DNA of 45,499 nt from Halomarina oriensis (GTDB lineage Archaea > Halobacteriota > Halobacteria > Halobacteriales > Haloarculaceae), in the NCBI RefSeq assembly GCF_009791395.1, contig NZ_WSZK01000022.1, forward strand, positions 1 to 45,499. Direction: 5' to 3'. Positions 1 through 45,499 of the stretch are shown piece after piece. Within the stretch, counting starts at the first letter, position 1. Each line of letters begins with the position of its first letter. Made by a program: the position numbers and the translations under genes. The notes beneath the pieces were generated by a model, which was given only the letters and a program-made list of their open reading frames with translations, had not been told where the DNA came from and made no database searches.

Positions 1-600
1 GGGACCGAATCGGAGCTTGTCGGTCTCGTTGCAATCGCTGACGAGGTTCGACCGGCCTCTCGTCGGGCCGTCGAACGGCTCCACGAGCTGGGCGTCGATC
101 ACGTCGTGATGCTGACGGGTGATAATACGGGCACGGCGCGTGCCATCGCCGAGGATGTCGGCGTCGACGAGTACCGGGCTGAACTCCTTCCCGAGGACAA
201 AGTCGAGGCGATAGAATCGCTCCAGCGCGAATACGGGTCGGTTGCGATGGTCGGTGACGGTATCAACGATGCTCCCGCGTTGGCGACCGCCGACGTCGGC
301 ATCGCGATGGGTGCCGCAGGGACCGACACCGCACTCGAAACCGCCGACATCGCGCTGATGGGTGACGACGTCGGCAAACTCCCGTATCTGTACGCGCTCT
401 CGCACAAAGCGAACGGTGTGATTCGACAGAACATCTGGTCGAGTCTCGGGATAAAAGCCGTGTTAGCCCTCGGCGTTCCGCTGGGGTTCGTCAGTGTCGC
501 GCTCGCAGTCGTCGTCGGTGACATGGGGATGAGTCTCGGCGTGACGGGGAACGCGATGCGACTCTCACGGGTGCGGCCCGAGCAATCGGCCGACTCGTGA
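1..600 (+). CDS. Heavy-metal P1B-type ATPase, C-terminal part (truncated by window start)
   Basis: The reading frame is open from base 1, so only the last 199 residues of a metal-pumping ATPase are present. Visible parts are the end of the nucleotide-binding/phosphorylation domain (MLTGD, then the hinge motif [10 protein letters not shown]) and the last two membrane helices. The final helices carry a Lys (SLGIKAV) and an Asp (VGDMGM), the pair associated with Zn/Cd/Pb (P1B-2, ZntA-like) pumps. It closely resembles the C-terminus of the complete ATPase at 11657-14293, so the two are paralogues. The catalytic DKTGT and CPC motifs lie outside the window. Family is clear; substrate is inferred from the Lys/Asp pair. 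Confidence 0.93.
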
Positions 601-790
601 AGAACCGTTGAATCTGCGGACGACCGGGGACTCAACGTGGCACCACACCAACTCCCACCGGAATGCAGGGGTCACGCTCTGAGTATCTCGAACCGATTGA
701 ATGAACCACGCGTGCCGCGAGTGTATCGGTCCGAGCGGAGAGATACCTCCTTCGCAGATGGTTTCCGGTACTCGTTCGTAGACGGAGCCA

Positions 791-1783
791 ATGGGGACCA
801 AAGCGGGGTTACAACGCTATCAGGTCATCGTCTACGCCCTCGCCGTCGTGCTGGCGGTCGCCTTCGGACTCGTCGTGCCGGGGACTGCCTCGCTGCTTGA
901 ACAACTCATCAACCCGGTGTTGGTGGTGCTACTGTACGCAACGTTCCTCGAAGTCCCGTTCATCAAGCTCCGGCAGTCGTTCACCAATAAGCGATTCATC
1001 GTTGGCGCACTTGGAACGAACTTCCTCGTCGTGCCGGTCGTCGTCTTCGGGCTCACTCGCGTGCTCCCATCCGACCCAGTCGTCCTCGTCGGCGTGTTAA
1101 TGGTGTTGTTGACACCCTGCATCGACTACGTCGTCGCCTTTACCGACATCGCTGGTGGCGACGTCGGGCAACTCACCGCCGTGACGCCGCTGTTGATGCT
1201 CGTGCAGTTGGCGTTGTTGCCGGTGTACCTCTGGGTGTTCATGGGGCAGCGTATCGCCACTGCCATCGAGCCAGTGCCGTTCGTCGAGGCGTTCCTCCTC
1301 CTCATCGCCCTGCCGCTGACGCTGGCGTGGTTCACCCAATTCTGGGCTGACCGGTCCGCAACGGGTGAGCAGTGGCAGGACCTCATGGGCTGGCTGCCGG
1401 TGCCGATGATGGGCGCGACACTACTCGTCGTCATCGCCTCGCAACTCCCCCGCGTACAGGAGTCCTTCGGGCAAATCGTAGTCGTCGTCCCTGTCTACGT
1501 CGCGTTTCTCGTCATCATGCCCGTCATCGCGCGAATCGTCGCCGCGCGACTCCGACTTCCCGACGAGGAGAGTCGGGCACTCGTGTTCACGGCGGTGACG
1601 CGCAACTCGCTGGTGGTGCTGCCGTTGGCGCTCGCACTGCCAGCGGAGTACGCACTCGTCCCGGCAGTCGTCGTCACACAGACGCTCGTCGAACTCGCCG
1701 GCATGGTCGTACTCACTCGACTCGTCGCATCGTGGGTCTGGGAGCGGTCGGGAACGATGATACGGAACGTCGGTCATCAGTGA
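791..1783 (+). CDS. ACR3/BASS-like membrane transporter (arsenic-resistance or bile-acid:Na symporter superfamily)
   Basis: A 330-residue protein with about ten hydrophobic helices and almost no soluble part. The segment TPCIDYVVAF, preceding a short GGD loop, resembles the discontinuous-helix region of ACR3 arsenite exporters, which usually contain a Cys there. A second polar break occurs near TAVTRNSLVVLPLALALP. It probably moves an anion, metalloid or organic ion out of the cell, but no arsR or arsenate reductase is adjacent, so arsenite is only a guess. It lies 190 bp after the ATPase on the same strand and may be expressed separately. The ATG at 791 is the first in frame. Bases 601-790 hold no convincing gene. 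Confidence 0.8.
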   Translation: MGTKAGLQRYQVIVYALAVVLAVAFGLVVPGTASLLEQLINPVLVVLLYATFLEVPFIKLRQSFTNKRFIVGALGTNFLVVPVVVFGLTRVLPSDPVVLVGVLMVLLTPCIDYVVAFTDIAGGDVGQLTAVTPLLMLVQLALLPVYLWVFMGQRIATAIEPVPFVEAFLLLIALPLTLAWFTQFWADRSATGEQWQDLMGWLPVPMMGATLLVVIASQLPRVQESFGQIVVVVPVYVAFLVIMPVIARIVAARLRLPDEESRALVFTAVTRNSLVVLPLALALPAEYALVPAVVVTQTLVELAGMVVLTRLVASWVWERSGTMIRNVGHQ

Positions 1784-1934
1784 GAGACTCACGCTCACTA
1801 TCTGGCAATACCGGCAGGCAATGCGATATCTTTCATCCACACCGACCCGGAATGACTCAGCTATTAGACCCGTGTCGAGAGTGTATCGATTGGTTAATAG
1901 AAAATCAGTACTATCCTAACACTTCTGGCCGCGT

Positions 1935-2230
1935 ATGCTCTCCCGCCGCCGGTTCATGTTCGGTCTCGGTAGCGTGCCGATGTTCAGTCTCGCTGGTTGC
2001 GCTGCGCCCGCGACGTTCGAGGTGATGAGCATCAATATTCAGCCCGGGCAGCGTTCGCAGGTATCTCGGTGACCGCTACGAGTGAGACGGTCTTCTCAAT
2101 TCAAGAGGTGGTCTTCCGTGTCACCTTCACACCTGATCGCTTGGCCATTTCGTTCAATTCGCAAGTATGGAACTACTCGAAGTGGTCGGTTGATGTGCTG
2201 TGTGGACCGAGTAGAGGAGACTGGCGGTGA
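1935..2230 (+). pseudogene. Frameshifted remnant of a small Tat/lipobox lipoprotein
   Basis: An ATG at 1935 opens a 45-codon frame with a twin-arginine-like start (LSRRRFMFG) and a lipobox (SLAGC). It stops at 2072. A second frame overlapping it continues with a plausible extracellular beta-rich stretch (VTATSETVFSIQEVVF and following), as expected if one base was lost or gained near 2045-2060. The joined product would be about 95 residues. Its 3' end overlaps the tail of the convergent membrane-protein gene. The lipoprotein start is clear, but the link between the two frames is inferred from their character, without a family match. Confidence 0.4.
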
Positions 2231-3323
2231 ATAACGCAATACTGGCGACCACGAATATCGCACTGAGCGGCGACGCGGTATCGACGAAGATCCAGTACAC
2301 TGGGGCTGCAATCGACGGTCCTGCTGCCAGCACGACGAGCTTCGCTGCGAGTGGACCACAGCACCCACAAGTACACGTCCCAACGATAGCTGCACTTCCG
2401 GCTGTTCCTTGTGCGAGCCCCGCCTGTTCTTCGAGTCGCCACTGGCGAGCAATCAGTGCCGCGTTCAGCCCAATGAGCGTACTCATCGTTCCGACGACAA
2501 TGATGACGCCCGGTGAGAGGGCGATGAACAGCGGGATGTGGGGAAAGTACATCTCGAGGACGGGCCAGCTCACGAGCTGGTAGATCGCCGGCAGAACGAC
2601 GACGAACTGTTCGTGAGGGACCCCTTCTTCGGGGAGAAATGAGAGGTAGCCAGTAATCGTGAGGAAGAACAGCCCGAGGATAAGACCGATTCCAAGACCA
2701 AACCGTCGAGCGACGGGGTCGCCCAACACTGTTCGAAGCTCCATCTCGACGTCCTGCCACAGGATGTATCCGACCAGCACAGGGGTGGCAAGCACGATTG
2801 CGTACCCCAGCGGGTGTGTGTCACTGGCTGGCCCAGGGATGAGGTAGGGGTAGGCGATCCAGAGTCCCAACAGAATCCCCAAGAAAGTGTATCGCGGGCG
2901 CGTTGGCCAGCGGAGCCATCCGATGGTAAAACTCGCGATGGTCACCGAGAGCCCGACGAGAAGTGCCAGCGGTGTGTACCACGCTCGAGGAAAGGGCAGC
3001 GAACTCGCCGAGTAGGTGAGTTCGGGTGAGAGTCCCTCGAAGAAGATTGCGCCGATGGCTATGACAGCGATACCGCCGAACACACCATAGATGGCTGTTG
3101 TCGGCGACACACGGCCCGTTCGCTTGGCAAGCAATGTCCCGACGAGGACGACAAGCCCGAGGAGCCCCACGAACAACGCATGTACTTGGGTGATCCCACC
3201 CGTTGCCGTTGATCCGTGGGCGGAGACGACTGGCATCTGTGTGAGGAAGACCAGTCCGCCAAGAATCATCAACACCAACCGCAGTGGTCGGGGGTCGCTG
3301 TTGTCTCCTCGTGACCTGCTCAT
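2154..3323 (-). CDS. Polytopic membrane protein with a CTCGCCGP cysteine cluster
   Basis: From the ATG at 3323 this gives 389 residues with about ten transmembrane helices; an upstream start at 3380 would add 19 residues that look non-coding. The N-terminal helix ends near VSAHGS. Late in the protein a loop reads GTCTCGCCGPL, with four cysteines in six positions, which could bind copper or zinc or form disulfides. The family is not recognised and no enzyme motif was found. It lies about 100 bp downstream of the four-helix protein at 3426-3821 on the same strand, so they are probably co-transcribed. In this metal-rich setting a role in metal or redox homeostasis is a guess. Confidence 0.75.
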   Translation of the reverse strand: MSRSRGDNSDPRPLRLVLMILGGLVFLTQMPVVSAHGSTATGGITQVHALFVGLLGLVVLVGTLLAKRTGRVSPTTAIYGVFGGIAVIAIGAIFFEGLSPELTYSASSLPFPRAWYTPLALLVGLSVTIASFTIGWLRWPTRPRYTFLGILLGLWIAYPYLIPGPASDTHPLGYAIVLATPVLVGYILWQDVEMELRTVLGDPVARRFGLGIGLILGLFFLTITGYLSFLPEEGVPHEQFVVVLPAIYQLVSWPVLEMYFPHIPLFIALSPGVIIVVGTMSTLIGLNAALIARQWRLEEQAGLAQGTAGSAAIVGTCTCGCCGPLAAKLVVLAAGPSIAAPVYWIFVDTASPLSAIFVVASIALFTASLLYSVHTAHQPTTSSSSILAN

Positions 3324-3425
3324 ACACCGTGTTTCGACTGCTGGAGGATATGCTCGTTGGACGCGCCCGGAAGGATCCAAAGGAATCCAAGGCCAGTCGG
3401 CTTCTTCGTAGCAGGCGTATGCCCG

Positions 3426-3821
3426 CTAGAGCTGAAGGACGAATCGGAGGTGGCGCAGGAACCACACCGGTGCAAGCCCTCCGACGAGCAGAGCCGGTGC
3501 CCAACCGCCTACTGACCAGACGAGACTACCGAGAACGACGCCGACCGAACAGACCCCAGAGTAGGCGACGACGGACGTCGCTTGGTCAACAGGGGCTGTC
3601 GGTCGAGGCCAGTCGAGCACCCAGTCGTATCGGCTGACGCGACTGATACTCAGTGCGAGTGTAAGACCACTACACTCACTGAGAAACACGGCCAGCGGCT
3701 GGACAGTGAGGAACAACGCGGCGAGTGTCGTCACGACTGCCACCGGCGTGGTGAACAATCCAACTTCGGCAAGAGTCATCCACAGCGTTTCGACAACTGT
3801 CGTGCCGTCCTCATCAGCCAT
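3426..3821 (-). CDS. Small four-helix membrane protein, unknown function
   Basis: A 131-residue protein starting at an ATG with a short acidic N-terminus, followed by about four hydrophobic segments (residues about 18-42, 45-55, 80-103 and 107-122). No conserved motif is recognised. It is the first gene of a minus-strand pair with the CTCGCCGP membrane protein, and the arrangement suggests a two-gene operon. The 230 bp upstream, before the divergent zinc-finger gene at 4052, contain no further gene and probably carry both promoters. Confidence 0.65.
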   Translation of the reverse strand: MADEDGTTVVETLWMTLAEVGLFTTPVAVVTTLAALFLTVQPLAVFLSECSGLTLALSISRVSRYDWVLDWPRPTAPVDQATSVVAYSGVCSVGVVLGSLVWSVGGWAPALLVGGLAPVWFLRHLRFVLQL

Positions 3822-4051
3822 CGTCTACTCCTCTGGGGGATACTGTATGAGGGCATTGGTCCATCACGTCGCGTCTCTGTGGGGGATTCAGTGGTCTGGT
3901 CCCCGTGCATTCGAGGTTGCAAATTGCCTGCTATTCGTCCATGAATCAGAGATACCGAACGCTGTCCGTCTATTGAACGCGTAGCAACGCCGAATTGGCG
4001 TGGCGATTGGTGTCGAAAGGTATTGACTGCAGGGAGCCGAAGCGGTCCTGA

Positions 4052-4345
4052 ATGAGCTATCGAGGCGTGGACAGGGACGATGCCCTCTCCGAGCGAGCAG
4101 TGCCCGACGACACGACGAATACGTGTCGCTGTGAGTACTGCAAGACACCCTTCCCGACGACCGACCGCTTGGCACTGCATCAGGGGGTGGAACACGAGGC
4201 GCAACTCACCGCCGACGAACGGGCGGCGTTCGAAGACGCATACGATGCCGAACAGGAAGCACTCGGTCTCTTTCGGCTGAAGGCACTCCTCGCGCTTGTG
4301 CTCGTCTACTTCGGGTTTCTGATGGTGTACGGATTCGTCACCTGA
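4052..4345 (+). CDS. C2H2 zinc-finger protein with one C-terminal membrane helix
   Basis: A 97-residue protein. The N-terminal half holds a single C2H2-like finger (CEYCKTPF, then HQGVEHE), then an acidic helix (residues about 50-70) and one C-terminal membrane segment (about 73-95). Small finger-plus-helix proteins of this kind are found near haloarchaeal terminal-oxidase genes, and here the oxidase subunit I lies 1.3 kb downstream. The finger may bind DNA or simply stabilise a membrane-associated assembly factor; neither is shown. The ATG at 4052 is well placed and the acidic composition is typical of a real halophile gene. Confidence 0.8.
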   Translation: MSYRGVDRDDALSERAVPDDTTNTCRCEYCKTPFPTTDRLALHQGVEHEAQLTADERAAFEDAYDAEQEALGLFRLKALLALVLVYFGFLMVYGFVT

Positions 4346-4540
4346 ACGGTCAGCTCTGTCTTGGCTCGGTGCTCAATGGCTTGGTGACATGGGCTTGAGC
4401 GAGGAGAGTGCTGTCAAACCCTCACTCATCTCACGGTTCGATGGCCACGCGTTTCACCGTGTAAACGGGAGTTCCCAATGATTGGGAAGCCGACACAGAC
4501 TCTTTTGAGTGGTGGGAGGAGGTCGAGCTAGCACCTGACC

Positions 4541-5527
4541 ATGAGCCAGCAGCAGCCCCACTCCCGACGAGAGGCCGCCCACCGAGATGCCGATTCGTCG
4601 ACTGGTGTCTCGAACACCACTCGTGACGAGCGTCGTGATAGCACACACGAGACGGTGTGTTCAGAGTGTGGCGGCCAACTCACAAGAGACGAGCGCCGAG
4701 GTGAGCGGGCGTGTACTGATTGTGGGCTCGTCGTTGACGAGGACCACATCGACCGCGGGCCAGAGTGGCGGGAGTTCATGGATGATTCGGAGAACAAAGG
4801 GCGAGTTGGAGCGCCACTCACCGAGTTGCACCACGACCGGGGGCTGTCGACCAAGATCGGCTGGCAGAACAAGGATGCCTTCGGGAAAGCCCTTCAGCCA
4901 AAGCAACGGGCGAAGATGGAGCGGCTTCGAACGTGGGACGAACGATTCCGGTCGAAGGATTCACAGGAGCGCAATCTGAAGCAGGCGTTTGGCGAGATCG
5001 ACCGGATGGCATCTGCACTCGGTCTTCCCAAATCGACCCGTGAGGTCGCCGCACGACTCTATCGGACTGCGATCAACAACGGATTACTTCCAGGGCGCTG
5101 TATCGAGGGAATCGCCTCAGCTAGCCTCTATACGGCTGCCAGAAAGACGCAGTCTCCACGGAGTCTCGACGAACTCACTGCAGTGAGTCGGGTCGACCGG
5201 CTCCGCATTCAGCGGGCATACCGGTATCTGATGCGAGAACTCGACCTTGGGGTTGAACCTGCCAACCCCGAGACGTACCTTCACCGATTTCACTCGACAC
5301 TCGGATTCGACGATGAAGTCGAATACGTGGCGCGTGACCTCATCGAGACGGCGGTCGAGCACAACGTTCACAGTGGGAAGAGCCCACTTTCGATGGCGGC
5401 CGCAGCACTGTACGCTGCTGCTCGACTGACCAACACCGAGACGACGCAAGCCGAAATCAGCGACGCGACTGGAGTGAGTGACGTGACGATTCGCGACCGC
5501 TATCAGGATATTCTGGAGGTACAGTGA
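4541..5527 (+). CDS. tfb: Transcription initiation factor IIB (TFB-1)
   Basis: A 328-residue general transcription factor that bridges TBP-bound promoter DNA and RNA polymerase. The N-terminus has the zinc ribbon (CSECGG, then CTDCGLV), followed by the B-finger/linker region with the typical DRGPEWR stretch. Two cyclin-fold repeats follow (about 125-215 and 225-325), each with the usual Ala-rich helix (IASASLYTAAR and AAAALYAAAR). It is of normal length. Haloarchaea carry many TFB paralogues that steer different regulons. This one sits directly before the cytochrome oxidase gene, so a link to respiratory or metal-stress expression is plausible but inferred. Confidence 0.95.
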   Translation: MSQQQPHSRREAAHRDADSSTGVSNTTRDERRDSTHETVCSECGGQLTRDERRGERACTDCGLVVDEDHIDRGPEWREFMDDSENKGRVGAPLTELHHDRGLSTKIGWQNKDAFGKALQPKQRAKMERLRTWDERFRSKDSQERNLKQAFGEIDRMASALGLPKSTREVAARLYRTAINNGLLPGRCIEGIASASLYTAARKTQSPRSLDELTAVSRVDRLRIQRAYRYLMRELDLGVEPANPETYLHRFHSTLGFDDEVEYVARDLIETAVEHNVHSGKSPLSMAAAALYAAARLTNTETTQAEISDATGVSDVTIRDRYQDILEVQ

Positions 5528-5608
5528 TGGATTCGCACAGTCTGAACGCAGCAGGAGTGACCGTGGCCATGCTTGTGCACCGAGTGTCCGCTTCTCGCTA
5601 GTGATTCG

Positions 5609-7339
5609 ATGCGCCTGTTTGGACCCCTCATGGCCCTCGTGCTGGTCGGCATCTTAGCTGGCATCGGCTGGTGGAAGACGGGCGGTCAGGGACGCACGCG
5701 GACTGATGGCGGGCACGTGTCAGGGTATCAGACCGAGGCTACCAAACCGTACGGGTGGCTTCGCTGGCTTACCACTGTCGACCACAGAGACATCGGCATC
5801 ATGTACATCGTCTTCGGGACTGTCGCCGCCCTCTGGGGCGGGATGGACGCGATGATGGTCCGGACGGAGCTGTTGACCGCCAGTGAAACAGTGTGGGGCA
5901 ACGAGACGTACAACGCGCTGTTCACGACCCACGGCATCACGATGATCTTCTTCTTCGTGGTGCCGGTGTTCGCGGGTATCGCGAACTACTTCCTGCCCAT
6001 CCTCATCGACGCCGACGACATGGCGTTCCCCCGTGTGAATGCCATCGCGTTCTGGCTCCTCCCACCAGCGCTCGTGCTCGTCCGTGCGGGCCTCATCACC
6101 GAACTCATCGCGAAGATACTCGCTCCAGTACTCGGGTCGTTGCTCGACCCGCTCCTTGCAGTACGGCCCCCAACAACGTCGTGGACGATGTATACACCAC
6201 TCTCAATTGCGCAGGTGAACCCAGAGGTCGACTTGATGTTGCTGGGCTTGCACCTCTCGGGCATCGGGACGACGCTCGGGGCAATCAACATCATCGTCAC
6301 CATCATCACCGAACGGGGTGACGGTATCGACTGGGCAACCCTCGACATCTTCTCGTGGACGATGCTCACCCAGTCGGGCCTCATCATCTTCGCGTTCCCG
6401 CTGCTCGGGAGCGCGCTCATCATGCTCCTGATGGACCGGAACTTCGGGACGACGTTCTTCACGCTGGACGGCGGCGGCCCCATCCTCTGGCAACACCTGT
6501 TCTGGTTCTGGGGCCACCCCGAGGTGTACATCCTGTTCTTACCGGCGACGGGGCTGACGAGCCTCATCCTTCCGAAGTTCGCGGGCCGGAAGCTGTTCGG
6601 CTTCAAGTTCATCGTCTACTCGACGCTCGCCATCGGCGTCCTCTCTTTCGGGGTCTGGGCGCACCACATGTTCACTACGGGTGTCGATCCTCGAATTCGG
6701 GCGTCGTTCATGGCGGTCACCATCGCCATCGCCATCCCGAGCGCCGTCAAGACGTTCAACTGGATGACGACGATGTGGCAGGGAGCCATCAAACTCACCG
6801 CCCCAATGATTCTCGTTATCGGTGGCGTCGGCACCTTTATTATCGGTGGCGTAACGGGCGTGTTCCTCGCATCGATTCCCGTCGACATGGCGTTCCAGGG
6901 GACGTACTACGTCGTCGGCCACTTCCACTTCATCATCATGGGCATCATCGCCATGGCGATGGTCGCTGCGAGTTACTACTGGTATCCGATCCTCACCCGC
7001 CGGATGTACGATCAGCGGTTGGCTCGTGTTCAATCCGTCCTACTCATCATCGGTGTGACGGTCACCTTCACGACCATGCTCGTCCTCGGGTACTTCGGGT
7101 TGCCCCGCCGGTATGCGGAATATCCCCAGCAGTTCGAACTGTTGCAACAGATCACAACGCTCGGGGCGTATCTCATCATGCTCAGCGTCGGGATGTGGCT
7201 CGTCAATCTGGTCCAGTCCATGCGAACTGGTCCGATCGTCATGGACGCCGATGTCTGGGGGCTGAAAGAGACCGACCAGTTCACCCGTGAGTGGCAGTGG
7301 TTTGAACGCACTCTTGACGAAGACAGGAGGATCGACTGA
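5609..7339 (+). CDS. coxA: Cytochrome c oxidase subunit I (heme-copper oxidase)
   Basis: The core subunit reduces O2 to water at a heme-CuB centre and pumps protons. From the ATG at 5609 it is 576 residues; an earlier in-frame start at 5573 adds 12 atypical residues. Heme and copper ligands are present: His108 (THG), His303 with Glu305 and Tyr307 (HPEVY), the pair at 352-353 (AHHMF), and His438/His440 (GHFHF). The DMAFPR segment (D channel) and the AVKTFNW lysine (K channel) mark an A-type enzyme. No subunit II or III gene is adjacent, so it must use partners encoded elsewhere or have a specialised role. Confidence 0.95.
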   Translation: MRLFGPLMALVLVGILAGIGWWKTGGQGRTRTDGGHVSGYQTEATKPYGWLRWLTTVDHRDIGIMYIVFGTVAALWGGMDAMMVRTELLTASETVWGNETYNALFTTHGITMIFFFVVPVFAGIANYFLPILIDADDMAFPRVNAIAFWLLPPALVLVRAGLITELIAKILAPVLGSLLDPLLAVRPPTTSWTMYTPLSIAQVNPEVDLMLLGLHLSGIGTTLGAINIIVTIITERGDGIDWATLDIFSWTMLTQSGLIIFAFPLLGSALIMLLMDRNFGTTFFTLDGGGPILWQHLFWFWGHPEVYILFLPATGLTSLILPKFAGRKLFGFKFIVYSTLAIGVLSFGVWAHHMFTTGVDPRIRASFMAVTIAIAIPSAVKTFNWMTTMWQGAIKLTAPMILVIGGVGTFIIGGVTGVFLASIPVDMAFQGTYYVVGHFHFIIMGIIAMAMVAASYYWYPILTRRMYDQRLARVQSVLLIIGVTVTFTTMLVLGYFGLPRRYAEYPQQFELLQQITTLGAYLIMLSVGMWLVNLVQSMRTGPIVMDADVWGLKETDQFTREWQWFERTLDEDRRID

Positions 7340-7350
7340 CGACGAGGTGG

Positions 7351-7638
7351 TTAGATCACGTCATTCGGGTCGTGTTTGTCTCGCATCCGCTGAGCCTCTG
7401 CCGCGTACTGTTCCTGTGTGTCCGGGTCGTTGACCGTGCCGAGGTTGGTCGAAGCAACATCGACGGCGGCCGTCGTGTCCCGGACATCGGTGAAGGAGGT
7501 AAGGGCCCGTTCTTTTCGGTAATCCCGTGTTCCATCGGGCGTCGAATATGTGAGAATGATGAGATTCTGCTCGTCGTCGGAATACGTCCGTTCGACAAGC
7601 CAGACCTGTACTGTATCCTCATCAGTAGTTTCGGACAT
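7351..7638 (-). CDS. Small acidic soluble protein, unknown
   Basis: From the ATG at 7638 this is a 95-residue soluble protein beginning MSETTDEDTVQVWLVERTY. An upstream start at 7665 adds nine unlikely residues. The N-terminal half alternates hydrophobic and charged residues like a small beta sheet; the C-terminal half is helical and ends DKHDPNDVI. No domain is recognised. Its end lies 11 bp from the end of coxA on the opposite strand. Similar small proteins occur in haloarchaea, and this one has the expected acidic composition, so it is probably real. Confidence 0.7.
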   Translation of the reverse strand: MSETTDEDTVQVWLVERTYSDDEQNLIILTYSTPDGTRDYRKERALTSFTDVRDTTAAVDVASTNLGTVNDPDTQEQYAAEAQRMRDKHDPNDVI

Positions 7639-7817
7639 ACTAGCACGTTGTCGACGCAATGACAAAGGGATAATGGGCGTGACTCGCCAAGGGGACCCTT
7701 CTCGTCCGGCGGTTCTACGCCAGGTCGTTGTGACGAAAACACAGTCTACTCATCTCACCCTTTGGGGTCAGTACTACACCGGATCGGTCGTCGAACCACG
7801 TCGCCACCGAGACAGGC

Positions 7818-8087
7818 TCACTGTGCATCCGGGTCGAACTGCGAGACAAACTGGACCAAACCAAATAGCGTTCCGAGAACAACCGCGGTGGCGAGCGCAC
7901 CGTAGAGCGCCAGCCCACCGGGAGTGGGATGGAACAGGGTAAGTTCACCGAGTCGGATATGGCTCATCGTTCCTGCAGCGACGATACCGATGAGATATCC
8001 GAACACAGCAGCGACCACGACAGCAGTTAGAGCGACGAGACCGAGCACGCGTCGTCCAGCGAGTCGTGAGCGAGTTTGATGTCCCAT
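7818..8087 (-). CDS. Cox-cluster small membrane protein (DUF7520-like)
   Basis: An 89-residue protein from the ATG at 8087 with two membrane helices (about 15-38 and 57-80) separated by a loop reading LGELTLFHPTP. A GRRVLGL start, one helix, an FxPTPxGxALYG segment and a second helix match the small family annotated in haloarchaea as 'cox cluster protein'. Those genes accompany terminal oxidase loci and may help oxidase assembly. Its position near coxA supports this. The family name comes from memory of that pattern. Bases 7666-7817 upstream of the next gene show no ORF. Confidence 0.7.
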   Translation of the reverse strand: MGHQTRSRLAGRRVLGLVALTAVVVAAVFGYLIGIVAAGTMSHIRLGELTLFHPTPGGLALYGALATAVVLGTLFGLVQFVSQFDPDAQ

Positions 8088-8145
8088 GTTCACTCTTGAT
8101 GCGTCCTCGCCATAGCCTCGGTGATAGCGTCTCAACCAACGTGAC

Positions 8146-8889
8146 TCAGACAGCAGCGGTCGCCTGTAAGTACGCTAGACCGAACTGCGCCGCATTGTAC
8201 AGCCCGTGAATCATCGCCGGGACGAAGAGGTTTCCACTGAGGACGTATGCGCCGCCGAGAACGGTCGCGAGTACAAAGACGAAGCCGATGTAGGCGGCGA
8301 CGCCCGCCCCGCTACCGATGAGCGAGAACACGTGAATCGAGGCGAAGATCGCACTGGCGAGTACTATCGCTCGGACGACGTGGAACGACTCGTTCAGTGA
8401 CCCTTGAATCACACCACGGTAGAGAAGTTCCTCACCGGGGCCGACGAGTAGGATGGAGAGTGGGACCAACAGGAGAAACGCAATCGGCTCTTGGCTCGCG
8501 GTCCTAACGACCTCGTTTTGGGCGGGTTCGATGCCAATGGCCTGAAGCAGTTGTGACATCGCTATCAGCAACCCGAACAGGACAACGAACCCACCGACGA
8601 TCCAGCCGAGGTCTCGAAGCGTTGGGACTCGCACCCGAAGGAATGACAACTCCCGATCTGAGAGAGCAAGATATCCTAGTGCGATACTCCCGAAGGCAAC
8701 TCCCTGCAGGAGGACAGTCGAAAGGAACAGTTGGCGAGCGGGGTGGTCGAATACGCTCACGCCCGCCCATTCCAGTCCGAGAATCGCGACGGAGACAAGC
8801 ACGGTACCGGCCACAAGCCCACCAATCGCGAGGCCTGCGGAAACCAGTAGTGTCCGGATGCCGGTTACCTTCGAACGGGTCGTGGTCAT
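8146..8889 (-). CDS. CPBP-family intramembrane metalloprotease (Abi/CAAX-type)
   Basis: From the ATG at 8889 this is a 247-residue membrane protein with about seven or eight helices. The three catalytic signatures of the CPBP family are present in order: GEELLYRG (EExxxR), FASIH (FxxxH) and HGLYNA (HxxxN). These proteins are glutamic-type intramembrane proteases; relatives process CAAX proteins or act in bacteriocin self-immunity. The substrate in archaea is not known. A longer frame reaching 9084 is not supported because the added 65 residues are Arg/Ser-rich and non-halophilic. It diverges from the large membrane protein at 9009. Confidence 0.85.
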   Translation of the reverse strand: MTTTRSKVTGIRTLLVSAGLAIGGLVAGTVLVSVAILGLEWAGVSVFDHPARQLFLSTVLLQGVAFGSIALGYLALSDRELSFLRVRVPTLRDLGWIVGGFVVLFGLLIAMSQLLQAIGIEPAQNEVVRTASQEPIAFLLLVPLSILLVGPGEELLYRGVIQGSLNESFHVVRAIVLASAIFASIHVFSLIGSGAGVAAYIGFVFVLATVLGGAYVLSGNLFVPAMIHGLYNAAQFGLAYLQATAAV

Positions 8890-9008
8890 CGCTCCACCTT
8901 CGAGGAGGAGCGAAAAACCCGTTGTGAATCGTCGTCGAGTGTGCGAAGCCGACCACTCCTGCGGGCGCATCCGGTAGGTACTACCCGCTGTCGCTAGAAC
9001 CTTCGTTG

Positions 9009-10424
9009 ATGGCTGGCCGCGATTCCTCAATGTGGAGACTCGCCCGACGCTTCGCCCTCTTTTGGAGTGCTGGAGTGCTGGCACTCCTGACGCTCGACAG
9101 TGTGGCAGCGAGCAACGCCGCAGTGAGTCTCAACAACGCGGCCGCCCGCAACGCTCTGGCCGTCCCGCGGTGGTTGTACCTGAGCACCGGTGGTGGCACG
9201 ATTGGAGCTTCAGCGCTGTTGGCCAGCTTCGTCACAGACAGACAATACATCGAATACGTCCACAACTGGGCCGTTGACGTTCATCCTACAAGGCTCGTTC
9301 GCCGCGGCGGGACTGCTGTGCTTCGGTTCCTTGGGGTCGTCGCGCTTGGGTACGTCATCTGGAGTGGGTTGACTGGCCCCCAGATACCGACCGTCAACGG
9401 AGCGGTCATCCTTGTCTTTGCAGGGGTACGCGCCGGGTTGACAATCATCTCGTACCTTATCGGGAACCCGTGGCCACTGGTGAACCCGTGGCGCACCCTC
9501 TCAACGGTTCTCCCCACTTTCGACATCCAGTACCCGGCCCGTGTCGGACGCTGGCCAGCCGTCGGGGGGTTCTTAGGTCTCATCTGGATCGAGACGACGA
9601 CGCCAATTAACAATCAGCCAGCGTTGTTGGCGACCGTTCTACTCGGGTACTCGATACTCACTCTGACGGGGGCACTGGTGTTTGGACGAGACGCGTGGTT
9701 CGATAATGTAGATCCCATCTCGGTCATGTTCCGCTTCTATGGTAGCGTCGCGCCAATCCAGCGCAGCGATGACGGCCTCTCGATCCGCCCACCAGGGTTC
9801 GGGCTTCCTGCGAAGCGAATCGTCGATAGCCTCGACGATATCGCGTTTATCATCGCGCTGGTCTGGGAACTCACCTTCACCGGCTTCGTTACAACCGCCC
9901 CGGGGGCGGCATTCGTCGAAGCACTCGTCAGCCTCGGATTCCCCGTCTTGGGTGTTTACCTGACCGTGTTCATCGGAGGCTACGGGCTCTTCGTCGGTGT
10001 CTATCTCGCAGCTGCGAAGCGCACCCGCACGTTCGTCGGGACGTACTTCACGAGTCGCGCGTTGGCGCTTCGCTTCGCGCCGCCACTCCTCGCCATTGGT
10101 GCTGGATATCATCTCGCCCACTACTTCGGCTTCTTCATCTCGTTGCTCCCATCGTTACAGGCGGTTATCACAAGCCCACTCACCCCGCCCGCGAACCCAA
10201 TCGTATTGACGCTCCCCGGGTGGTTTGAGGGCCTCAACATCGCCTTCGTCCTCTTGGGACACCTGCTGGCAATCTGGCTCGCCCACGCGATTGCCTACGA
10301 GACGTTCGCTTCACGACTGGTCGCGATTCGGAGCCAGTATTCGTTTATCGCTGTTATGATCGGTTACACCGTGATCAGTCTCTGGTTGATCTCGCTCCCC
10401 ACCGCTACGCCAGCATTCCTGTGA
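9009..10424 (+). CDS. Large polytopic membrane protein, unknown function
   Basis: From the ATG at 9009 (a TTG lies one codon earlier) this is a 471-residue protein with about ten to twelve hydrophobic segments. The first hydrophobic stretch (about 12-30) is followed by an Ala/Asn-rich extracytoplasmic loop and another helix. There are no obvious charged transport motifs, nucleotide-binding sites or cysteines in pairs. The repeated NPWPLVNPWRT segment near residues 155-165 is distinctive. It lies between the cox/CPBP genes and the iron-transport-like lipoprotein, so a role in respiration or metal transport is possible, but no family could be named. Confidence 0.75.
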   Translation: MAGRDSSMWRLARRFALFWSAGVLALLTLDSVAASNAAVSLNNAAARNALAVPRWLYLSTGGGTIGASALLASFVTDRQYIEYVHNWAVDVHPTRLVRRGGTAVLRFLGVVALGYVIWSGLTGPQIPTVNGAVILVFAGVRAGLTIISYLIGNPWPLVNPWRTLSTVLPTFDIQYPARVGRWPAVGGFLGLIWIETTTPINNQPALLATVLLGYSILTLTGALVFGRDAWFDNVDPISVMFRFYGSVAPIQRSDDGLSIRPPGFGLPAKRIVDSLDDIAFIIALVWELTFTGFVTTAPGAAFVEALVSLGFPVLGVYLTVFIGGYGLFVGVYLAAAKRTRTFVGTYFTSRALALRFAPPLLAIGAGYHLAHYFGFFISLLPSLQAVITSPLTPPANPIVLTLPGWFEGLNIAFVLLGHLLAIWLAHAIAYETFASRLVAIRSQYSFIAVMIGYTVISLWLISLPTATPAFL

Positions 10425-10455
10425 GGAGAGCTGGAGACGAGTAGTCCGCAGCGCT

Positions 10456-11502
10456 TCACTGTCCAATAGTCATGGCCGGCATCTCGAAGAAGGCAGTCTC
10501 GTACCCGTCGTGACGGGCAACCTGTGGCGGCAAGTCGACGGTGAGTGTGAGGTGTTCGATGTCGGTAGTCTTCTCGAGGGGCACGCCATAGTGGTATCCG
10601 AGCGTCGAATCCAACGCGGCACTGAGTGAGATGTCAATCGTATTCCCAGCTGCGGTGGTCACTTCTCCACTGAGTTGCATCATCGGAAGGACGATACGAT
10701 TGTACGGGGTGTGGGCGGTCACTGCCAGATACGTTCCCCCGCCGAATCGTGGTGCATCCCGGATGAGACGAGCAGTGAACTGCGCATCACCGCTCACCGC
10801 TGTCCCGAGGACGCTTCCTACTGCGATGTCTGGTACGACCCCACTGGGAACGCCCATGTCCATTGGTTCGATGGCTGCGCGCTGGCCTTGTCGTTCCCCC
10901 AACCGGCGAATCGAGAGGTCATAGAGGGCGTCGGTATCGAAGGTAAACGGGAGTTCTACGGACAGAGGGTCGCCGAACCGACTGGTGAACGCTCCCGTGC
11001 GGGGCATCGAGAGCCCGCCGATGCTGAGTCGAACCTGATACTCACCTTCGCCATCGAGGGGAAAGTTCGCCCCGTAGTGAAATCCCATCTGCTGGGAGAG
11101 CATTGGGTAGATGACCTCTTGGGACACGAGCGACTCGTCGCGATGGATTTCGAGCGAGACGCCGCTGGAGGGTACGACGATGCCGGTTTCGCGATCCCAC
11201 ACCGACGCCATCAGATGGACAGAGTCGTCAGCGGTGACGGTCACCTTCTCACGCGCGTCCGACTGGACATTCCAGAACCGATGGGGATAGGAGTAACTCA
11301 ACGCGACCTTGTACGCACCGACTGTCGCGGTTTGGATGAGCGCCATCCCTTCGGTAATCGCCGGGACGTAGACTGCTTGGGGTCGATTCTCGACGAGTGG
11401 CGGATCTCGCCAGGCCGATGTTCGTTCGAATCCGTCGAGACACCCGGCGAGTGTCGCACCAAGCCCCGCCCCACCTAGCCGAAGGACATCACGCCGGTCC
11501 AT
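10456..11502 (-). CDS. Tat lipoprotein related to iron-transport (Tp34/FetP-like) proteins
   Basis: From the ATG at 11502 this is a 348-residue exported lipoprotein. The N-terminus has a twin-arginine-type signal (DRRDVLRLGG) and a lipobox (LAGC), so it should be anchored outside the membrane. Two similar beta-rich halves follow. Segments such as AITEGMALIQ, the GFHYGANFPL motif and a second GYHYGVPL motif resemble the Tp34/FetP iron-binding fold, in which Met and His residues coordinate metal. It may bind iron or copper outside the cell. The call rests on this motif resemblance. It is convergent with the membrane protein ending at 10424. Confidence 0.6.
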   Translation of the reverse strand: MDRRDVLRLGGAGLGATLAGCLDGFERTSAWRDPPLVENRPQAVYVPAITEGMALIQTATVGAYKVALSYSYPHRFWNVQSDAREKVTVTADDSVHLMASVWDRETGIVVPSSGVSLEIHRDESLVSQEVIYPMLSQQMGFHYGANFPLDGEGEYQVRLSIGGLSMPRTGAFTSRFGDPLSVELPFTFDTDALYDLSIRRLGERQGQRAAIEPMDMGVPSGVVPDIAVGSVLGTAVSGDAQFTARLIRDAPRFGGGTYLAVTAHTPYNRIVLPMMQLSGEVTTAAGNTIDISLSAALDSTLGYHYGVPLEKTTDIEHLTLTVDLPPQVARHDGYETAFFEMPAMTIGQ

Positions 11503-11626
11503 TATCGAACCACGGGCGCACGGACACAAACACTCGCTGATTGTGGCTCGACCCTCACGAGTTAACAAATAAGGCCGCTCCGAATAATAAGAACACTAGA
11601 TAAAACCCCGTTTTCTAACAGCCCGA

Positions 11627-11635
11627 TTAATATAT
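11627..11635 (+). promoter_or_regulatory. Probable TATA box for the zntA-like ATPase gene
   Basis: The AT-rich run TTAATATAT lies 22-30 bp upstream of the ATG at 11657, in a 150-bp spacer that is markedly AT-rich for this genome. Many haloarchaeal transcripts are leaderless or nearly so, which fits a TATA box this close to the start. No clear operator palindrome was seen between it and the ATG. The position is inferred from composition and spacing only. Confidence 0.5.
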
Positions 11636-11656
11636 TTCCGGCAGCTATCCTGAGCT

Positions 11657-14293
11657 ATGACAGACGAGTCCCCAGGCTCCGACACATCTTCATCCGGGGG
11701 GGACAGCGAGCAGTCCTCGGGCGGCCACGGTCATGACCATAACCATGACCGTGACCACAGTCACTCGGCAGCGAGCAACGCTGCCGCCGACGAACGTCTC
11801 GACGGTGACACGACGGTCGAGTTGTCGGTACCGGAGATGGACTGCGCCTCGTGTGCGAAGAAGGTCGAATCGAGTGTCCGCAAGTTGGAGGGGATCGAGT
11901 CAGTCGACCCCCAGGTGACGAGCGGGCGACTGCGTGTCGGCTACAACGACACGCAGACCGACGCCGACGCGATCACTGACCGGGTCGAGAAGGCGGGCTA
12001 TACGGTCGAAGCAAGTAGTGGCCCACAGTCCGTGCGATTTGACGTCCCCGATATGGACTGTGCGTCGTGTGCTGGCAAGGTCGAGAACGCACTTGGGTCG
12101 GTGAGTGGTATCCACCGTTACGACACGCAGCCGACGAGCGGGACTGTCCAAGTCGAGTTCGACGAGGAGACAGTCTCGCGTCGTCAACTCGTCGATGCCA
12201 TCGAGGGAGTGGGGTACGGGGTCACCAACGCTGAGGCGAACGACGAAGCGAACCAGACGGGCCGGTCAGAGAGCGTCTGGCGGAGTAAGCGGGCCATCAA
12301 GACGTGGATTAGCGGCGTGTTCGTCGGGTTCGGACTCCTCTTCGAGTTCCCCCTCGAGGCGGCAAACGCGGAGGTGGCGAGCATCCTCGGGACCGAACTG
12401 TTGCTGGCGGACGTACTGTTCTTGGTCGCCGTCGCCATCGGTGGACAGACAATCCTCCGCAACGGCTACTACTCCGCTCGGAACCTGAACCTCGACATCG
12501 ACCTGCTGATGAGCAGTGCAATCATCGGCGCACTCGTCGCGAGTCTCGGGTTCGGGGCGGCGCTGTACTTCGAGGCGGCGACGCTCGCGTTCCTGTTCAG
12601 CGTCGCCGAGTTGCTCGAACGCTACTCGATGGACAAGACCCGCAACTCCCTGCGTGAGCTGATGGACCTCTCGCCCGACGAGGCGACGGTCCGGCGCGAC
12701 GGCGAGGAACTGACCGTCCCCGTCGACGACGTTCGGGTCGGTGAAGTCGTTCTCGTTCGTCCGGGCGAGAAGATTCCGATGGATGGCGAGGTCGTCAACG
12801 GTGAGAGCGCGGTCAACCAGGCTCCCATCACGGGGGAGTCGGTGCCCGTCGATAAGACGACCGGCGACGAGGTGTACGCTGGCACGGTCAACGAGGGCGG
12901 CTACTTGGAAGTGAAAGTCACGAGCGAGGCGAGCGACAACACCATCTCGCGGGTGGTTTCGATGGTCGAAGACGCCCAGTCGAACAAGACTGACCGCGAG
13001 CAGTTCGTCGAGCGCTTCGCAGACTACTATACACCCATTGTCGTCACCGTCGCCCTTGCCGCGATGGTAATACCACCAGTGGCGCTGGGTGCGAGCTGGA
13101 CGACGTGGTTCGTCCGCGGTCTCACACTGATTGTGCTCGCGTGTCCGTGTGCGTTCGTCATCTCGACGCCCGTCTCCGTGGTGTCGGGCATCACCAGCGC
13201 CGCGAAGAACGGCGTCCTCATCAAAGGCGGCGACCACCTGGAGGCGATGGGCGAGGTCGATGCGATCGCCCTCGACAAGACCGGGACGCTGACGAAGGGT
13301 GAACTCGCTGTGACGGATGTCGTTCCACTCAACGGCAACAGCGAGGAGGACGTCCTGCGCTGTGCCCGTGGCCTCGAAACCCGGTCGGAACACCCCATTG
13401 GCGAGGCGATCGTCGCGCAGGCAAACGACCGTGGTGTGGCCGACCGCGAGGTCGACGACTTCGAGAGTCTCACCGGGAAAGGCGTTCGGGCGGACCTCGA
13501 CGGGGAGCCACACTTCGCGGGGAAACCAGGCCTGTTCGAGGAGCTGGGCTTCGACCTCTCGCACGTCCACGCGACGACCGACGGCGGGCAGGTAACGGCG
13601 ACGACCCAGCAGCTCTGTGAACGCAATGACTGCCTCGACTTGTTGGAGAGCACTGTCCCAAAACTCCAGTCGGAGGGAAAAACCGTCGTCCTCGTCGGGA
13701 CCGAAGACGAACTGGAGGGCGTCATCGCCGTCGCCGACGAGGTTCGCCCCGACGCTGCGGCGATGGTCGAGCGTCTCCACGACCTCGGCGTGGAGCACGT
13801 CGTGATGCTCACGGGCGACAACCAGCGCACCGCCAACGCCATCGGGGAGCAGGTCGGTGTCGATGACGTCCGCGCCGAACTCCTCCCCGAAGACAAGGTG
13901 AGCGCGGTCGAGGCGCTCCAGCGTGAGTACGGCACGGTCGCGATGGTCGGCGACGGCATCAACGACGCGCCCGCACTGGCCACCGCCGACGTCGGCGTCG
14001 CCATGGGTGCGGCCGGGACCGACACCGCCCTCGAAACGGCGGATATCGCGTTGATGGCCGACGACCTCTCGCGTCTGCCGTACCTCTACGACCTCTCACA
14101 CCGGGCGAACGGCGTCATCCGGCAGAACATCTGGGTCAGTCTCGGCGCGAAAGCCGTTCTTGCCGTCGCCGTCCCCTTCGGCCTCCCCATCTGGGCCGCC
14201 GTCCTGTTCGGCGACGCCGGCATGACCGTCGGTGTCACCGGCAACGCGATGCGCCTCTCCCGCGTTCGTGCCGCACTTGGAGCCACGACGTAA
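11657..14293 (+). CDS. Zn/Cd-type heavy-metal P1B ATPase, full length
   Basis: An 878-residue ATP-driven metal exporter. The N-terminus is His/Asp-rich (HGHDHNHDRDHSH), then two heavy-metal-associated domains each with MDCASC (about residues 58 and 131). The transmembrane CPC motif is at 496-498, the phosphorylated Asp540 is in DKTGTLTKGE, SEHPIG follows, and the hinge is [10 protein letters not shown]. The last helices carry a Lys (LGAKAV) and an Asp (FGDAGM), typical of Zn/Cd/Pb exporters, not Cu pumps. It probably forms an efflux unit with the CDF exporter two genes downstream. A 510-codon antisense frame within it is a codon-bias shadow. Exact metal is inferred. Confidence 0.95.
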   Translation: MTDESPGSDTSSSGGDSEQSSGGHGHDHNHDRDHSHSAASNAAADERLDGDTTVELSVPEMDCASCAKKVESSVRKLEGIESVDPQVTSGRLRVGYNDTQTDADAITDRVEKAGYTVEASSGPQSVRFDVPDMDCASCAGKVENALGSVSGIHRYDTQPTSGTVQVEFDEETVSRRQLVDAIEGVGYGVTNAEANDEANQTGRSESVWRSKRAIKTWISGVFVGFGLLFEFPLEAANAEVASILGTELLLADVLFLVAVAIGGQTILRNGYYSARNLNLDIDLLMSSAIIGALVASLGFGAALYFEAATLAFLFSVAELLERYSMDKTRNSLRELMDLSPDEATVRRDGEELTVPVDDVRVGEVVLVRPGEKIPMDGEVVNGESAVNQAPITGESVPVDKTTGDEVYAGTVNEGGYLEVKVTSEASDNTISRVVSMVEDAQSNKTDREQFVERFADYYTPIVVTVALAAMVIPPVALGASWTTWFVRGLTLIVLACPCAFVISTPVSVVSGITSAAKNGVLIKGGDHLEAMGEVDAIALDKTGTLTKGELAVTDVVPLNGNSEEDVLRCARGLETRSEHPIGEAIVAQANDRGVADREVDDFESLTGKGVRADLDGEPHFAGKPGLFEELGFDLSHVHATTDGGQVTATTQQLCERNDCLDLLESTVPKLQSEGKTVVLVGTEDELEGVIAVADEVRPDAAAMVERLHDLGVEHVVMLTGDNQRTANAIGEQVGVDDVRAELLPEDKVSAVEALQREYGTVAMVGDGINDAPALATADVGVAMGAAGTDTALETADIALMADDLSRLPYLYDLSHRANGVIRQNIWVSLGAKAVLAVAVPFGLPIWAAVLFGDAGMTVGVTGNAMRLSRVRAALGATT

Positions 14294-14324
14294 TCGACGT
14301 CAAATCATCATCTGCTACTCATCA

Positions 14325-14618
14325 ATGGAACTCACATCACGCCGAGCGTTAGTCCTCGTCGCACTGGCGGGTATCATCATCCCAGGGGTGTTGGACTTCA
14401 CCCTCGTCCAGTACGGGTACTCCGGTGTCGGTAGCTTCGTTTGGACAGTTGGTTACGGAGGTGCCGTGATTGCGGTCTGGTACGGCTGGCTCCGGCCACT
14501 CGACATCACCGGTGACACCGGTGAGTCACGCGCGTGGACCGTCGACGCTGACGACCCAACGGTCGAGAGTGATTCGACGGACAGGGATACGGCTTCCGAG
14601 GAGGACGACGACAGATGA
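14325..14618 (+). CDS. Small two-helix membrane protein with acidic tail
   Basis: A 97-residue protein starting at the ATG at 14325, after the ATPase stop. Two hydrophobic segments (about 8-27 and 34-55) are followed by a strongly acidic, Asp/Thr/Ser-rich C-terminal tail ending EEDDDR. Its stop overlaps the CDF start by four bases (ATGA), so it is translationally coupled to the exporter and lies in the ATPase-to-CDF operon. It could be an accessory subunit or a cytoplasmic metal-buffering tail; no family is recognised. Confidence 0.8.
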   Translation: MELTSRRALVLVALAGIIIPGVLDFTLVQYGYSGVGSFVWTVGYGGAVIAVWYGWLRPLDITGDTGESRAWTVDADDPTVESDSTDRDTASEEDDDR

Positions 14619-15547
14619 GCATACACGATCACTCCGGTGGCCACGATGACGAACACGGAAGCCATCAAAGTGGGTCACAGAGCACCCGCACGCTCGCCGT
14701 CGTTGCGGCGATCAACTTCGTCGGGTTTGTCGTCGAACTGGCCGGTGGCCTGGCCTTTGGGTCGGTCGCGCTCATCAGCGATGCGTTCCACATGCTGTTC
14801 GATATGCTCGCGTACGTGATGGCCTTCGGCGCGAGCTACACCGCTGAACGATACGAAGGCGGTGAGCGATGGTCCTACGGCCTTCACCGTCTCGAACCGA
14901 CGGCGGCGTTCCTCAATGGTGCGTTACTCCTCCCGATGGTGGGCTACATCCTCTGGGAGTCCTACCAGCGCTTCCTGAATCCGGTGGCCATCGACCCAAT
15001 GTTGACACTGGTCATCGCCGTCGGTGGGCTGCTCGTTAACCTCGGCTCGGTGTATATTCTGCAGGGCGGCGAGATGAGCCTCAACGAGCGCGGCGCGTTC
15101 TACCACCTGCTCGGGGACGCCGGGGGGTCGGTGGCCGTCATCGTCTCGACAGTTGCCGTCGCGGCGTTTGATCTTCCGATTGCCGACCCGATTGCGGCCG
15201 TGCTTATCGGGGCACTCGTCCTCTGGTCGGCGGGGAAGGTGCTCAGAGAAAGTACAGCGATTCTCCTCGAACGTAGTCCCGTGCCGAGTGACGAGGTCCG
15301 AACTGAGCTCTTGGCACTCGACGATGTCGACAGTATCGCGGATCTGCACATCTGGCAGGTTTGTAGCCAACTGACAGTTGCGACAGTTCGACTCACGACG
15401 CAAAGCGAGTCGCTCACTGACCAGCGGGCAGTTCAGCAGGCCGTTCACGAACGACTAGCTGAGTGGGATATCGACCACGCGACCGTTGAGTGTCTCGACG
15501 GCACTGCCCCCGATGTCGTCCAGTCTGCGGCGACCGACCATCACTGA
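14615..15547 (+). CDS. Cation diffusion facilitator (CDF) metal exporter
   Basis: A 310-residue secondary exporter that swaps protons for divalent metal, usually zinc, cadmium or cobalt. A His/Asp-rich N-terminus (HDHSGGHDDEHGSHQSG) precedes six membrane helices. The metal sites are visible in helix 2 (DAFHMLFD) and helix 5 (HLLGD, an HxxxD pair as in zinc members). The C-terminal cytoplasmic domain has the ferredoxin-like pattern DDVDSIADLHIWQV. Coupled to the small membrane protein upstream and following the Zn/Cd ATPase, it points to a zinc/cadmium efflux operon. Confidence 0.93.
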   Translation: MSIHDHSGGHDDEHGSHQSGSQSTRTLAVVAAINFVGFVVELAGGLAFGSVALISDAFHMLFDMLAYVMAFGASYTAERYEGGERWSYGLHRLEPTAAFLNGALLLPMVGYILWESYQRFLNPVAIDPMLTLVIAVGGLLVNLGSVYILQGGEMSLNERGAFYHLLGDAGGSVAVIVSTVAVAAFDLPIADPIAAVLIGALVLWSAGKVLRESTAILLERSPVPSDEVRTELLALDDVDSIADLHIWQVCSQLTVATVRLTTQSESLTDQRAVQQAVHERLAEWDIDHATVECLDGTAPDVVQSAATDHH

Positions 15548-15553
15548 GTTACA

Positions 15554-15964
15554 ATGCCACCGCACGCCACCAGCGACATGTTCGAGATTCTCGATGTGAC
15601 CGACGAGAACCTCGTCGCGGTTCGGGTCGGTCGGGGCACACCGAAGGGCTACGACGAACTCTACTCGCTGCTCGTCGAGAAAACCGAACAGCATGGTAGG
15701 GTCCGCGTGTACGAAGAAGTCACCGCCTGGACATTCCAGACGTTCCTTTCACACTTCCACGGCATCGCCCCGGACCTCCGATACGGTTCCGGGTTCACCA
15801 TCAGTCGCTATGCGGCGATCGGTGACTCGCCGTGGGCGAAACTGCTGTTCGTGTTGTGGCGCGCAATTCGCCCTGTGTGGCCGGTCGCCCCCGACGAGAT
15901 GCGTTACTTCTCGCTCGACGCGGAGGCTGCTGCCCAAGAGTGGATTCAGGAGCGTGAGCAATGA
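15554..15964 (+). CDS. SpoIIAA/STAS-like domain protein
   Basis: A 136-residue soluble protein six bases after the CDF gene. The pattern of a small alpha/beta domain with VYEEVTAW, the FHGIAPDLR segment and the ending RPVWPVAPDEMRYF matches the SpoIIAA-like (STAS-related) family. In other members a single domain binds lipids or partner proteins; the role here is unknown. Its stop overlaps the next start by four bases (ATGA). A degenerate second copy lies at 24939-25255 beside an amidohydrolase, so the family has moved or duplicated in this replicon. Confidence 0.8.
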   Translation: MPPHATSDMFEILDVTDENLVAVRVGRGTPKGYDELYSLLVEKTEQHGRVRVYEEVTAWTFQTFLSHFHGIAPDLRYGSGFTISRYAAIGDSPWAKLLFVLWRAIRPVWPVAPDEMRYFSLDAEAAAQEWIQEREQ

Positions 15965-17055
15965 CCGATAGCATCCTCGTGGTCGGTGGGTACGGAACGG
16001 TCGGACGAACGGTTTGTCGAACTCTCGCTGAGTCGACCGACCGGCCAGTACTGGCCGGGGGCCGGAATTGGCGGGCGGCACAACGATTCGCAGCGACAGC
16101 AGACGGTGTCGAGGCGCGACACATCGATGTCGCCGATAGCAGAACGTATGACGAGACACTCAGAAATGTTGAGACCGTCGTCGTCTGTTTCGATCAGAAG
16201 ACCGTGGCATTTCCACAGGCCTGCTTCGAACGAGGCATCGATTATTTCGACACGTCGCCGACCGATACGTTGCTCCGAGCGATCGAGGAATGCGACGATG
16301 TCGCCCGAGCTGAGAAAGCGACAGGTATTCTGAGTCTTGGGCTCTCCCCTGGGCTGACGAATCTCTTTGCTGCTGCAGGGATGACCGCCCTAGACTACAC
16401 GACCCAAATCGACATCACACTCCTGCTGGGCCTCGGCGAGGAGTTCGGCCCGGACACGATTAAGTGGACCCTCGAAGATGGACTCGATGACTTCACGGTG
16501 CGGACTGACGGTGTCGACCGAGATGTCGTCGCGTTCACTGATGGACGCGTCACTCATATCCCCGGGTGGGGTCGCCGTCGGGTATACCGCGCGAATCTCG
16601 CCGACCAGCACGTCCTCGCTCGTACGACGACTGTCCCCACGGTTGCCACGCGACTCTGCTATAGCTCACACATCGCGACGAAGGCACTCGCCATGGTGAT
16701 GCACACGGGCCGCGTCGACGACGTGGTTTCGGGTATCGGTATCGAGAGGATCGCCCGTACCGGTTCGTCACTGGCGGTTGGTGCGGCCGAATCAGTGGTG
16801 ATGACTGAGGTTCAGGGGGTCGTCGGTGATTGTCCGACTCGGCACACGCGGTGGCTTCGCGGGCCTGACCAGGCCCGTGCCACCGGGCTCGTCGCGGCAC
16901 AAGCAATCCAACAGCTCGATACAACATCGATACCGACCGGAGTCCACCACCTCCACCAAGTGTTCGACCTTGAGCCATTCTGTGAGCGACTCTTAGAAGC
17001 CGGATACGCACTGGGTGAGTCAGTCGAACAGACCAGTGAACCATCCATATTTTGA
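15961..17055 (+). CDS. Saccharopine-dehydrogenase-family NAD(P)-binding protein
   Basis: A 364-residue protein with an N-terminal Rossmann nucleotide-binding motif (VVGGYGTVGRTV) at residues about 7-18, followed by a second alpha/beta domain typical of the saccharopine dehydrogenase fold. The family reduces or oxidises imino acids, but many members act on other substrates, so lysine metabolism is not implied. It is translationally coupled to the SpoIIAA-like gene, which suggests the two act together. Its link to metal export is unknown. A normal-length protein without obvious damage. Confidence 0.85.
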   Translation: MTDSILVVGGYGTVGRTVCRTLAESTDRPVLAGGRNWRAAQRFAATADGVEARHIDVADSRTYDETLRNVETVVVCFDQKTVAFPQACFERGIDYFDTSPTDTLLRAIEECDDVARAEKATGILSLGLSPGLTNLFAAAGMTALDYTTQIDITLLLGLGEEFGPDTIKWTLEDGLDDFTVRTDGVDRDVVAFTDGRVTHIPGWGRRRVYRANLADQHVLARTTTVPTVATRLCYSSHIATKALAMVMHTGRVDDVVSGIGIERIARTGSSLAVGAAESVVMTEVQGVVGDCPTRHTRWLRGPDQARATGLVAAQAIQQLDTTSIPTGVHHLHQVFDLEPFCERLLEAGYALGESVEQTSEPSIF

Positions 17056-17078
17056 TGAGCAAACCTCTGAGCTACTTC

Positions 17079-17360
17079 TCACCCTCGTTCGAGGTACAGT
17101 GAGTAGAGAATGGTTGCGAACCCGAGCGCGACGAGAACGCTGTTGAGAAGGACTCCAACTTCGAGCGAGACCGAGAGGACTTGGTTGGCAATACCCGCGA
17201 GTAGCGCCCCCAGAGTGATGATTGTGAACCCGATACCGAGGAGCCGAATAGACGGTGAGTTTGTCTGGCGATATGCCTTGTATGCGATGTACGTAATCGC
17301 CGCACCCAGCAGCAAGATGATGGTTTTGACGACGACGATAGCAGGTCCGACCCACATCAC
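17079..17360 (-). CDS. Three-helix membrane protein (DUF7521-like), partner of adjacent HTH gene
   Basis: A 93-residue protein with three hydrophobic segments (about 6-25, 41-60 and 66-85), ending LYLERG. It is cotranscribed with a winged-helix gene: the HTH stop overlaps this ATG by four bases. Small DUF7521-like membrane proteins paired with an HTH gene are common in haloarchaea and are thought to form a sensor/regulator pair. Target and signal are unknown. The family name is from memory of that gene pair. Confidence 0.75.
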   Translation of the reverse strand: MMWVGPAIVVVKTIILLLGAAITYIAYKAYRQTNSPSIRLLGIGFTIITLGALLAGIANQVLSVSLEVGVLLNSVLVALGFATILYSLYLERG

Positions 17361-17734
17361 AGTTCGTCCCCCATCTTCGACCAGATATCGGCCAGTCGTT
17401 CCCCAGCGTTTCGTGGGGGGCGGTCGATGGTCACTGCGAACGTATCGTCGGATTCCATCGAGATTGTAACGTCCTCGAAGTCTCGTTCGTAGAGCGTCAC
17501 GCGGCCCCCGTTCGGGTTGATCCGGTCCTGTTCGCGAACGAGTGACGCCGCGCAGAGTCGGTCGAGCTTACGGTACACCGTCGACTGGGAGATGTCACAG
17601 GCATCGATAAGGTCGGTTGCGGTCATGGGCTCGGCAGTGTGTTGCAGGATGGTTCGACAATCTTCATCGTCCAGCGCCTCGAGGACCACCTCTGGCGAGG
17701 GGCCATCGTCAGATGGCGCTGGAGCAGGCACCAT
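17357..17734 (-). CDS. Winged helix-turn-helix regulator (DUF7351/ArsR-like)
   Basis: A 125-residue DNA-binding protein. Residues about 15-80 form a winged helix: LEALDDEDCRTILQH, then a recognition helix in DISQSTVYRKLDRL, then the wing around VTLYERDFEDV. The first-helix pattern and length match haloarchaeal HTH regulators that pair with the small membrane protein downstream. Metal-binding Cys/His sites are not obvious, so it may read the state of its membrane partner instead of a free metal. The 220 bp upstream contain no gene. Confidence 0.85.
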   Translation of the reverse strand: MVPAPAPSDDGPSPEVVLEALDDEDCRTILQHTAEPMTATDLIDACDISQSTVYRKLDRLCAASLVREQDRINPNGGRVTLYERDFEDVTISMESDDTFAVTIDRPPRNAGERLADIWSKMGDEL

Positions 17735-17957
17735 GGACCGAGTTTATCGACGCGACGGAATATACACCCCGAAAGATGACGCCAACTGTCGAGAAATCTA
17801 CCTTACTGGTCCCGAGTTGAACGAGCAGTCAATAGATTCCGATGTCCTACAATTCTACGCTCTCCCGCCGTATCAACGCTGTAGTCTGTCCAATATGGCA
17901 CCTCTCTGCCACGACTTCCAGTTTCCCCAAGAGAACAAACAGAGCCAGCTAATCAGG

Positions 17958-18161
17958 TCAGTACTGGCCCAGGTCGACGCCTCGTGAAAACATCGTCAAG
18001 AGATAAATGGAGCCAAGTCCCATCAGCCCGACCGCACCGAAGGTTGTGTAATTGACTAGTGACGACTCTGCTGGACTTGTCGCGAAAATGTACAGTACTG
18101 TCAGGGCTAGCAGAGAGACTGTCATCAACCCAACGATAGTATCACCAACGGTAGTATTCAT
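17958..18161 (-). CDS. Very small two-helix membrane protein
   Basis: A 67-residue protein starting at an ATG with two hydrophobic helices (about 7-28 and 38-58). Both ends are short and it has no recognised motif. It sits between the HTH gene and the DtxR locus, separated from both by more than 220 bp, so it may be monocistronic. Small membrane proteins like this are hard to prove by sequence alone; the start and composition are reasonable. Confidence 0.5.
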   Translation of the reverse strand: MNTTVGDTIVGLMTVSLLALTVLYIFATSPAESSLVNYTTFGAVGLMGLGSIYLLTMFSRGVDLGQY

Positions 18162-18507
18162 GGCTCATTCCTCTGCTTCCTGCAGTATATTTCAATCGAA
18201 TCGTTTCTGGCATTGCCGCTAGTCGGCTCGTATTGTGCCAACAATTGATTGGTCTGATATCACTGGATTATGACTCACTGAAGTCGCGACCGGCGCGCCC
18301 AATGCACGGACGAGATTGAGAGTATTACGCCCCCTGTTCGAACTCTGGAGGACTGCTGCAATCTCGGTATCTCGTTTGCTCCGCCGGTCAACCGCTGCGG
18401 ATGGCGGGGGTAGAGAGTAATCTCGAGCCACTCGCATCTCCGCCGCGAACTCTGGTTCAACTCGGTATCCGACCAGTCGACACTGTGGCGCAGCTGGCAC
18501 GAGCGCT

Positions 18508-18708
18508 TCAGTGTCGACCTTCGAGACCACCGCTCGAACGATTCTCGTTGTTGCCGACCGTGCGGGTGTCGATGTTCCGTGTCAACCAGAGCGCAAAACG
18601 GCCCGTCACGAGACACAGAACGAAAACCCACCGACGGACTGTGCGGCCCTTGAACAGGGTGATGAAGTGATCGACCACGTCAGCGACATCGTCTATCCAC
18701 GTACTCAT
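18508..18708 (-). CDS. Possible small single-helix membrane protein divergent from the DtxR gene
   Basis: A 66-residue frame from an ATG at 18708 with an amphipathic start (STWIDDVADVVDHF) and one hydrophobic helix (WVFVLCLVTGRFALWL). It is divergent from the metal regulator at 18770 with only 61 bp between the two starts, so it could share the operator there. The C-terminal part (NNENRSSGGLEGRH) is less convincing, and a second minus-strand frame continues nearby, so it may be a remnant. No family recognised. The neighbouring 18162-18507 stretch shows only weak overlapping frames. Confidence 0.35.
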   Translation of the reverse strand: MSTWIDDVADVVDHFITLFKGRTVRRWVFVLCLVTGRFALWLTRNIDTRTVGNNENRSSGGLEGRH

Positions 18709-18721
18709 ATTTGAGCCAGAC

Positions 18722-18734
18722 GCCCATGTTGGGC
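18722..18734. repeat. Short inverted repeat GCCCA-TGT-TGGGC upstream of the DtxR gene
   Basis: Five-base arms around a three-base spacer in the 61-bp region between the possible small gene at 18708 and the DtxR start at 18770. It is 17 bp upstream of the TTTAGA palindrome. It may be a second operator, or coincidence given its length. Confidence 0.35.
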
Positions 18735-18751
18735 ATCTAGCAAAGCTTTTG

Positions 18752-18767
18752 TTTAGACGTATCTAAA
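18752..18767. promoter_or_regulatory. Palindromic operator TTTAGA-CGTA-TCTAAA at the DtxR/MntR gene
   Basis: A perfect 6-bp inverted repeat around CGTA, ending two bases before the ATG at 18770. DtxR/IdeR/MntR regulators bind AT-rich palindromes of this kind, and a site overlapping the start would block transcription initiation of the gene itself. Its placement predicts autoregulation of the regulator-MCO-ZIP operon, with possible control of the divergent small gene. The palindrome is seen directly; the binding protein is inferred. Confidence 0.6.
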
Positions 18768-18769
18768 TC

Positions 18770-19477
18770 ATGTTCATGGTGACCCCAAAGGTCGAAGACT
18801 ACCTGAAATCAATCTACCGACTTCAGGACAGAGATACACCGGCCATGACCGCTGAGGTCGCGGCCGCGATGGGGGTCAAACCACCAACCGTGACGGCGAT
18901 GTTACAGCGAATGGCCGATGACGGTCTCGTTCACTACCAGCGGTATCAGGGTGCTCAGCTCACCGATCGTGGTGAGAAGGGGGCGCTCAAAGTGCTCCGC
19001 AACCATCGGCTACTCGAACTCTTCCTGACCGAGGAGCTCGGATACGACTGGGCAGAGGTACACGACGAAGCAGACGTCCTCGAACATCACCTGAGTGAGA
19101 CGTTAGTCGAGCGAATCGAAGCGCTCCTTGGGTCGCCTGCGGTAGATCCACATGGAGAACCGATTCCTACTGCTGACCTCGAAATTCGAGAATGCGAGAC
19201 ACAGCAGTCGTTAGCGAAGTGTCAAGAGGGAACAGTTGCGGTCGTTTCTGAGGTGCGAGAAAGCAGCGCAGACGTGCTGTCGTATCTTGCGAAAGCTGGG
19301 ATCTCGCTTGGAACGGAACTCGAAGTGGTCGAAACTGCGCCATTCGGGATGATCACATGTAAAGTGAGGACGACAGAGAAACCGCTCTCGCTCCCGACTG
19401 ACGTCGCTGCAGAAATCTACGTATCACGACCTGCTGAACCGGCTGAAAACGAACGCAGAGAGTACAACGAGGCGTAA
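18770..19477 (+). CDS. DtxR/MntR-family metal-dependent transcriptional regulator
   Basis: A 235-residue repressor that senses divalent metal and controls metal uptake genes. An N-terminal winged helix contains VEDYLKSIYRL and the recognition helix KPPTVTAMLQRM. The dimerisation/metal domain has EADVLEHHLSE, and a C-terminal SH3/FeoA-like domain begins near residue 155. By eye alignment, the position of DtxR Met10 is Asp and that of DtxR Cys102 is also Asp, as in manganese-sensing MntR rather than iron-sensing DtxR; the usual MntR Glu11 is Lys. The gene leads a tight operon with the multicopper oxidase (3-bp gap) and ZIP transporter. The metal is not proven. Confidence 0.93.
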   Translation: MFMVTPKVEDYLKSIYRLQDRDTPAMTAEVAAAMGVKPPTVTAMLQRMADDGLVHYQRYQGAQLTDRGEKGALKVLRNHRLLELFLTEELGYDWAEVHDEADVLEHHLSETLVERIEALLGSPAVDPHGEPIPTADLEIRECETQQSLAKCQEGTVAVVSEVRESSADVLSYLAKAGISLGTELEVVETAPFGMITCKVRTTEKPLSLPTDVAAEIYVSRPAEPAENERREYNEA

Positions 19478-19480
19478 TAC

Positions 19481-20743
19481 ATGCCTTCACAAGATTATTC
19501 ACAAGCAGCAAATCTTTCAGAGATTTTGGAGCAACGACTAGTTGATTCGCTCGAAACGGATTTCAAGACCACTCGACGGGCAGTGCTCGGCGGGCTGGGT
19601 CTCGCAGGGAGCGCCGCTCTCACTGGAATCGGACGGGCAGACAGCAACGAGCAGCATGGTCCAAGTGAGGACTCACACGGGAATTTCGGTGCGGTCGGTG
19701 AATATAGCGACACGGACTTTGACCCACACGAGTTCCTCTACCAGTTCAACACAGGCCGTGGTGAACAAGAGAACGTCCCGCAGGACGTCTACGAGGAGAA
19801 CGGCCGAACCGTCCGTGAGTTCACCTTCCAGGCGATCGACACCACGGTCACCATCGCCCCCGGCATCGAGTTCCCAGCGTGGGCGTACAACGGACAGGTT
19901 CCGGGACCGACCATTCGAGCCGTCGAAGGCGACCTGATTCGTGTGAAGTTCGAGAACCTCGGACGACACGCCCACACTATCCATCCGCACGTCCGGAATC
20001 TCAATCCGGAGATGGACGGTATCCCGCAGAACGGACCGGGCGTCCTCAATACGGGTGAGTCGTTCACGTACGAGTGGATCGCCCAACCAGCAGGGTGCCA
20101 CTTCTATCACTGCCACTCACTCCCATTAAAAGAGCACATCCACCGGGGCCTGTACGGGGCGATCATCATCGATCCCGACCCCGAACGCGTCGCCGAGAAA
20201 CCGGAGGAGTACTGCAACTACCACGCCTCGCAGATAACGGACGAACTGCGGGCCGACCTCGTGGCCGAGGCGAAAACGCGGAACCACGAATATCCCGAGA
20301 ACGACGCCATCAACGAGATGGTCATCGTGATGAACTCCTTCGACACCAACTTCGACGGCGGCAACGAGGTGTACGCCGCCAACACGCGGGCGTTCGCCTA
20401 CAGCGTCGGCGAGACCGACGGCCGAGGGAACTGGAAAGCCGGGGAGACCAAGCGCCCGATCCAGATCGACGGCCAGCAGCGCCAGCGAGTCTACCTGGCC
20501 AACGCGACGGAGTTCGACCTCATCAATTCGTTCCACACCCACTCGCAGTTCTTCGACTACTACGACCACGGGACGACACTGACGCCGACGCTCCAAACGG
20601 TGGACACGGTCATGCAGTGTCAGGCACAGCGTGGTATCATCGAGCTGGACTACTCCGATCACGACCCGGGGCTGTATATGTTCCACGCCCATCAGTCGGA
20701 GTTCGCCGAACTCGGCTGGATGAGCTTCTTCGAGGTGGTCTAA
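19481..20743 (+). CDS. Multicopper oxidase, Tat-exported
   Basis: A 420-residue secreted copper enzyme with a delayed Tat signal (TTRRAVLGGLGLAG) at about residues 27-40, giving a mature protein outside the cell. Two cupredoxin domains carry copper ligands HAHTIHPH, the HCH cluster in FYHCHSLPLKEHIH, then SFHTHSQFFD and MFHAHQSE. This arrangement fits a two-domain laccase-like multicopper oxidase, related in overall shape to NirK. Such enzymes oxidise Cu(I), Fe(II), Mn(II) or phenols. It follows the DtxR/MntR regulator by three bases and directly abuts a ZIP transporter (TAA then ATG), so it may oxidise a metal before or after uptake. Confidence 0.92.
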   Translation: MPSQDYSQAANLSEILEQRLVDSLETDFKTTRRAVLGGLGLAGSAALTGIGRADSNEQHGPSEDSHGNFGAVGEYSDTDFDPHEFLYQFNTGRGEQENVPQDVYEENGRTVREFTFQAIDTTVTIAPGIEFPAWAYNGQVPGPTIRAVEGDLIRVKFENLGRHAHTIHPHVRNLNPEMDGIPQNGPGVLNTGESFTYEWIAQPAGCHFYHCHSLPLKEHIHRGLYGAIIIDPDPERVAEKPEEYCNYHASQITDELRADLVAEAKTRNHEYPENDAINEMVIVMNSFDTNFDGGNEVYAANTRAFAYSVGETDGRGNWKAGETKRPIQIDGQQRQRVYLANATEFDLINSFHTHSQFFDYYDHGTTLTPTLQTVDTVMQCQAQRGIIELDYSDHDPGLYMFHAHQSEFAELGWMSFFEVV

Positions 20744-21979
20744 ATGAGCAAACCAAACACCGATGGCGGAACGACTGTGAATCGAACGGAACGCCCGCTG
20801 GGGCTTCCCAAGTGGGTCGCAGCTCTACTTCCAATTATCCTGCTCGCCCTCATCGCGGGTGCGTTCTTCGCGACGGCGCCGTTCGCGTCGCTCGACAACG
20901 GTGGTGCGCCACTCCCCGACGTGTCGGTGACGCATACGACCCTACCGAGCGAAGAGACCGTCGTCCTACACGTCACGAATAACGGTCCGGACGAAGTGAC
21001 CATCTCACAGGTGCTGGTCGCAGAAGCCTACTGGGACTTCGATGTGCAGGGTGCAGGCGGTGATAACACACTTGCCCCTCGTGAGAGCGCACAGGTCGTC
21101 ATCCCGTATCACTGGAACCCAGGCTGGGACCTCGAGGTAGCCCTGCTACTCTCGGATGGCGCAACCGTCCACCACACCATTATCGCCCCCAGCCAGTCAC
21201 CGGGACTGACGACTGACCTGCTGGTGACCATGGCCGTCATCGGCCTGTTCGTTGGCGTCATCCCTGTTGCACTCGGAATGCTGTGGTTCCCATTCCTGCA
21301 GTCGATGAGTGACCGCTGGCTCCACGCGATTCTCGCCTTCTCGGCGGGGATCCTCGCGTTCCTCGCTATTGATGCCGGGTTCGAGGCATTCGAACTCGGT
21401 GAACAAGTACCGGGCGCGTTCGAGGGGCCTGCCCTCGTCGCGCTCGGAATCATTGGCGCGCTTCTCGCCGTTCAGGCCGTCAGCGCGTGGCGACAGGGCC
21501 GTGCGGAAGCAGGTGATGCGCGTGCCCAGAGCGGTCTGTGGGTTGCCTACCTAGTTGCCCTCGGAATTGGCCTCCACAATCTCGCTGAGGGACTCGCCAT
21601 CGGGAGTTCGTTCGCACTCGGGCGCGTCTCACTCGGTGCGTTCCTCGTCATCGGCTTCATGCTTCACAACGTGACTGAAGGGCCAGCTGTCGTCGCACCC
21701 GTTGCACGTGGTGAGCGTCCGAACGTTCTCCACTTCCTCGGTCTAGGATTCATTGCAGGTGCTCCAGTCATCCTCGGCGGCTGGCTGGGCAGCCTTGCCT
21801 TCTCACCGACGCTCGGGGCGTTCTTCCTCGCTGTCGGCGTGGGGGCGATCCTGCAAGTCATCTGGGAACTTCGAGAGATGGTCAGCCGGAATGGACGTGT
21901 CGGTTCTGCGCTGAATCTCGTGACGTTCCTCGTCGGACTTGTCGTGATGTACGTCACCGACCTCTTCGTCGCACTCTAA
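20744..21979 (+). CDS. ZIP-family metal transporter with extracellular N-terminal domain
   Basis: A 411-residue transporter. A first helix (about 25-48) leads to a roughly 100-residue extracytoplasmic beta-rich domain (VTHTTLPSEETVVLHVTNNG, then VVIPYHWNPGW), then about eight ZIP helices. Two ZIP metal motifs are seen, HNLAEGLAIG and HNVTEGPA, matching the binuclear HNxxEG site. ZIP proteins usually import Zn, Fe or Mn. The extra domain is not part of ordinary ZIPs and might dock the multicopper oxidase encoded just upstream; that is inference. Start and oxidase stop abut with no gap, so translation is coupled. Confidence 0.92.
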   Translation: MSKPNTDGGTTVNRTERPLGLPKWVAALLPIILLALIAGAFFATAPFASLDNGGAPLPDVSVTHTTLPSEETVVLHVTNNGPDEVTISQVLVAEAYWDFDVQGAGGDNTLAPRESAQVVIPYHWNPGWDLEVALLLSDGATVHHTIIAPSQSPGLTTDLLVTMAVIGLFVGVIPVALGMLWFPFLQSMSDRWLHAILAFSAGILAFLAIDAGFEAFELGEQVPGAFEGPALVALGIIGALLAVQAVSAWRQGRAEAGDARAQSGLWVAYLVALGIGLHNLAEGLAIGSSFALGRVSLGAFLVIGFMLHNVTEGPAVVAPVARGERPNVLHFLGLGFIAGAPVILGGWLGSLAFSPTLGAFFLAVGVGAILQVIWELREMVSRNGRVGSALNLVTFLVGLVVMYVTDLFVAL

Positions 21980-22007
21980 ACCCCCTGGACTAACAGTTAT
22001 ACAATCG

Positions 22008-22418
22008 ATGAATCGACGACAAATGCTCAAACTTAGTGGAAGCGCTCTTGTAGCAACGGCAATCGCAGGTTGTTCGTCCAACAGCAACCCCGACGGGACG
22101 ACACGTGTCTCGATGAACGAAGATTTCGCGTTCGATCCAAAGAGGCTGACTGTGAGCGCCGGTACAACAGTGAGATGGGTGAACGATAGCGATGTCGGGC
22201 ATACAGTGACGGCCTATGGGGACAGGATTCCCACGGAGGCAGCGTATTTCGCCAGTGGAGGATTCGAGTCCGAACGGGCCGCACGAAACGACGTAAGTGG
22301 TGGGCTGCTCGCGACCGGCGATACGTACGAACACACCTTCGACATCACTGGGACGTACGAGTATGTGTGCATTCCACACGAAAGCTCGGGGATGACAGGC
22401 ACTGTAACGGTCGAGTAG
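22008..22418 (+). CDS. Halocyanin-like cupredoxin lipoprotein
   Basis: A 136-residue exported blue-copper protein. The N-terminus has a twin-arginine-like start (NRRQMLKLSGSALV) and a lipobox (IAGC), so it is lipid-anchored outside. A single cupredoxin domain has the copper ligands: His in VGHTVTAY and the CysHisMet run CIPHESSGM. It can carry single electrons, plausibly between the multicopper oxidase, respiratory chain and cytochrome oxidase. It begins 28 bp after the ZIP gene and could be the fourth gene of that operon. Confidence 0.92.
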   Translation: MNRRQMLKLSGSALVATAIAGCSSNSNPDGTTRVSMNEDFAFDPKRLTVSAGTTVRWVNDSDVGHTVTAYGDRIPTEAAYFASGGFESERAARNDVSGGLLATGDTYEHTFDITGTYEYVCIPHESSGMTGTVTVE

Positions 22419-22710
22419 AGTTCTGGGAAGTCTTCCAATTGAGTAACAGGATATGTTCTTCTGGGCAGAACGCCTGAGCTCTCAGGGCTTCGTGATTCAC
22501 TGTCTGAACAACCATCGAACGATTCGTTTGGGCAGTGTGCGCTGAGCTCCGACGCGATTCTTGGCACTCGTACCTTCGAAGACGTGCTATTTACAGAGGA
22601 GACGGAAACACCCGTGAATGTGTTGACCGGTGAGACACCAGAACATTCGCAAGCATGCGTCGACGAAGCTCGAGCCTTCGCCGCGGAAATCGACAGTGAC
22701 ACGCGGCAAA
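22419..22710. other. Gap with a gene relic, left of the IS6 remnant
   Basis: No intact gene. On the plus strand a frame reading SSDAILGTRTFEDVLF, then ETETPVNVLTGETPEHSQ and DEARAFAAEID, looks coding-like up to about 22710, where it meets IS6-derived sequence. This suggests the element inserted into, or deleted into, a host gene that cannot be identified. Minus-strand frames here are shadows. Confidence 0.35.
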
Positions 22711-23074
22711 TTTATTGCAGCGTACAGCCACGACCACTCACCGTTGATCTTGACAGCGGTCTCGTCGACCGCGACCCGCTTCGGCTGCGCCTCAGGCGGG
22801 TCGGGCACGCTGTCAGCAACCTGATGCACCCAGTTCCAGACGGCTCCATGCGACCGGTCAACGCCGAATTCAGCGAGAATCGTGGCTGTCACTCTGAGCG
22901 AACACCCGGTCGCGTGGAGCCGGGGGGCGAACGCCCTGACGGGCGTCCTCAGAACCCTTTGGGTTCTGATGGGCTGCACGAGAGCTTTGCTCTCGTGAAC
23001 GTCGCCGTCCGCTCACGCTCCCAAGCTTCTTCTAAATCCACCGCGAAGCATCCGCTGAACAGGGCTGCGAGCAT
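22711..23074 (-). pseudogene. Truncated IS6-family transposase gene with internal insertion
   Basis: The frame from 23074 runs 24 codons in register, then is broken between 22944 and 22999 by inserted hairpins of 56 bp, which shift the frame; it then resumes with TPVRAFAPRLHATGCS. The fused reading preserves the WNWVH and VDETAVKING motifs but lacks the second Asp and Glu of the DDE triad. Normal IS6 transposases are a little over 200 residues; only about 100 remain. Confidence 0.75.
22944..22999. repeat. 56-bp double-hairpin miniature insertion inside the IS6 gene
   Basis: Two perfect 9-bp hairpins with TTT loops lie in tandem: TCAGAACCC/GGGTTCTGA (22949-22969) and CACGAGAGC/GCTCTCGTG (22977-22997). 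Removing 56 bp restores the transposase frame as GCG-ACG-CCC-GTC, matching the expected TATPVRAF. The segment GACG occurs at both ends (minus strand), as a short target duplication might. A weaker ACGCCC/GGGCGT pairing beside it is native coding sequence. This looks like a small palindromic mobile element or ωRNA-like relic. Hairpins are direct; origin is inferred. Confidence 0.55.
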
Positions 23075-23140
23075 TGTCCCAAACAAACTCAACGATCTGC
23101 TCGTTTCTCAAACTGGCGTAACTAGACAGTGCCGCAACTA

Positions 23141-23467
23141 GGAACGTATTCAGTAATGAGGCTTCGGTCGATGAACAGCGCGTCGAACAGGCGGATGAGC
23201 GGATTGACGATAGCGTCGAGGTCGTCGACGAAACGCCATAGCTACGGCCCTCCGTCGGACAGGAGATCCAGGCGAAGGTGGACGCGAATCACCCCGACGG
23301 GATGGTCCCGTCTCGTCTTCCCCGAGCGTGGACGCTGGTGGGAAGAATAGCCAGCTAATGCAGCTTCATTTTTGCTCTGTGCCGAACCAACCCAGGCCCC
23401 GCCACCCTACCCTCCGCTCCGTGCTCACTTCGCTGCGCGCGCAGCCACGACCGTCTGACTGCACGCT
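23141..23467. other. Gap without intact gene, possible relics
   Basis: After the IS remnant a frame reads NEASVDEQRVEQADERID up to a stop near 23240, then IQAKVDANHPDGMV follows, both with halophile-like composition. They may be fragments of one disrupted gene. The last 100 bp before the amidohydrolase end show no coding character. No product can be named. Confidence 0.3.
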
Positions 23468-24934
23468 TCAGAACTGAAATCGGTCCTTTACCGACTGGAA
23501 TCCGAGGCGGCCGAGAAGCTGTGCGGGGCCGCGCTTTGGCAGATCACGGACGGTATCCAGCGTGCCTGGCGGGTCGCTTCTGCCAATCCCGAGTTCCCAG
23601 TCCGTTTCGGACTCGAATCGTTCGACCGCGGTTTTCACGCGTTCAGAGACTGCGTCGATGTCCATCGTCTTCACCTCGCCGTCCCGCATCACCACGTCTC
23701 CGTTCACGATGACCGTCTCCACGTCGGCGGGCGCCGCGTTGTTGGCGACGTGCGCCGGAATGTTAGTCAGCGGCGTGAACTTGGGCTGCTCGACGTCAAG
23801 GACGATCACGTCGGCCCGCTTGCCGGGCTCGAGGCTCCCAATCTCGTCGCCAACACCGAGCGCCTCCGCCCCTTCGATTGTGAGCATTCGGACTAGCTCC
23901 ATCGAGGAGTACTGGCCGGCCGACCGCTTGAGATTGGCCGCAAGGCGGGCCTGCCGGGCCTCACCAAACATGTTGTATGAATCGTGCCAGTAGTGGTCGT
24001 CAATGCCCAGGCCCACGTCGACGCCCGCTGCGCGGAGCTCCGGCACTGGCGTCCACTGCACGTCGCCGTCCGTGTTCCAGTAGCAGAAGATCGACGGGCA
24101 GTGCGCGACCGACGCGTCCGCGTCGGCAGTCCGGCGGATGTCCTCGTGGTCGGCGAGGCGGAAGTGGGCGGCCACGAGTCGGTCGTTGAGGAGGCCAACG
24201 TCGTCAAGCAGGTCGAGTGAGTCTTCAGCCCCGTTCGACCGTGCCATCGTATTGCTCGCCTCGAGTTCAAGCAGGTGGGTGTGAACGAGCAGGTCAGGGT
24301 GCTCAGCGGCGAGGTCGGCGGTGCGCTCCCACAGGTCTCGGGTACACGACCAGTCGTCGTGGGGGCAGATGGTCGCCTGGATGCGACCGTCGTACGTGTC
24401 GTGATACTCGTCGATGAACGCCCGGGCGCGAGCAAACTGCTCGTCGACGGGGATGTCCCAGAAGAGGTCAGAGAGTGCCGGCCCGAAGAACCCACGGAGG
24501 CCCGCCACACCAAACGTTTCTGCGCCTTCGCTCGGGCGGACATCCTGTGAGTTGACCGTGGTAACGCCGCCAGCGAGGAAATTGAGCGCGGCCAGCTCGT
24601 ATCCTGCCTCGGTGAGGTAGTCGTACTCGCCCTCGGCAATGTGGCCGAAGATTGCGGTCATCCCACCAATCATCTTCAGCAGGTCAAGGTCGCTGAACGC
24701 GCCGATAAGGGGCGTCAGTTCGAGATGCGTGTGGGTATTGACGAGTCCCGGCATCACGAGCTTGCCGTCGCCGTCGATGACACGTCCGGCTGCGATGTCC
24801 GCATCGTCGTCCCGAGACGGACGCACAGTCGTGATGCGATTATCCTCGATGAGTACCGTTCCTTGTTCGTAGAGCCGATTCCTGTCGTCGACCGTGAGCA
24901 CGAACGCGTCGTGAATCGCGATGTCGACAGCCAT
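23468..24934 (-). CDS. Amidohydrolase-family protein (TRZ/ATZ type, cytosine/MTA deaminase-like)
   Basis: From the ATG at 24934 this is a 488-residue zinc-dependent hydrolase; an upstream frame adds nine residues. The first metal motif is NTHTHLEL near residue 68, a second His is in VHTHLLEL, a third in AAHFRLADHED, and the late Asp/His in GIDDHYWHDS. The C-terminal composite beta domain ends with DVVMRDGE. Members deaminate or dechlorinate heterocycles and adenosine derivatives; SAH/MTA deaminase is one possibility. It lies four bases after a pseudogene related to the SpoIIAA-like protein on the same strand, suggesting they once formed an operon. Confidence 0.9.
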   Translation of the reverse strand: MAVDIAIHDAFVLTVDDRNRLYEQGTVLIEDNRITTVRPSRDDDADIAAGRVIDGDGKLVMPGLVNTHTHLELTPLIGAFSDLDLLKMIGGMTAIFGHIAEGEYDYLTEAGYELAALNFLAGGVTTVNSQDVRPSEGAETFGVAGLRGFFGPALSDLFWDIPVDEQFARARAFIDEYHDTYDGRIQATICPHDDWSCTRDLWERTADLAAEHPDLLVHTHLLELEASNTMARSNGAEDSLDLLDDVGLLNDRLVAAHFRLADHEDIRRTADADASVAHCPSIFCYWNTDGDVQWTPVPELRAAGVDVGLGIDDHYWHDSYNMFGEARQARLAANLKRSAGQYSSMELVRMLTIEGAEALGVGDEIGSLEPGKRADVIVLDVEQPKFTPLTNIPAHVANNAAPADVETVIVNGDVVMRDGEVKTMDIDAVSERVKTAVERFESETDWELGIGRSDPPGTLDTVRDLPKRGPAQLLGRLGFQSVKDRFQF

Positions 24935-24938
24935 ATAT

Positions 24939-25255
24939 CTATTTTTTAGATGAATTCTCATCAGGATTGGTATTTCCCGTCGTCACCCAGTCGAACGCTC
25001 GACTGCGTTCAGACGGTTCGTAGTAGCGCATCTCGTCCGGGGCGACCGGCCAGACTGGAGCGATCGCCCGCCACTGACGGTAGAGGAGCTCGGCCCAGCG
25101 GGAATCTCCAACTGCGGAAGACCGGCCGATGTCGAACTCCGGTCCGGTTCGAAGGTCGGGGAGGATGCTGTGGGGTGTGAGAGATACGTCGCCAACGCCC
25201 AGTTTCGTGTCTCTTCATATATGCACCTCATCATCAGAATTTGCGACTGGCGCAC
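24939..25255 (-). pseudogene. Frameshifted second copy of the SpoIIAA-like gene
   Basis: On the minus strand one frame reads YEETRNWALATYLSH and another continues with ILPDLRTG, AVGDSRWAELLYRQWRAI and PVWPVAPDEMRYYE, ending at a TAG at 24939-24941. These align with the intact gene at 15554-15964 (YEEVTAW, FLSHFHGIAPDLR, AIGDSPWAKLLFVLWRAI, PVWPVAPDEMRYF). A frameshift lies near the ACACCCCAC run at about 25172, and the first half of the gene is missing. The C-terminus is longer than the intact copy (FDWVTTGNTNPDENSS). It ends four bases before the amidohydrolase ATG. Confidence 0.75.
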
Positions 25256-25441
25256 TCAATGCATGAGTGATTGCGGGGGGAATCAGCTATCGCACCGATT
25301 ACCGGTAATGATAGATAGAGAGCGTCTGTCTAACAAAACCGGCAATCGACGTGAACAGCCCCATCCACGCCGGTTCGGGGTGACGTAGCTGTTAGAGTGG
25401 TGCCGCGAGTGTATCAGTTCGGGTGCTCAGCAATGAGTCGG

Positions 25442-25741
25442 TTACCGGTGCCCATTCGGTCCCGTGTGTGGACCGGGTCCGTGGGAGGAATCGTGGCCGA
25501 ATGGCCCGTGGGGTTCGTGAGGCGCATGCCCCATGTGGTGAGCGTGACTTGCCCAGTCGTCGTTGTGCTGATGCTCTCCCCAGTCGTTGTGGACACCCCA
25601 ATCGTCACTGACGTGGCCAACAGTCGTGACGGGGTCTACAACCATGTCTGCACTGTGGACTCCCGCTGTTGCGATGCCAGTGAGTGCGAGTGCCACAACA
25701 AGTACCCCTGCCCCGACGAGAAGTAGTCGAACGGAATTCAT
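25442..25741 (-). CDS. His-rich small exported protein
   Basis: A 99-residue protein with an N-terminal signal-like helix (about 4-26) ending in GIATAG. The mature part is rich in His, Asp and Gly: WGEHQHNDDW, SHAHHMGHAPHEPHG and HDSSHGPGPH. Such runs can bind zinc, nickel or copper, so it may be an extracellular metal buffer or a metal-presenting partner for a transporter. There is no recognised domain. It lies near the amidohydrolase but has its own upstream region, and sits about 3 kb from the halocyanin. Real signal, function inferred. Confidence 0.7.
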   Translation of the reverse strand: MNSVRLLLVGAGVLVVALALTGIATAGVHSADMVVDPVTTVGHVSDDWGVHNDWGEHQHNDDWASHAHHMGHAPHEPHGPFGHDSSHGPGPHTGPNGHR

Positions 25742-26036
25742 AATTCATATCACCTGTTTGGTAATTGATGCTGCGACGGGATAAGGACCACAGTCATTCT
25801 CACAGATCAAGAACCACGGATACCGCCGGAGGTCACCATCAGCAGGAAGCACACTGATACACCCACTCTCTCTCTCTGTGTATCATTACCGGCAAACGAC
25901 GTTCAGCCTTGTCAGTGACGATTTTCAGTTGGTCTAGTCACCAGCTCGAACTGCACCGCTCACCCCGCCCGCCAGTAATGTTTATCACCCCCTGAGGGGT
26001 GCGGGGCGTTCCAAATACTGCCTCGCGAGAGCAGCT
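25742..26036. promoter_or_regulatory. Upstream region of TFB-2 containing a palindromic repeat
   Basis: About 295 bp without a gene. Its last 50 bp hold TATCACCCCCTGAGGGGTGC, part of a 24-bp repeat that recurs upstream of 28419. A short TC-repeat (CTCTCTCTCTC) lies near 25868. No clear TATA box was identified. Confidence 0.4.
25983..26006 (+). repeat. 24-bp palindromic repeat, copy 1 (upstream of TFB-2)
   Basis: Contains CACCCC-CTGA-GGGGTG (6-bp arms) followed by CGGGG. An identical 24-bp copy is at 28370-28393. It ends 31 bp before the TFB-2 ATG, a position that fits an operator or core promoter element. Because the two copies are identical while their surroundings differ, shared regulation or recent duplication is likely. 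Confidence 0.75.
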
Positions 26037-26978
26037 ATGTCGATTCGAGAGATCTACGAGACGGGCTTCGACGAGCATCGAGAGGCGACTACCCAGCAAA
26101 CGAAGCGGTGTCCGGAGTGCGATGGGGTGGTGCGGACCAACTGTCGAGAGACGGTCTGTGAGGACTGTGGCCTCGTCCTCGACGAGCAGCGCATCGACCG
26201 GGGGCCCGAGTGGCGGCCATTCGATGCAGCAGAGCGCGAACGAACGGGCGCCCCACTTACCGAGCGGCGGCACGACCGAGGGCTGTCGACGGAGATTGGA
26301 CGGAAGCGCGACGGGCGCGGGAAGACGCTCCCCGGCCGAAAACGGCGGCAGCTCTCACGGCTGCGTCGCCAGCACTCCCGCGCGACATGGCAGTCGACGG
26401 CTGACCGAAACCTCGCACACGGTCTGGGTGAAGTGCGACGAATCGCGAGCGAGATGGAACTCGCGGATTCCATCATCGAGCAGGCGTGCGCGCTGTTCCG
26501 TCGGGCCCAGAACGAGGACCTCCTTCCGGGGCGGTCGGTCGAAGCGATGGCCGCCGGAGCGGTCTACGCGATCTGTCGCACGAACGGTCTTCCTCGAACC
26601 TGTGGTGACGTCGCGACACTCGCTCGAGTGTCGAACGAACGGGTCGAGAACGCCTACTCGGTGCTAAATCGCGACCTCTCCTTACCCTCAGTGCCTGTTC
26701 CTCCGGGTGCGTACATCCCCGGACTCGCCTCGACGGTGGGGCTTTCGGAGGGGACGCGGCGACAGGCAGCGGACGTCACCGAGCAGGCCCAGGAACGTGG
26801 ATTGACCAACGGGAAGCATCCCGCTGGGGTGGCCGCCGCGGCGCTGTACCTGGTCGCCGAGGCGCGTGTCGAGCGCGTGAGACAGACGGACCTCGCAGCG
26901 GCGGCCGACGTGTCGACAGTCACGCTCAGAGCGCGCTGGGCAGAATTGCGCGAGCACGTCGAGGTCGATATCGTCTGA
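26037..26978 (+). CDS. tfb: Transcription initiation factor IIB (TFB-2)
   Basis: A 313-residue TFB paralogue. The N-terminal zinc ribbon has CPECDG and CEDCGLVL; the linker contains DRGPEWRPF. Two cyclin repeats follow with GRSVEAMAAGAVYAIC and GVAAAALYLVAEARVERV. It differs widely from TFB-1 at 4541 outside the ribbon and core, so it is not a recent duplicate. Haloarchaeal TFB variants drive distinct gene sets; here the 24-bp palindrome upstream is shared with the zinc-ribbon/SWIM gene group, suggesting a local regulon. Confidence 0.95.
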   Translation: MSIREIYETGFDEHREATTQQTKRCPECDGVVRTNCRETVCEDCGLVLDEQRIDRGPEWRPFDAAERERTGAPLTERRHDRGLSTEIGRKRDGRGKTLPGRKRRQLSRLRRQHSRATWQSTADRNLAHGLGEVRRIASEMELADSIIEQACALFRRAQNEDLLPGRSVEAMAAGAVYAICRTNGLPRTCGDVATLARVSNERVENAYSVLNRDLSLPSVPVPPGAYIPGLASTVGLSEGTRRQAADVTEQAQERGLTNGKHPAGVAAAALYLVAEARVERVRQTDLAAAADVSTVTLRARWAELREHVEVDIV

Positions 26979-27072
26979 GCGCGGCCTCGCCGTCTCCCCG
27001 TTCGGGCATCGTCTGTTGGATGGCTGCCATAGGTTGATACCCACAGAGGCGCAATCGTATGCTATCCGGCGT

Positions 27073-27297
27073 ATGCCTCGAAACGACCGCACGCAGTTGA
27101 GTGCCGCCGCGACGGATGCTCTCGAAACCATTCAGGAGCCAATCGATCGAGCTGAGGGGCTCACTCGTGAGGAGGCCGCGACGGTGCTTACCGACGATGG
27201 ATTTGACGCAGTCGACGCTGACGTCTTCCTCGATGAACTCCTCTCGAAGGGTTATCTCTACGCCGTCAATGACGAACTGCACGTGACGCCGACCTGA
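27073..27297 (+). CDS. Small winged-helix-like protein, unknown
   Basis: From the ATG at 27073 this is a 74-residue acidic soluble protein; an earlier frame from 27016 adds 19 unlikely residues. The pattern GLTREEAATVLTDDGFDAVDAD, then LLSKGYLYAVNDELHVTP, resembles a helix-turn-helix followed by a beta wing, as in small PCI/MarR-like proteins. Function unknown. It is 95 bp downstream of TFB-2 on the same strand. Confidence 0.65.
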   Translation: MPRNDRTQLSAAATDALETIQEPIDRAEGLTREEAATVLTDDGFDAVDADVFLDELLSKGYLYAVNDELHVTPT

Positions 27298-27410
27298 GCC
27301 ACGGCGAGAAGCGGGGGACCATCGGGGCCTCTGACACCCGATACTATCCATTCGCTGGGCTGTCAGTTTAAGAATTCTCCACTCGCCCTGCCCGCCACAC
27401 TCGTGGATTC

Positions 27411-27450
27411 GTTACCCCACAGTTCCGAACGAGTTCTCCAGTGGGGTAAC
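27411..27450. repeat. Long inverted repeat GTTACCCCAC/GTGGGGTAAC, copy 1
   Basis: Perfect 10-bp arms at 27411-27420 and 27441-27450 around a 20-bp spacer. The same pair of arms recurs at 29626-29666 with a 21-bp unrelated spacer. It lies in the 225-bp gene-free stretch before 27523. It could be a bipartite operator, a recombination or replication site, or a terminator stem. The identical arms at both ends of a small-gene block are seen directly; the role is not known. Confidence 0.7.
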
Positions 27451-27522
27451 CGAGCCGCGTGGTGTCTATCGTCGCCAGCAGGGGTGCTGGCTTCGGAGTA
27501 GTTGGAGCCAGTGGAGTCCTGA

Positions 27523-28017
27523 ATGCACCAACTCATCTACGCGCTCGTGAGCGCACCGACCCCAGAGCAGGCACTGAGTAGAGCACAGAGCGTCTTCGAC
27601 GGACTGACCGGCGGTGACCTGTCGCAGGCGCCGGTGTTCGACTACTACGTGACCTTCGACGACGACTCGTCAAGCGTGGCCGGGCCAGCACGGTGGGGTG
27701 ACCGGCCGACGGTCGCTCGGGTCGACTCAGCTGCTGGGCAACAGTTACTCGACAGCGGGTGGGAGGCGACCGAACGGGAGTTCCACCGGACACTCGGGCG
27801 TGTCCGCGAGTCGCTCGCAGAGTGCTCTGATGAAGAGTTGATGGGCGATGCCATGGCCCGCCACGCCTGCCGAACGCTCGGAGCATATCGTGGGCCGTCG
27901 GTTTACCTGTACGACGAGCACGGCCAGGGGATTCGCTATCGCGAGGCCCTCGACCGGGTTCTCGATGCGGATGACGAGGAGCCGCTGTGGATCGTCCCCG
28001 CCGACGTCCACTTCTGA
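27523..28017 (+). CDS. Haloarchaeal conserved-type protein, unknown function
   Basis: A 164-residue soluble acidic protein beginning MHQLIYALVSAPTPEQALSR. It shows an N-terminal beta-alpha pattern, an extended middle with aromatic residues (FDYYVTFDDD) and a C-terminal region ending LWIVPADVHF that looks like an edge strand. No motif is recognised. The opposite-strand frames across it are shadows. First gene after the GTTACCCCAC inverted repeat and probably the first of the small-gene series. Confidence 0.7.
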   Translation: MHQLIYALVSAPTPEQALSRAQSVFDGLTGGDLSQAPVFDYYVTFDDDSSSVAGPARWGDRPTVARVDSAAGQQLLDSGWEATEREFHRTLGRVRESLAECSDEELMGDAMARHACRTLGAYRGPSVYLYDEHGQGIRYREALDRVLDADDEEPLWIVPADVHF

Positions 28018-28103
28018 GCAGCCGGTTGGAGAACGGGTGTGACCGCTCGGTGGTGTCTGTCGCACCCACGAGCGGTGAGGGTGCTCGAACGCAGCCTCGC
28101 ACT

Positions 28104-28343
28104 ATGACTGACGAACCGACGCAGACGGACGCACAGTTGACCGACCGCATCGAACGAACCGACGTGGGCGTCTCGCTCACCGTGAAGCTGAAGCGGGGAA
28201 CCGCGACACGCGACCAAGACACCATCACGGCGAAGGTGAAGGCGACCACCCTCGAGGAAGCCCAGGAGGACATGGACGACCTGCGGGCGTACGTTCGTGC
28301 GCTCGCCGACGAGGTTCGGGCCATCCAACCCACCGAGGAGTAA
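28104..28343 (+). CDS. Small acidic protein (DUF7389-like)
   Basis: A 79-residue protein from the ATG at 28104. It starts MTDEPTQTDAQLTDRIERTD, then a beta-hairpin pattern (GVSLTVKLKRGTATRDQDTI) and a helical end (LEEAQEDMDDLRAYVRALADEVR). This pattern matches a small family often found on haloarchaeal plasmids; the DUF number is from memory. It may bind nucleic acid or partner proteins; nothing is known. An 86-bp gap separates it from the gene before. Confidence 0.7.
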   Translation: MTDEPTQTDAQLTDRIERTDVGVSLTVKLKRGTATRDQDTITAKVKATTLEEAQEDMDDLRAYVRALADEVRAIQPTEE

Positions 28344-28369
28344 TCGATTTTCGCGACTCCGGTGGCGTG

Positions 28370-28393
28370 TATCACCCCCTGAGGGGTGCGGGG
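28370..28393 (+). repeat. 24-bp palindromic repeat, copy 2 (upstream of zinc-ribbon gene)
   Basis: Identical to 25983-26006 and contains the CACCCC-CTGA-GGGGTG palindrome. It ends 25 bp before the ATG at 28419. The matching position relative to a start codon in both copies argues for a promoter or operator element, not random repetition. Confidence 0.75.
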
Positions 28394-28418
28394 GTGCTCG
28401 TGAGCGCCCTCGTGCGTG

Positions 28419-28601
28419 ATGTACGACACAGAGAACTACGAAAAGTCGAATCGCGAGGCGGCCATCACCGGCCCGATTCCAGAATACGACCGCTACGGGC
28501 GGTCGACGAGCGTGTACTACCACCGCTGTTCGGGGTGTGGGGTCGAGGCACTCCGCCGGGTGGACGTCCAGACGCACTGTCGGTGTGGTGAGGGGCGATG
28601 A
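28419..28601 (+). CDS. Short zinc-ribbon protein
   Basis: A 60-residue protein from the ATG at 28419 (a GTG lies one codon earlier). Two CxxC pairs, CSGCG and the terminal CRCGEG, with an intervening His-poor loop form a probable zinc ribbon. The N-terminus (MYDTENYEKSNREAAITG) is charged. It overlaps the SWIM gene by four bases (ATGA). Zinc ribbons of this size often bind nucleic acid or act as partners of larger enzymes. Function not known. Confidence 0.75.
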   Translation: MYDTENYEKSNREAAITGPIPEYDRYGRSTSVYYHRCSGCGVEALRRVDVQTHCRCGEGR

Positions 28602-28978
28602 GCGTCGACAGCTCGGAGTCACCACTGGCCATGACCACTCGGCGGGATATCCGGGCGTTGAGTGAGTTACTGGCGGTGTACGAGTTCGCGCCAGGGCTGT
28701 ACTGGGTGTACAGTGAAGAAGGGCGAGAGTACACCGTCGATGCCGAGTCAGGGGCGTGCACGTGCCCGGATGCGCGGTACAACAACCCCGAGGGTGGCTG
28801 CAAGCACGCCCGTCGCGTGGCGTTGTGGCGTGGCGACGAACCGATCCCCGCGTGGGTGAATCTGGAAGCGGTTGACCCGCTGCTCGTCGACCATCTTGGA
28901 CTTGAGGACGCACGCGAGAACAGCGGACACGGTGGTGTCCCCCGACACGACGACAGGGAGGTGACGGCCGGTGACTGA
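28598..28978 (+). CDS. SWIM zinc-finger protein
   Basis: A 126-residue protein. The SWIM motif is CTCPDARYNNPEGGCKH (CxCx(n)CxH) at about residues 52-68, a fold that binds DNA or proteins. The N-terminal part contains RRDIRALSELLAVYEFAPG and the C-terminal part an acidic tail. SWIM proteins in haloarchaea are often associated with recombination or plasmid genes. It is translationally coupled to the zinc ribbon upstream and overlaps the next gene by eight bases. Confidence 0.85.
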   Translation: MSVDSSESPLAMTTRRDIRALSELLAVYEFAPGLYWVYSEEGREYTVDAESGACTCPDARYNNPEGGCKHARRVALWRGDEPIPAWVNLEAVDPLLVDHLGLEDARENSGHGGVPRHDDREVTAGD

Positions 28979-29180
28979 GCCCCTCGTGACTGAGTCGACC
29001 GGGCTAACCCCCGAACAGCGACTCGGCGCCACTGAACCGGCGCTCATCACGGCTGGTATCGTGACGATTCACGACCTGGAGACGCTCCAGGCATGCGTCG
29101 CCTACGAGAACCAACATCGACAGCGAGTTCCCGTGTTGCGGCGACTTGCTCAGCGAGCGAGCGAACTCCGCGAGGAGTGA
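28971..29180 (+). CDS. Small helical protein with GTG start
   Basis: A 69-residue protein whose GTG lies inside the end of the SWIM gene, with an eight-base overlap that argues for coupling. It is mostly helical (LTPEQRLGATEPALITAGIV, then LQACVAYENQHRQRVPVLRRL), which looks like a short helix-hairpin-helix pair. No family is recognised. Confidence 0.65.
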   Translation: MTEPLVTESTGLTPEQRLGATEPALITAGIVTIHDLETLQACVAYENQHRQRVPVLRRLAQRASELREE

Positions 29181-29224
29181 CCGCCCGTGGTGTCTCTCGA
29201 CGCCTCGAGTGGCGAGGCGCTTTC

Positions 29225-29536
29225 ATGACCGACTCAAACCCCACGATCACGTTCCAGACCGCGTTCGGCGACGACGGCGACGTCGAACTCGCCGAAACGA
29301 GTGTCGAGACTTCCCTGGAGGACTTCGGTGCGACCGTCGACCATCGCGAGCGTGCCACCAGGCGTGCACGGCCAGCCGCGAGCGAGTTCGGTGTCGACGA
29401 CCGACCCGAGGTCCAGTCCACCCACGAGCGAGAGAGCGATCAGTCGCAGTTGGTCGCGGATGCTGATGACGACCAACGGACGCTCGCTGGCAGGGCGGCG
29501 CGCCAGCCCCCGCTGTACGAGCACTCTTCGGAGTGA
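29225..29536 (+). CDS. Acidic hypothetical protein, last of the small-gene series
   Basis: From the ATG at 29225 this is a 103-residue protein; a longer frame from 29093 is non-acidic and less likely. It has a short structured start (MTDSNPTITFQTAFGDDGDV) and an Arg/Glu-rich flexible end (RRARPAASEFGVDDR and beyond). Possibly mostly disordered. No domain recognised. It lies 45 bp after the helical protein and about 90 bp before the second GTTACCCCAC inverted repeat. Confidence 0.55.
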   Translation: MTDSNPTITFQTAFGDDGDVELAETSVETSLEDFGATVDHRERATRRARPAASEFGVDDRPEVQSTHERESDQSQLVADADDDQRTLAGRAARQPPLYEHSSE

Positions 29537-29625
29537 TGCGACCGGAGGGTATCCCCACTCGTCACTTTGTGGTGGCACAGCAGTCTAGACTCGCGTCGTC
29601 GTCCAGTGTGGTTCCGCTGGAAGGC

Positions 29626-29666
29626 GTTACCCCACGCCCGGGACTTAGTTAGACTCGTGGGGTAAC
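29626..29666. repeat. Long inverted repeat GTTACCCCAC/GTGGGGTAAC, copy 2
   Basis: Arms at 29626-29635 and 29657-29666 with a 21-bp spacer. The arms are identical to those at 27411-27450. It lies between the small-gene block and the VapC gene, so the block of six small genes is bracketed by the pair. It may be a regulatory site for flanking transcripts or a mobile-unit boundary. Confidence 0.7.
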
Positions 29667-29753
29667 TCTGTGACCGCACCTGTCAGCGGACGCTTGAGAA
29701 AGTGTGTGCTCGGATCGGCGACGTCCGCCCCACCCGCGTAGTCGTCCGGACGG

Positions 29754-30173
29754 TCATTTGTCGTACGTCGTGAGGCCCACAGCCAAGGGGGGCTCAGCGG
29801 CCGCGAAGATCCGCTCGAAATCCGCCTCGTTCCCAGTGACGACCGATTCACCGTGGACGAGCCCTGTTGCGCCGATGATAACGTCGAGTGGACCGACTTC
29901 GTTTCCGTCGGCGACGAGTCGGCCGTGGAGTTGCCCGGCCGTCGTCATCACGTCGCTGTCGGCATCGAGGACGGGGCGATCCTCAAGGACCGCCTGAATG
30001 TTCTGGCGGCGCTCGTCGGGCTGGTCGACGCGAGCGAGGCTATGATACAACTCGAACAGCGTCACGCTCGAGACGAACTGTGGCTCGTCGCTGGCCTCGA
30101 TGTCGTTCAACAAGGCCACTGCTCCCTCGTGGCGCGTCATCAAGTCGATGATGAAGTCGGTATCAAGCAACAC
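29754..30173 (-). CDS. VapC-type PIN-domain ribonuclease toxin
   Basis: A 139-residue PIN-domain protein from a GTG at 30173. The acidic active-site residues are seen in MLLDTDFIIDL (Asp4/Asp6), a Glu in LFELYHSL, Asp in GPLDVIIGATGL and Asp in TGNEADFERI. PIN toxins cut RNA, often tRNA, and are neutralised by the partner antitoxin. The antitoxin gene ends three bases upstream of this start, the usual order. Length is normal, so it should be active. Confidence 0.9.
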   Translation of the reverse strand: MLLDTDFIIDLMTRHEGAVALLNDIEASDEPQFVSSVTLFELYHSLARVDQPDERRQNIQAVLEDRPVLDADSDVMTTAGQLHGRLVADGNEVGPLDVIIGATGLVHGESVVTGNEADFERIFAAAEPPLAVGLTTYDK

Positions 30174-30176
30174 GGC

Positions 30177-30413
30177 TCAGTTGGATGTGAACCGAGCAGC
30201 CGTCTCGTCGAGGTCCTCACGTGTCTGGCTGTCGAGGTCGTCGAGGTGCTCACGCATCTCTGCTGCCTCTTCGTCGGTGAGGATGCCGACCAGTTCGCGC
30301 AGTGAGCGTCCACCGGCGAGGCGGTCGATGGTCTCCGCCAGTGACTCGCCCTCGCGCTGGTGCGCCTCGACGCGGTCGTAGACGTCGTCGGGGAGTCGAA
30401 CCGTCTTGCTCAT
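30177..30413 (-). CDS. VapB-like ribbon-helix-helix antitoxin
   Basis: A 78-residue protein starting MSKTVRLPDDVYDRVEAHQR, a classic ribbon-helix-helix opening (KTVRLPDDV), then an acidic helical C-terminus (LVGILTDEEAAEMREHL) that would wrap the toxin. It would bind DNA at its own promoter and inhibit the PIN toxin. It lies just before the VapC gene with a three-base gap. The upstream boundary faces the gap at 30414-30851. Confidence 0.85.
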   Translation of the reverse strand: MSKTVRLPDDVYDRVEAHQREGESLAETIDRLAGGRSLRELVGILTDEEAAEMREHLDDLDSQTREDLDETAARFTSN

Positions 30414-30851
30414 ACCGAGACATTGGTATCGTACACCAAAAGCACCCGGTTGCAGGGGGCACCGTGCAGCCGCCCGTATCGGAGAGTTCGCTGACGGCGA
30501 ACCCGACAGAGCGAGCTCCTCCTAATTGTGGATCGCGCCTGTCTCACTGGACGCCACGCTGGAGTCCTCGCCACAGTCGAACAGCGCGACGATTGCTGGC
30601 GTCTGGACGGTGGTCTAATCCTCAACCTGACCCGCGTTGTCATAGGCGGCCTGAAGTTCCTCGACGGCGACCTGATTCTCTTAGCCTCGTCTCTGCCGTA
30701 CGCATCAAGTGCGAACGGGTGACGCCCAGTGAAACCCACGTGTGAGGGCCATTTTGAGGGCCGATTATACTCACCAAGCATCGGTTGGACCGAACCGTCA
30801 CCGCCTGTATGCTACACCCTAACAGTTGAGTCTTATAAAATGCGTTCCCGC
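30414..30851. other. Gap with disrupted gene traces
   Basis: No intact gene. On the minus strand one frame ends ENQVAVEELQAAYDNAGQVED followed by TAG at about 30615-30617, and a nearby frame reads HPFALDAYGRDEAK just upstream, suggesting a frameshifted gene tail. On the plus strand a tail RIGEFADGEPDRASSS ends near 30525. Neither can be assigned. The remainder is AT-richer and could carry the promoter for the antitoxin operon. Confidence 0.35.
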
Positions 30852-31222
30852 TCAGAACACGCCGAACAGTTTCTTCCGCTGGTACGCTGAGCAGCTTCGG
30901 CGATGCTTCCAAGGATTGTCCGGGTCTATGTCCTCGCCGTCGATGACCACTGCCTCGTAGCACTTCAGGAGGTAGTTGTGGGCCGCCATCTTCGAGGCGT
31001 AACTGCCGCCTCTGAACGCAGTAGGGTTGAAGATCGAGTAGACCCTCTTCCCTTCGTGCTGATAGAGGCACCTGATGTATCGGGGGACTCGTCGGTCGAG
31101 AGCCGGGAGTTACGGCCGACCCGCATGACCTTCGCCGGGGTTTCTTTGAGTTCGTCGAGCATCTCACGGATACCCTCGTGCGTATTGTCTTCCGCTCCCG
31201 GTAATTCCATTTCATCGTTCAC
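30852..31222 (-). pseudogene. Frameshifted gene downstream of a winged-helix gene, unknown product
   Basis: The first frame, starting GTG at 31222 or ATG at 31210, encodes ELPGAEDNTHEGIREMLDEL, KETPAKVMRVGRNSRLSTDE. After a C5 run at 31082-31086 the coding pattern shifts to RYIRCLYQHEGKRVYSIFNP, AFRGGSYASKMAAHNYLLKC, IDGEDIDPDNPWKHRRSCSA, ending KKLFGVF at 30852. Restoring one C gives a continuous protein of about 123 residues. The joined gene is basic, and the RGGSYASKMAAHNYLLK segment suggests nucleic-acid binding. It overlaps the winged-helix gene. Mutation and sequencing error cannot be separated. Confidence 0.7.
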
Positions 31223-31499
31223 CTACCGGGCCGTCATGGCCGTAGATCAACTGGGCCAGCGCATCGGCCATCTCCGAGTCAGGGTTCAGCGTCCAGTGGC
31301 CGTTGCCCTCACCGGTATCGGTCCGCATGATGACGCCGGACTCAACGATGTCGTCAAACCAGTTGTAGAAGCCGTTACTGGACACGCCAGCAGCCCTCAT
31401 CAAGTCTTTCTTCGTATAGGTTACCGTCGGGTTCTCAAGCAGGACGCGCACGATCTTCGCGGGCACGTCCTCCAGAAACGGGTGTGCGTCGTTCGACAT
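31212..31499 (-). CDS. Small winged-helix DNA-binding protein
   Basis: From the ATG at 31499 this is a 95-residue protein. A HTH is visible in FLEDVPAKIVRVLLENPTVT, the recognition helix in DLMRAAGVSSNGFYNWFDDI and a beta wing in SGVIMRTDTGEGNGHWTL. It may repress its own operon. Its stop overlaps the start of the frameshifted partner gene, so they form a two-gene unit. In haloarchaea such units occur on plasmids and proviruses. Confidence 0.8.
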   Translation of the reverse strand: MSNDAHPFLEDVPAKIVRVLLENPTVTYTKKDLMRAAGVSSNGFYNWFDDIVESGVIMRTDTGEGNGHWTLNPDSEMADALAQLIYGHDGPVGER

Positions 31500-31560
31500 A
31501 GAACCCAACTGGTGAACGAATATTTATATACGTAATCGAGGGGGTTGCCAGCCCCGACGC

Positions 31561-32277
31561 CTACAGGAACTCCGAGTCCCGCAGATGCGACTCCTCGAAC
31601 AGTTCGAGCCGGAGCGACGGAAACACCTCATACGGAACACCGTCCTTGGCCAACGCCGAGACCGGGATCTCCTCCTCACGCTCATCCCACGACGGGACCG
31701 CCTCGTCCAGTACCTCCTTCTCGACGACCACGACCACGTCATCACGCGGCGGGTAATGCGGGTCCCGGTCCGCGACCGTCTCACCGTCGCCGCACTCCCA
31801 CTCGTCGATAGTCTTCTCCGGCAGGGTGACGACCACGAACAGGTCGTCCTTCCCGACCTCGTCCTCCTCGACGCGGTCCCGGTCGAACACGATATCGCCG
31901 TACACGAACCGCGGGTCCTCATCCTCATCGTCCTGGTCATCCTCAGACTCGGAGTCACGGTCCGGCTCGTGGTCGCCGCCGTCACCGGGATTCTCCTGAC
32001 CGTGGTCGCCTGGCTCCGAGCCATCACTCCCTGCAGGAGTATCCGGCTCGCCCGGCGGCTCGGCCTCATCCTCCCCCGGTTCGGCAGCCGCCTCGTCCTC
32101 CTCACCATCGTCCGGGACGACCTCACCGTCAGGCGGCACGCCCGGAGCAGCCCCCGCCCCAGACCCGCCGGAACCGAGTCCAGTCTGGACCGTTCCATCG
32201 TCCTCCGTCTCGTTCTCGCGCTGTTCTTCCTCGTCCTCGTCAGAGTCGGCAGGGGGACTGCCGACGCGATTACCCAT
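31561..32277 (-). CDS. Acidic protein with disordered linker, coupled to TGT-like gene
   Basis: From the ATG at 32277 this is a 238-residue protein. The first 120 residues are low-complexity Asp/Glu/Gly/Pro/Ser (GDHGQENPGDGGDHEPDRDS) and are probably unfolded. The second half looks folded (RFVYGDIVFDRDRVEEDEVG, then LFVVVTLPEKTIDEWECGDG and VPYEVFPSLRLELFEE). No family is named. Its start lies within the last eight bases of the upstream gene, so translation is coupled. A plus-strand frame of 369 codons across it is a shadow. Confidence 0.7.
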   Translation of the reverse strand: MGNRVGSPPADSDEDEEEQRENETEDDGTVQTGLGSGGSGAGAAPGVPPDGEVVPDDGEEDEAAAEPGEDEAEPPGEPDTPAGSDGSEPGDHGQENPGDGGDHEPDRDSESEDDQDDEDEDPRFVYGDIVFDRDRVEEDEVGKDDLFVVVTLPEKTIDEWECGDGETVADRDPHYPPRDDVVVVVEKEVLDEAVPSWDEREEEIPVSALAKDGVPYEVFPSLRLELFEESHLRDSEFL

Positions 32278-33073
32278 GAATACGAACATGTGAATGGTCC
32301 TCGAACTGGTGCAGACCGGTCTGTGACGAACGGAACACCTCGTTCTCCTCAGCCGCCCAGACCCGGAAATTCTCGCGGCTCAACCGGCCCGACTCGGTCT
32401 GGCTCTTGTTCAGCCAGTTGTAGACGCCTGTCGCCGCCACGACCTCCGGCGGACACTTTCGCAGCACCCGTGGGTCGAGCCGCCCGATTAGCAGGATGCC
32501 CTCCGGCGCGATCACCTCGATCAGTCGGCGGACGTCACCGAGGATCATGTCGTGCGTGTTGTACTGGGTCACGTCGAACGCGCAGTACGACAACCCCAGG
32601 TCATCGAGGGTCCGGCGGCAGCGCTCGAGGTGCCACTGCTTCCACCCCTTCACGATCGGGATTACCGTCGTCGATAGCTCGTCGTGACCGGTAATCCGCT
32701 CGTAGACCTCCCGTGTCCCACTCATACAGCGGTCGATCTCTGCCAGCTGCTCGGCGTCCGTCATCGTGTCCTCGTACACCCAGCGGTCGCTTGGGATGTA
32801 GTACGCCGGCTGCAACCCTTTCACGAGATCCATCTCGTCGTCCGGGGTCCGGCCTTTCAGTTCCTCGTCCTGCTCGACGTTGGCCACGATCAACCGCTGA
32901 TGCGGGCCCAGCAGGGCCTGGAGTTCCTCGGGGCGTTTCTCCAGCCAGATGGCGTTCGAGAACTTGGTCAGCAAGAACGGTGCTGAGGGGTGGTTGGAGA
33001 ACAACTCGCGGTGCGGACTGTTGCTGGGGTCGATCTTCGGGATCGCCCCGTAGGGGAAGGGTCGGTCAGGCAT
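32270..33073 (-). CDS. Possible TIM-barrel protein related to tRNA-guanine transglycosylase/DpdA (tentative)
   Basis: From the ATG at 33073 this is a 267-residue protein. The succession TTVIPIVKGWKQWHLERCRR, then LGLSYCAFDVTQYNTHDMIL, IAPEGILLIGRLDPRVL and VYNWLNKSQTESGRLSRENF has the spacing of beta-alpha units near the end of a TGT-like barrel (the 'PVVQGW' and 'IGG' positions). DpdA relatives modify DNA with deazaguanine in phage defence. The catalytic Asp and zinc-binding Cys/His cannot be placed with confidence, so this family call is tentative. It diverges from the CARF-like gene. Confidence 0.45.
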   Translation of the reverse strand: MPDRPFPYGAIPKIDPSNSPHRELFSNHPSAPFLLTKFSNAIWLEKRPEELQALLGPHQRLIVANVEQDEELKGRTPDDEMDLVKGLQPAYYIPSDRWVYEDTMTDAEQLAEIDRCMSGTREVYERITGHDELSTTVIPIVKGWKQWHLERCRRTLDDLGLSYCAFDVTQYNTHDMILGDVRRLIEVIAPEGILLIGRLDPRVLRKCPPEVVAATGVYNWLNKSQTESGRLSRENFRVWAAEENEVFRSSQTGLHQFEDHSHVRIHG

Positions 33074-33276
33074 GCTGCGTGTGTCGGGTGCGGTTATGTT
33101 CGGGGGCACCTATCGGATATTATTGCCTACAACACTTAGTGCTACCGACTGCCCGTATCCCAGCGGACCAGCGTGTTTGAAATTAGTTGAACAACAGTGA
33201 GTGACTGTAGTGAACTGGTCGGCCACGGAGCTCTACTACGAAGCTCTTTTTGTGAATGGTCGGGGAGTGAGTGGCG

Positions 33277-34161
33277 ATGACTGAGCGTATTCATTTCATT
33301 CCAGTCGGTTTCGACTTTCACCGGCTGATCTATCCGATCTCGAAGGGTGACCTGGAGGCTGACCGGGTCATCTTGCTGGACACGCAGCCCAAAGAGGACG
33401 AGAGTGCCGCCGGCGAGCTAACCGGGAACATGGTCGACCGGTTGAAGGAGTCGTTCGAGTTGATCGACGTCGACGTGGAACACCGGGAAGTGGACTACGA
33501 GGACCTGTACAGCTACGAAGAGCTGTACCCGTTGGCCTATGACTACCTCTTGACCGAGTTGCGGGACGGCAACGAGGTATACGCGAACATCTCGTCCATG
33601 CCGCGGACGGTGGCGTTCGCGTTCGCGACCGCTGCGGACTCGATCATCGCCGAGAAGGACGAGGACTATCGCGAACAGGTCCACACGTACTACGTCGCGC
33701 CCGACCAGTACCTGATTCACGACCTTATCGAGGCAATCGAGAACCAGATCGAGTTGTTGTCTACCATCGAAGGTTTCGATGCGTTTGAACGGCTTCACGA
33801 GTTGCGTGAGCTCAAAGAGAAGGTTGACCGCATCGGCGTGACGGAAGGCGTCAAGACACTTGACAACGGGAAGATGTACGTCGAGTTCCCCTCCTCGCCC
33901 GAAGGCGAGTTGCAGGAGTTCGAGGGCACGATTTTAGACTTCCTCTACCGTAACGGTGCGATGAACTCGACCTCCCAGTTAGCAGAGCAACTGGCCGCCG
34001 ACCTCGGGCAGGAGTACGATGACTCGTTCCGGTCACGGGTGCAGTACAACGCCTCGAAGCTGCAAGACCGCGGTTACCTCGACCGCGTGGAGCGAGGAAA
34101 CCGTCACGAGACCTCGTTGTCCACGATGGGGACGATGTGGGTCAAGACTCACCGTCACTGA
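33277..34161 (+). CDS. CARF-like/winged-helix regulator (HFX_2341/DUF6293-like)
   Basis: From the ATG at 33277 this is a 294-residue protein. The N-terminal ~190 residues look like a CARF/Rossmann sensor (HFIPVGFDFHRLIYPISKGD, then VYANISSMPRTVAFAFATAA), a fold that binds cyclic oligonucleotides or other nucleotides. The C-terminal third is a winged helix (GTILDFLYRNGAMNSTSQLA, then SKLQDRGYLDRVERGNRHET). HFX_2341-type CARF proteins are archaeal regulators. No Cas10 or CRISPR array is visible here. It diverges from the TGT-like gene, with a 203-bp shared upstream region. Confidence 0.85.
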   Translation: MTERIHFIPVGFDFHRLIYPISKGDLEADRVILLDTQPKEDESAAGELTGNMVDRLKESFELIDVDVEHREVDYEDLYSYEELYPLAYDYLLTELRDGNEVYANISSMPRTVAFAFATAADSIIAEKDEDYREQVHTYYVAPDQYLIHDLIEAIENQIELLSTIEGFDAFERLHELRELKEKVDRIGVTEGVKTLDNGKMYVEFPSSPEGELQEFEGTILDFLYRNGAMNSTSQLAEQLAADLGQEYDDSFRSRVQYNASKLQDRGYLDRVERGNRHETSLSTMGTMWVKTHRH

Positions 34162-34167
34162 ATCCTG

Positions 34168-34596
34168 CTACGTCAGTAACTGGGGCAGTACGATCGTCGC
34201 GCTGATGACGATGAGGAGGATCGCGATGAAGATACCCCACAGAAGTTTCGCCTTCCTGTTTTCCCGATTGATCGCGTCTATAGCTTCCTCGATGGCGGAT
34301 TCGACCTGATTGAGATTACTTTCCGGTATCTCATACTCGACCGCTTGGTCGATGTCATATTTTTCTTCCTTCGACGAAGACGCGTCCTCGATAGTTTGCA
34401 GGACACGGAGGTGCACATCCTCGGCTTTGTCGCCAAGTCCTGAGCCCTTGTCTCGAAAGTGGAACGGGACTTGCACCAGTTCTTGATGCTTGAGATCCGA
34501 ACGCATCTGTTTGTACTCGTTACGGATCTCGTTCCGCGAGGAGATGTTATCCCAGAACTTCGGGATAAGACGGCCGAGAATGCTCACGCTGGACAT
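34168..34596 (-). CDS. Tail-anchored membrane protein, unknown
   Basis: A 142-residue protein with a charged cytoplasmic part (residues 1-110) including a coiled-coil-prone stretch (YKQMRSDLKHQELVQVPFHF and ESNLNQVESAIEEAIDAI), then a single strong C-terminal helix (LLWGIFIAILLIVISATIVL). It is convergent with the CARF-like gene with six bases between the stops. Small tail-anchored proteins near nucleotide sensors often act as membrane-damaging effectors in immunity; that link is inferred only. Confidence 0.75.
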   Translation of the reverse strand: MSSVSILGRLIPKFWDNISSRNEIRNEYKQMRSDLKHQELVQVPFHFRDKGSGLGDKAEDVHLRVLQTIEDASSSKEEKYDIDQAVEYEIPESNLNQVESAIEEAIDAINRENRKAKLLWGIFIAILLIVISATIVLPQLLT

Positions 34597-34709
34597 ATTG
34601 TAATTATTGTGTGTTGGAGGCCGCTGCGCTATAAAGCCCCTTTTGCAGGTACGGCTCTCAATCGGCCAATATTCAGGCGAGATTCTGTCTCAACTACCTG
34701 CGCTAATAT

Positions 34710-34795
34710 GGAATGTATTCCGGTACGCGGAACTATCACAGCAGTTGCTTAAATGGCATCATTCCACGAGACGGAATGCAATCCGGTATTCGGAA
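34710..34795 (+). repeat. Pair of 23-bp imperfect direct repeats, 63 bp apart
   Basis: GGAATGTATTCCGGTACGCGGAA at 34710-34732 and GGAATGCAATCCGGTATTCGGAA at 34773-34795 match in 18 of 23 positions. The first contains a GGAAT-GT-ATTCC palindrome. They start 63 bp apart, about six helical turns, in the 469-bp region between the tail-anchored gene and the nuclease gene. A regulator binding the same face of DNA at both sites is likely. No further gene was seen in 34597-35065. Confidence 0.6.
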
Positions 34796-35065
34796 TATTC
34801 CTTACCGGAGTGTTCACTTTCACCGAGCCGCCGACAGATTCTAGACGGTTCAAGACATACGACTGACATTCCGGGCCAACCGTCAGAGGCATCCGCTGGG
34901 ACCTCGCCCCCGCTTTCATGTGGCTGAATCACGACGAGAAGAGTTACTGGTGCCCGTTCCTATTTCTCGATGCCCAAGCGCCGAGCCCTCCCTGGCGCTG
35001 TCCGCCTCACGAGACGTGCTGACGGAACTAGCTATAACTCGCGGTCGTCCCATGGTCACTCACGG

Positions 35066-36331
35066 ATGGCGTACGTCCAGTATTGCGAGGGATGCCGCGA
35101 ACACATCGAGCCCCACGACGGGAGGTTTCAACCCGTCAACTTGTGTGTCCGGTGTTACCTCGACGACGAGTCCGTTGAACGCGAAGTGACCGTCGAATTC
35201 GACGAACACTTCGAGGAATACCGGTTGGAGACCATCATCGACCATCCCCAGAAGGTGCTGCGATGGAGTAGTTCCTCGCTCTCGTTCCCCGACCGTGCGG
35301 TCGCCGAGTCGTGGGCCACTGCGATGGGGAGTCAGCTCACGAGGGCACTGTGGCTCCGATTCGATGTCGACCGTGAGCAGATGGTCGTCGTCGTGTGTTG
35401 TCGAACGACCGAGGAGTGCGAGCGTGTCGTCGACCTGCTCCAGGAGACACCGCTCGGGCCGCTGATGGACCATGAACTCCTCCCGTTGGCTGCGCTCGTC
35501 GACCGGGGCATCGAGCGGCGCGTCGCAATCGAACTTGCCGACTGGGGACTGGCGACTCGGAACCGAAGCCACCGAGTCAGGTTCGATGATGACACGTTCG
35601 GTGTCACGCTCCGATTCGACCCGAACTCGCGGTTCGAGCCGCTGCTGGTGGCGTTAGAAGAGGAGCTCGAAACGAGGGTGGATTTCGACACGATCGACAC
35701 GGTGGCTAAGGCAGAGGCGGCCGATGGCGGACACTTCGGCATCGCCGCGCGAGTGGTTCCGGCACTTGACAGGTCGGTCAGCTCCTACGTCAGGCGGAAC
35801 CTCGACGTGCTGAGTGAACAGAGTCGTCGAATCGTACTGGCCAACAGACGGGGCCAGTCCTTCGAGGACTCGTTTGAGCAGCGCGTGGCGGACGCGGGGG
35901 TTGAGTTCGTCAGAAGCGTGTTGACGTTGAAAGCGTTCGACGAGACGGCCCACGTCAATGCGGACTACCGCGACTGGGACTATCCTGCGCTCTGTGAGGC
36001 GGTCCCTGACGCGCTGGAATCACTGTTTGATGGGCACACCACGAACACACCGCCGACGGGACTCCCCGACTATTTCGTCTACGGCGAGCAGGGAGACGTC
36101 GAGGCGTTTCTCTCCGGGCTTGGCGACGATGAAGAGACCGTCTCACTCTCCCACGCAGGGGCGTTCGTCGAAGTCAAACACACAACGTCGAAGGACGGCC
36201 GCGTCCACATCAACGGCAATCAGCGGAATTTTATCCCGAAACTGACCGATGCGGGTGCTGACGTGTTCTTCTACGAGGGGACGCCAGACGGTACTGACCT
36301 GCGACGGTCGTGGCTCACCCCTCGCGAGTGA
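35066..36331 (+). CDS. Zinc-ribbon protein with C-terminal VRR-NUC-like PD-(D/E)XK nuclease
   Basis: From the ATG at 35066 this is a 421-residue protein; a longer frame from 34970 is Arg-rich and unlikely. The N-terminus has a zinc ribbon (CEGC at 7-10 and CVRC at 27-30), then a central region of repeated beta-alpha units with no known motif. The C-terminus carries G332-P334-D335, E369-V-K371 and Q386, the GxPD...ExK...Q pattern of VRR-NUC nucleases. This suggests structure-specific or restriction-type DNA cutting. It lies alone between two repeat-containing regions. Domain call is by motif only. Confidence 0.75.
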   Translation: MAYVQYCEGCREHIEPHDGRFQPVNLCVRCYLDDESVEREVTVEFDEHFEEYRLETIIDHPQKVLRWSSSSLSFPDRAVAESWATAMGSQLTRALWLRFDVDREQMVVVVCCRTTEECERVVDLLQETPLGPLMDHELLPLAALVDRGIERRVAIELADWGLATRNRSHRVRFDDDTFGVTLRFDPNSRFEPLLVALEEELETRVDFDTIDTVAKAEAADGGHFGIAARVVPALDRSVSSYVRRNLDVLSEQSRRIVLANRRGQSFEDSFEQRVADAGVEFVRSVLTLKAFDETAHVNADYRDWDYPALCEAVPDALESLFDGHTTNTPPTGLPDYFVYGEQGDVEAFLSGLGDDEETVSLSHAGAFVEVKHTTSKDGRVHINGNQRNFIPKLTDAGADVFFYEGTPDGTDLRRSWLTPRE

Positions 36332-36359
36332 ACCACCAGTCGGTGCTGTCGTTCGTCAC

Positions 36360-36600
36360 TTACCCAAGCGTAAGCAACGCCCACCATCCGAGGAGATCCT
36401 CGACGGTGAGCACCAGTACGAGGCCGATCGCGACCGGCACCAGCAAGGGAAACGCGGGCTGGACCCGAACCGTCTGGCGCGTCACGAGCGCGTCCAGGCC
36501 GGCCGTGATGTCCGCCGCGCTGTCGCCGTAGGTCGTGGTCGATCTCCACGAGGAATCGCTCGGCTCCCCACGGGTCTTCGTGCTCCCCACCATCAGCCAT
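36360..36600 (-). pseudogene. Frameshifted small membrane protein gene
   Basis: The frame from the ATG at 36600 reads ADGGEHEDPWGAERFLVEIDH and then becomes Arg-rich. A second frame continues with GDSAADITAGLDALVTRQTV, RVQPAFPLLVPVAIGLVLVL and a second helix ending at 36360. The switch lies near 36529-36540. The joined protein would be about 80 residues with an acidic start and two membrane helices. No family is named. It is convergent with the nuclease gene. Confidence 0.5.
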
Positions 36601-36750
36601 GACGTACTCGTTACTACCCTCGGAGCGCGTCCCTGCTGGCAGGGGAATGCCCGGCACGAGGTGATGACGGGGACGAATCGTTGCAATTCTTTCGTAATTG
36701 GTTCTGGATTAATGACTGAATTTATAATCAAGCCTCTCAGTGACATTTCA

Positions 36751-37380
36751 ATGTCTGGCTATCTCAGCGATCTTGTTTCTGAGGTGGAGACCCGTGATGA
36801 CACCACATTAGTTCAAATGGATGATGCTGATGCTCAGGAGGATACTGAATGGGCTGACGACGAACCTCCGATTGCGGTCGATGAAATCGTGTCGTTCTTC
36901 CGCCGAAAAGGGCTGGGAAACCGCGACTACGTCGTAATCCCGGCTCACGAACCCGACGAGCCAACTTTCAATGGAGATATCATTACATACCGAACAACCG
37001 ACTACGGCGCTGCTTTTTATTACGATAATGGTATATCTGCTTCGGGATACGTCGAATTCGATAATTTCAGTCGTTCCACCCTCGCGCGCAGGATTCGGTT
37101 CTGGGATCGGAGATACGAACTTCCCGCTGGAGAATTCGGGGATTCGACAGATGACCGGCCACCCTATAGAGACAAGCCAGTAGAGGCGGAACAGCCACTT
37201 TCGGATGTGGAATACGAGGAGTTTGTTGACGACACAATCGGATTCATTCGTACAGAATTGAGGACTGAACACGACGAGGTCCTTGACGACGTTATTGATC
37301 AAGGGCCTGACTTGGCAGCAGGTACATCCGGTGCAGTCCGTTCAGATAGGATCATAGAACGAACTCGTGAATCGTCTTGA
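36751..37380 (+). CDS. Acidic hypothetical protein with lower-GC codon use
   Basis: From the ATG at 36751 this is a 209-residue soluble protein; another ATG at 36712 would add 13 residues, but TTTATAATC at about 36720-36728 suits a TATA box for the later start. The N-terminus is acidic (LVSEVETRDDTTLVQMDDAD), the middle has an aromatic-rich strand pattern (GDIITYRTTDYGAAFYYDNG) and the C-terminus is helical. No motif is recognised. Its AT-rich codons differ from neighbours, suggesting recent transfer. Its end overlaps the convergent nuclease gene by 29 bases. Confidence 0.65.
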   Translation: MSGYLSDLVSEVETRDDTTLVQMDDADAQEDTEWADDEPPIAVDEIVSFFRRKGLGNRDYVVIPAHEPDEPTFNGDIITYRTTDYGAAFYYDNGISASGYVEFDNFSRSTLARRIRFWDRRYELPAGEFGDSTDDRPPYRDKPVEAEQPLSDVEYEEFVDDTIGFIRTELRTEHDEVLDDVIDQGPDLAAGTSGAVRSDRIIERTRESS

Positions 37381-37984
37381 GGACCTCGGCAGGGAACAGC
37401 ACCTCGACCTCAACTGACTCGGGCGGCTCGTGGAGTTCGTCGACGAACGTCGGCGTCCCTGTCCAGGCGGTGACCGGCGGGACGGCGCTCGGCCAGACGG
37501 TGCGAATCCGGGCCTCGTCGAGGACCAGAGAGATTCCGTCGAAATCGTCGGGACCGACCCACAACACACTGTACTCAGCGGCGGTGAAATCGCGGGTGAC
37601 GCGCTCGATATCCTTCCCATGATTTCGATACTAGACTTCGACGACTAGCCCTCGCCCCCACTCGGCGTGAGGCTCGTCGAACGTCACGCAGACGTCGGCT
37701 CGGCGTATCCGGTCGGTGTCCCCGGCGGCTGCGGTTCGCTCGATGGCGGCGGTGGCTCCGGTGCTGGCGGTGAGCGTGGTTTGCTCGGTGGCCCCGGTTG
37801 GTTCGGTTTGCTCGGTGTCTACGGTGTGTACGATTCGTGCGGTGTGTCCGGTGGCCTCGGTGTCGGGGGTGGGTCGGAACCGTGGAACGGGGATGGATTC
37901 CTCGACCGTCACGGTTGCGGCGGGGAATCGACGGGCGAGCGTGTCGGCGGCGAGCGACTTGAGTCGAGAGTGGACGTCGCCCAC
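37352..37984 (-). pseudogene. CoiA-like nuclease gene interrupted by an in-frame TAG
   Basis: A GTG at 37984 opens 117 codons ending WGRGLVVEV before a TAG at 37631-37633. The same frame continues without shift as YRNHGKDIERVTRDFTAAEY, SVLWVGPDDFDG and TAWTGTPTFVDELHEPPESV to 37352. Together this gives a 210-residue protein with RRADVCVTF and the motif VVEV-x-Y, matching the D...ExQ core of CoiA-type PD-(D/E)XK nucleases; the TAG sits where Gln is expected (CAG to TAG). A Thr-rich low-complexity stretch lies between the N-terminal helix and the core. Either a nonsense mutation or readthrough. Confidence 0.7.
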
Positions 37985-38002
37985 GTTCGGTACGGCTCGG
38001 CA

Positions 38003-38503
38003 GTGCCGACTCTAGTGCGAACGCTATCGGGCGCGTACGACTATTTGCTCACCCCCATTCCCCAGACGGGGGATGTGCTGCTCCACCGGACTTCGTTCGA
38101 CAGCGAGGTGGCGGAGGTGTTGTCCGCGCTCGAGACGGCGTTTCCGGAGCGGCGTGAACTCACCGACGAGGAGTCGGCGCTCATCGGGAGCGTACTGGGA
38201 CACCCCGAATCGGCGCTCGAACACCGCCGAACTCACAACCAGTCACAGACGGCTGGCCTGACCGACGAACGCATCGCCCACCTCTTCGATTCGGGAGCGA
38301 TCAACGAGGATGACGTATTCGCATTGCAGTTCGTCGAGTGGCTGCCCGCTCCGACCGACGAAGCGGTCCACGAGGCTATCGCAGAGGGGACAACGCGGAT
38401 CGAATCACTCAGCCGGTTCGACGAGCGCCACGACGTTATGCTGGCACGCTCGGTGTTCGCGAGCATCCACGAACAAGACGGCTACGCCCGGAATCGACTA
38501 TAG
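38003..38503 (+). CDS. Helical hypothetical protein, divergent from the CoiA-like gene
   Basis: From a GTG at 38003 (another GTG at 38015) this is a 166-residue mainly helical protein. It includes SEVAEVLSALETAFPERREL, SALIGSVLGHPESALEHRRT and ALQFVEWLPAPTDEAVHEAI. The longer upstream frame to 37667 is Gly-rich antisense of the nuclease gene and is rejected. Only about 20 bp separate the two starts. No family recognised. Confidence 0.65.
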   Translation: MPTLVRTLSGAYDYLLTPIPQTGDVLLHRTSFDSEVAEVLSALETAFPERRELTDEESALIGSVLGHPESALEHRRTHNQSQTAGLTDERIAHLFDSGAINEDDVFALQFVEWLPAPTDEAVHEAIAEGTTRIESLSRFDERHDVMLARSVFASIHEQDGYARNRL

Positions 38504-38827
38504 GTCCCTAACTTCAGCGTGTACGCGAGTTGTTTGGGCTCCCACTTTTTCTCGTTGGCCAGTTCGTTCAGCGTCGACGAAGCAGCAAGTGCCACTCGAT
38601 GCGGCCTATCTCGAGGCGGTCAAACGATGCGGCGTTGAAGACACTCTTCGAACTAACCGCCGCTTCATATTGACGATTAGAGAGACCACAGTCTGCGACA
38701 GCGGGATCTACTACTTGCTGGTGAGCGCAGGTAGTCGCTCGTCGAAGAGTTGGTTGAGAACCCTATAGAGAATCTAGGCCAGGTGTAAATTCTCGAAACT
38801 TGGCAGACCACTTTGAGCAGTAAGAGC
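38504..38827. other. Gap with a short relic
   Basis: On the minus strand a GTG-started frame reads ALAASSTLNELANEKKWEPK and QLAYTLKLGTYSRFRA, ending near 38496. It has gene-like composition but is only about 37 codons, so it may be a tail of a lost gene. The rest of the gap shows no clear frame. Confidence 0.35.
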
Positions 38828-38977
38828 TCAGCAGTCGACGTACTCGGTGTTATGCCCTTTACCACAGTTACCGCATGGAGGAAGCGTATCCGTCGAGTCG
38901 TCGAGAGTCACTTCCCAATCGCAATTAGAGCAGCAGTACGTACCCGTTCGTGGCTTCTCCCCGACATCGTACGTCAT
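38828..38977 (-). CDS. Short zinc-ribbon protein
   Basis: A 49-residue protein translated directly from the sequence. It starts MTYDVGEKPRTGTY and has CSNCDWEV then CGNCGKGHNTEYVDC, two CxxC pairs forming a zinc ribbon of rubredoxin-like size. The ATG overlaps the stop of the 88-residue gene upstream (ATGA), so they are coupled. Such proteins usually act as nucleic-acid-binding or partner modules. Too short for most ORF callers. Confidence 0.75.
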   Translation of the reverse strand: MTYDVGEKPRTGTYCCSNCDWEVTLDDSTDTLPPCGNCGKGHNTEYVDC

Positions 38978-39240
38978 GCCCAATCATAACATTCGATGTA
39001 CACAAAATCACGGGTGTGTGAGGGTTCGCTCTGGAACGGGTCAATGCAGCCGTTGAGTGAGGGCTCGATAAGCAACTGACAATCCGTCTGCTCGATGGCC
39101 TGCAATGGAACGGTGGTGAGCAGTAGGTGGTAGAACTGTGAGCGCTCTCGGAGTCGAAAAGGTCGCTGATTGAGGTATGAACCAGGAGGAGTGACGATGG
39201 CTTCAACAGACCTCTCACCCGGCGCGACCAGCGTAGACAT
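38974..39240 (-). CDS. Small protein coupled to a zinc ribbon, unknown
   Basis: From the ATG at 39240 this is an 88-residue protein: VAPGERSVEAIVTPPGSYLN, then FRLRERSQFYHLLLTTVPLQ, ending RDFVYIECYDWA. No motif is recognised. An upstream extension to 39342 adds a Cys-rich unlikely segment. Its stop overlaps the zinc-ribbon start by four bases, which supports both being genes. It diverges from the helicase gene at 39380, 139 bp away, a position common for regulators or accessory factors of defence genes. Confidence 0.6.
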   Translation of the reverse strand: MSTLVAPGERSVEAIVTPPGSYLNQRPFRLRERSQFYHLLLTTVPLQAIEQTDCQLLIEPSLNGCIDPFQSEPSHTRDFVYIECYDWA

Positions 39241-39379
39241 CTTTGTACGCCAGCCTCGGCGGTACAGTAGAACCACTTCGAGCAGACACAATATCCCCCT
39301 CTGAGGAACACATCGTACAAGGCACGGGTCGATGGTCACCAAACACTAAGTCAGCGTATTGAATATATCCGCCATTACG

Positions 39380-42300
39380 ATGCTCTCGCTTCCTCCACTC
39401 GTCGACAACGCCAACAGAACTCTCGAAGACGCCTACAAGCGTGTCATCCCCCAAATCGAAGAGGCCCGAATTGCAACGGGGTATTTCTATCTCTCAGGGT
39501 TCGACCTCTATCGGGACGACCTCGAGAACTTAGCTGAGCCTGAAGATCTGGGACACGCCCCACTTCGGATACTGATGGGTCGTCAGACTGACCGGGGCAC
39601 TGCAGACGAGATTGGAGAAGGACAGAACCTCAGAGAAGAGCTGAAACGCGAAGTGAGAGAAAACATTTCTGAGCTGAACAACGCCCAAATCGGCAGATTG
39701 GATCGACTCCGGGATTTCATCGCGAACGGTGAGGTGAGCGTCCGGGTGCGGACCCCGGAGAACGGCTACTTCCACGCTAAGGGGGCCTCGTTTCGAGCGC
39801 CTCTCGATGATGCCGATTGGGGAGAAGATGAGGACGAAGATACGCGGCCCTGTGCCACCATTGTGGGGTCATCGAACTTTACCAAAAGTGGGCACCAGAA
39901 CAATATCGAACTGAACCTCACAAGCCAAGATCGCCACAGAGCCGAGGCGTTCGAAGAGTGGTACGACAACCAGTGGGCGAATGCCGAACCATTCAGTGAA
40001 GAAATCATCCACATCATCGAAACCAGTGCAGAGTACCAGGACTGGCAAGAGCAACAGAACACTCAGCGTGAGGAAGGTGATCGGTCTGAAGAACTGGGTA
40101 CGTACCTTGAGCCGTTCGAACTCTACAAACTTCTCGCGTATGACGAACTCAATGGCAACGTCGACATCCGCGATAGTCCGTTATACTACTTCCAAAAGCT
40201 CGGATACGAGAGTGCCAAGGAGAAGCTCTCACAATTCGATGGCTGTATCATCTCCGACTCGGTCGGGCTCGGTAAATCGTTCATCGGTGGGGAACTTCTG
40301 CATGACGCTCGCCAACGCGGTGACCACTGTCTCCTCATCGTCCCAGCGAATCTGACCGAGCAGTGGAAAGACCTGCTCCAGAAGGACACCGATGAATCCG
40401 GAAATCCATACTTCGGTCTGGAGGTTGACGGCACCCACTTGGACGTAATGAGCATCAGTCGATTCCAGAACCTGTCGTATGAGGAGGTGCAGGACCTCAA
40501 GGAAGAGTTCGATGTCCTGCTTATTGACGAGGCCCATCGGTTCCGAAACTACGGGAAATGGCGGCCCATACCGGACCACGAGGACGACTACAAGGGAACA
40601 CGACGACACGCTAACCTCAGGCAGTTCCGTGGGAAGACAATGATAATGCTGACGGCGACCCCAATCAACAACAGCGCCACCGATTTGAAAAACCTCATCG
40701 GCCTGTTCACTAGCCCCGAAGAGCTTCGGAACAAGGCGTCACTCGACTTCGGAGCCTTCGACGAGTATATTGATCTCTCAGCGACACGCAAACGCATCGC
40801 AGCCGGGGAAACGGAGGTTAGCGACGACGAACAGCAAGATATCACTGAGCAACTCCAGCGACACTCCTCAGAGATTTCGAACATCCTGAACGAGGTGATG
40901 GTTCTCCGGACACGCAAACACGTCAAAGACCAAATCCAGGACAGTGAGGACTTTGAGATGAGTTTCAAGCCTCCGAGACTCAACAAGCAGCAGTACTCAC
41001 TGCCAGCAGCGTACCAGCCGGTGTATCGGATGCTCCCCGACGTAATGGATGCTCTGCACCTTCCTCACATCACCGTAAAGAATCCTAAGGCCGGGAGTAC
41101 GCTGAAGGCGCTCTACAAGCTGAACCTCCTCAAACGCCTGGAATCCTCGACCTATGCCTTTGTCCAGTCCATCGAGACACTTCACCAGAGTGAGCGGCAA
41201 CTCCTTCGACTTCTCGAGAAGCTTCCTGCGGACGAGAATATCAATGTTCTCCGAACGATTCAGCATGGCAGTGATTCAGAAGTTGCCGGTATCGTCGAGG
41301 GGGTAGACGCCGCAACGGACTTCGAGCAGACGCTTGAAGAATTTGGGTTCGATACGACTGCCATTCAGGCAGAAGGAGGAGATGTCGCAACCGAGGGTGA
41401 TGAACTGGCCGACGCGACTGTTGAGGAAGTACGGACGTACGTGCAGGAGGACCTCACGCTTCTCTCGTACTTCCTCGCGCAGTTCATCGGCGATGTGGCA
41501 CGTGATGCTGGTGATGTGAGCGACCAAGCTGTGTCGACACGCCAGTGGCTTACAGACCACAACGCAGGTGTCCTTCCGGATATCTCCGAAGAAGAGACGA
41601 ATCCCATCCTCTATCCGGGAAGCGACCTGAGCGATGTCGATTCGTCTACCCAAGCCTTCTACGAGGCCGTGTTCTCGCTTCGAGAATTTCGGGACCCGAA
41701 AATCGACCGGCTCGCAAAAGTCCTCACTGAACACGACCAGAAGGTACTCATCTTCACCCAGTATCGAGCGACGGCCGAGTACGTCTATCGGACACTCTGC
41801 AACAACAGTGATTCACCACTCACCGATGCCAACAGTGCCGTCGTCAAAGGCGGTGACGAGAACAAACAAGGCATTATTCAGCGCTTCGCGCCCGAAGCAT
41901 CCGGCTACCAGCAGACGCTTGCCGAGTCTGGGGATTCGGAGCTCCAGTACGTCATCGCCACAGACACGCTGAGTGAAGGCGTGAATCTTCAGGACGTCCA
42001 CGTCGTGGTCAACTACGACCTACCATGGAACCCGATGCGTATCGTTCAGCGCGTCGGTCGAGTCGATCGTATTGGGAGTACTGCCGAGAAACACATCCAC
42101 AACTTCTACCCTGATGGCGACATTGAGGCCGCAATCAAGCTTCTGAAACGCTTGCAAGCGAAAATCAACGATATTGCGCTAATCGTCGGCAAGGAGAACA
42201 ACATCCTCGACCCGAACGAGGACCAGATTTTCGAAAAGACCGGTGTGAACACCGAGAAGACCATCGGGGAGTTGCAGGTCGATGAAATCGAGGACTCACT

Positions 42301-43186
42301 CCAGAAGTCGCGTGAAATCGACGACGTGAACGAACTCGACGACACGAGCAAGAACCCTCTCCTCCGGAACGCAGGGAGTAACGAACACGCTGCGTTCGAG
42401 CGCTACCTGTTGAAGCGGGAGCTGAACGAGGATTACGGTCTCGAAGCGGAGGACTTCGAGTACGCCGTGGAATTTTTCGAGGACCCGCCAGAACAACGAG
42501 AATTCCTCTACACCAATGTCACCGACCACGACGCTGGCCCTCGACCTGGGGTCTTCGCGCTAGCGCACCTGTGGTTCGACGATGAGGACCACGAGTCACC
42601 ACTTGGCCGGGTTCGACGCGCGTTCTACTACAAACCCTTCGCCGATGAGGTCAAGGAACGACCTGTGAGTACGCTGAATATCGACCCGACTGTCGACGGA
42701 GAGCCGATTGCTGAGAACCCAGCAACAGCGCTCTCGAACCGAGACGACATCCAGGCGGTTTTAGACGAACGGCTTGAGATAATTCGGGAGGGTCAGGTGG
42801 AAGGCGCGTTCAAGCAAGGGGAGGCGTTCTCGAAAGAACAAGAAACGATTCTCGACTTCATCAGCCACTACCTACAGCCAAACTACGGTGAGAACTCAGT
42901 ACCAGTGGAGAGGTTCGAGACGTTAGATGCATGGGCCGACGACCTTCGTAAGCGGCTCCAAGAGGTGAAGCTGGCAAACACCGATGAAGATCGGATACTT
43001 CGCGACGTGTTCCGGCATAACGAGCAGTATGATTCGTTCCCTGAGTGGCCGCCAGCCGAATTCCTCGAGCAACTCCAAACATTCCTAGAAGAGAACGTGG
43101 AAGGCTCTTCCGAGTACCAGGCGAAACTGGTCGGAGAGAGCGAAGTCCGAGCTCACCTCGTGTGTTGGGGTGTGGTTGGGCGATGA
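39380..43186 (+). CDS. PLD-like nuclease fused to SNF2-type helicase
   Basis: A 1268-residue protein from the ATG at 39380. The N-terminal ~200 residues carry a PLD-like site (YFHAKG followed by GSSNFTKSG). The helicase core has GLGKS (Lys about 299), DEAH at about 383, LTATPINNS, LIFTQYRATAEYV, and the ending QRVGRVDRIGS. The C-terminal 400 residues are an uncharacterised region rich in acidic helices. Such PLD-SNF2 proteins act with DNA methyltransferases in restriction-like defence, and DISARM contains a SNF2 helicase and a PLD protein as separate genes. It is convergent with a methyltransferase. Confidence 0.93.
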   Translation: MLSLPPLVDNANRTLEDAYKRVIPQIEEARIATGYFYLSGFDLYRDDLENLAEPEDLGHAPLRILMGRQTDRGTADEIGEGQNLREELKREVRENISELNNAQIGRLDRLRDFIANGEVSVRVRTPENGYFHAKGASFRAPLDDADWGEDEDEDTRPCATIVGSSNFTKSGHQNNIELNLTSQDRHRAEAFEEWYDNQWANAEPFSEEIIHIIETSAEYQDWQEQQNTQREEGDRSEELGTYLEPFELYKLLAYDELNGNVDIRDSPLYYFQKLGYESAKEKLSQFDGCIISDSVGLGKSFIGGELLHDARQRGDHCLLIVPANLTEQWKDLLQKDTDESGNPYFGLEVDGTHLDVMSISRFQNLSYEEVQDLKEEFDVLLIDEAHRFRNYGKWRPIPDHEDDYKGTRRHANLRQFRGKTMIMLTATPINNSATDLKNLIGLFTSPEELRNKASLDFGAFDEYIDLSATRKRIAAGETEVSDDEQQDITEQLQRHSSEISNILNEVMVLRTRKHVKDQIQDSEDFEMSFKPPRLNKQQYSLPAAYQPVYRMLPDVMDALHLPHITVKNPKAGSTLKALYKLNLLKRLESSTYAFVQSIETLHQSERQLLRLLEKLPADENINVLRTIQHGSDSEVAGIVEGVDAATDFEQTLEEFGFDTTAIQAEGGDVATEGDELADATVEEVRTYVQEDLTLLSYFLAQFIGDVARDAGDVSDQAVSTRQWLTDHNAGVLPDISEEETNPILYPGSDLSDVDSSTQAFYEAVFSLREFRDPKIDRLAKVLTEHDQKVLIFTQYRATAEYVYRTLCNNSDSPLTDANSAVVKGGDENKQGIIQRFAPEASGYQQTLAESGDSELQYVIATDTLSEGVNLQDVHVVVNYDLPWNPMRIVQRVGRVDRIGSTAEKHIHNFYPDGDIEAAIKLLKRLQAKINDIALIVGKENNILDPNEDQIFEKTGVNTEKTIGELQVDEIEDSLQKSREIDDVNELDDTSKNPLLRNAGSNEHAAFERYLLKRELNEDYGLEAEDFEYAVEFFEDPPEQREFLYTNVTDHDAGPRPGVFALAHLWFDDEDHESPLGRVRRAFYYKPFADEVKERPVSTLNIDPTVDGEPIAENPATALSNRDDIQAVLDERLEIIREGQVEGAFKQGEAFSKEQETILDFISHYLQPNYGENSVPVERFETLDAWADDLRKRLQEVKLANTDEDRILRDVFRHNEQYDSFPEWPPAEFLEQLQTFLEENVEGSSEYQAKLVGESEVRAHLVCWGVVGR

Positions 43187-43193
43187 CCCGTGG

Positions 43194-45499
43194 TTACGGA
43201 AGTGGGCCGTCCTGATTCAGGAGACTGTACTTCTCGAACACCAAATCGAAGTACTCCTCATCCATCAATCTCGGAGTACCAACTCGGTGGAAGTCGTCAA
43301 GCACGAACTTCACGTCCTGAGGTTCCAACCCATAGGCATGGAACGCAGCGGCATCGACCTCGGCCTGTAGCTCTCGGCGGTCTGATTCCTCGATCGCTGG
43401 TTCAATCCCATCGAGACGGTCACGCATCTCTGCGAACGCTTCACCGTAACAGTTCAAGCGAGCAGCGCGCTCGGCGATGTAGTGGAACCAGTCGTCATCG
43501 TCCGTGAGACGTGGCAGCTGGGATTCCAGTAGCTCTCTTTTGACGATATGTGTCTCTACCTTCGTTCGCATCAAGAAATCGAACACGATGCTATTCAACA
43601 ACCCAGTCGCCACGAACAACTCACGGTCAGTGAAGCGACGCTCGTAGGGCGAACGGAGCGGAGATTCCGACAGATGGTCTTCCTCAGGCACGATTTCGAA
43701 TGGTTTGAACGTGTTAATCGTGTGGAGACAGATGACGTCTTTGGGAAGCACTGTGGCAATTATCGTCCGCTCATCCCGAGACCGAGACACGTCACGGATT
43801 CCGATACGGTACTCAGTACAGTCAAGTAGCACGTCTTCTTCCTCTAACCCATGGCCACGGCGATTCTCCAGTAGTTCGTCAACGAAGCGGACTTGTGACT
43901 GACCGGTGTCCACGCCACCGAAGGCATCGTAAATCGCTCTTTTGAGATTTCCACGGTTGAATTTCTTTTCACGAACTCGGTACTGAGCGCTGTTCGGTGG
44001 ATCATACATCCCTCGGCTCCAGTACTTTGGACCGTCTAGACTACCAAAATGGGTGTTATCGAACTGGAATTGGTGGATGTTTTTACCCCCAAGTACTGGG
44101 TAATCTGAATCCCTCGGAGATGACTGGAGACGATCCTTGTCGGTGGATTCCACAAACTCCTTTGTTAGCATATCTACAGTCCACGTCTCTGCTAACTTCT
44201 CTCCGAGAGAGGGGCAGTTGACGACTTTCTCTAGTACACTGACTTCCGTTTGTGAGGTAATAGACGGGAATATCCTCCCCTCCGGAGAGTACCTAAGGAG
44301 GATGTCACGGGGAATCGTAACTGCCTCATCTTCGATTCGGTAGACGATATTCATATCGCGTTGATTAAAAATTCCCCGCAGTTCAGACGTTCTCCCTCCG
44401 TAATCGAATGTTAGAATTGCAAACCGATATCGGTCGTCGATCGCTGCGAAGATGCCCTTATTTTCGAACCCAATTAAATTCTCTACATTTGAATGATTCA
44501 GTAGATGCGTCCGGAGATCTTTTCCCATCACTCCACCGAAAATCGTACCAGGCAAAAGGAGGCTGACTTTCACACCTTCCCGGGAAAGCCTGAAGACCCG
44601 CTCCAAGAAGAGTGCCGAAAGTTCGTTCTTGGTCGGCATCGTCCGACCGCCCACGACTGGTGACTGAAGCTCGTAGACATCTCCTTTGGTGAAGAAGCTT
44701 GCTTGAGTCTCCATCGAGTCTTGATATTCTTCCCACTCACGGGCAACGGCTGGATTCGAAAGGAGGGCCTCCATCACCACGTCTTTTCGCTCAGAACGGT
44801 AGCGGCGGAACTGCTCATCGTATCTGATGAAGAAGTCGTCACGATTCGCATAGAGCATATCCCATGGTGGGTTTCCGATGAAGACGTCGAAGCCGCCGCT
44901 CTCGAAAACGTCGGCGAATTCCAGGGGCCAGTGGAACGGAGACCACTCTCTGAGTTCCTCGATGGTGATGTCCTCGAACCCGGCGTCTTGGAAGTCTCGA
45001 CGTAGGATTTGGTCGAATCTATCCCTGTGTCTCTCTATTCGGGCTTCGGCCTCTTTTCTCCATTCTTGAGCCTCGGAACTGGTCTCGGCACGCTTGTGAT
45101 TCCTGATGGCTGATTTCACATCTTCAAAACGCGCTCTCACTTCCCAGGAGTCGAGGTCACTGTCGCCATCCTTGTTAAACTCGATATCTGTATCGATTTG
45201 CCCAATCAGGCTGTTCCCTTGTCGAACGTTGAAGTCAATGTTTGGGAGCGGCTCGACCTCACTGGGTTCGTCTTCAATGTCAGCCACCATCGAGAGCCAT
45301 AGCCGTAACTTACAGATCTCGACTGCGCCCTCGTCGACATCGACGCCGTAGAGATTATTTAGAATAGCACTCCGCTTAGCAAACAGCGACGCAGAACTCT
45401 TCCCCGACTCAATCTCTTCGACCTCTTCACGGCTACGACTCTCCAGTTCCCAGCTTTTGCCTTCAGCATCGAGGCGCTGGAAATACTCAATGCACTGCA
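43194..45499 (-). CDS. Eco57I/PglX-like N6-adenine DNA methyltransferase (partial, runs off right edge)
   Basis: The reading frame is open to 45499, giving 767 residues of a longer protein. The LNNLYGVDVDEGAVEICKLR segment and the NPPW catalytic motif (FIGNPPWDMLY) mark an N6-adenine methyltransferase; the SAM-binding FxGxG motif is probably just outside the window. The C-terminal half (about 400 residues after NPPW) is the target-recognition region. It resembles PglX/DrmMI-type enzymes. It is convergent with the PLD-helicase gene (7 bp between stops), suggesting a two-gene defence system. Start beyond window. Confidence 0.93.
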   Translation of the reverse strand, partial: QCIEYFQRLDAEGKSWELESRSREEVEEIESGKSSASLFAKRSAILNNLYGVDVDEGAVEICKLRLWLSMVADIEDEPSEVEPLPNIDFNVRQGNSLIGQIDTDIEFNKDGDSDLDSWEVRARFEDVKSAIRNHKRAETSSEAQEWRKEAEARIERHRDRFDQILRRDFQDAGFEDITIEELREWSPFHWPLEFADVFESGGFDVFIGNPPWDMLYANRDDFFIRYDEQFRRYRSERKDVVMEALLSNPAVAREWEEYQDSMETQASFFTKGDVYELQSPVVGGRTMPTKNELSALFLERVFRLSREGVKVSLLLPGTIFGGVMGKDLRTHLLNHSNVENLIGFENKGIFAAIDDRYRFAILTFDYGGRTSELRGIFNQRDMNIVYRIEDEAVTIPRDILLRYSPEGRIFPSITSQTEVSVLEKVVNCPSLGEKLAETWTVDMLTKEFVESTDKDRLQSSPRDSDYPVLGGKNIHQFQFDNTHFGSLDGPKYWSRGMYDPPNSAQYRVREKKFNRGNLKRAIYDAFGGVDTGQSQVRFVDELLENRRGHGLEEEDVLLDCTEYRIGIRDVSRSRDERTIIATVLPKDVICLHTINTFKPFEIVPEEDHLSESPLRSPYERRFTDRELFVATGLLNSIVFDFLMRTKVETHIVKRELLESQLPRLTDDDDWFHYIAERAARLNCYGEAFAEMRDRLDGIEPAIEESDRRELQAEVDAAAFHAYGLEPQDVKFVLDDFHRVGTPRLMDEEYFDLVFEKYSLLNQDGPLP

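Follow-up and report, generated by a model that had tools for sequence, protein, structure and literature searches.

Inversion of hsdS genes in Type I restriction systems has been described for the Streptococcus pneumoniae cod locus with PsrA (PMC4948785) and in an hsdS survey (PMC7394358): site-specific inversion swaps the parts that determine specificity, a silent partner copy is kept, and a recombinase lies close by. In the haloviruses phiH and phiCh1 the recombinase Int1 sits within an invertible tail-fibre segment (PMC6210493), with two alternative genes of which one is uncoupled from its start. BREX-related Type-2 systems combine a fusion of HKD nuclease and Swi2/Snf2 helicase with an m6A methyltransferase (PMC12839542). 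For Archaea, an inversion survey that included six of them found none there (PMC5903667), text searches of two archaeal restriction-modification surveys gave no mention of an inversion switch (PMC10609329, PMC6471742), and open PubMed Central papers yielded no previous description of a methyltransferase switched by DNA inversion in an archaeal host. We describe here a haloarchaeal locus that very likely encodes a restriction-type defence system able to switch its DNA specificity through inversion of a DNA segment.

The window analysed is an entire contig (C15, exactly 45,499 bases) of the Halomarina oriensis genome (G000), an assembly of 4.07 Mb in 50 contigs; its features are collected in Table 1. 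The preliminary description had read a PLD-like nuclease and a SNF2 helicase in a single protein (HEL), as is borne out by the Pfam domains PLDc_2, ResIII, SNF2-rel_dom and Helicase_C. The homologues of HEL begin with MLSLPPLVDN or similar, and its HAK, GSSN, Walker A loop, DEAH and QRVGR elements are invariant among 13 homologues. The top PADLOC model is C3a139, an unnamed candidate labelled 'HKD+Snf2', which matches at 8.7e-81 over residues 15-979; matches to DrmD, BrxH and DrmMI are only partial, and the NCBIfam DrmD score is 144 against a cut-off of 610. AlphaFold models of the methyltransferase and the helicase (pLDDT ~41) were left unused.

Table 1. Features of the window and of the companion contig C5 from the same genome
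Feature	Position	Strand	Basis
PLD-SNF2 nuclease-helicase (HEL), 1268 aa	39380..43186	+	Pfam; PADLOC C3a139; start codon matches relatives
PLD-like nuclease domain of HEL	39464..39976	+	PF13091 match
HAK of PLD domain	39773-39781	+	motif position
GSSN of PLD domain	39866-39877	+	motif position
SNF2-type helicase core of HEL	40181..42076	+	Pfam, motifs
Walker A of HEL	40259-40279	+	
DEAH of HEL	40526-40537	+	
QRVGR of HEL	42047-42061	+	
Methyltransferase C-terminal half B, 767 codons, incomplete at contig end	43194..45497	-	Eco57I PF07669 1.5e-23
NPPW of half B	44862-44873	-	motif position
Inverted-repeat arm, 79 nt	45421..45499	-	equals first 79 nt of C5; boundary aligned with intact loci
Half A in G000	C5:3-2348		53% identical to half B, 88% to G116 half A
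Tyrosine recombinase in G000, 234 aa	C5:2395-3099	-	PF00589 1.9e-9

The convergent layout of two large genes stands as first described, HEL and the methyltransferase gene meeting tail to tail with 7 bp between them. The call of an Eco57I/PglX-like methyltransferase holds for the Eco57I match, but not for a full gene: since the window is a whole contig that ends inside the gene, the reading frame is incomplete and contributes only the C-terminal 767 of ~1,200 residues. This portion (half B) aligns to residues 437-1216 of a 1217-aa homologue and contains no SAM motif I, the DPAVGSGAFL of the homologues falling in the missing part. The methyltransferase matches the Eco57I and MmeI families, not DUF1156, and reaches 29 bits against the NCBIfam PglX cut-off of 500. 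A coupled small protein and zinc ribbon (38828-39240) had also been noted next to the two genes; the zinc ribbon is a plausible ORF at 38828-38977 (minus strand, 49 aa), but nothing ties it to the HEL gene, relatives carry other genes there, and neither of the two small genes recurs as a conserved partner.

The window closes with 79 bases that also open contig C5 in inverted orientation; past them the two sequences diverge. The N-terminal segment of the methyltransferase was looked for in the G000 assembly and not found; because the G000 contigs inspected for length are all at least 18.8 kb, a 1.5-kb contig carrying it was probably dropped or filtered, so that this genome reveals the switch only by the ends of two contigs. 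A repeat of 79 nt could by itself break a short-read assembly. A plain assembly accident was rejected, as a break at or close to this codon is also seen in the assemblies from several other species. In G000, G094, G089 and G174 alike, contigs end on the repeat boundary or no more than a few codons from it. Contig C5 of G094 carries half A and half B at its opposite ends and terminates at the repeat boundary; C8 of G174 is arranged in the same way, except that its ends lie about five codons deeper, and the G089 contig breaks at one repeat arm.

Complete relatives show what is missing. Their order is helicase (rightward), half B (leftward), a 1.47-kb segment, half A (rightward) and a tyrosine recombinase (leftward), the segment containing the promoter region and the N-terminal 436 codons, with exact inverted repeats on both sides. 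On a Natronomonas gomsonensis plasmid (G116, locus L043; 107,365 bases), for example, a convergent 769-aa half B comes after the helicase, then an opposite-direction 1,217-aa methyltransferase whose last 781 residues are half A, and a convergent recombinase gene; halves A and B start with identical DNA, inverted. As in phase-variable inversion restriction-modification systems, inverted repeats flank the segment and both orientations occur. The exact repeats measure 29-56 nt, with arms ~1.47-1.52 kb apart, in intact main-clade loci and 79 nt in G000, whereas codon-shuffled versions of the DNA of repeat loci yield inverted repeats of 11-17 nt. They start abruptly at ATGCA. A second clade (L133, L134, L054, L135), again with both orientations, has a different repeat ~48 codons deeper in the gene, and the exact recombination site is therefore not fixed.

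Both fusions of the N-terminus are open frames, of ~1,203 and 1,217 aa. The promoter region of ~165 nt is strongly conserved, has a TATA-like stretch 5' of the start and lies within the segment. Since motif I (residues 415-424) belongs to the N-terminal cassette and NPPW (650-653) to the C-terminal halves, an unjoined half should be inactive, and only the joined copy would work. The tail-to-tail layout, which had been called unusual for a nuclease and its protective methylase, is present but finds an explanation here, as promoter and N-terminus are supplied by the flipping segment on the far side. Type IIG restriction enzymes combine nuclease domain and methyltransferase in one chain; in residues 1-400 of the methyltransferase studied here no Pfam nuclease was detected, and its structure model reaches a pLDDT of only 42.

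Evidence for inversion comes from several genomes. On contig C4 of G237, a Halorussus vallis plasmid of 167,465 bases, the locus is present twice (L122/L123); the copies are 100% identical over flanks of 10,494 bp and 6,755 bp and differ solely in the orientation of the 1,467 bp between them. Over 46 kb the two contig ends overlap at 99.95-99.99% identity, so that the contig most likely represents an untrimmed circle of ~121 kb, two passes of which show two states in one sample. A simple duplication was rejected, since this overlap covers both contig ends; the segment is flipped in either case. Between the near-identical plasmids of Halorubrum salipaludis (G402) and Halorubrum salinarum (G365) the segment is likewise flipped, with flanks that are 99.6 and 98.2% identical. 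In Halobellus rufus the same 41-nt non-coding flank is found on both halves, a pattern that should not be expected from a single orientation and resembles that of a mixed population. The arms agree within a genome and vary between genomes: CTCGAATCAGAGGGACAAGG occurs in both arms of L125 (G271) and L128 (G303), while CTCGAAGCTGAAGGGCAAGG is the arm sequence in most other genomes, a pattern compatible with ongoing exchange between the arms. Architecture, repeats, both orientations, in-frame fusions either way and co-conservation can all be read directly from the genomes.

The two halves differ in a patterned way. Within one genome, A and B are 53-56% identical overall. Identity is 78-88% across the 80 residues at the start, falls to mostly 33-60% in columns 120-640 and rises again to ~65-85% towards the end; between orthologous halves it is mostly 75-95% along the whole length. 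Half A itself occurs in two alleles that are only 58-60% alike at loci where HEL (97-100%) and the N-terminal cassette (97-100%) are nearly identical. Because these alleles diverge among near-identical HEL loci, the comparison demonstrates that the predicted recognition parts are exchanged against a constant nuclease.

The recombinase adjoining half A (REC, PF00589) has matches in the phage collection to haloviruses only, with 44% identity to the HCTV-5 integrase and 42-44% to Int1 of phiH, ChaoS9 and phiCh1. In a tree the switch-associated recombinases cluster together inside a larger haloarchaeal family. A recombination site shared with phiH/phiCh1 was rejected, the viral and host repeats being unlike, and the switch repeat has no exact match in viral contigs. 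REC homologues also occur beside another methyltransferase family (L139, L193, L194); these were not counted as switches because no inverted repeat was found. The adjacent recombinase is a well-supported candidate for the enzyme that performs the inversion.

We surveyed 392 genomes of the order for full-length helicase loci, considering a 12-kb neighbourhood around each. The methyltransferase lies within this distance in all 48 helicase loci (two genomes enter twice, through end-duplicated plasmid contigs), and in 39 the copy closest to the helicase gene is convergent with it; the linkage of the two genes is more than chance. The recombinase is present within 12 kb in 13 of the 48; in G000, G427, G261 and G174 it is found on a separate contig or, where the contig is broken, at its far end, and most of the remaining loci are simple two-gene versions without the switch (L044-L050 and others). 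In a phylum-wide sample, helicase matches at E<1e-60 are found almost exclusively in the same order. Complete switch copies reside mostly on plasmids of 100-310 kb, with GmrSD, TIR proteins and other mixed defence genes among their neighbours.

In the mechanism that we propose, the conserved PLD-SNF2 protein would act as nuclease-translocase effector, and a single adenine methyltransferase of the Eco57I/PglX kind would provide self-marking and, by inference, target recognition. The flipping segment would supply the promoter region and residues 1-436 with SAM motif I, each flank holding a different C-terminal half with motif IV, a putative target-recognition part and a tail. Exchange of the inverted repeats at codon 437 by the Int1-family tyrosine recombinase would join the N-terminus in frame to either half A or half B. 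The methyltransferase presumably produces m6A, the two halves are expected to read different sites or motifs, and the role of the system would be antiviral. We infer that cleavage by the PLD-SNF2 protein is guided by the specificity of the methyltransferase, because a nuclease with its own fixed specificity, combined with a switched protective methyltransferase, would expose the host genome.

Other explanations have to be weighed against this mechanism. The inversion might be an ON/OFF phase variation in which one half is functional and the other decayed or regulatory, so that a flip changes activity, not specificity. Some cassettes do have one damaged half, half B being split by a frame change in G238 and interrupted by an IS1595 element in Halobaculum roseum; yet both halves are open in G116, G402, G237, G271, G365, G323 and G000, the halves are conserved at 83-99% between species, and the joined forms are intact at 1,203 or 1,217 aa. 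The promoter region moreover flips together with the N-terminus, leaving an intact reading frame in either state; since it lies inside the segment, the N-terminus would always be expressed, which speaks for a choice of specificity and makes ON/OFF variation unlikely. Homologous recombination between the similar halves, with the recombinase as a passenger integrase, would account for imperfect similarity that extends to ~300 bp (77% identity) past the exact repeat, and for REC homologues near methyltransferases that lack a detected repeat. This origin is doubtful in view of the sharp start of the repeats and of arms that match within genomes and differ between them; all complete switch loci, moreover, have REC next to half A, it was not found near non-switch loci, and its nearest viral relatives reside in inversion switches.

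Alternatively, the methyltransferase could be an epigenetic regulator with alternating motifs, independent of the PLD-SNF2 protein, in line with the conserved orphan methyltransferases that haloarchaea keep, according to one survey (PMC6471742); given the linkage in 48 of 48 helicase loci we consider this quite improbable. It is highly improbable that the window holds an ordinary DISARM, BREX or BREX-related cluster truncated by the contig end. Such a reading could appeal to the partial PADLOC matches, the weak PglX similarity and the gene pair of BREX-related Type-2 systems, but the NCBIfam scores are far under cut-off and the partner genes are absent from the neighbourhoods scanned. To the right, where the preliminary description had suggested a search for drm or pgl homologues, the window contig ends, and the neighbours of complete relative loci were scanned: no DUF499, DUF3780, PglZ, BrxC, DrmA, DrmB or other Drm gene was found among them, and drmA, drmB and drmC are absent from the ORFs of the window and from the neighbours in the Pfam scan. 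Neither the DISARM set of drmA, drmB and drmC with methylase nor the BREX core of pglZ and brxC/pglY is thus present in the regions scanned, and a standard cluster of either type was rejected. These scans, and C3a139 as best PADLOC model, support the original proposal of a compact restriction-type pair outside both DISARM and BREX.

Compared with the described systems, the archaeal switch shares with hsdS the site-specific inversion, the silent partner copy and the nearby recombinase; in hsdS, however, a separate specificity subunit carries the flipping part. In the archaeal locus the segment that flips holds the promoter region and N-terminal catalytic part of a methyltransferase made as a single chain, which is paired with a PLD-SNF2 effector. 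With phiH/phiCh1 it has in common the homologous recombinase and two alternative genes, one uncoupled from the start, but Int1 lies inside the viral segment and switches tail fibres, while the host enzyme lies outside and its target is a methyltransferase. BREX-related Type-2 systems resemble it in the nuclease-helicase fusion with an m6A methyltransferase, and differ in having a DUF499 ATPase, DUF3780 and a DUF1156-type enzyme in place of an Eco57I-type one. No inversion was found described for C3a139.

We consider it likely that a host archaeal restriction-type system switches specificity when a recombinase of the halovirus tail-fibre-switch family inverts the promoter and catalytic N-terminus, joining them to one or the other of two recognition halves. 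Inversion-driven switching of restriction specificity was known from bacteria; the archaeal case is widespread, mostly plasmid-borne, and seen in both states. With an unchanging nuclease gene beside a methyltransferase half that is swapped, it becomes a testable question whether the PLD-SNF2 effector reads its target via the methyltransferase. The related recombinases of this host defence switch and of viral tail-fibre switches suggest that one tool serves both sides, and the locus seems to give archaea an inbuilt means of altering the recognition of their defence.

The preliminary description placed a zinc ribbon and a coupled small protein next to the convergent PLD-SNF2 helicase and methyltransferase genes. 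The zinc-ribbon open reading frame is plausible; nothing indicates that it belongs to the system. The Halomarina oriensis genome also contains a second defence-like cluster with a PLD component, whose proteins are listed with this ORF in the table.

Features in the window and in the second cluster (L007, G000:C24:66000-85000)
Feature	Coordinates	Strand	Size	Remark
Zinc-ribbon ORF	window 38828-38977	-	49 aa	upstream of helicase
L007 cluster	L007 10108-18880	-		
L007 protein 1			651 aa	DrmC-like end
L007 protein 2			1818 aa	helicase, resembles DruE/DpdJ/DrmA
L007 protein 3			448 aa	

In helicase-methyltransferase loci that lack the switch, additional genes can lie between the two: a Cap15 cyclic-dinucleotide receptor gene accompanied by two nucleotidyltransferase-like genes (L044:12971-15590 and L045), a CBASS-like insertion, and, at several others (L047-L050), a gene for a conserved 343-aa protein with weak matches to both NucS_C and RAMA. 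Relatives (62-65%) of the tyrosine recombinase that adjoins the switch adjoin a different methyltransferase family and/or a 1407-1426-aa protein at L139, L193, L194 and L195, four loci where no inverted repeat was found.

One haloarchaeal-like helicase-methyltransferase pair (L166) is on record under a Nitriliruptoria bacterium MAG; the assignment of its contig may be a binning error. Two 'complete' plasmid records, NZ_CP100003 (G237:C4) and NZ_CP100403 (G303:C3), appear to carry long end duplications, as if circles had been left untrimmed.

Halobaculum saliterrae carries paralogous cassettes (L164 and L172), about 92% identical and on separate contigs, whose switches are in opposite states.
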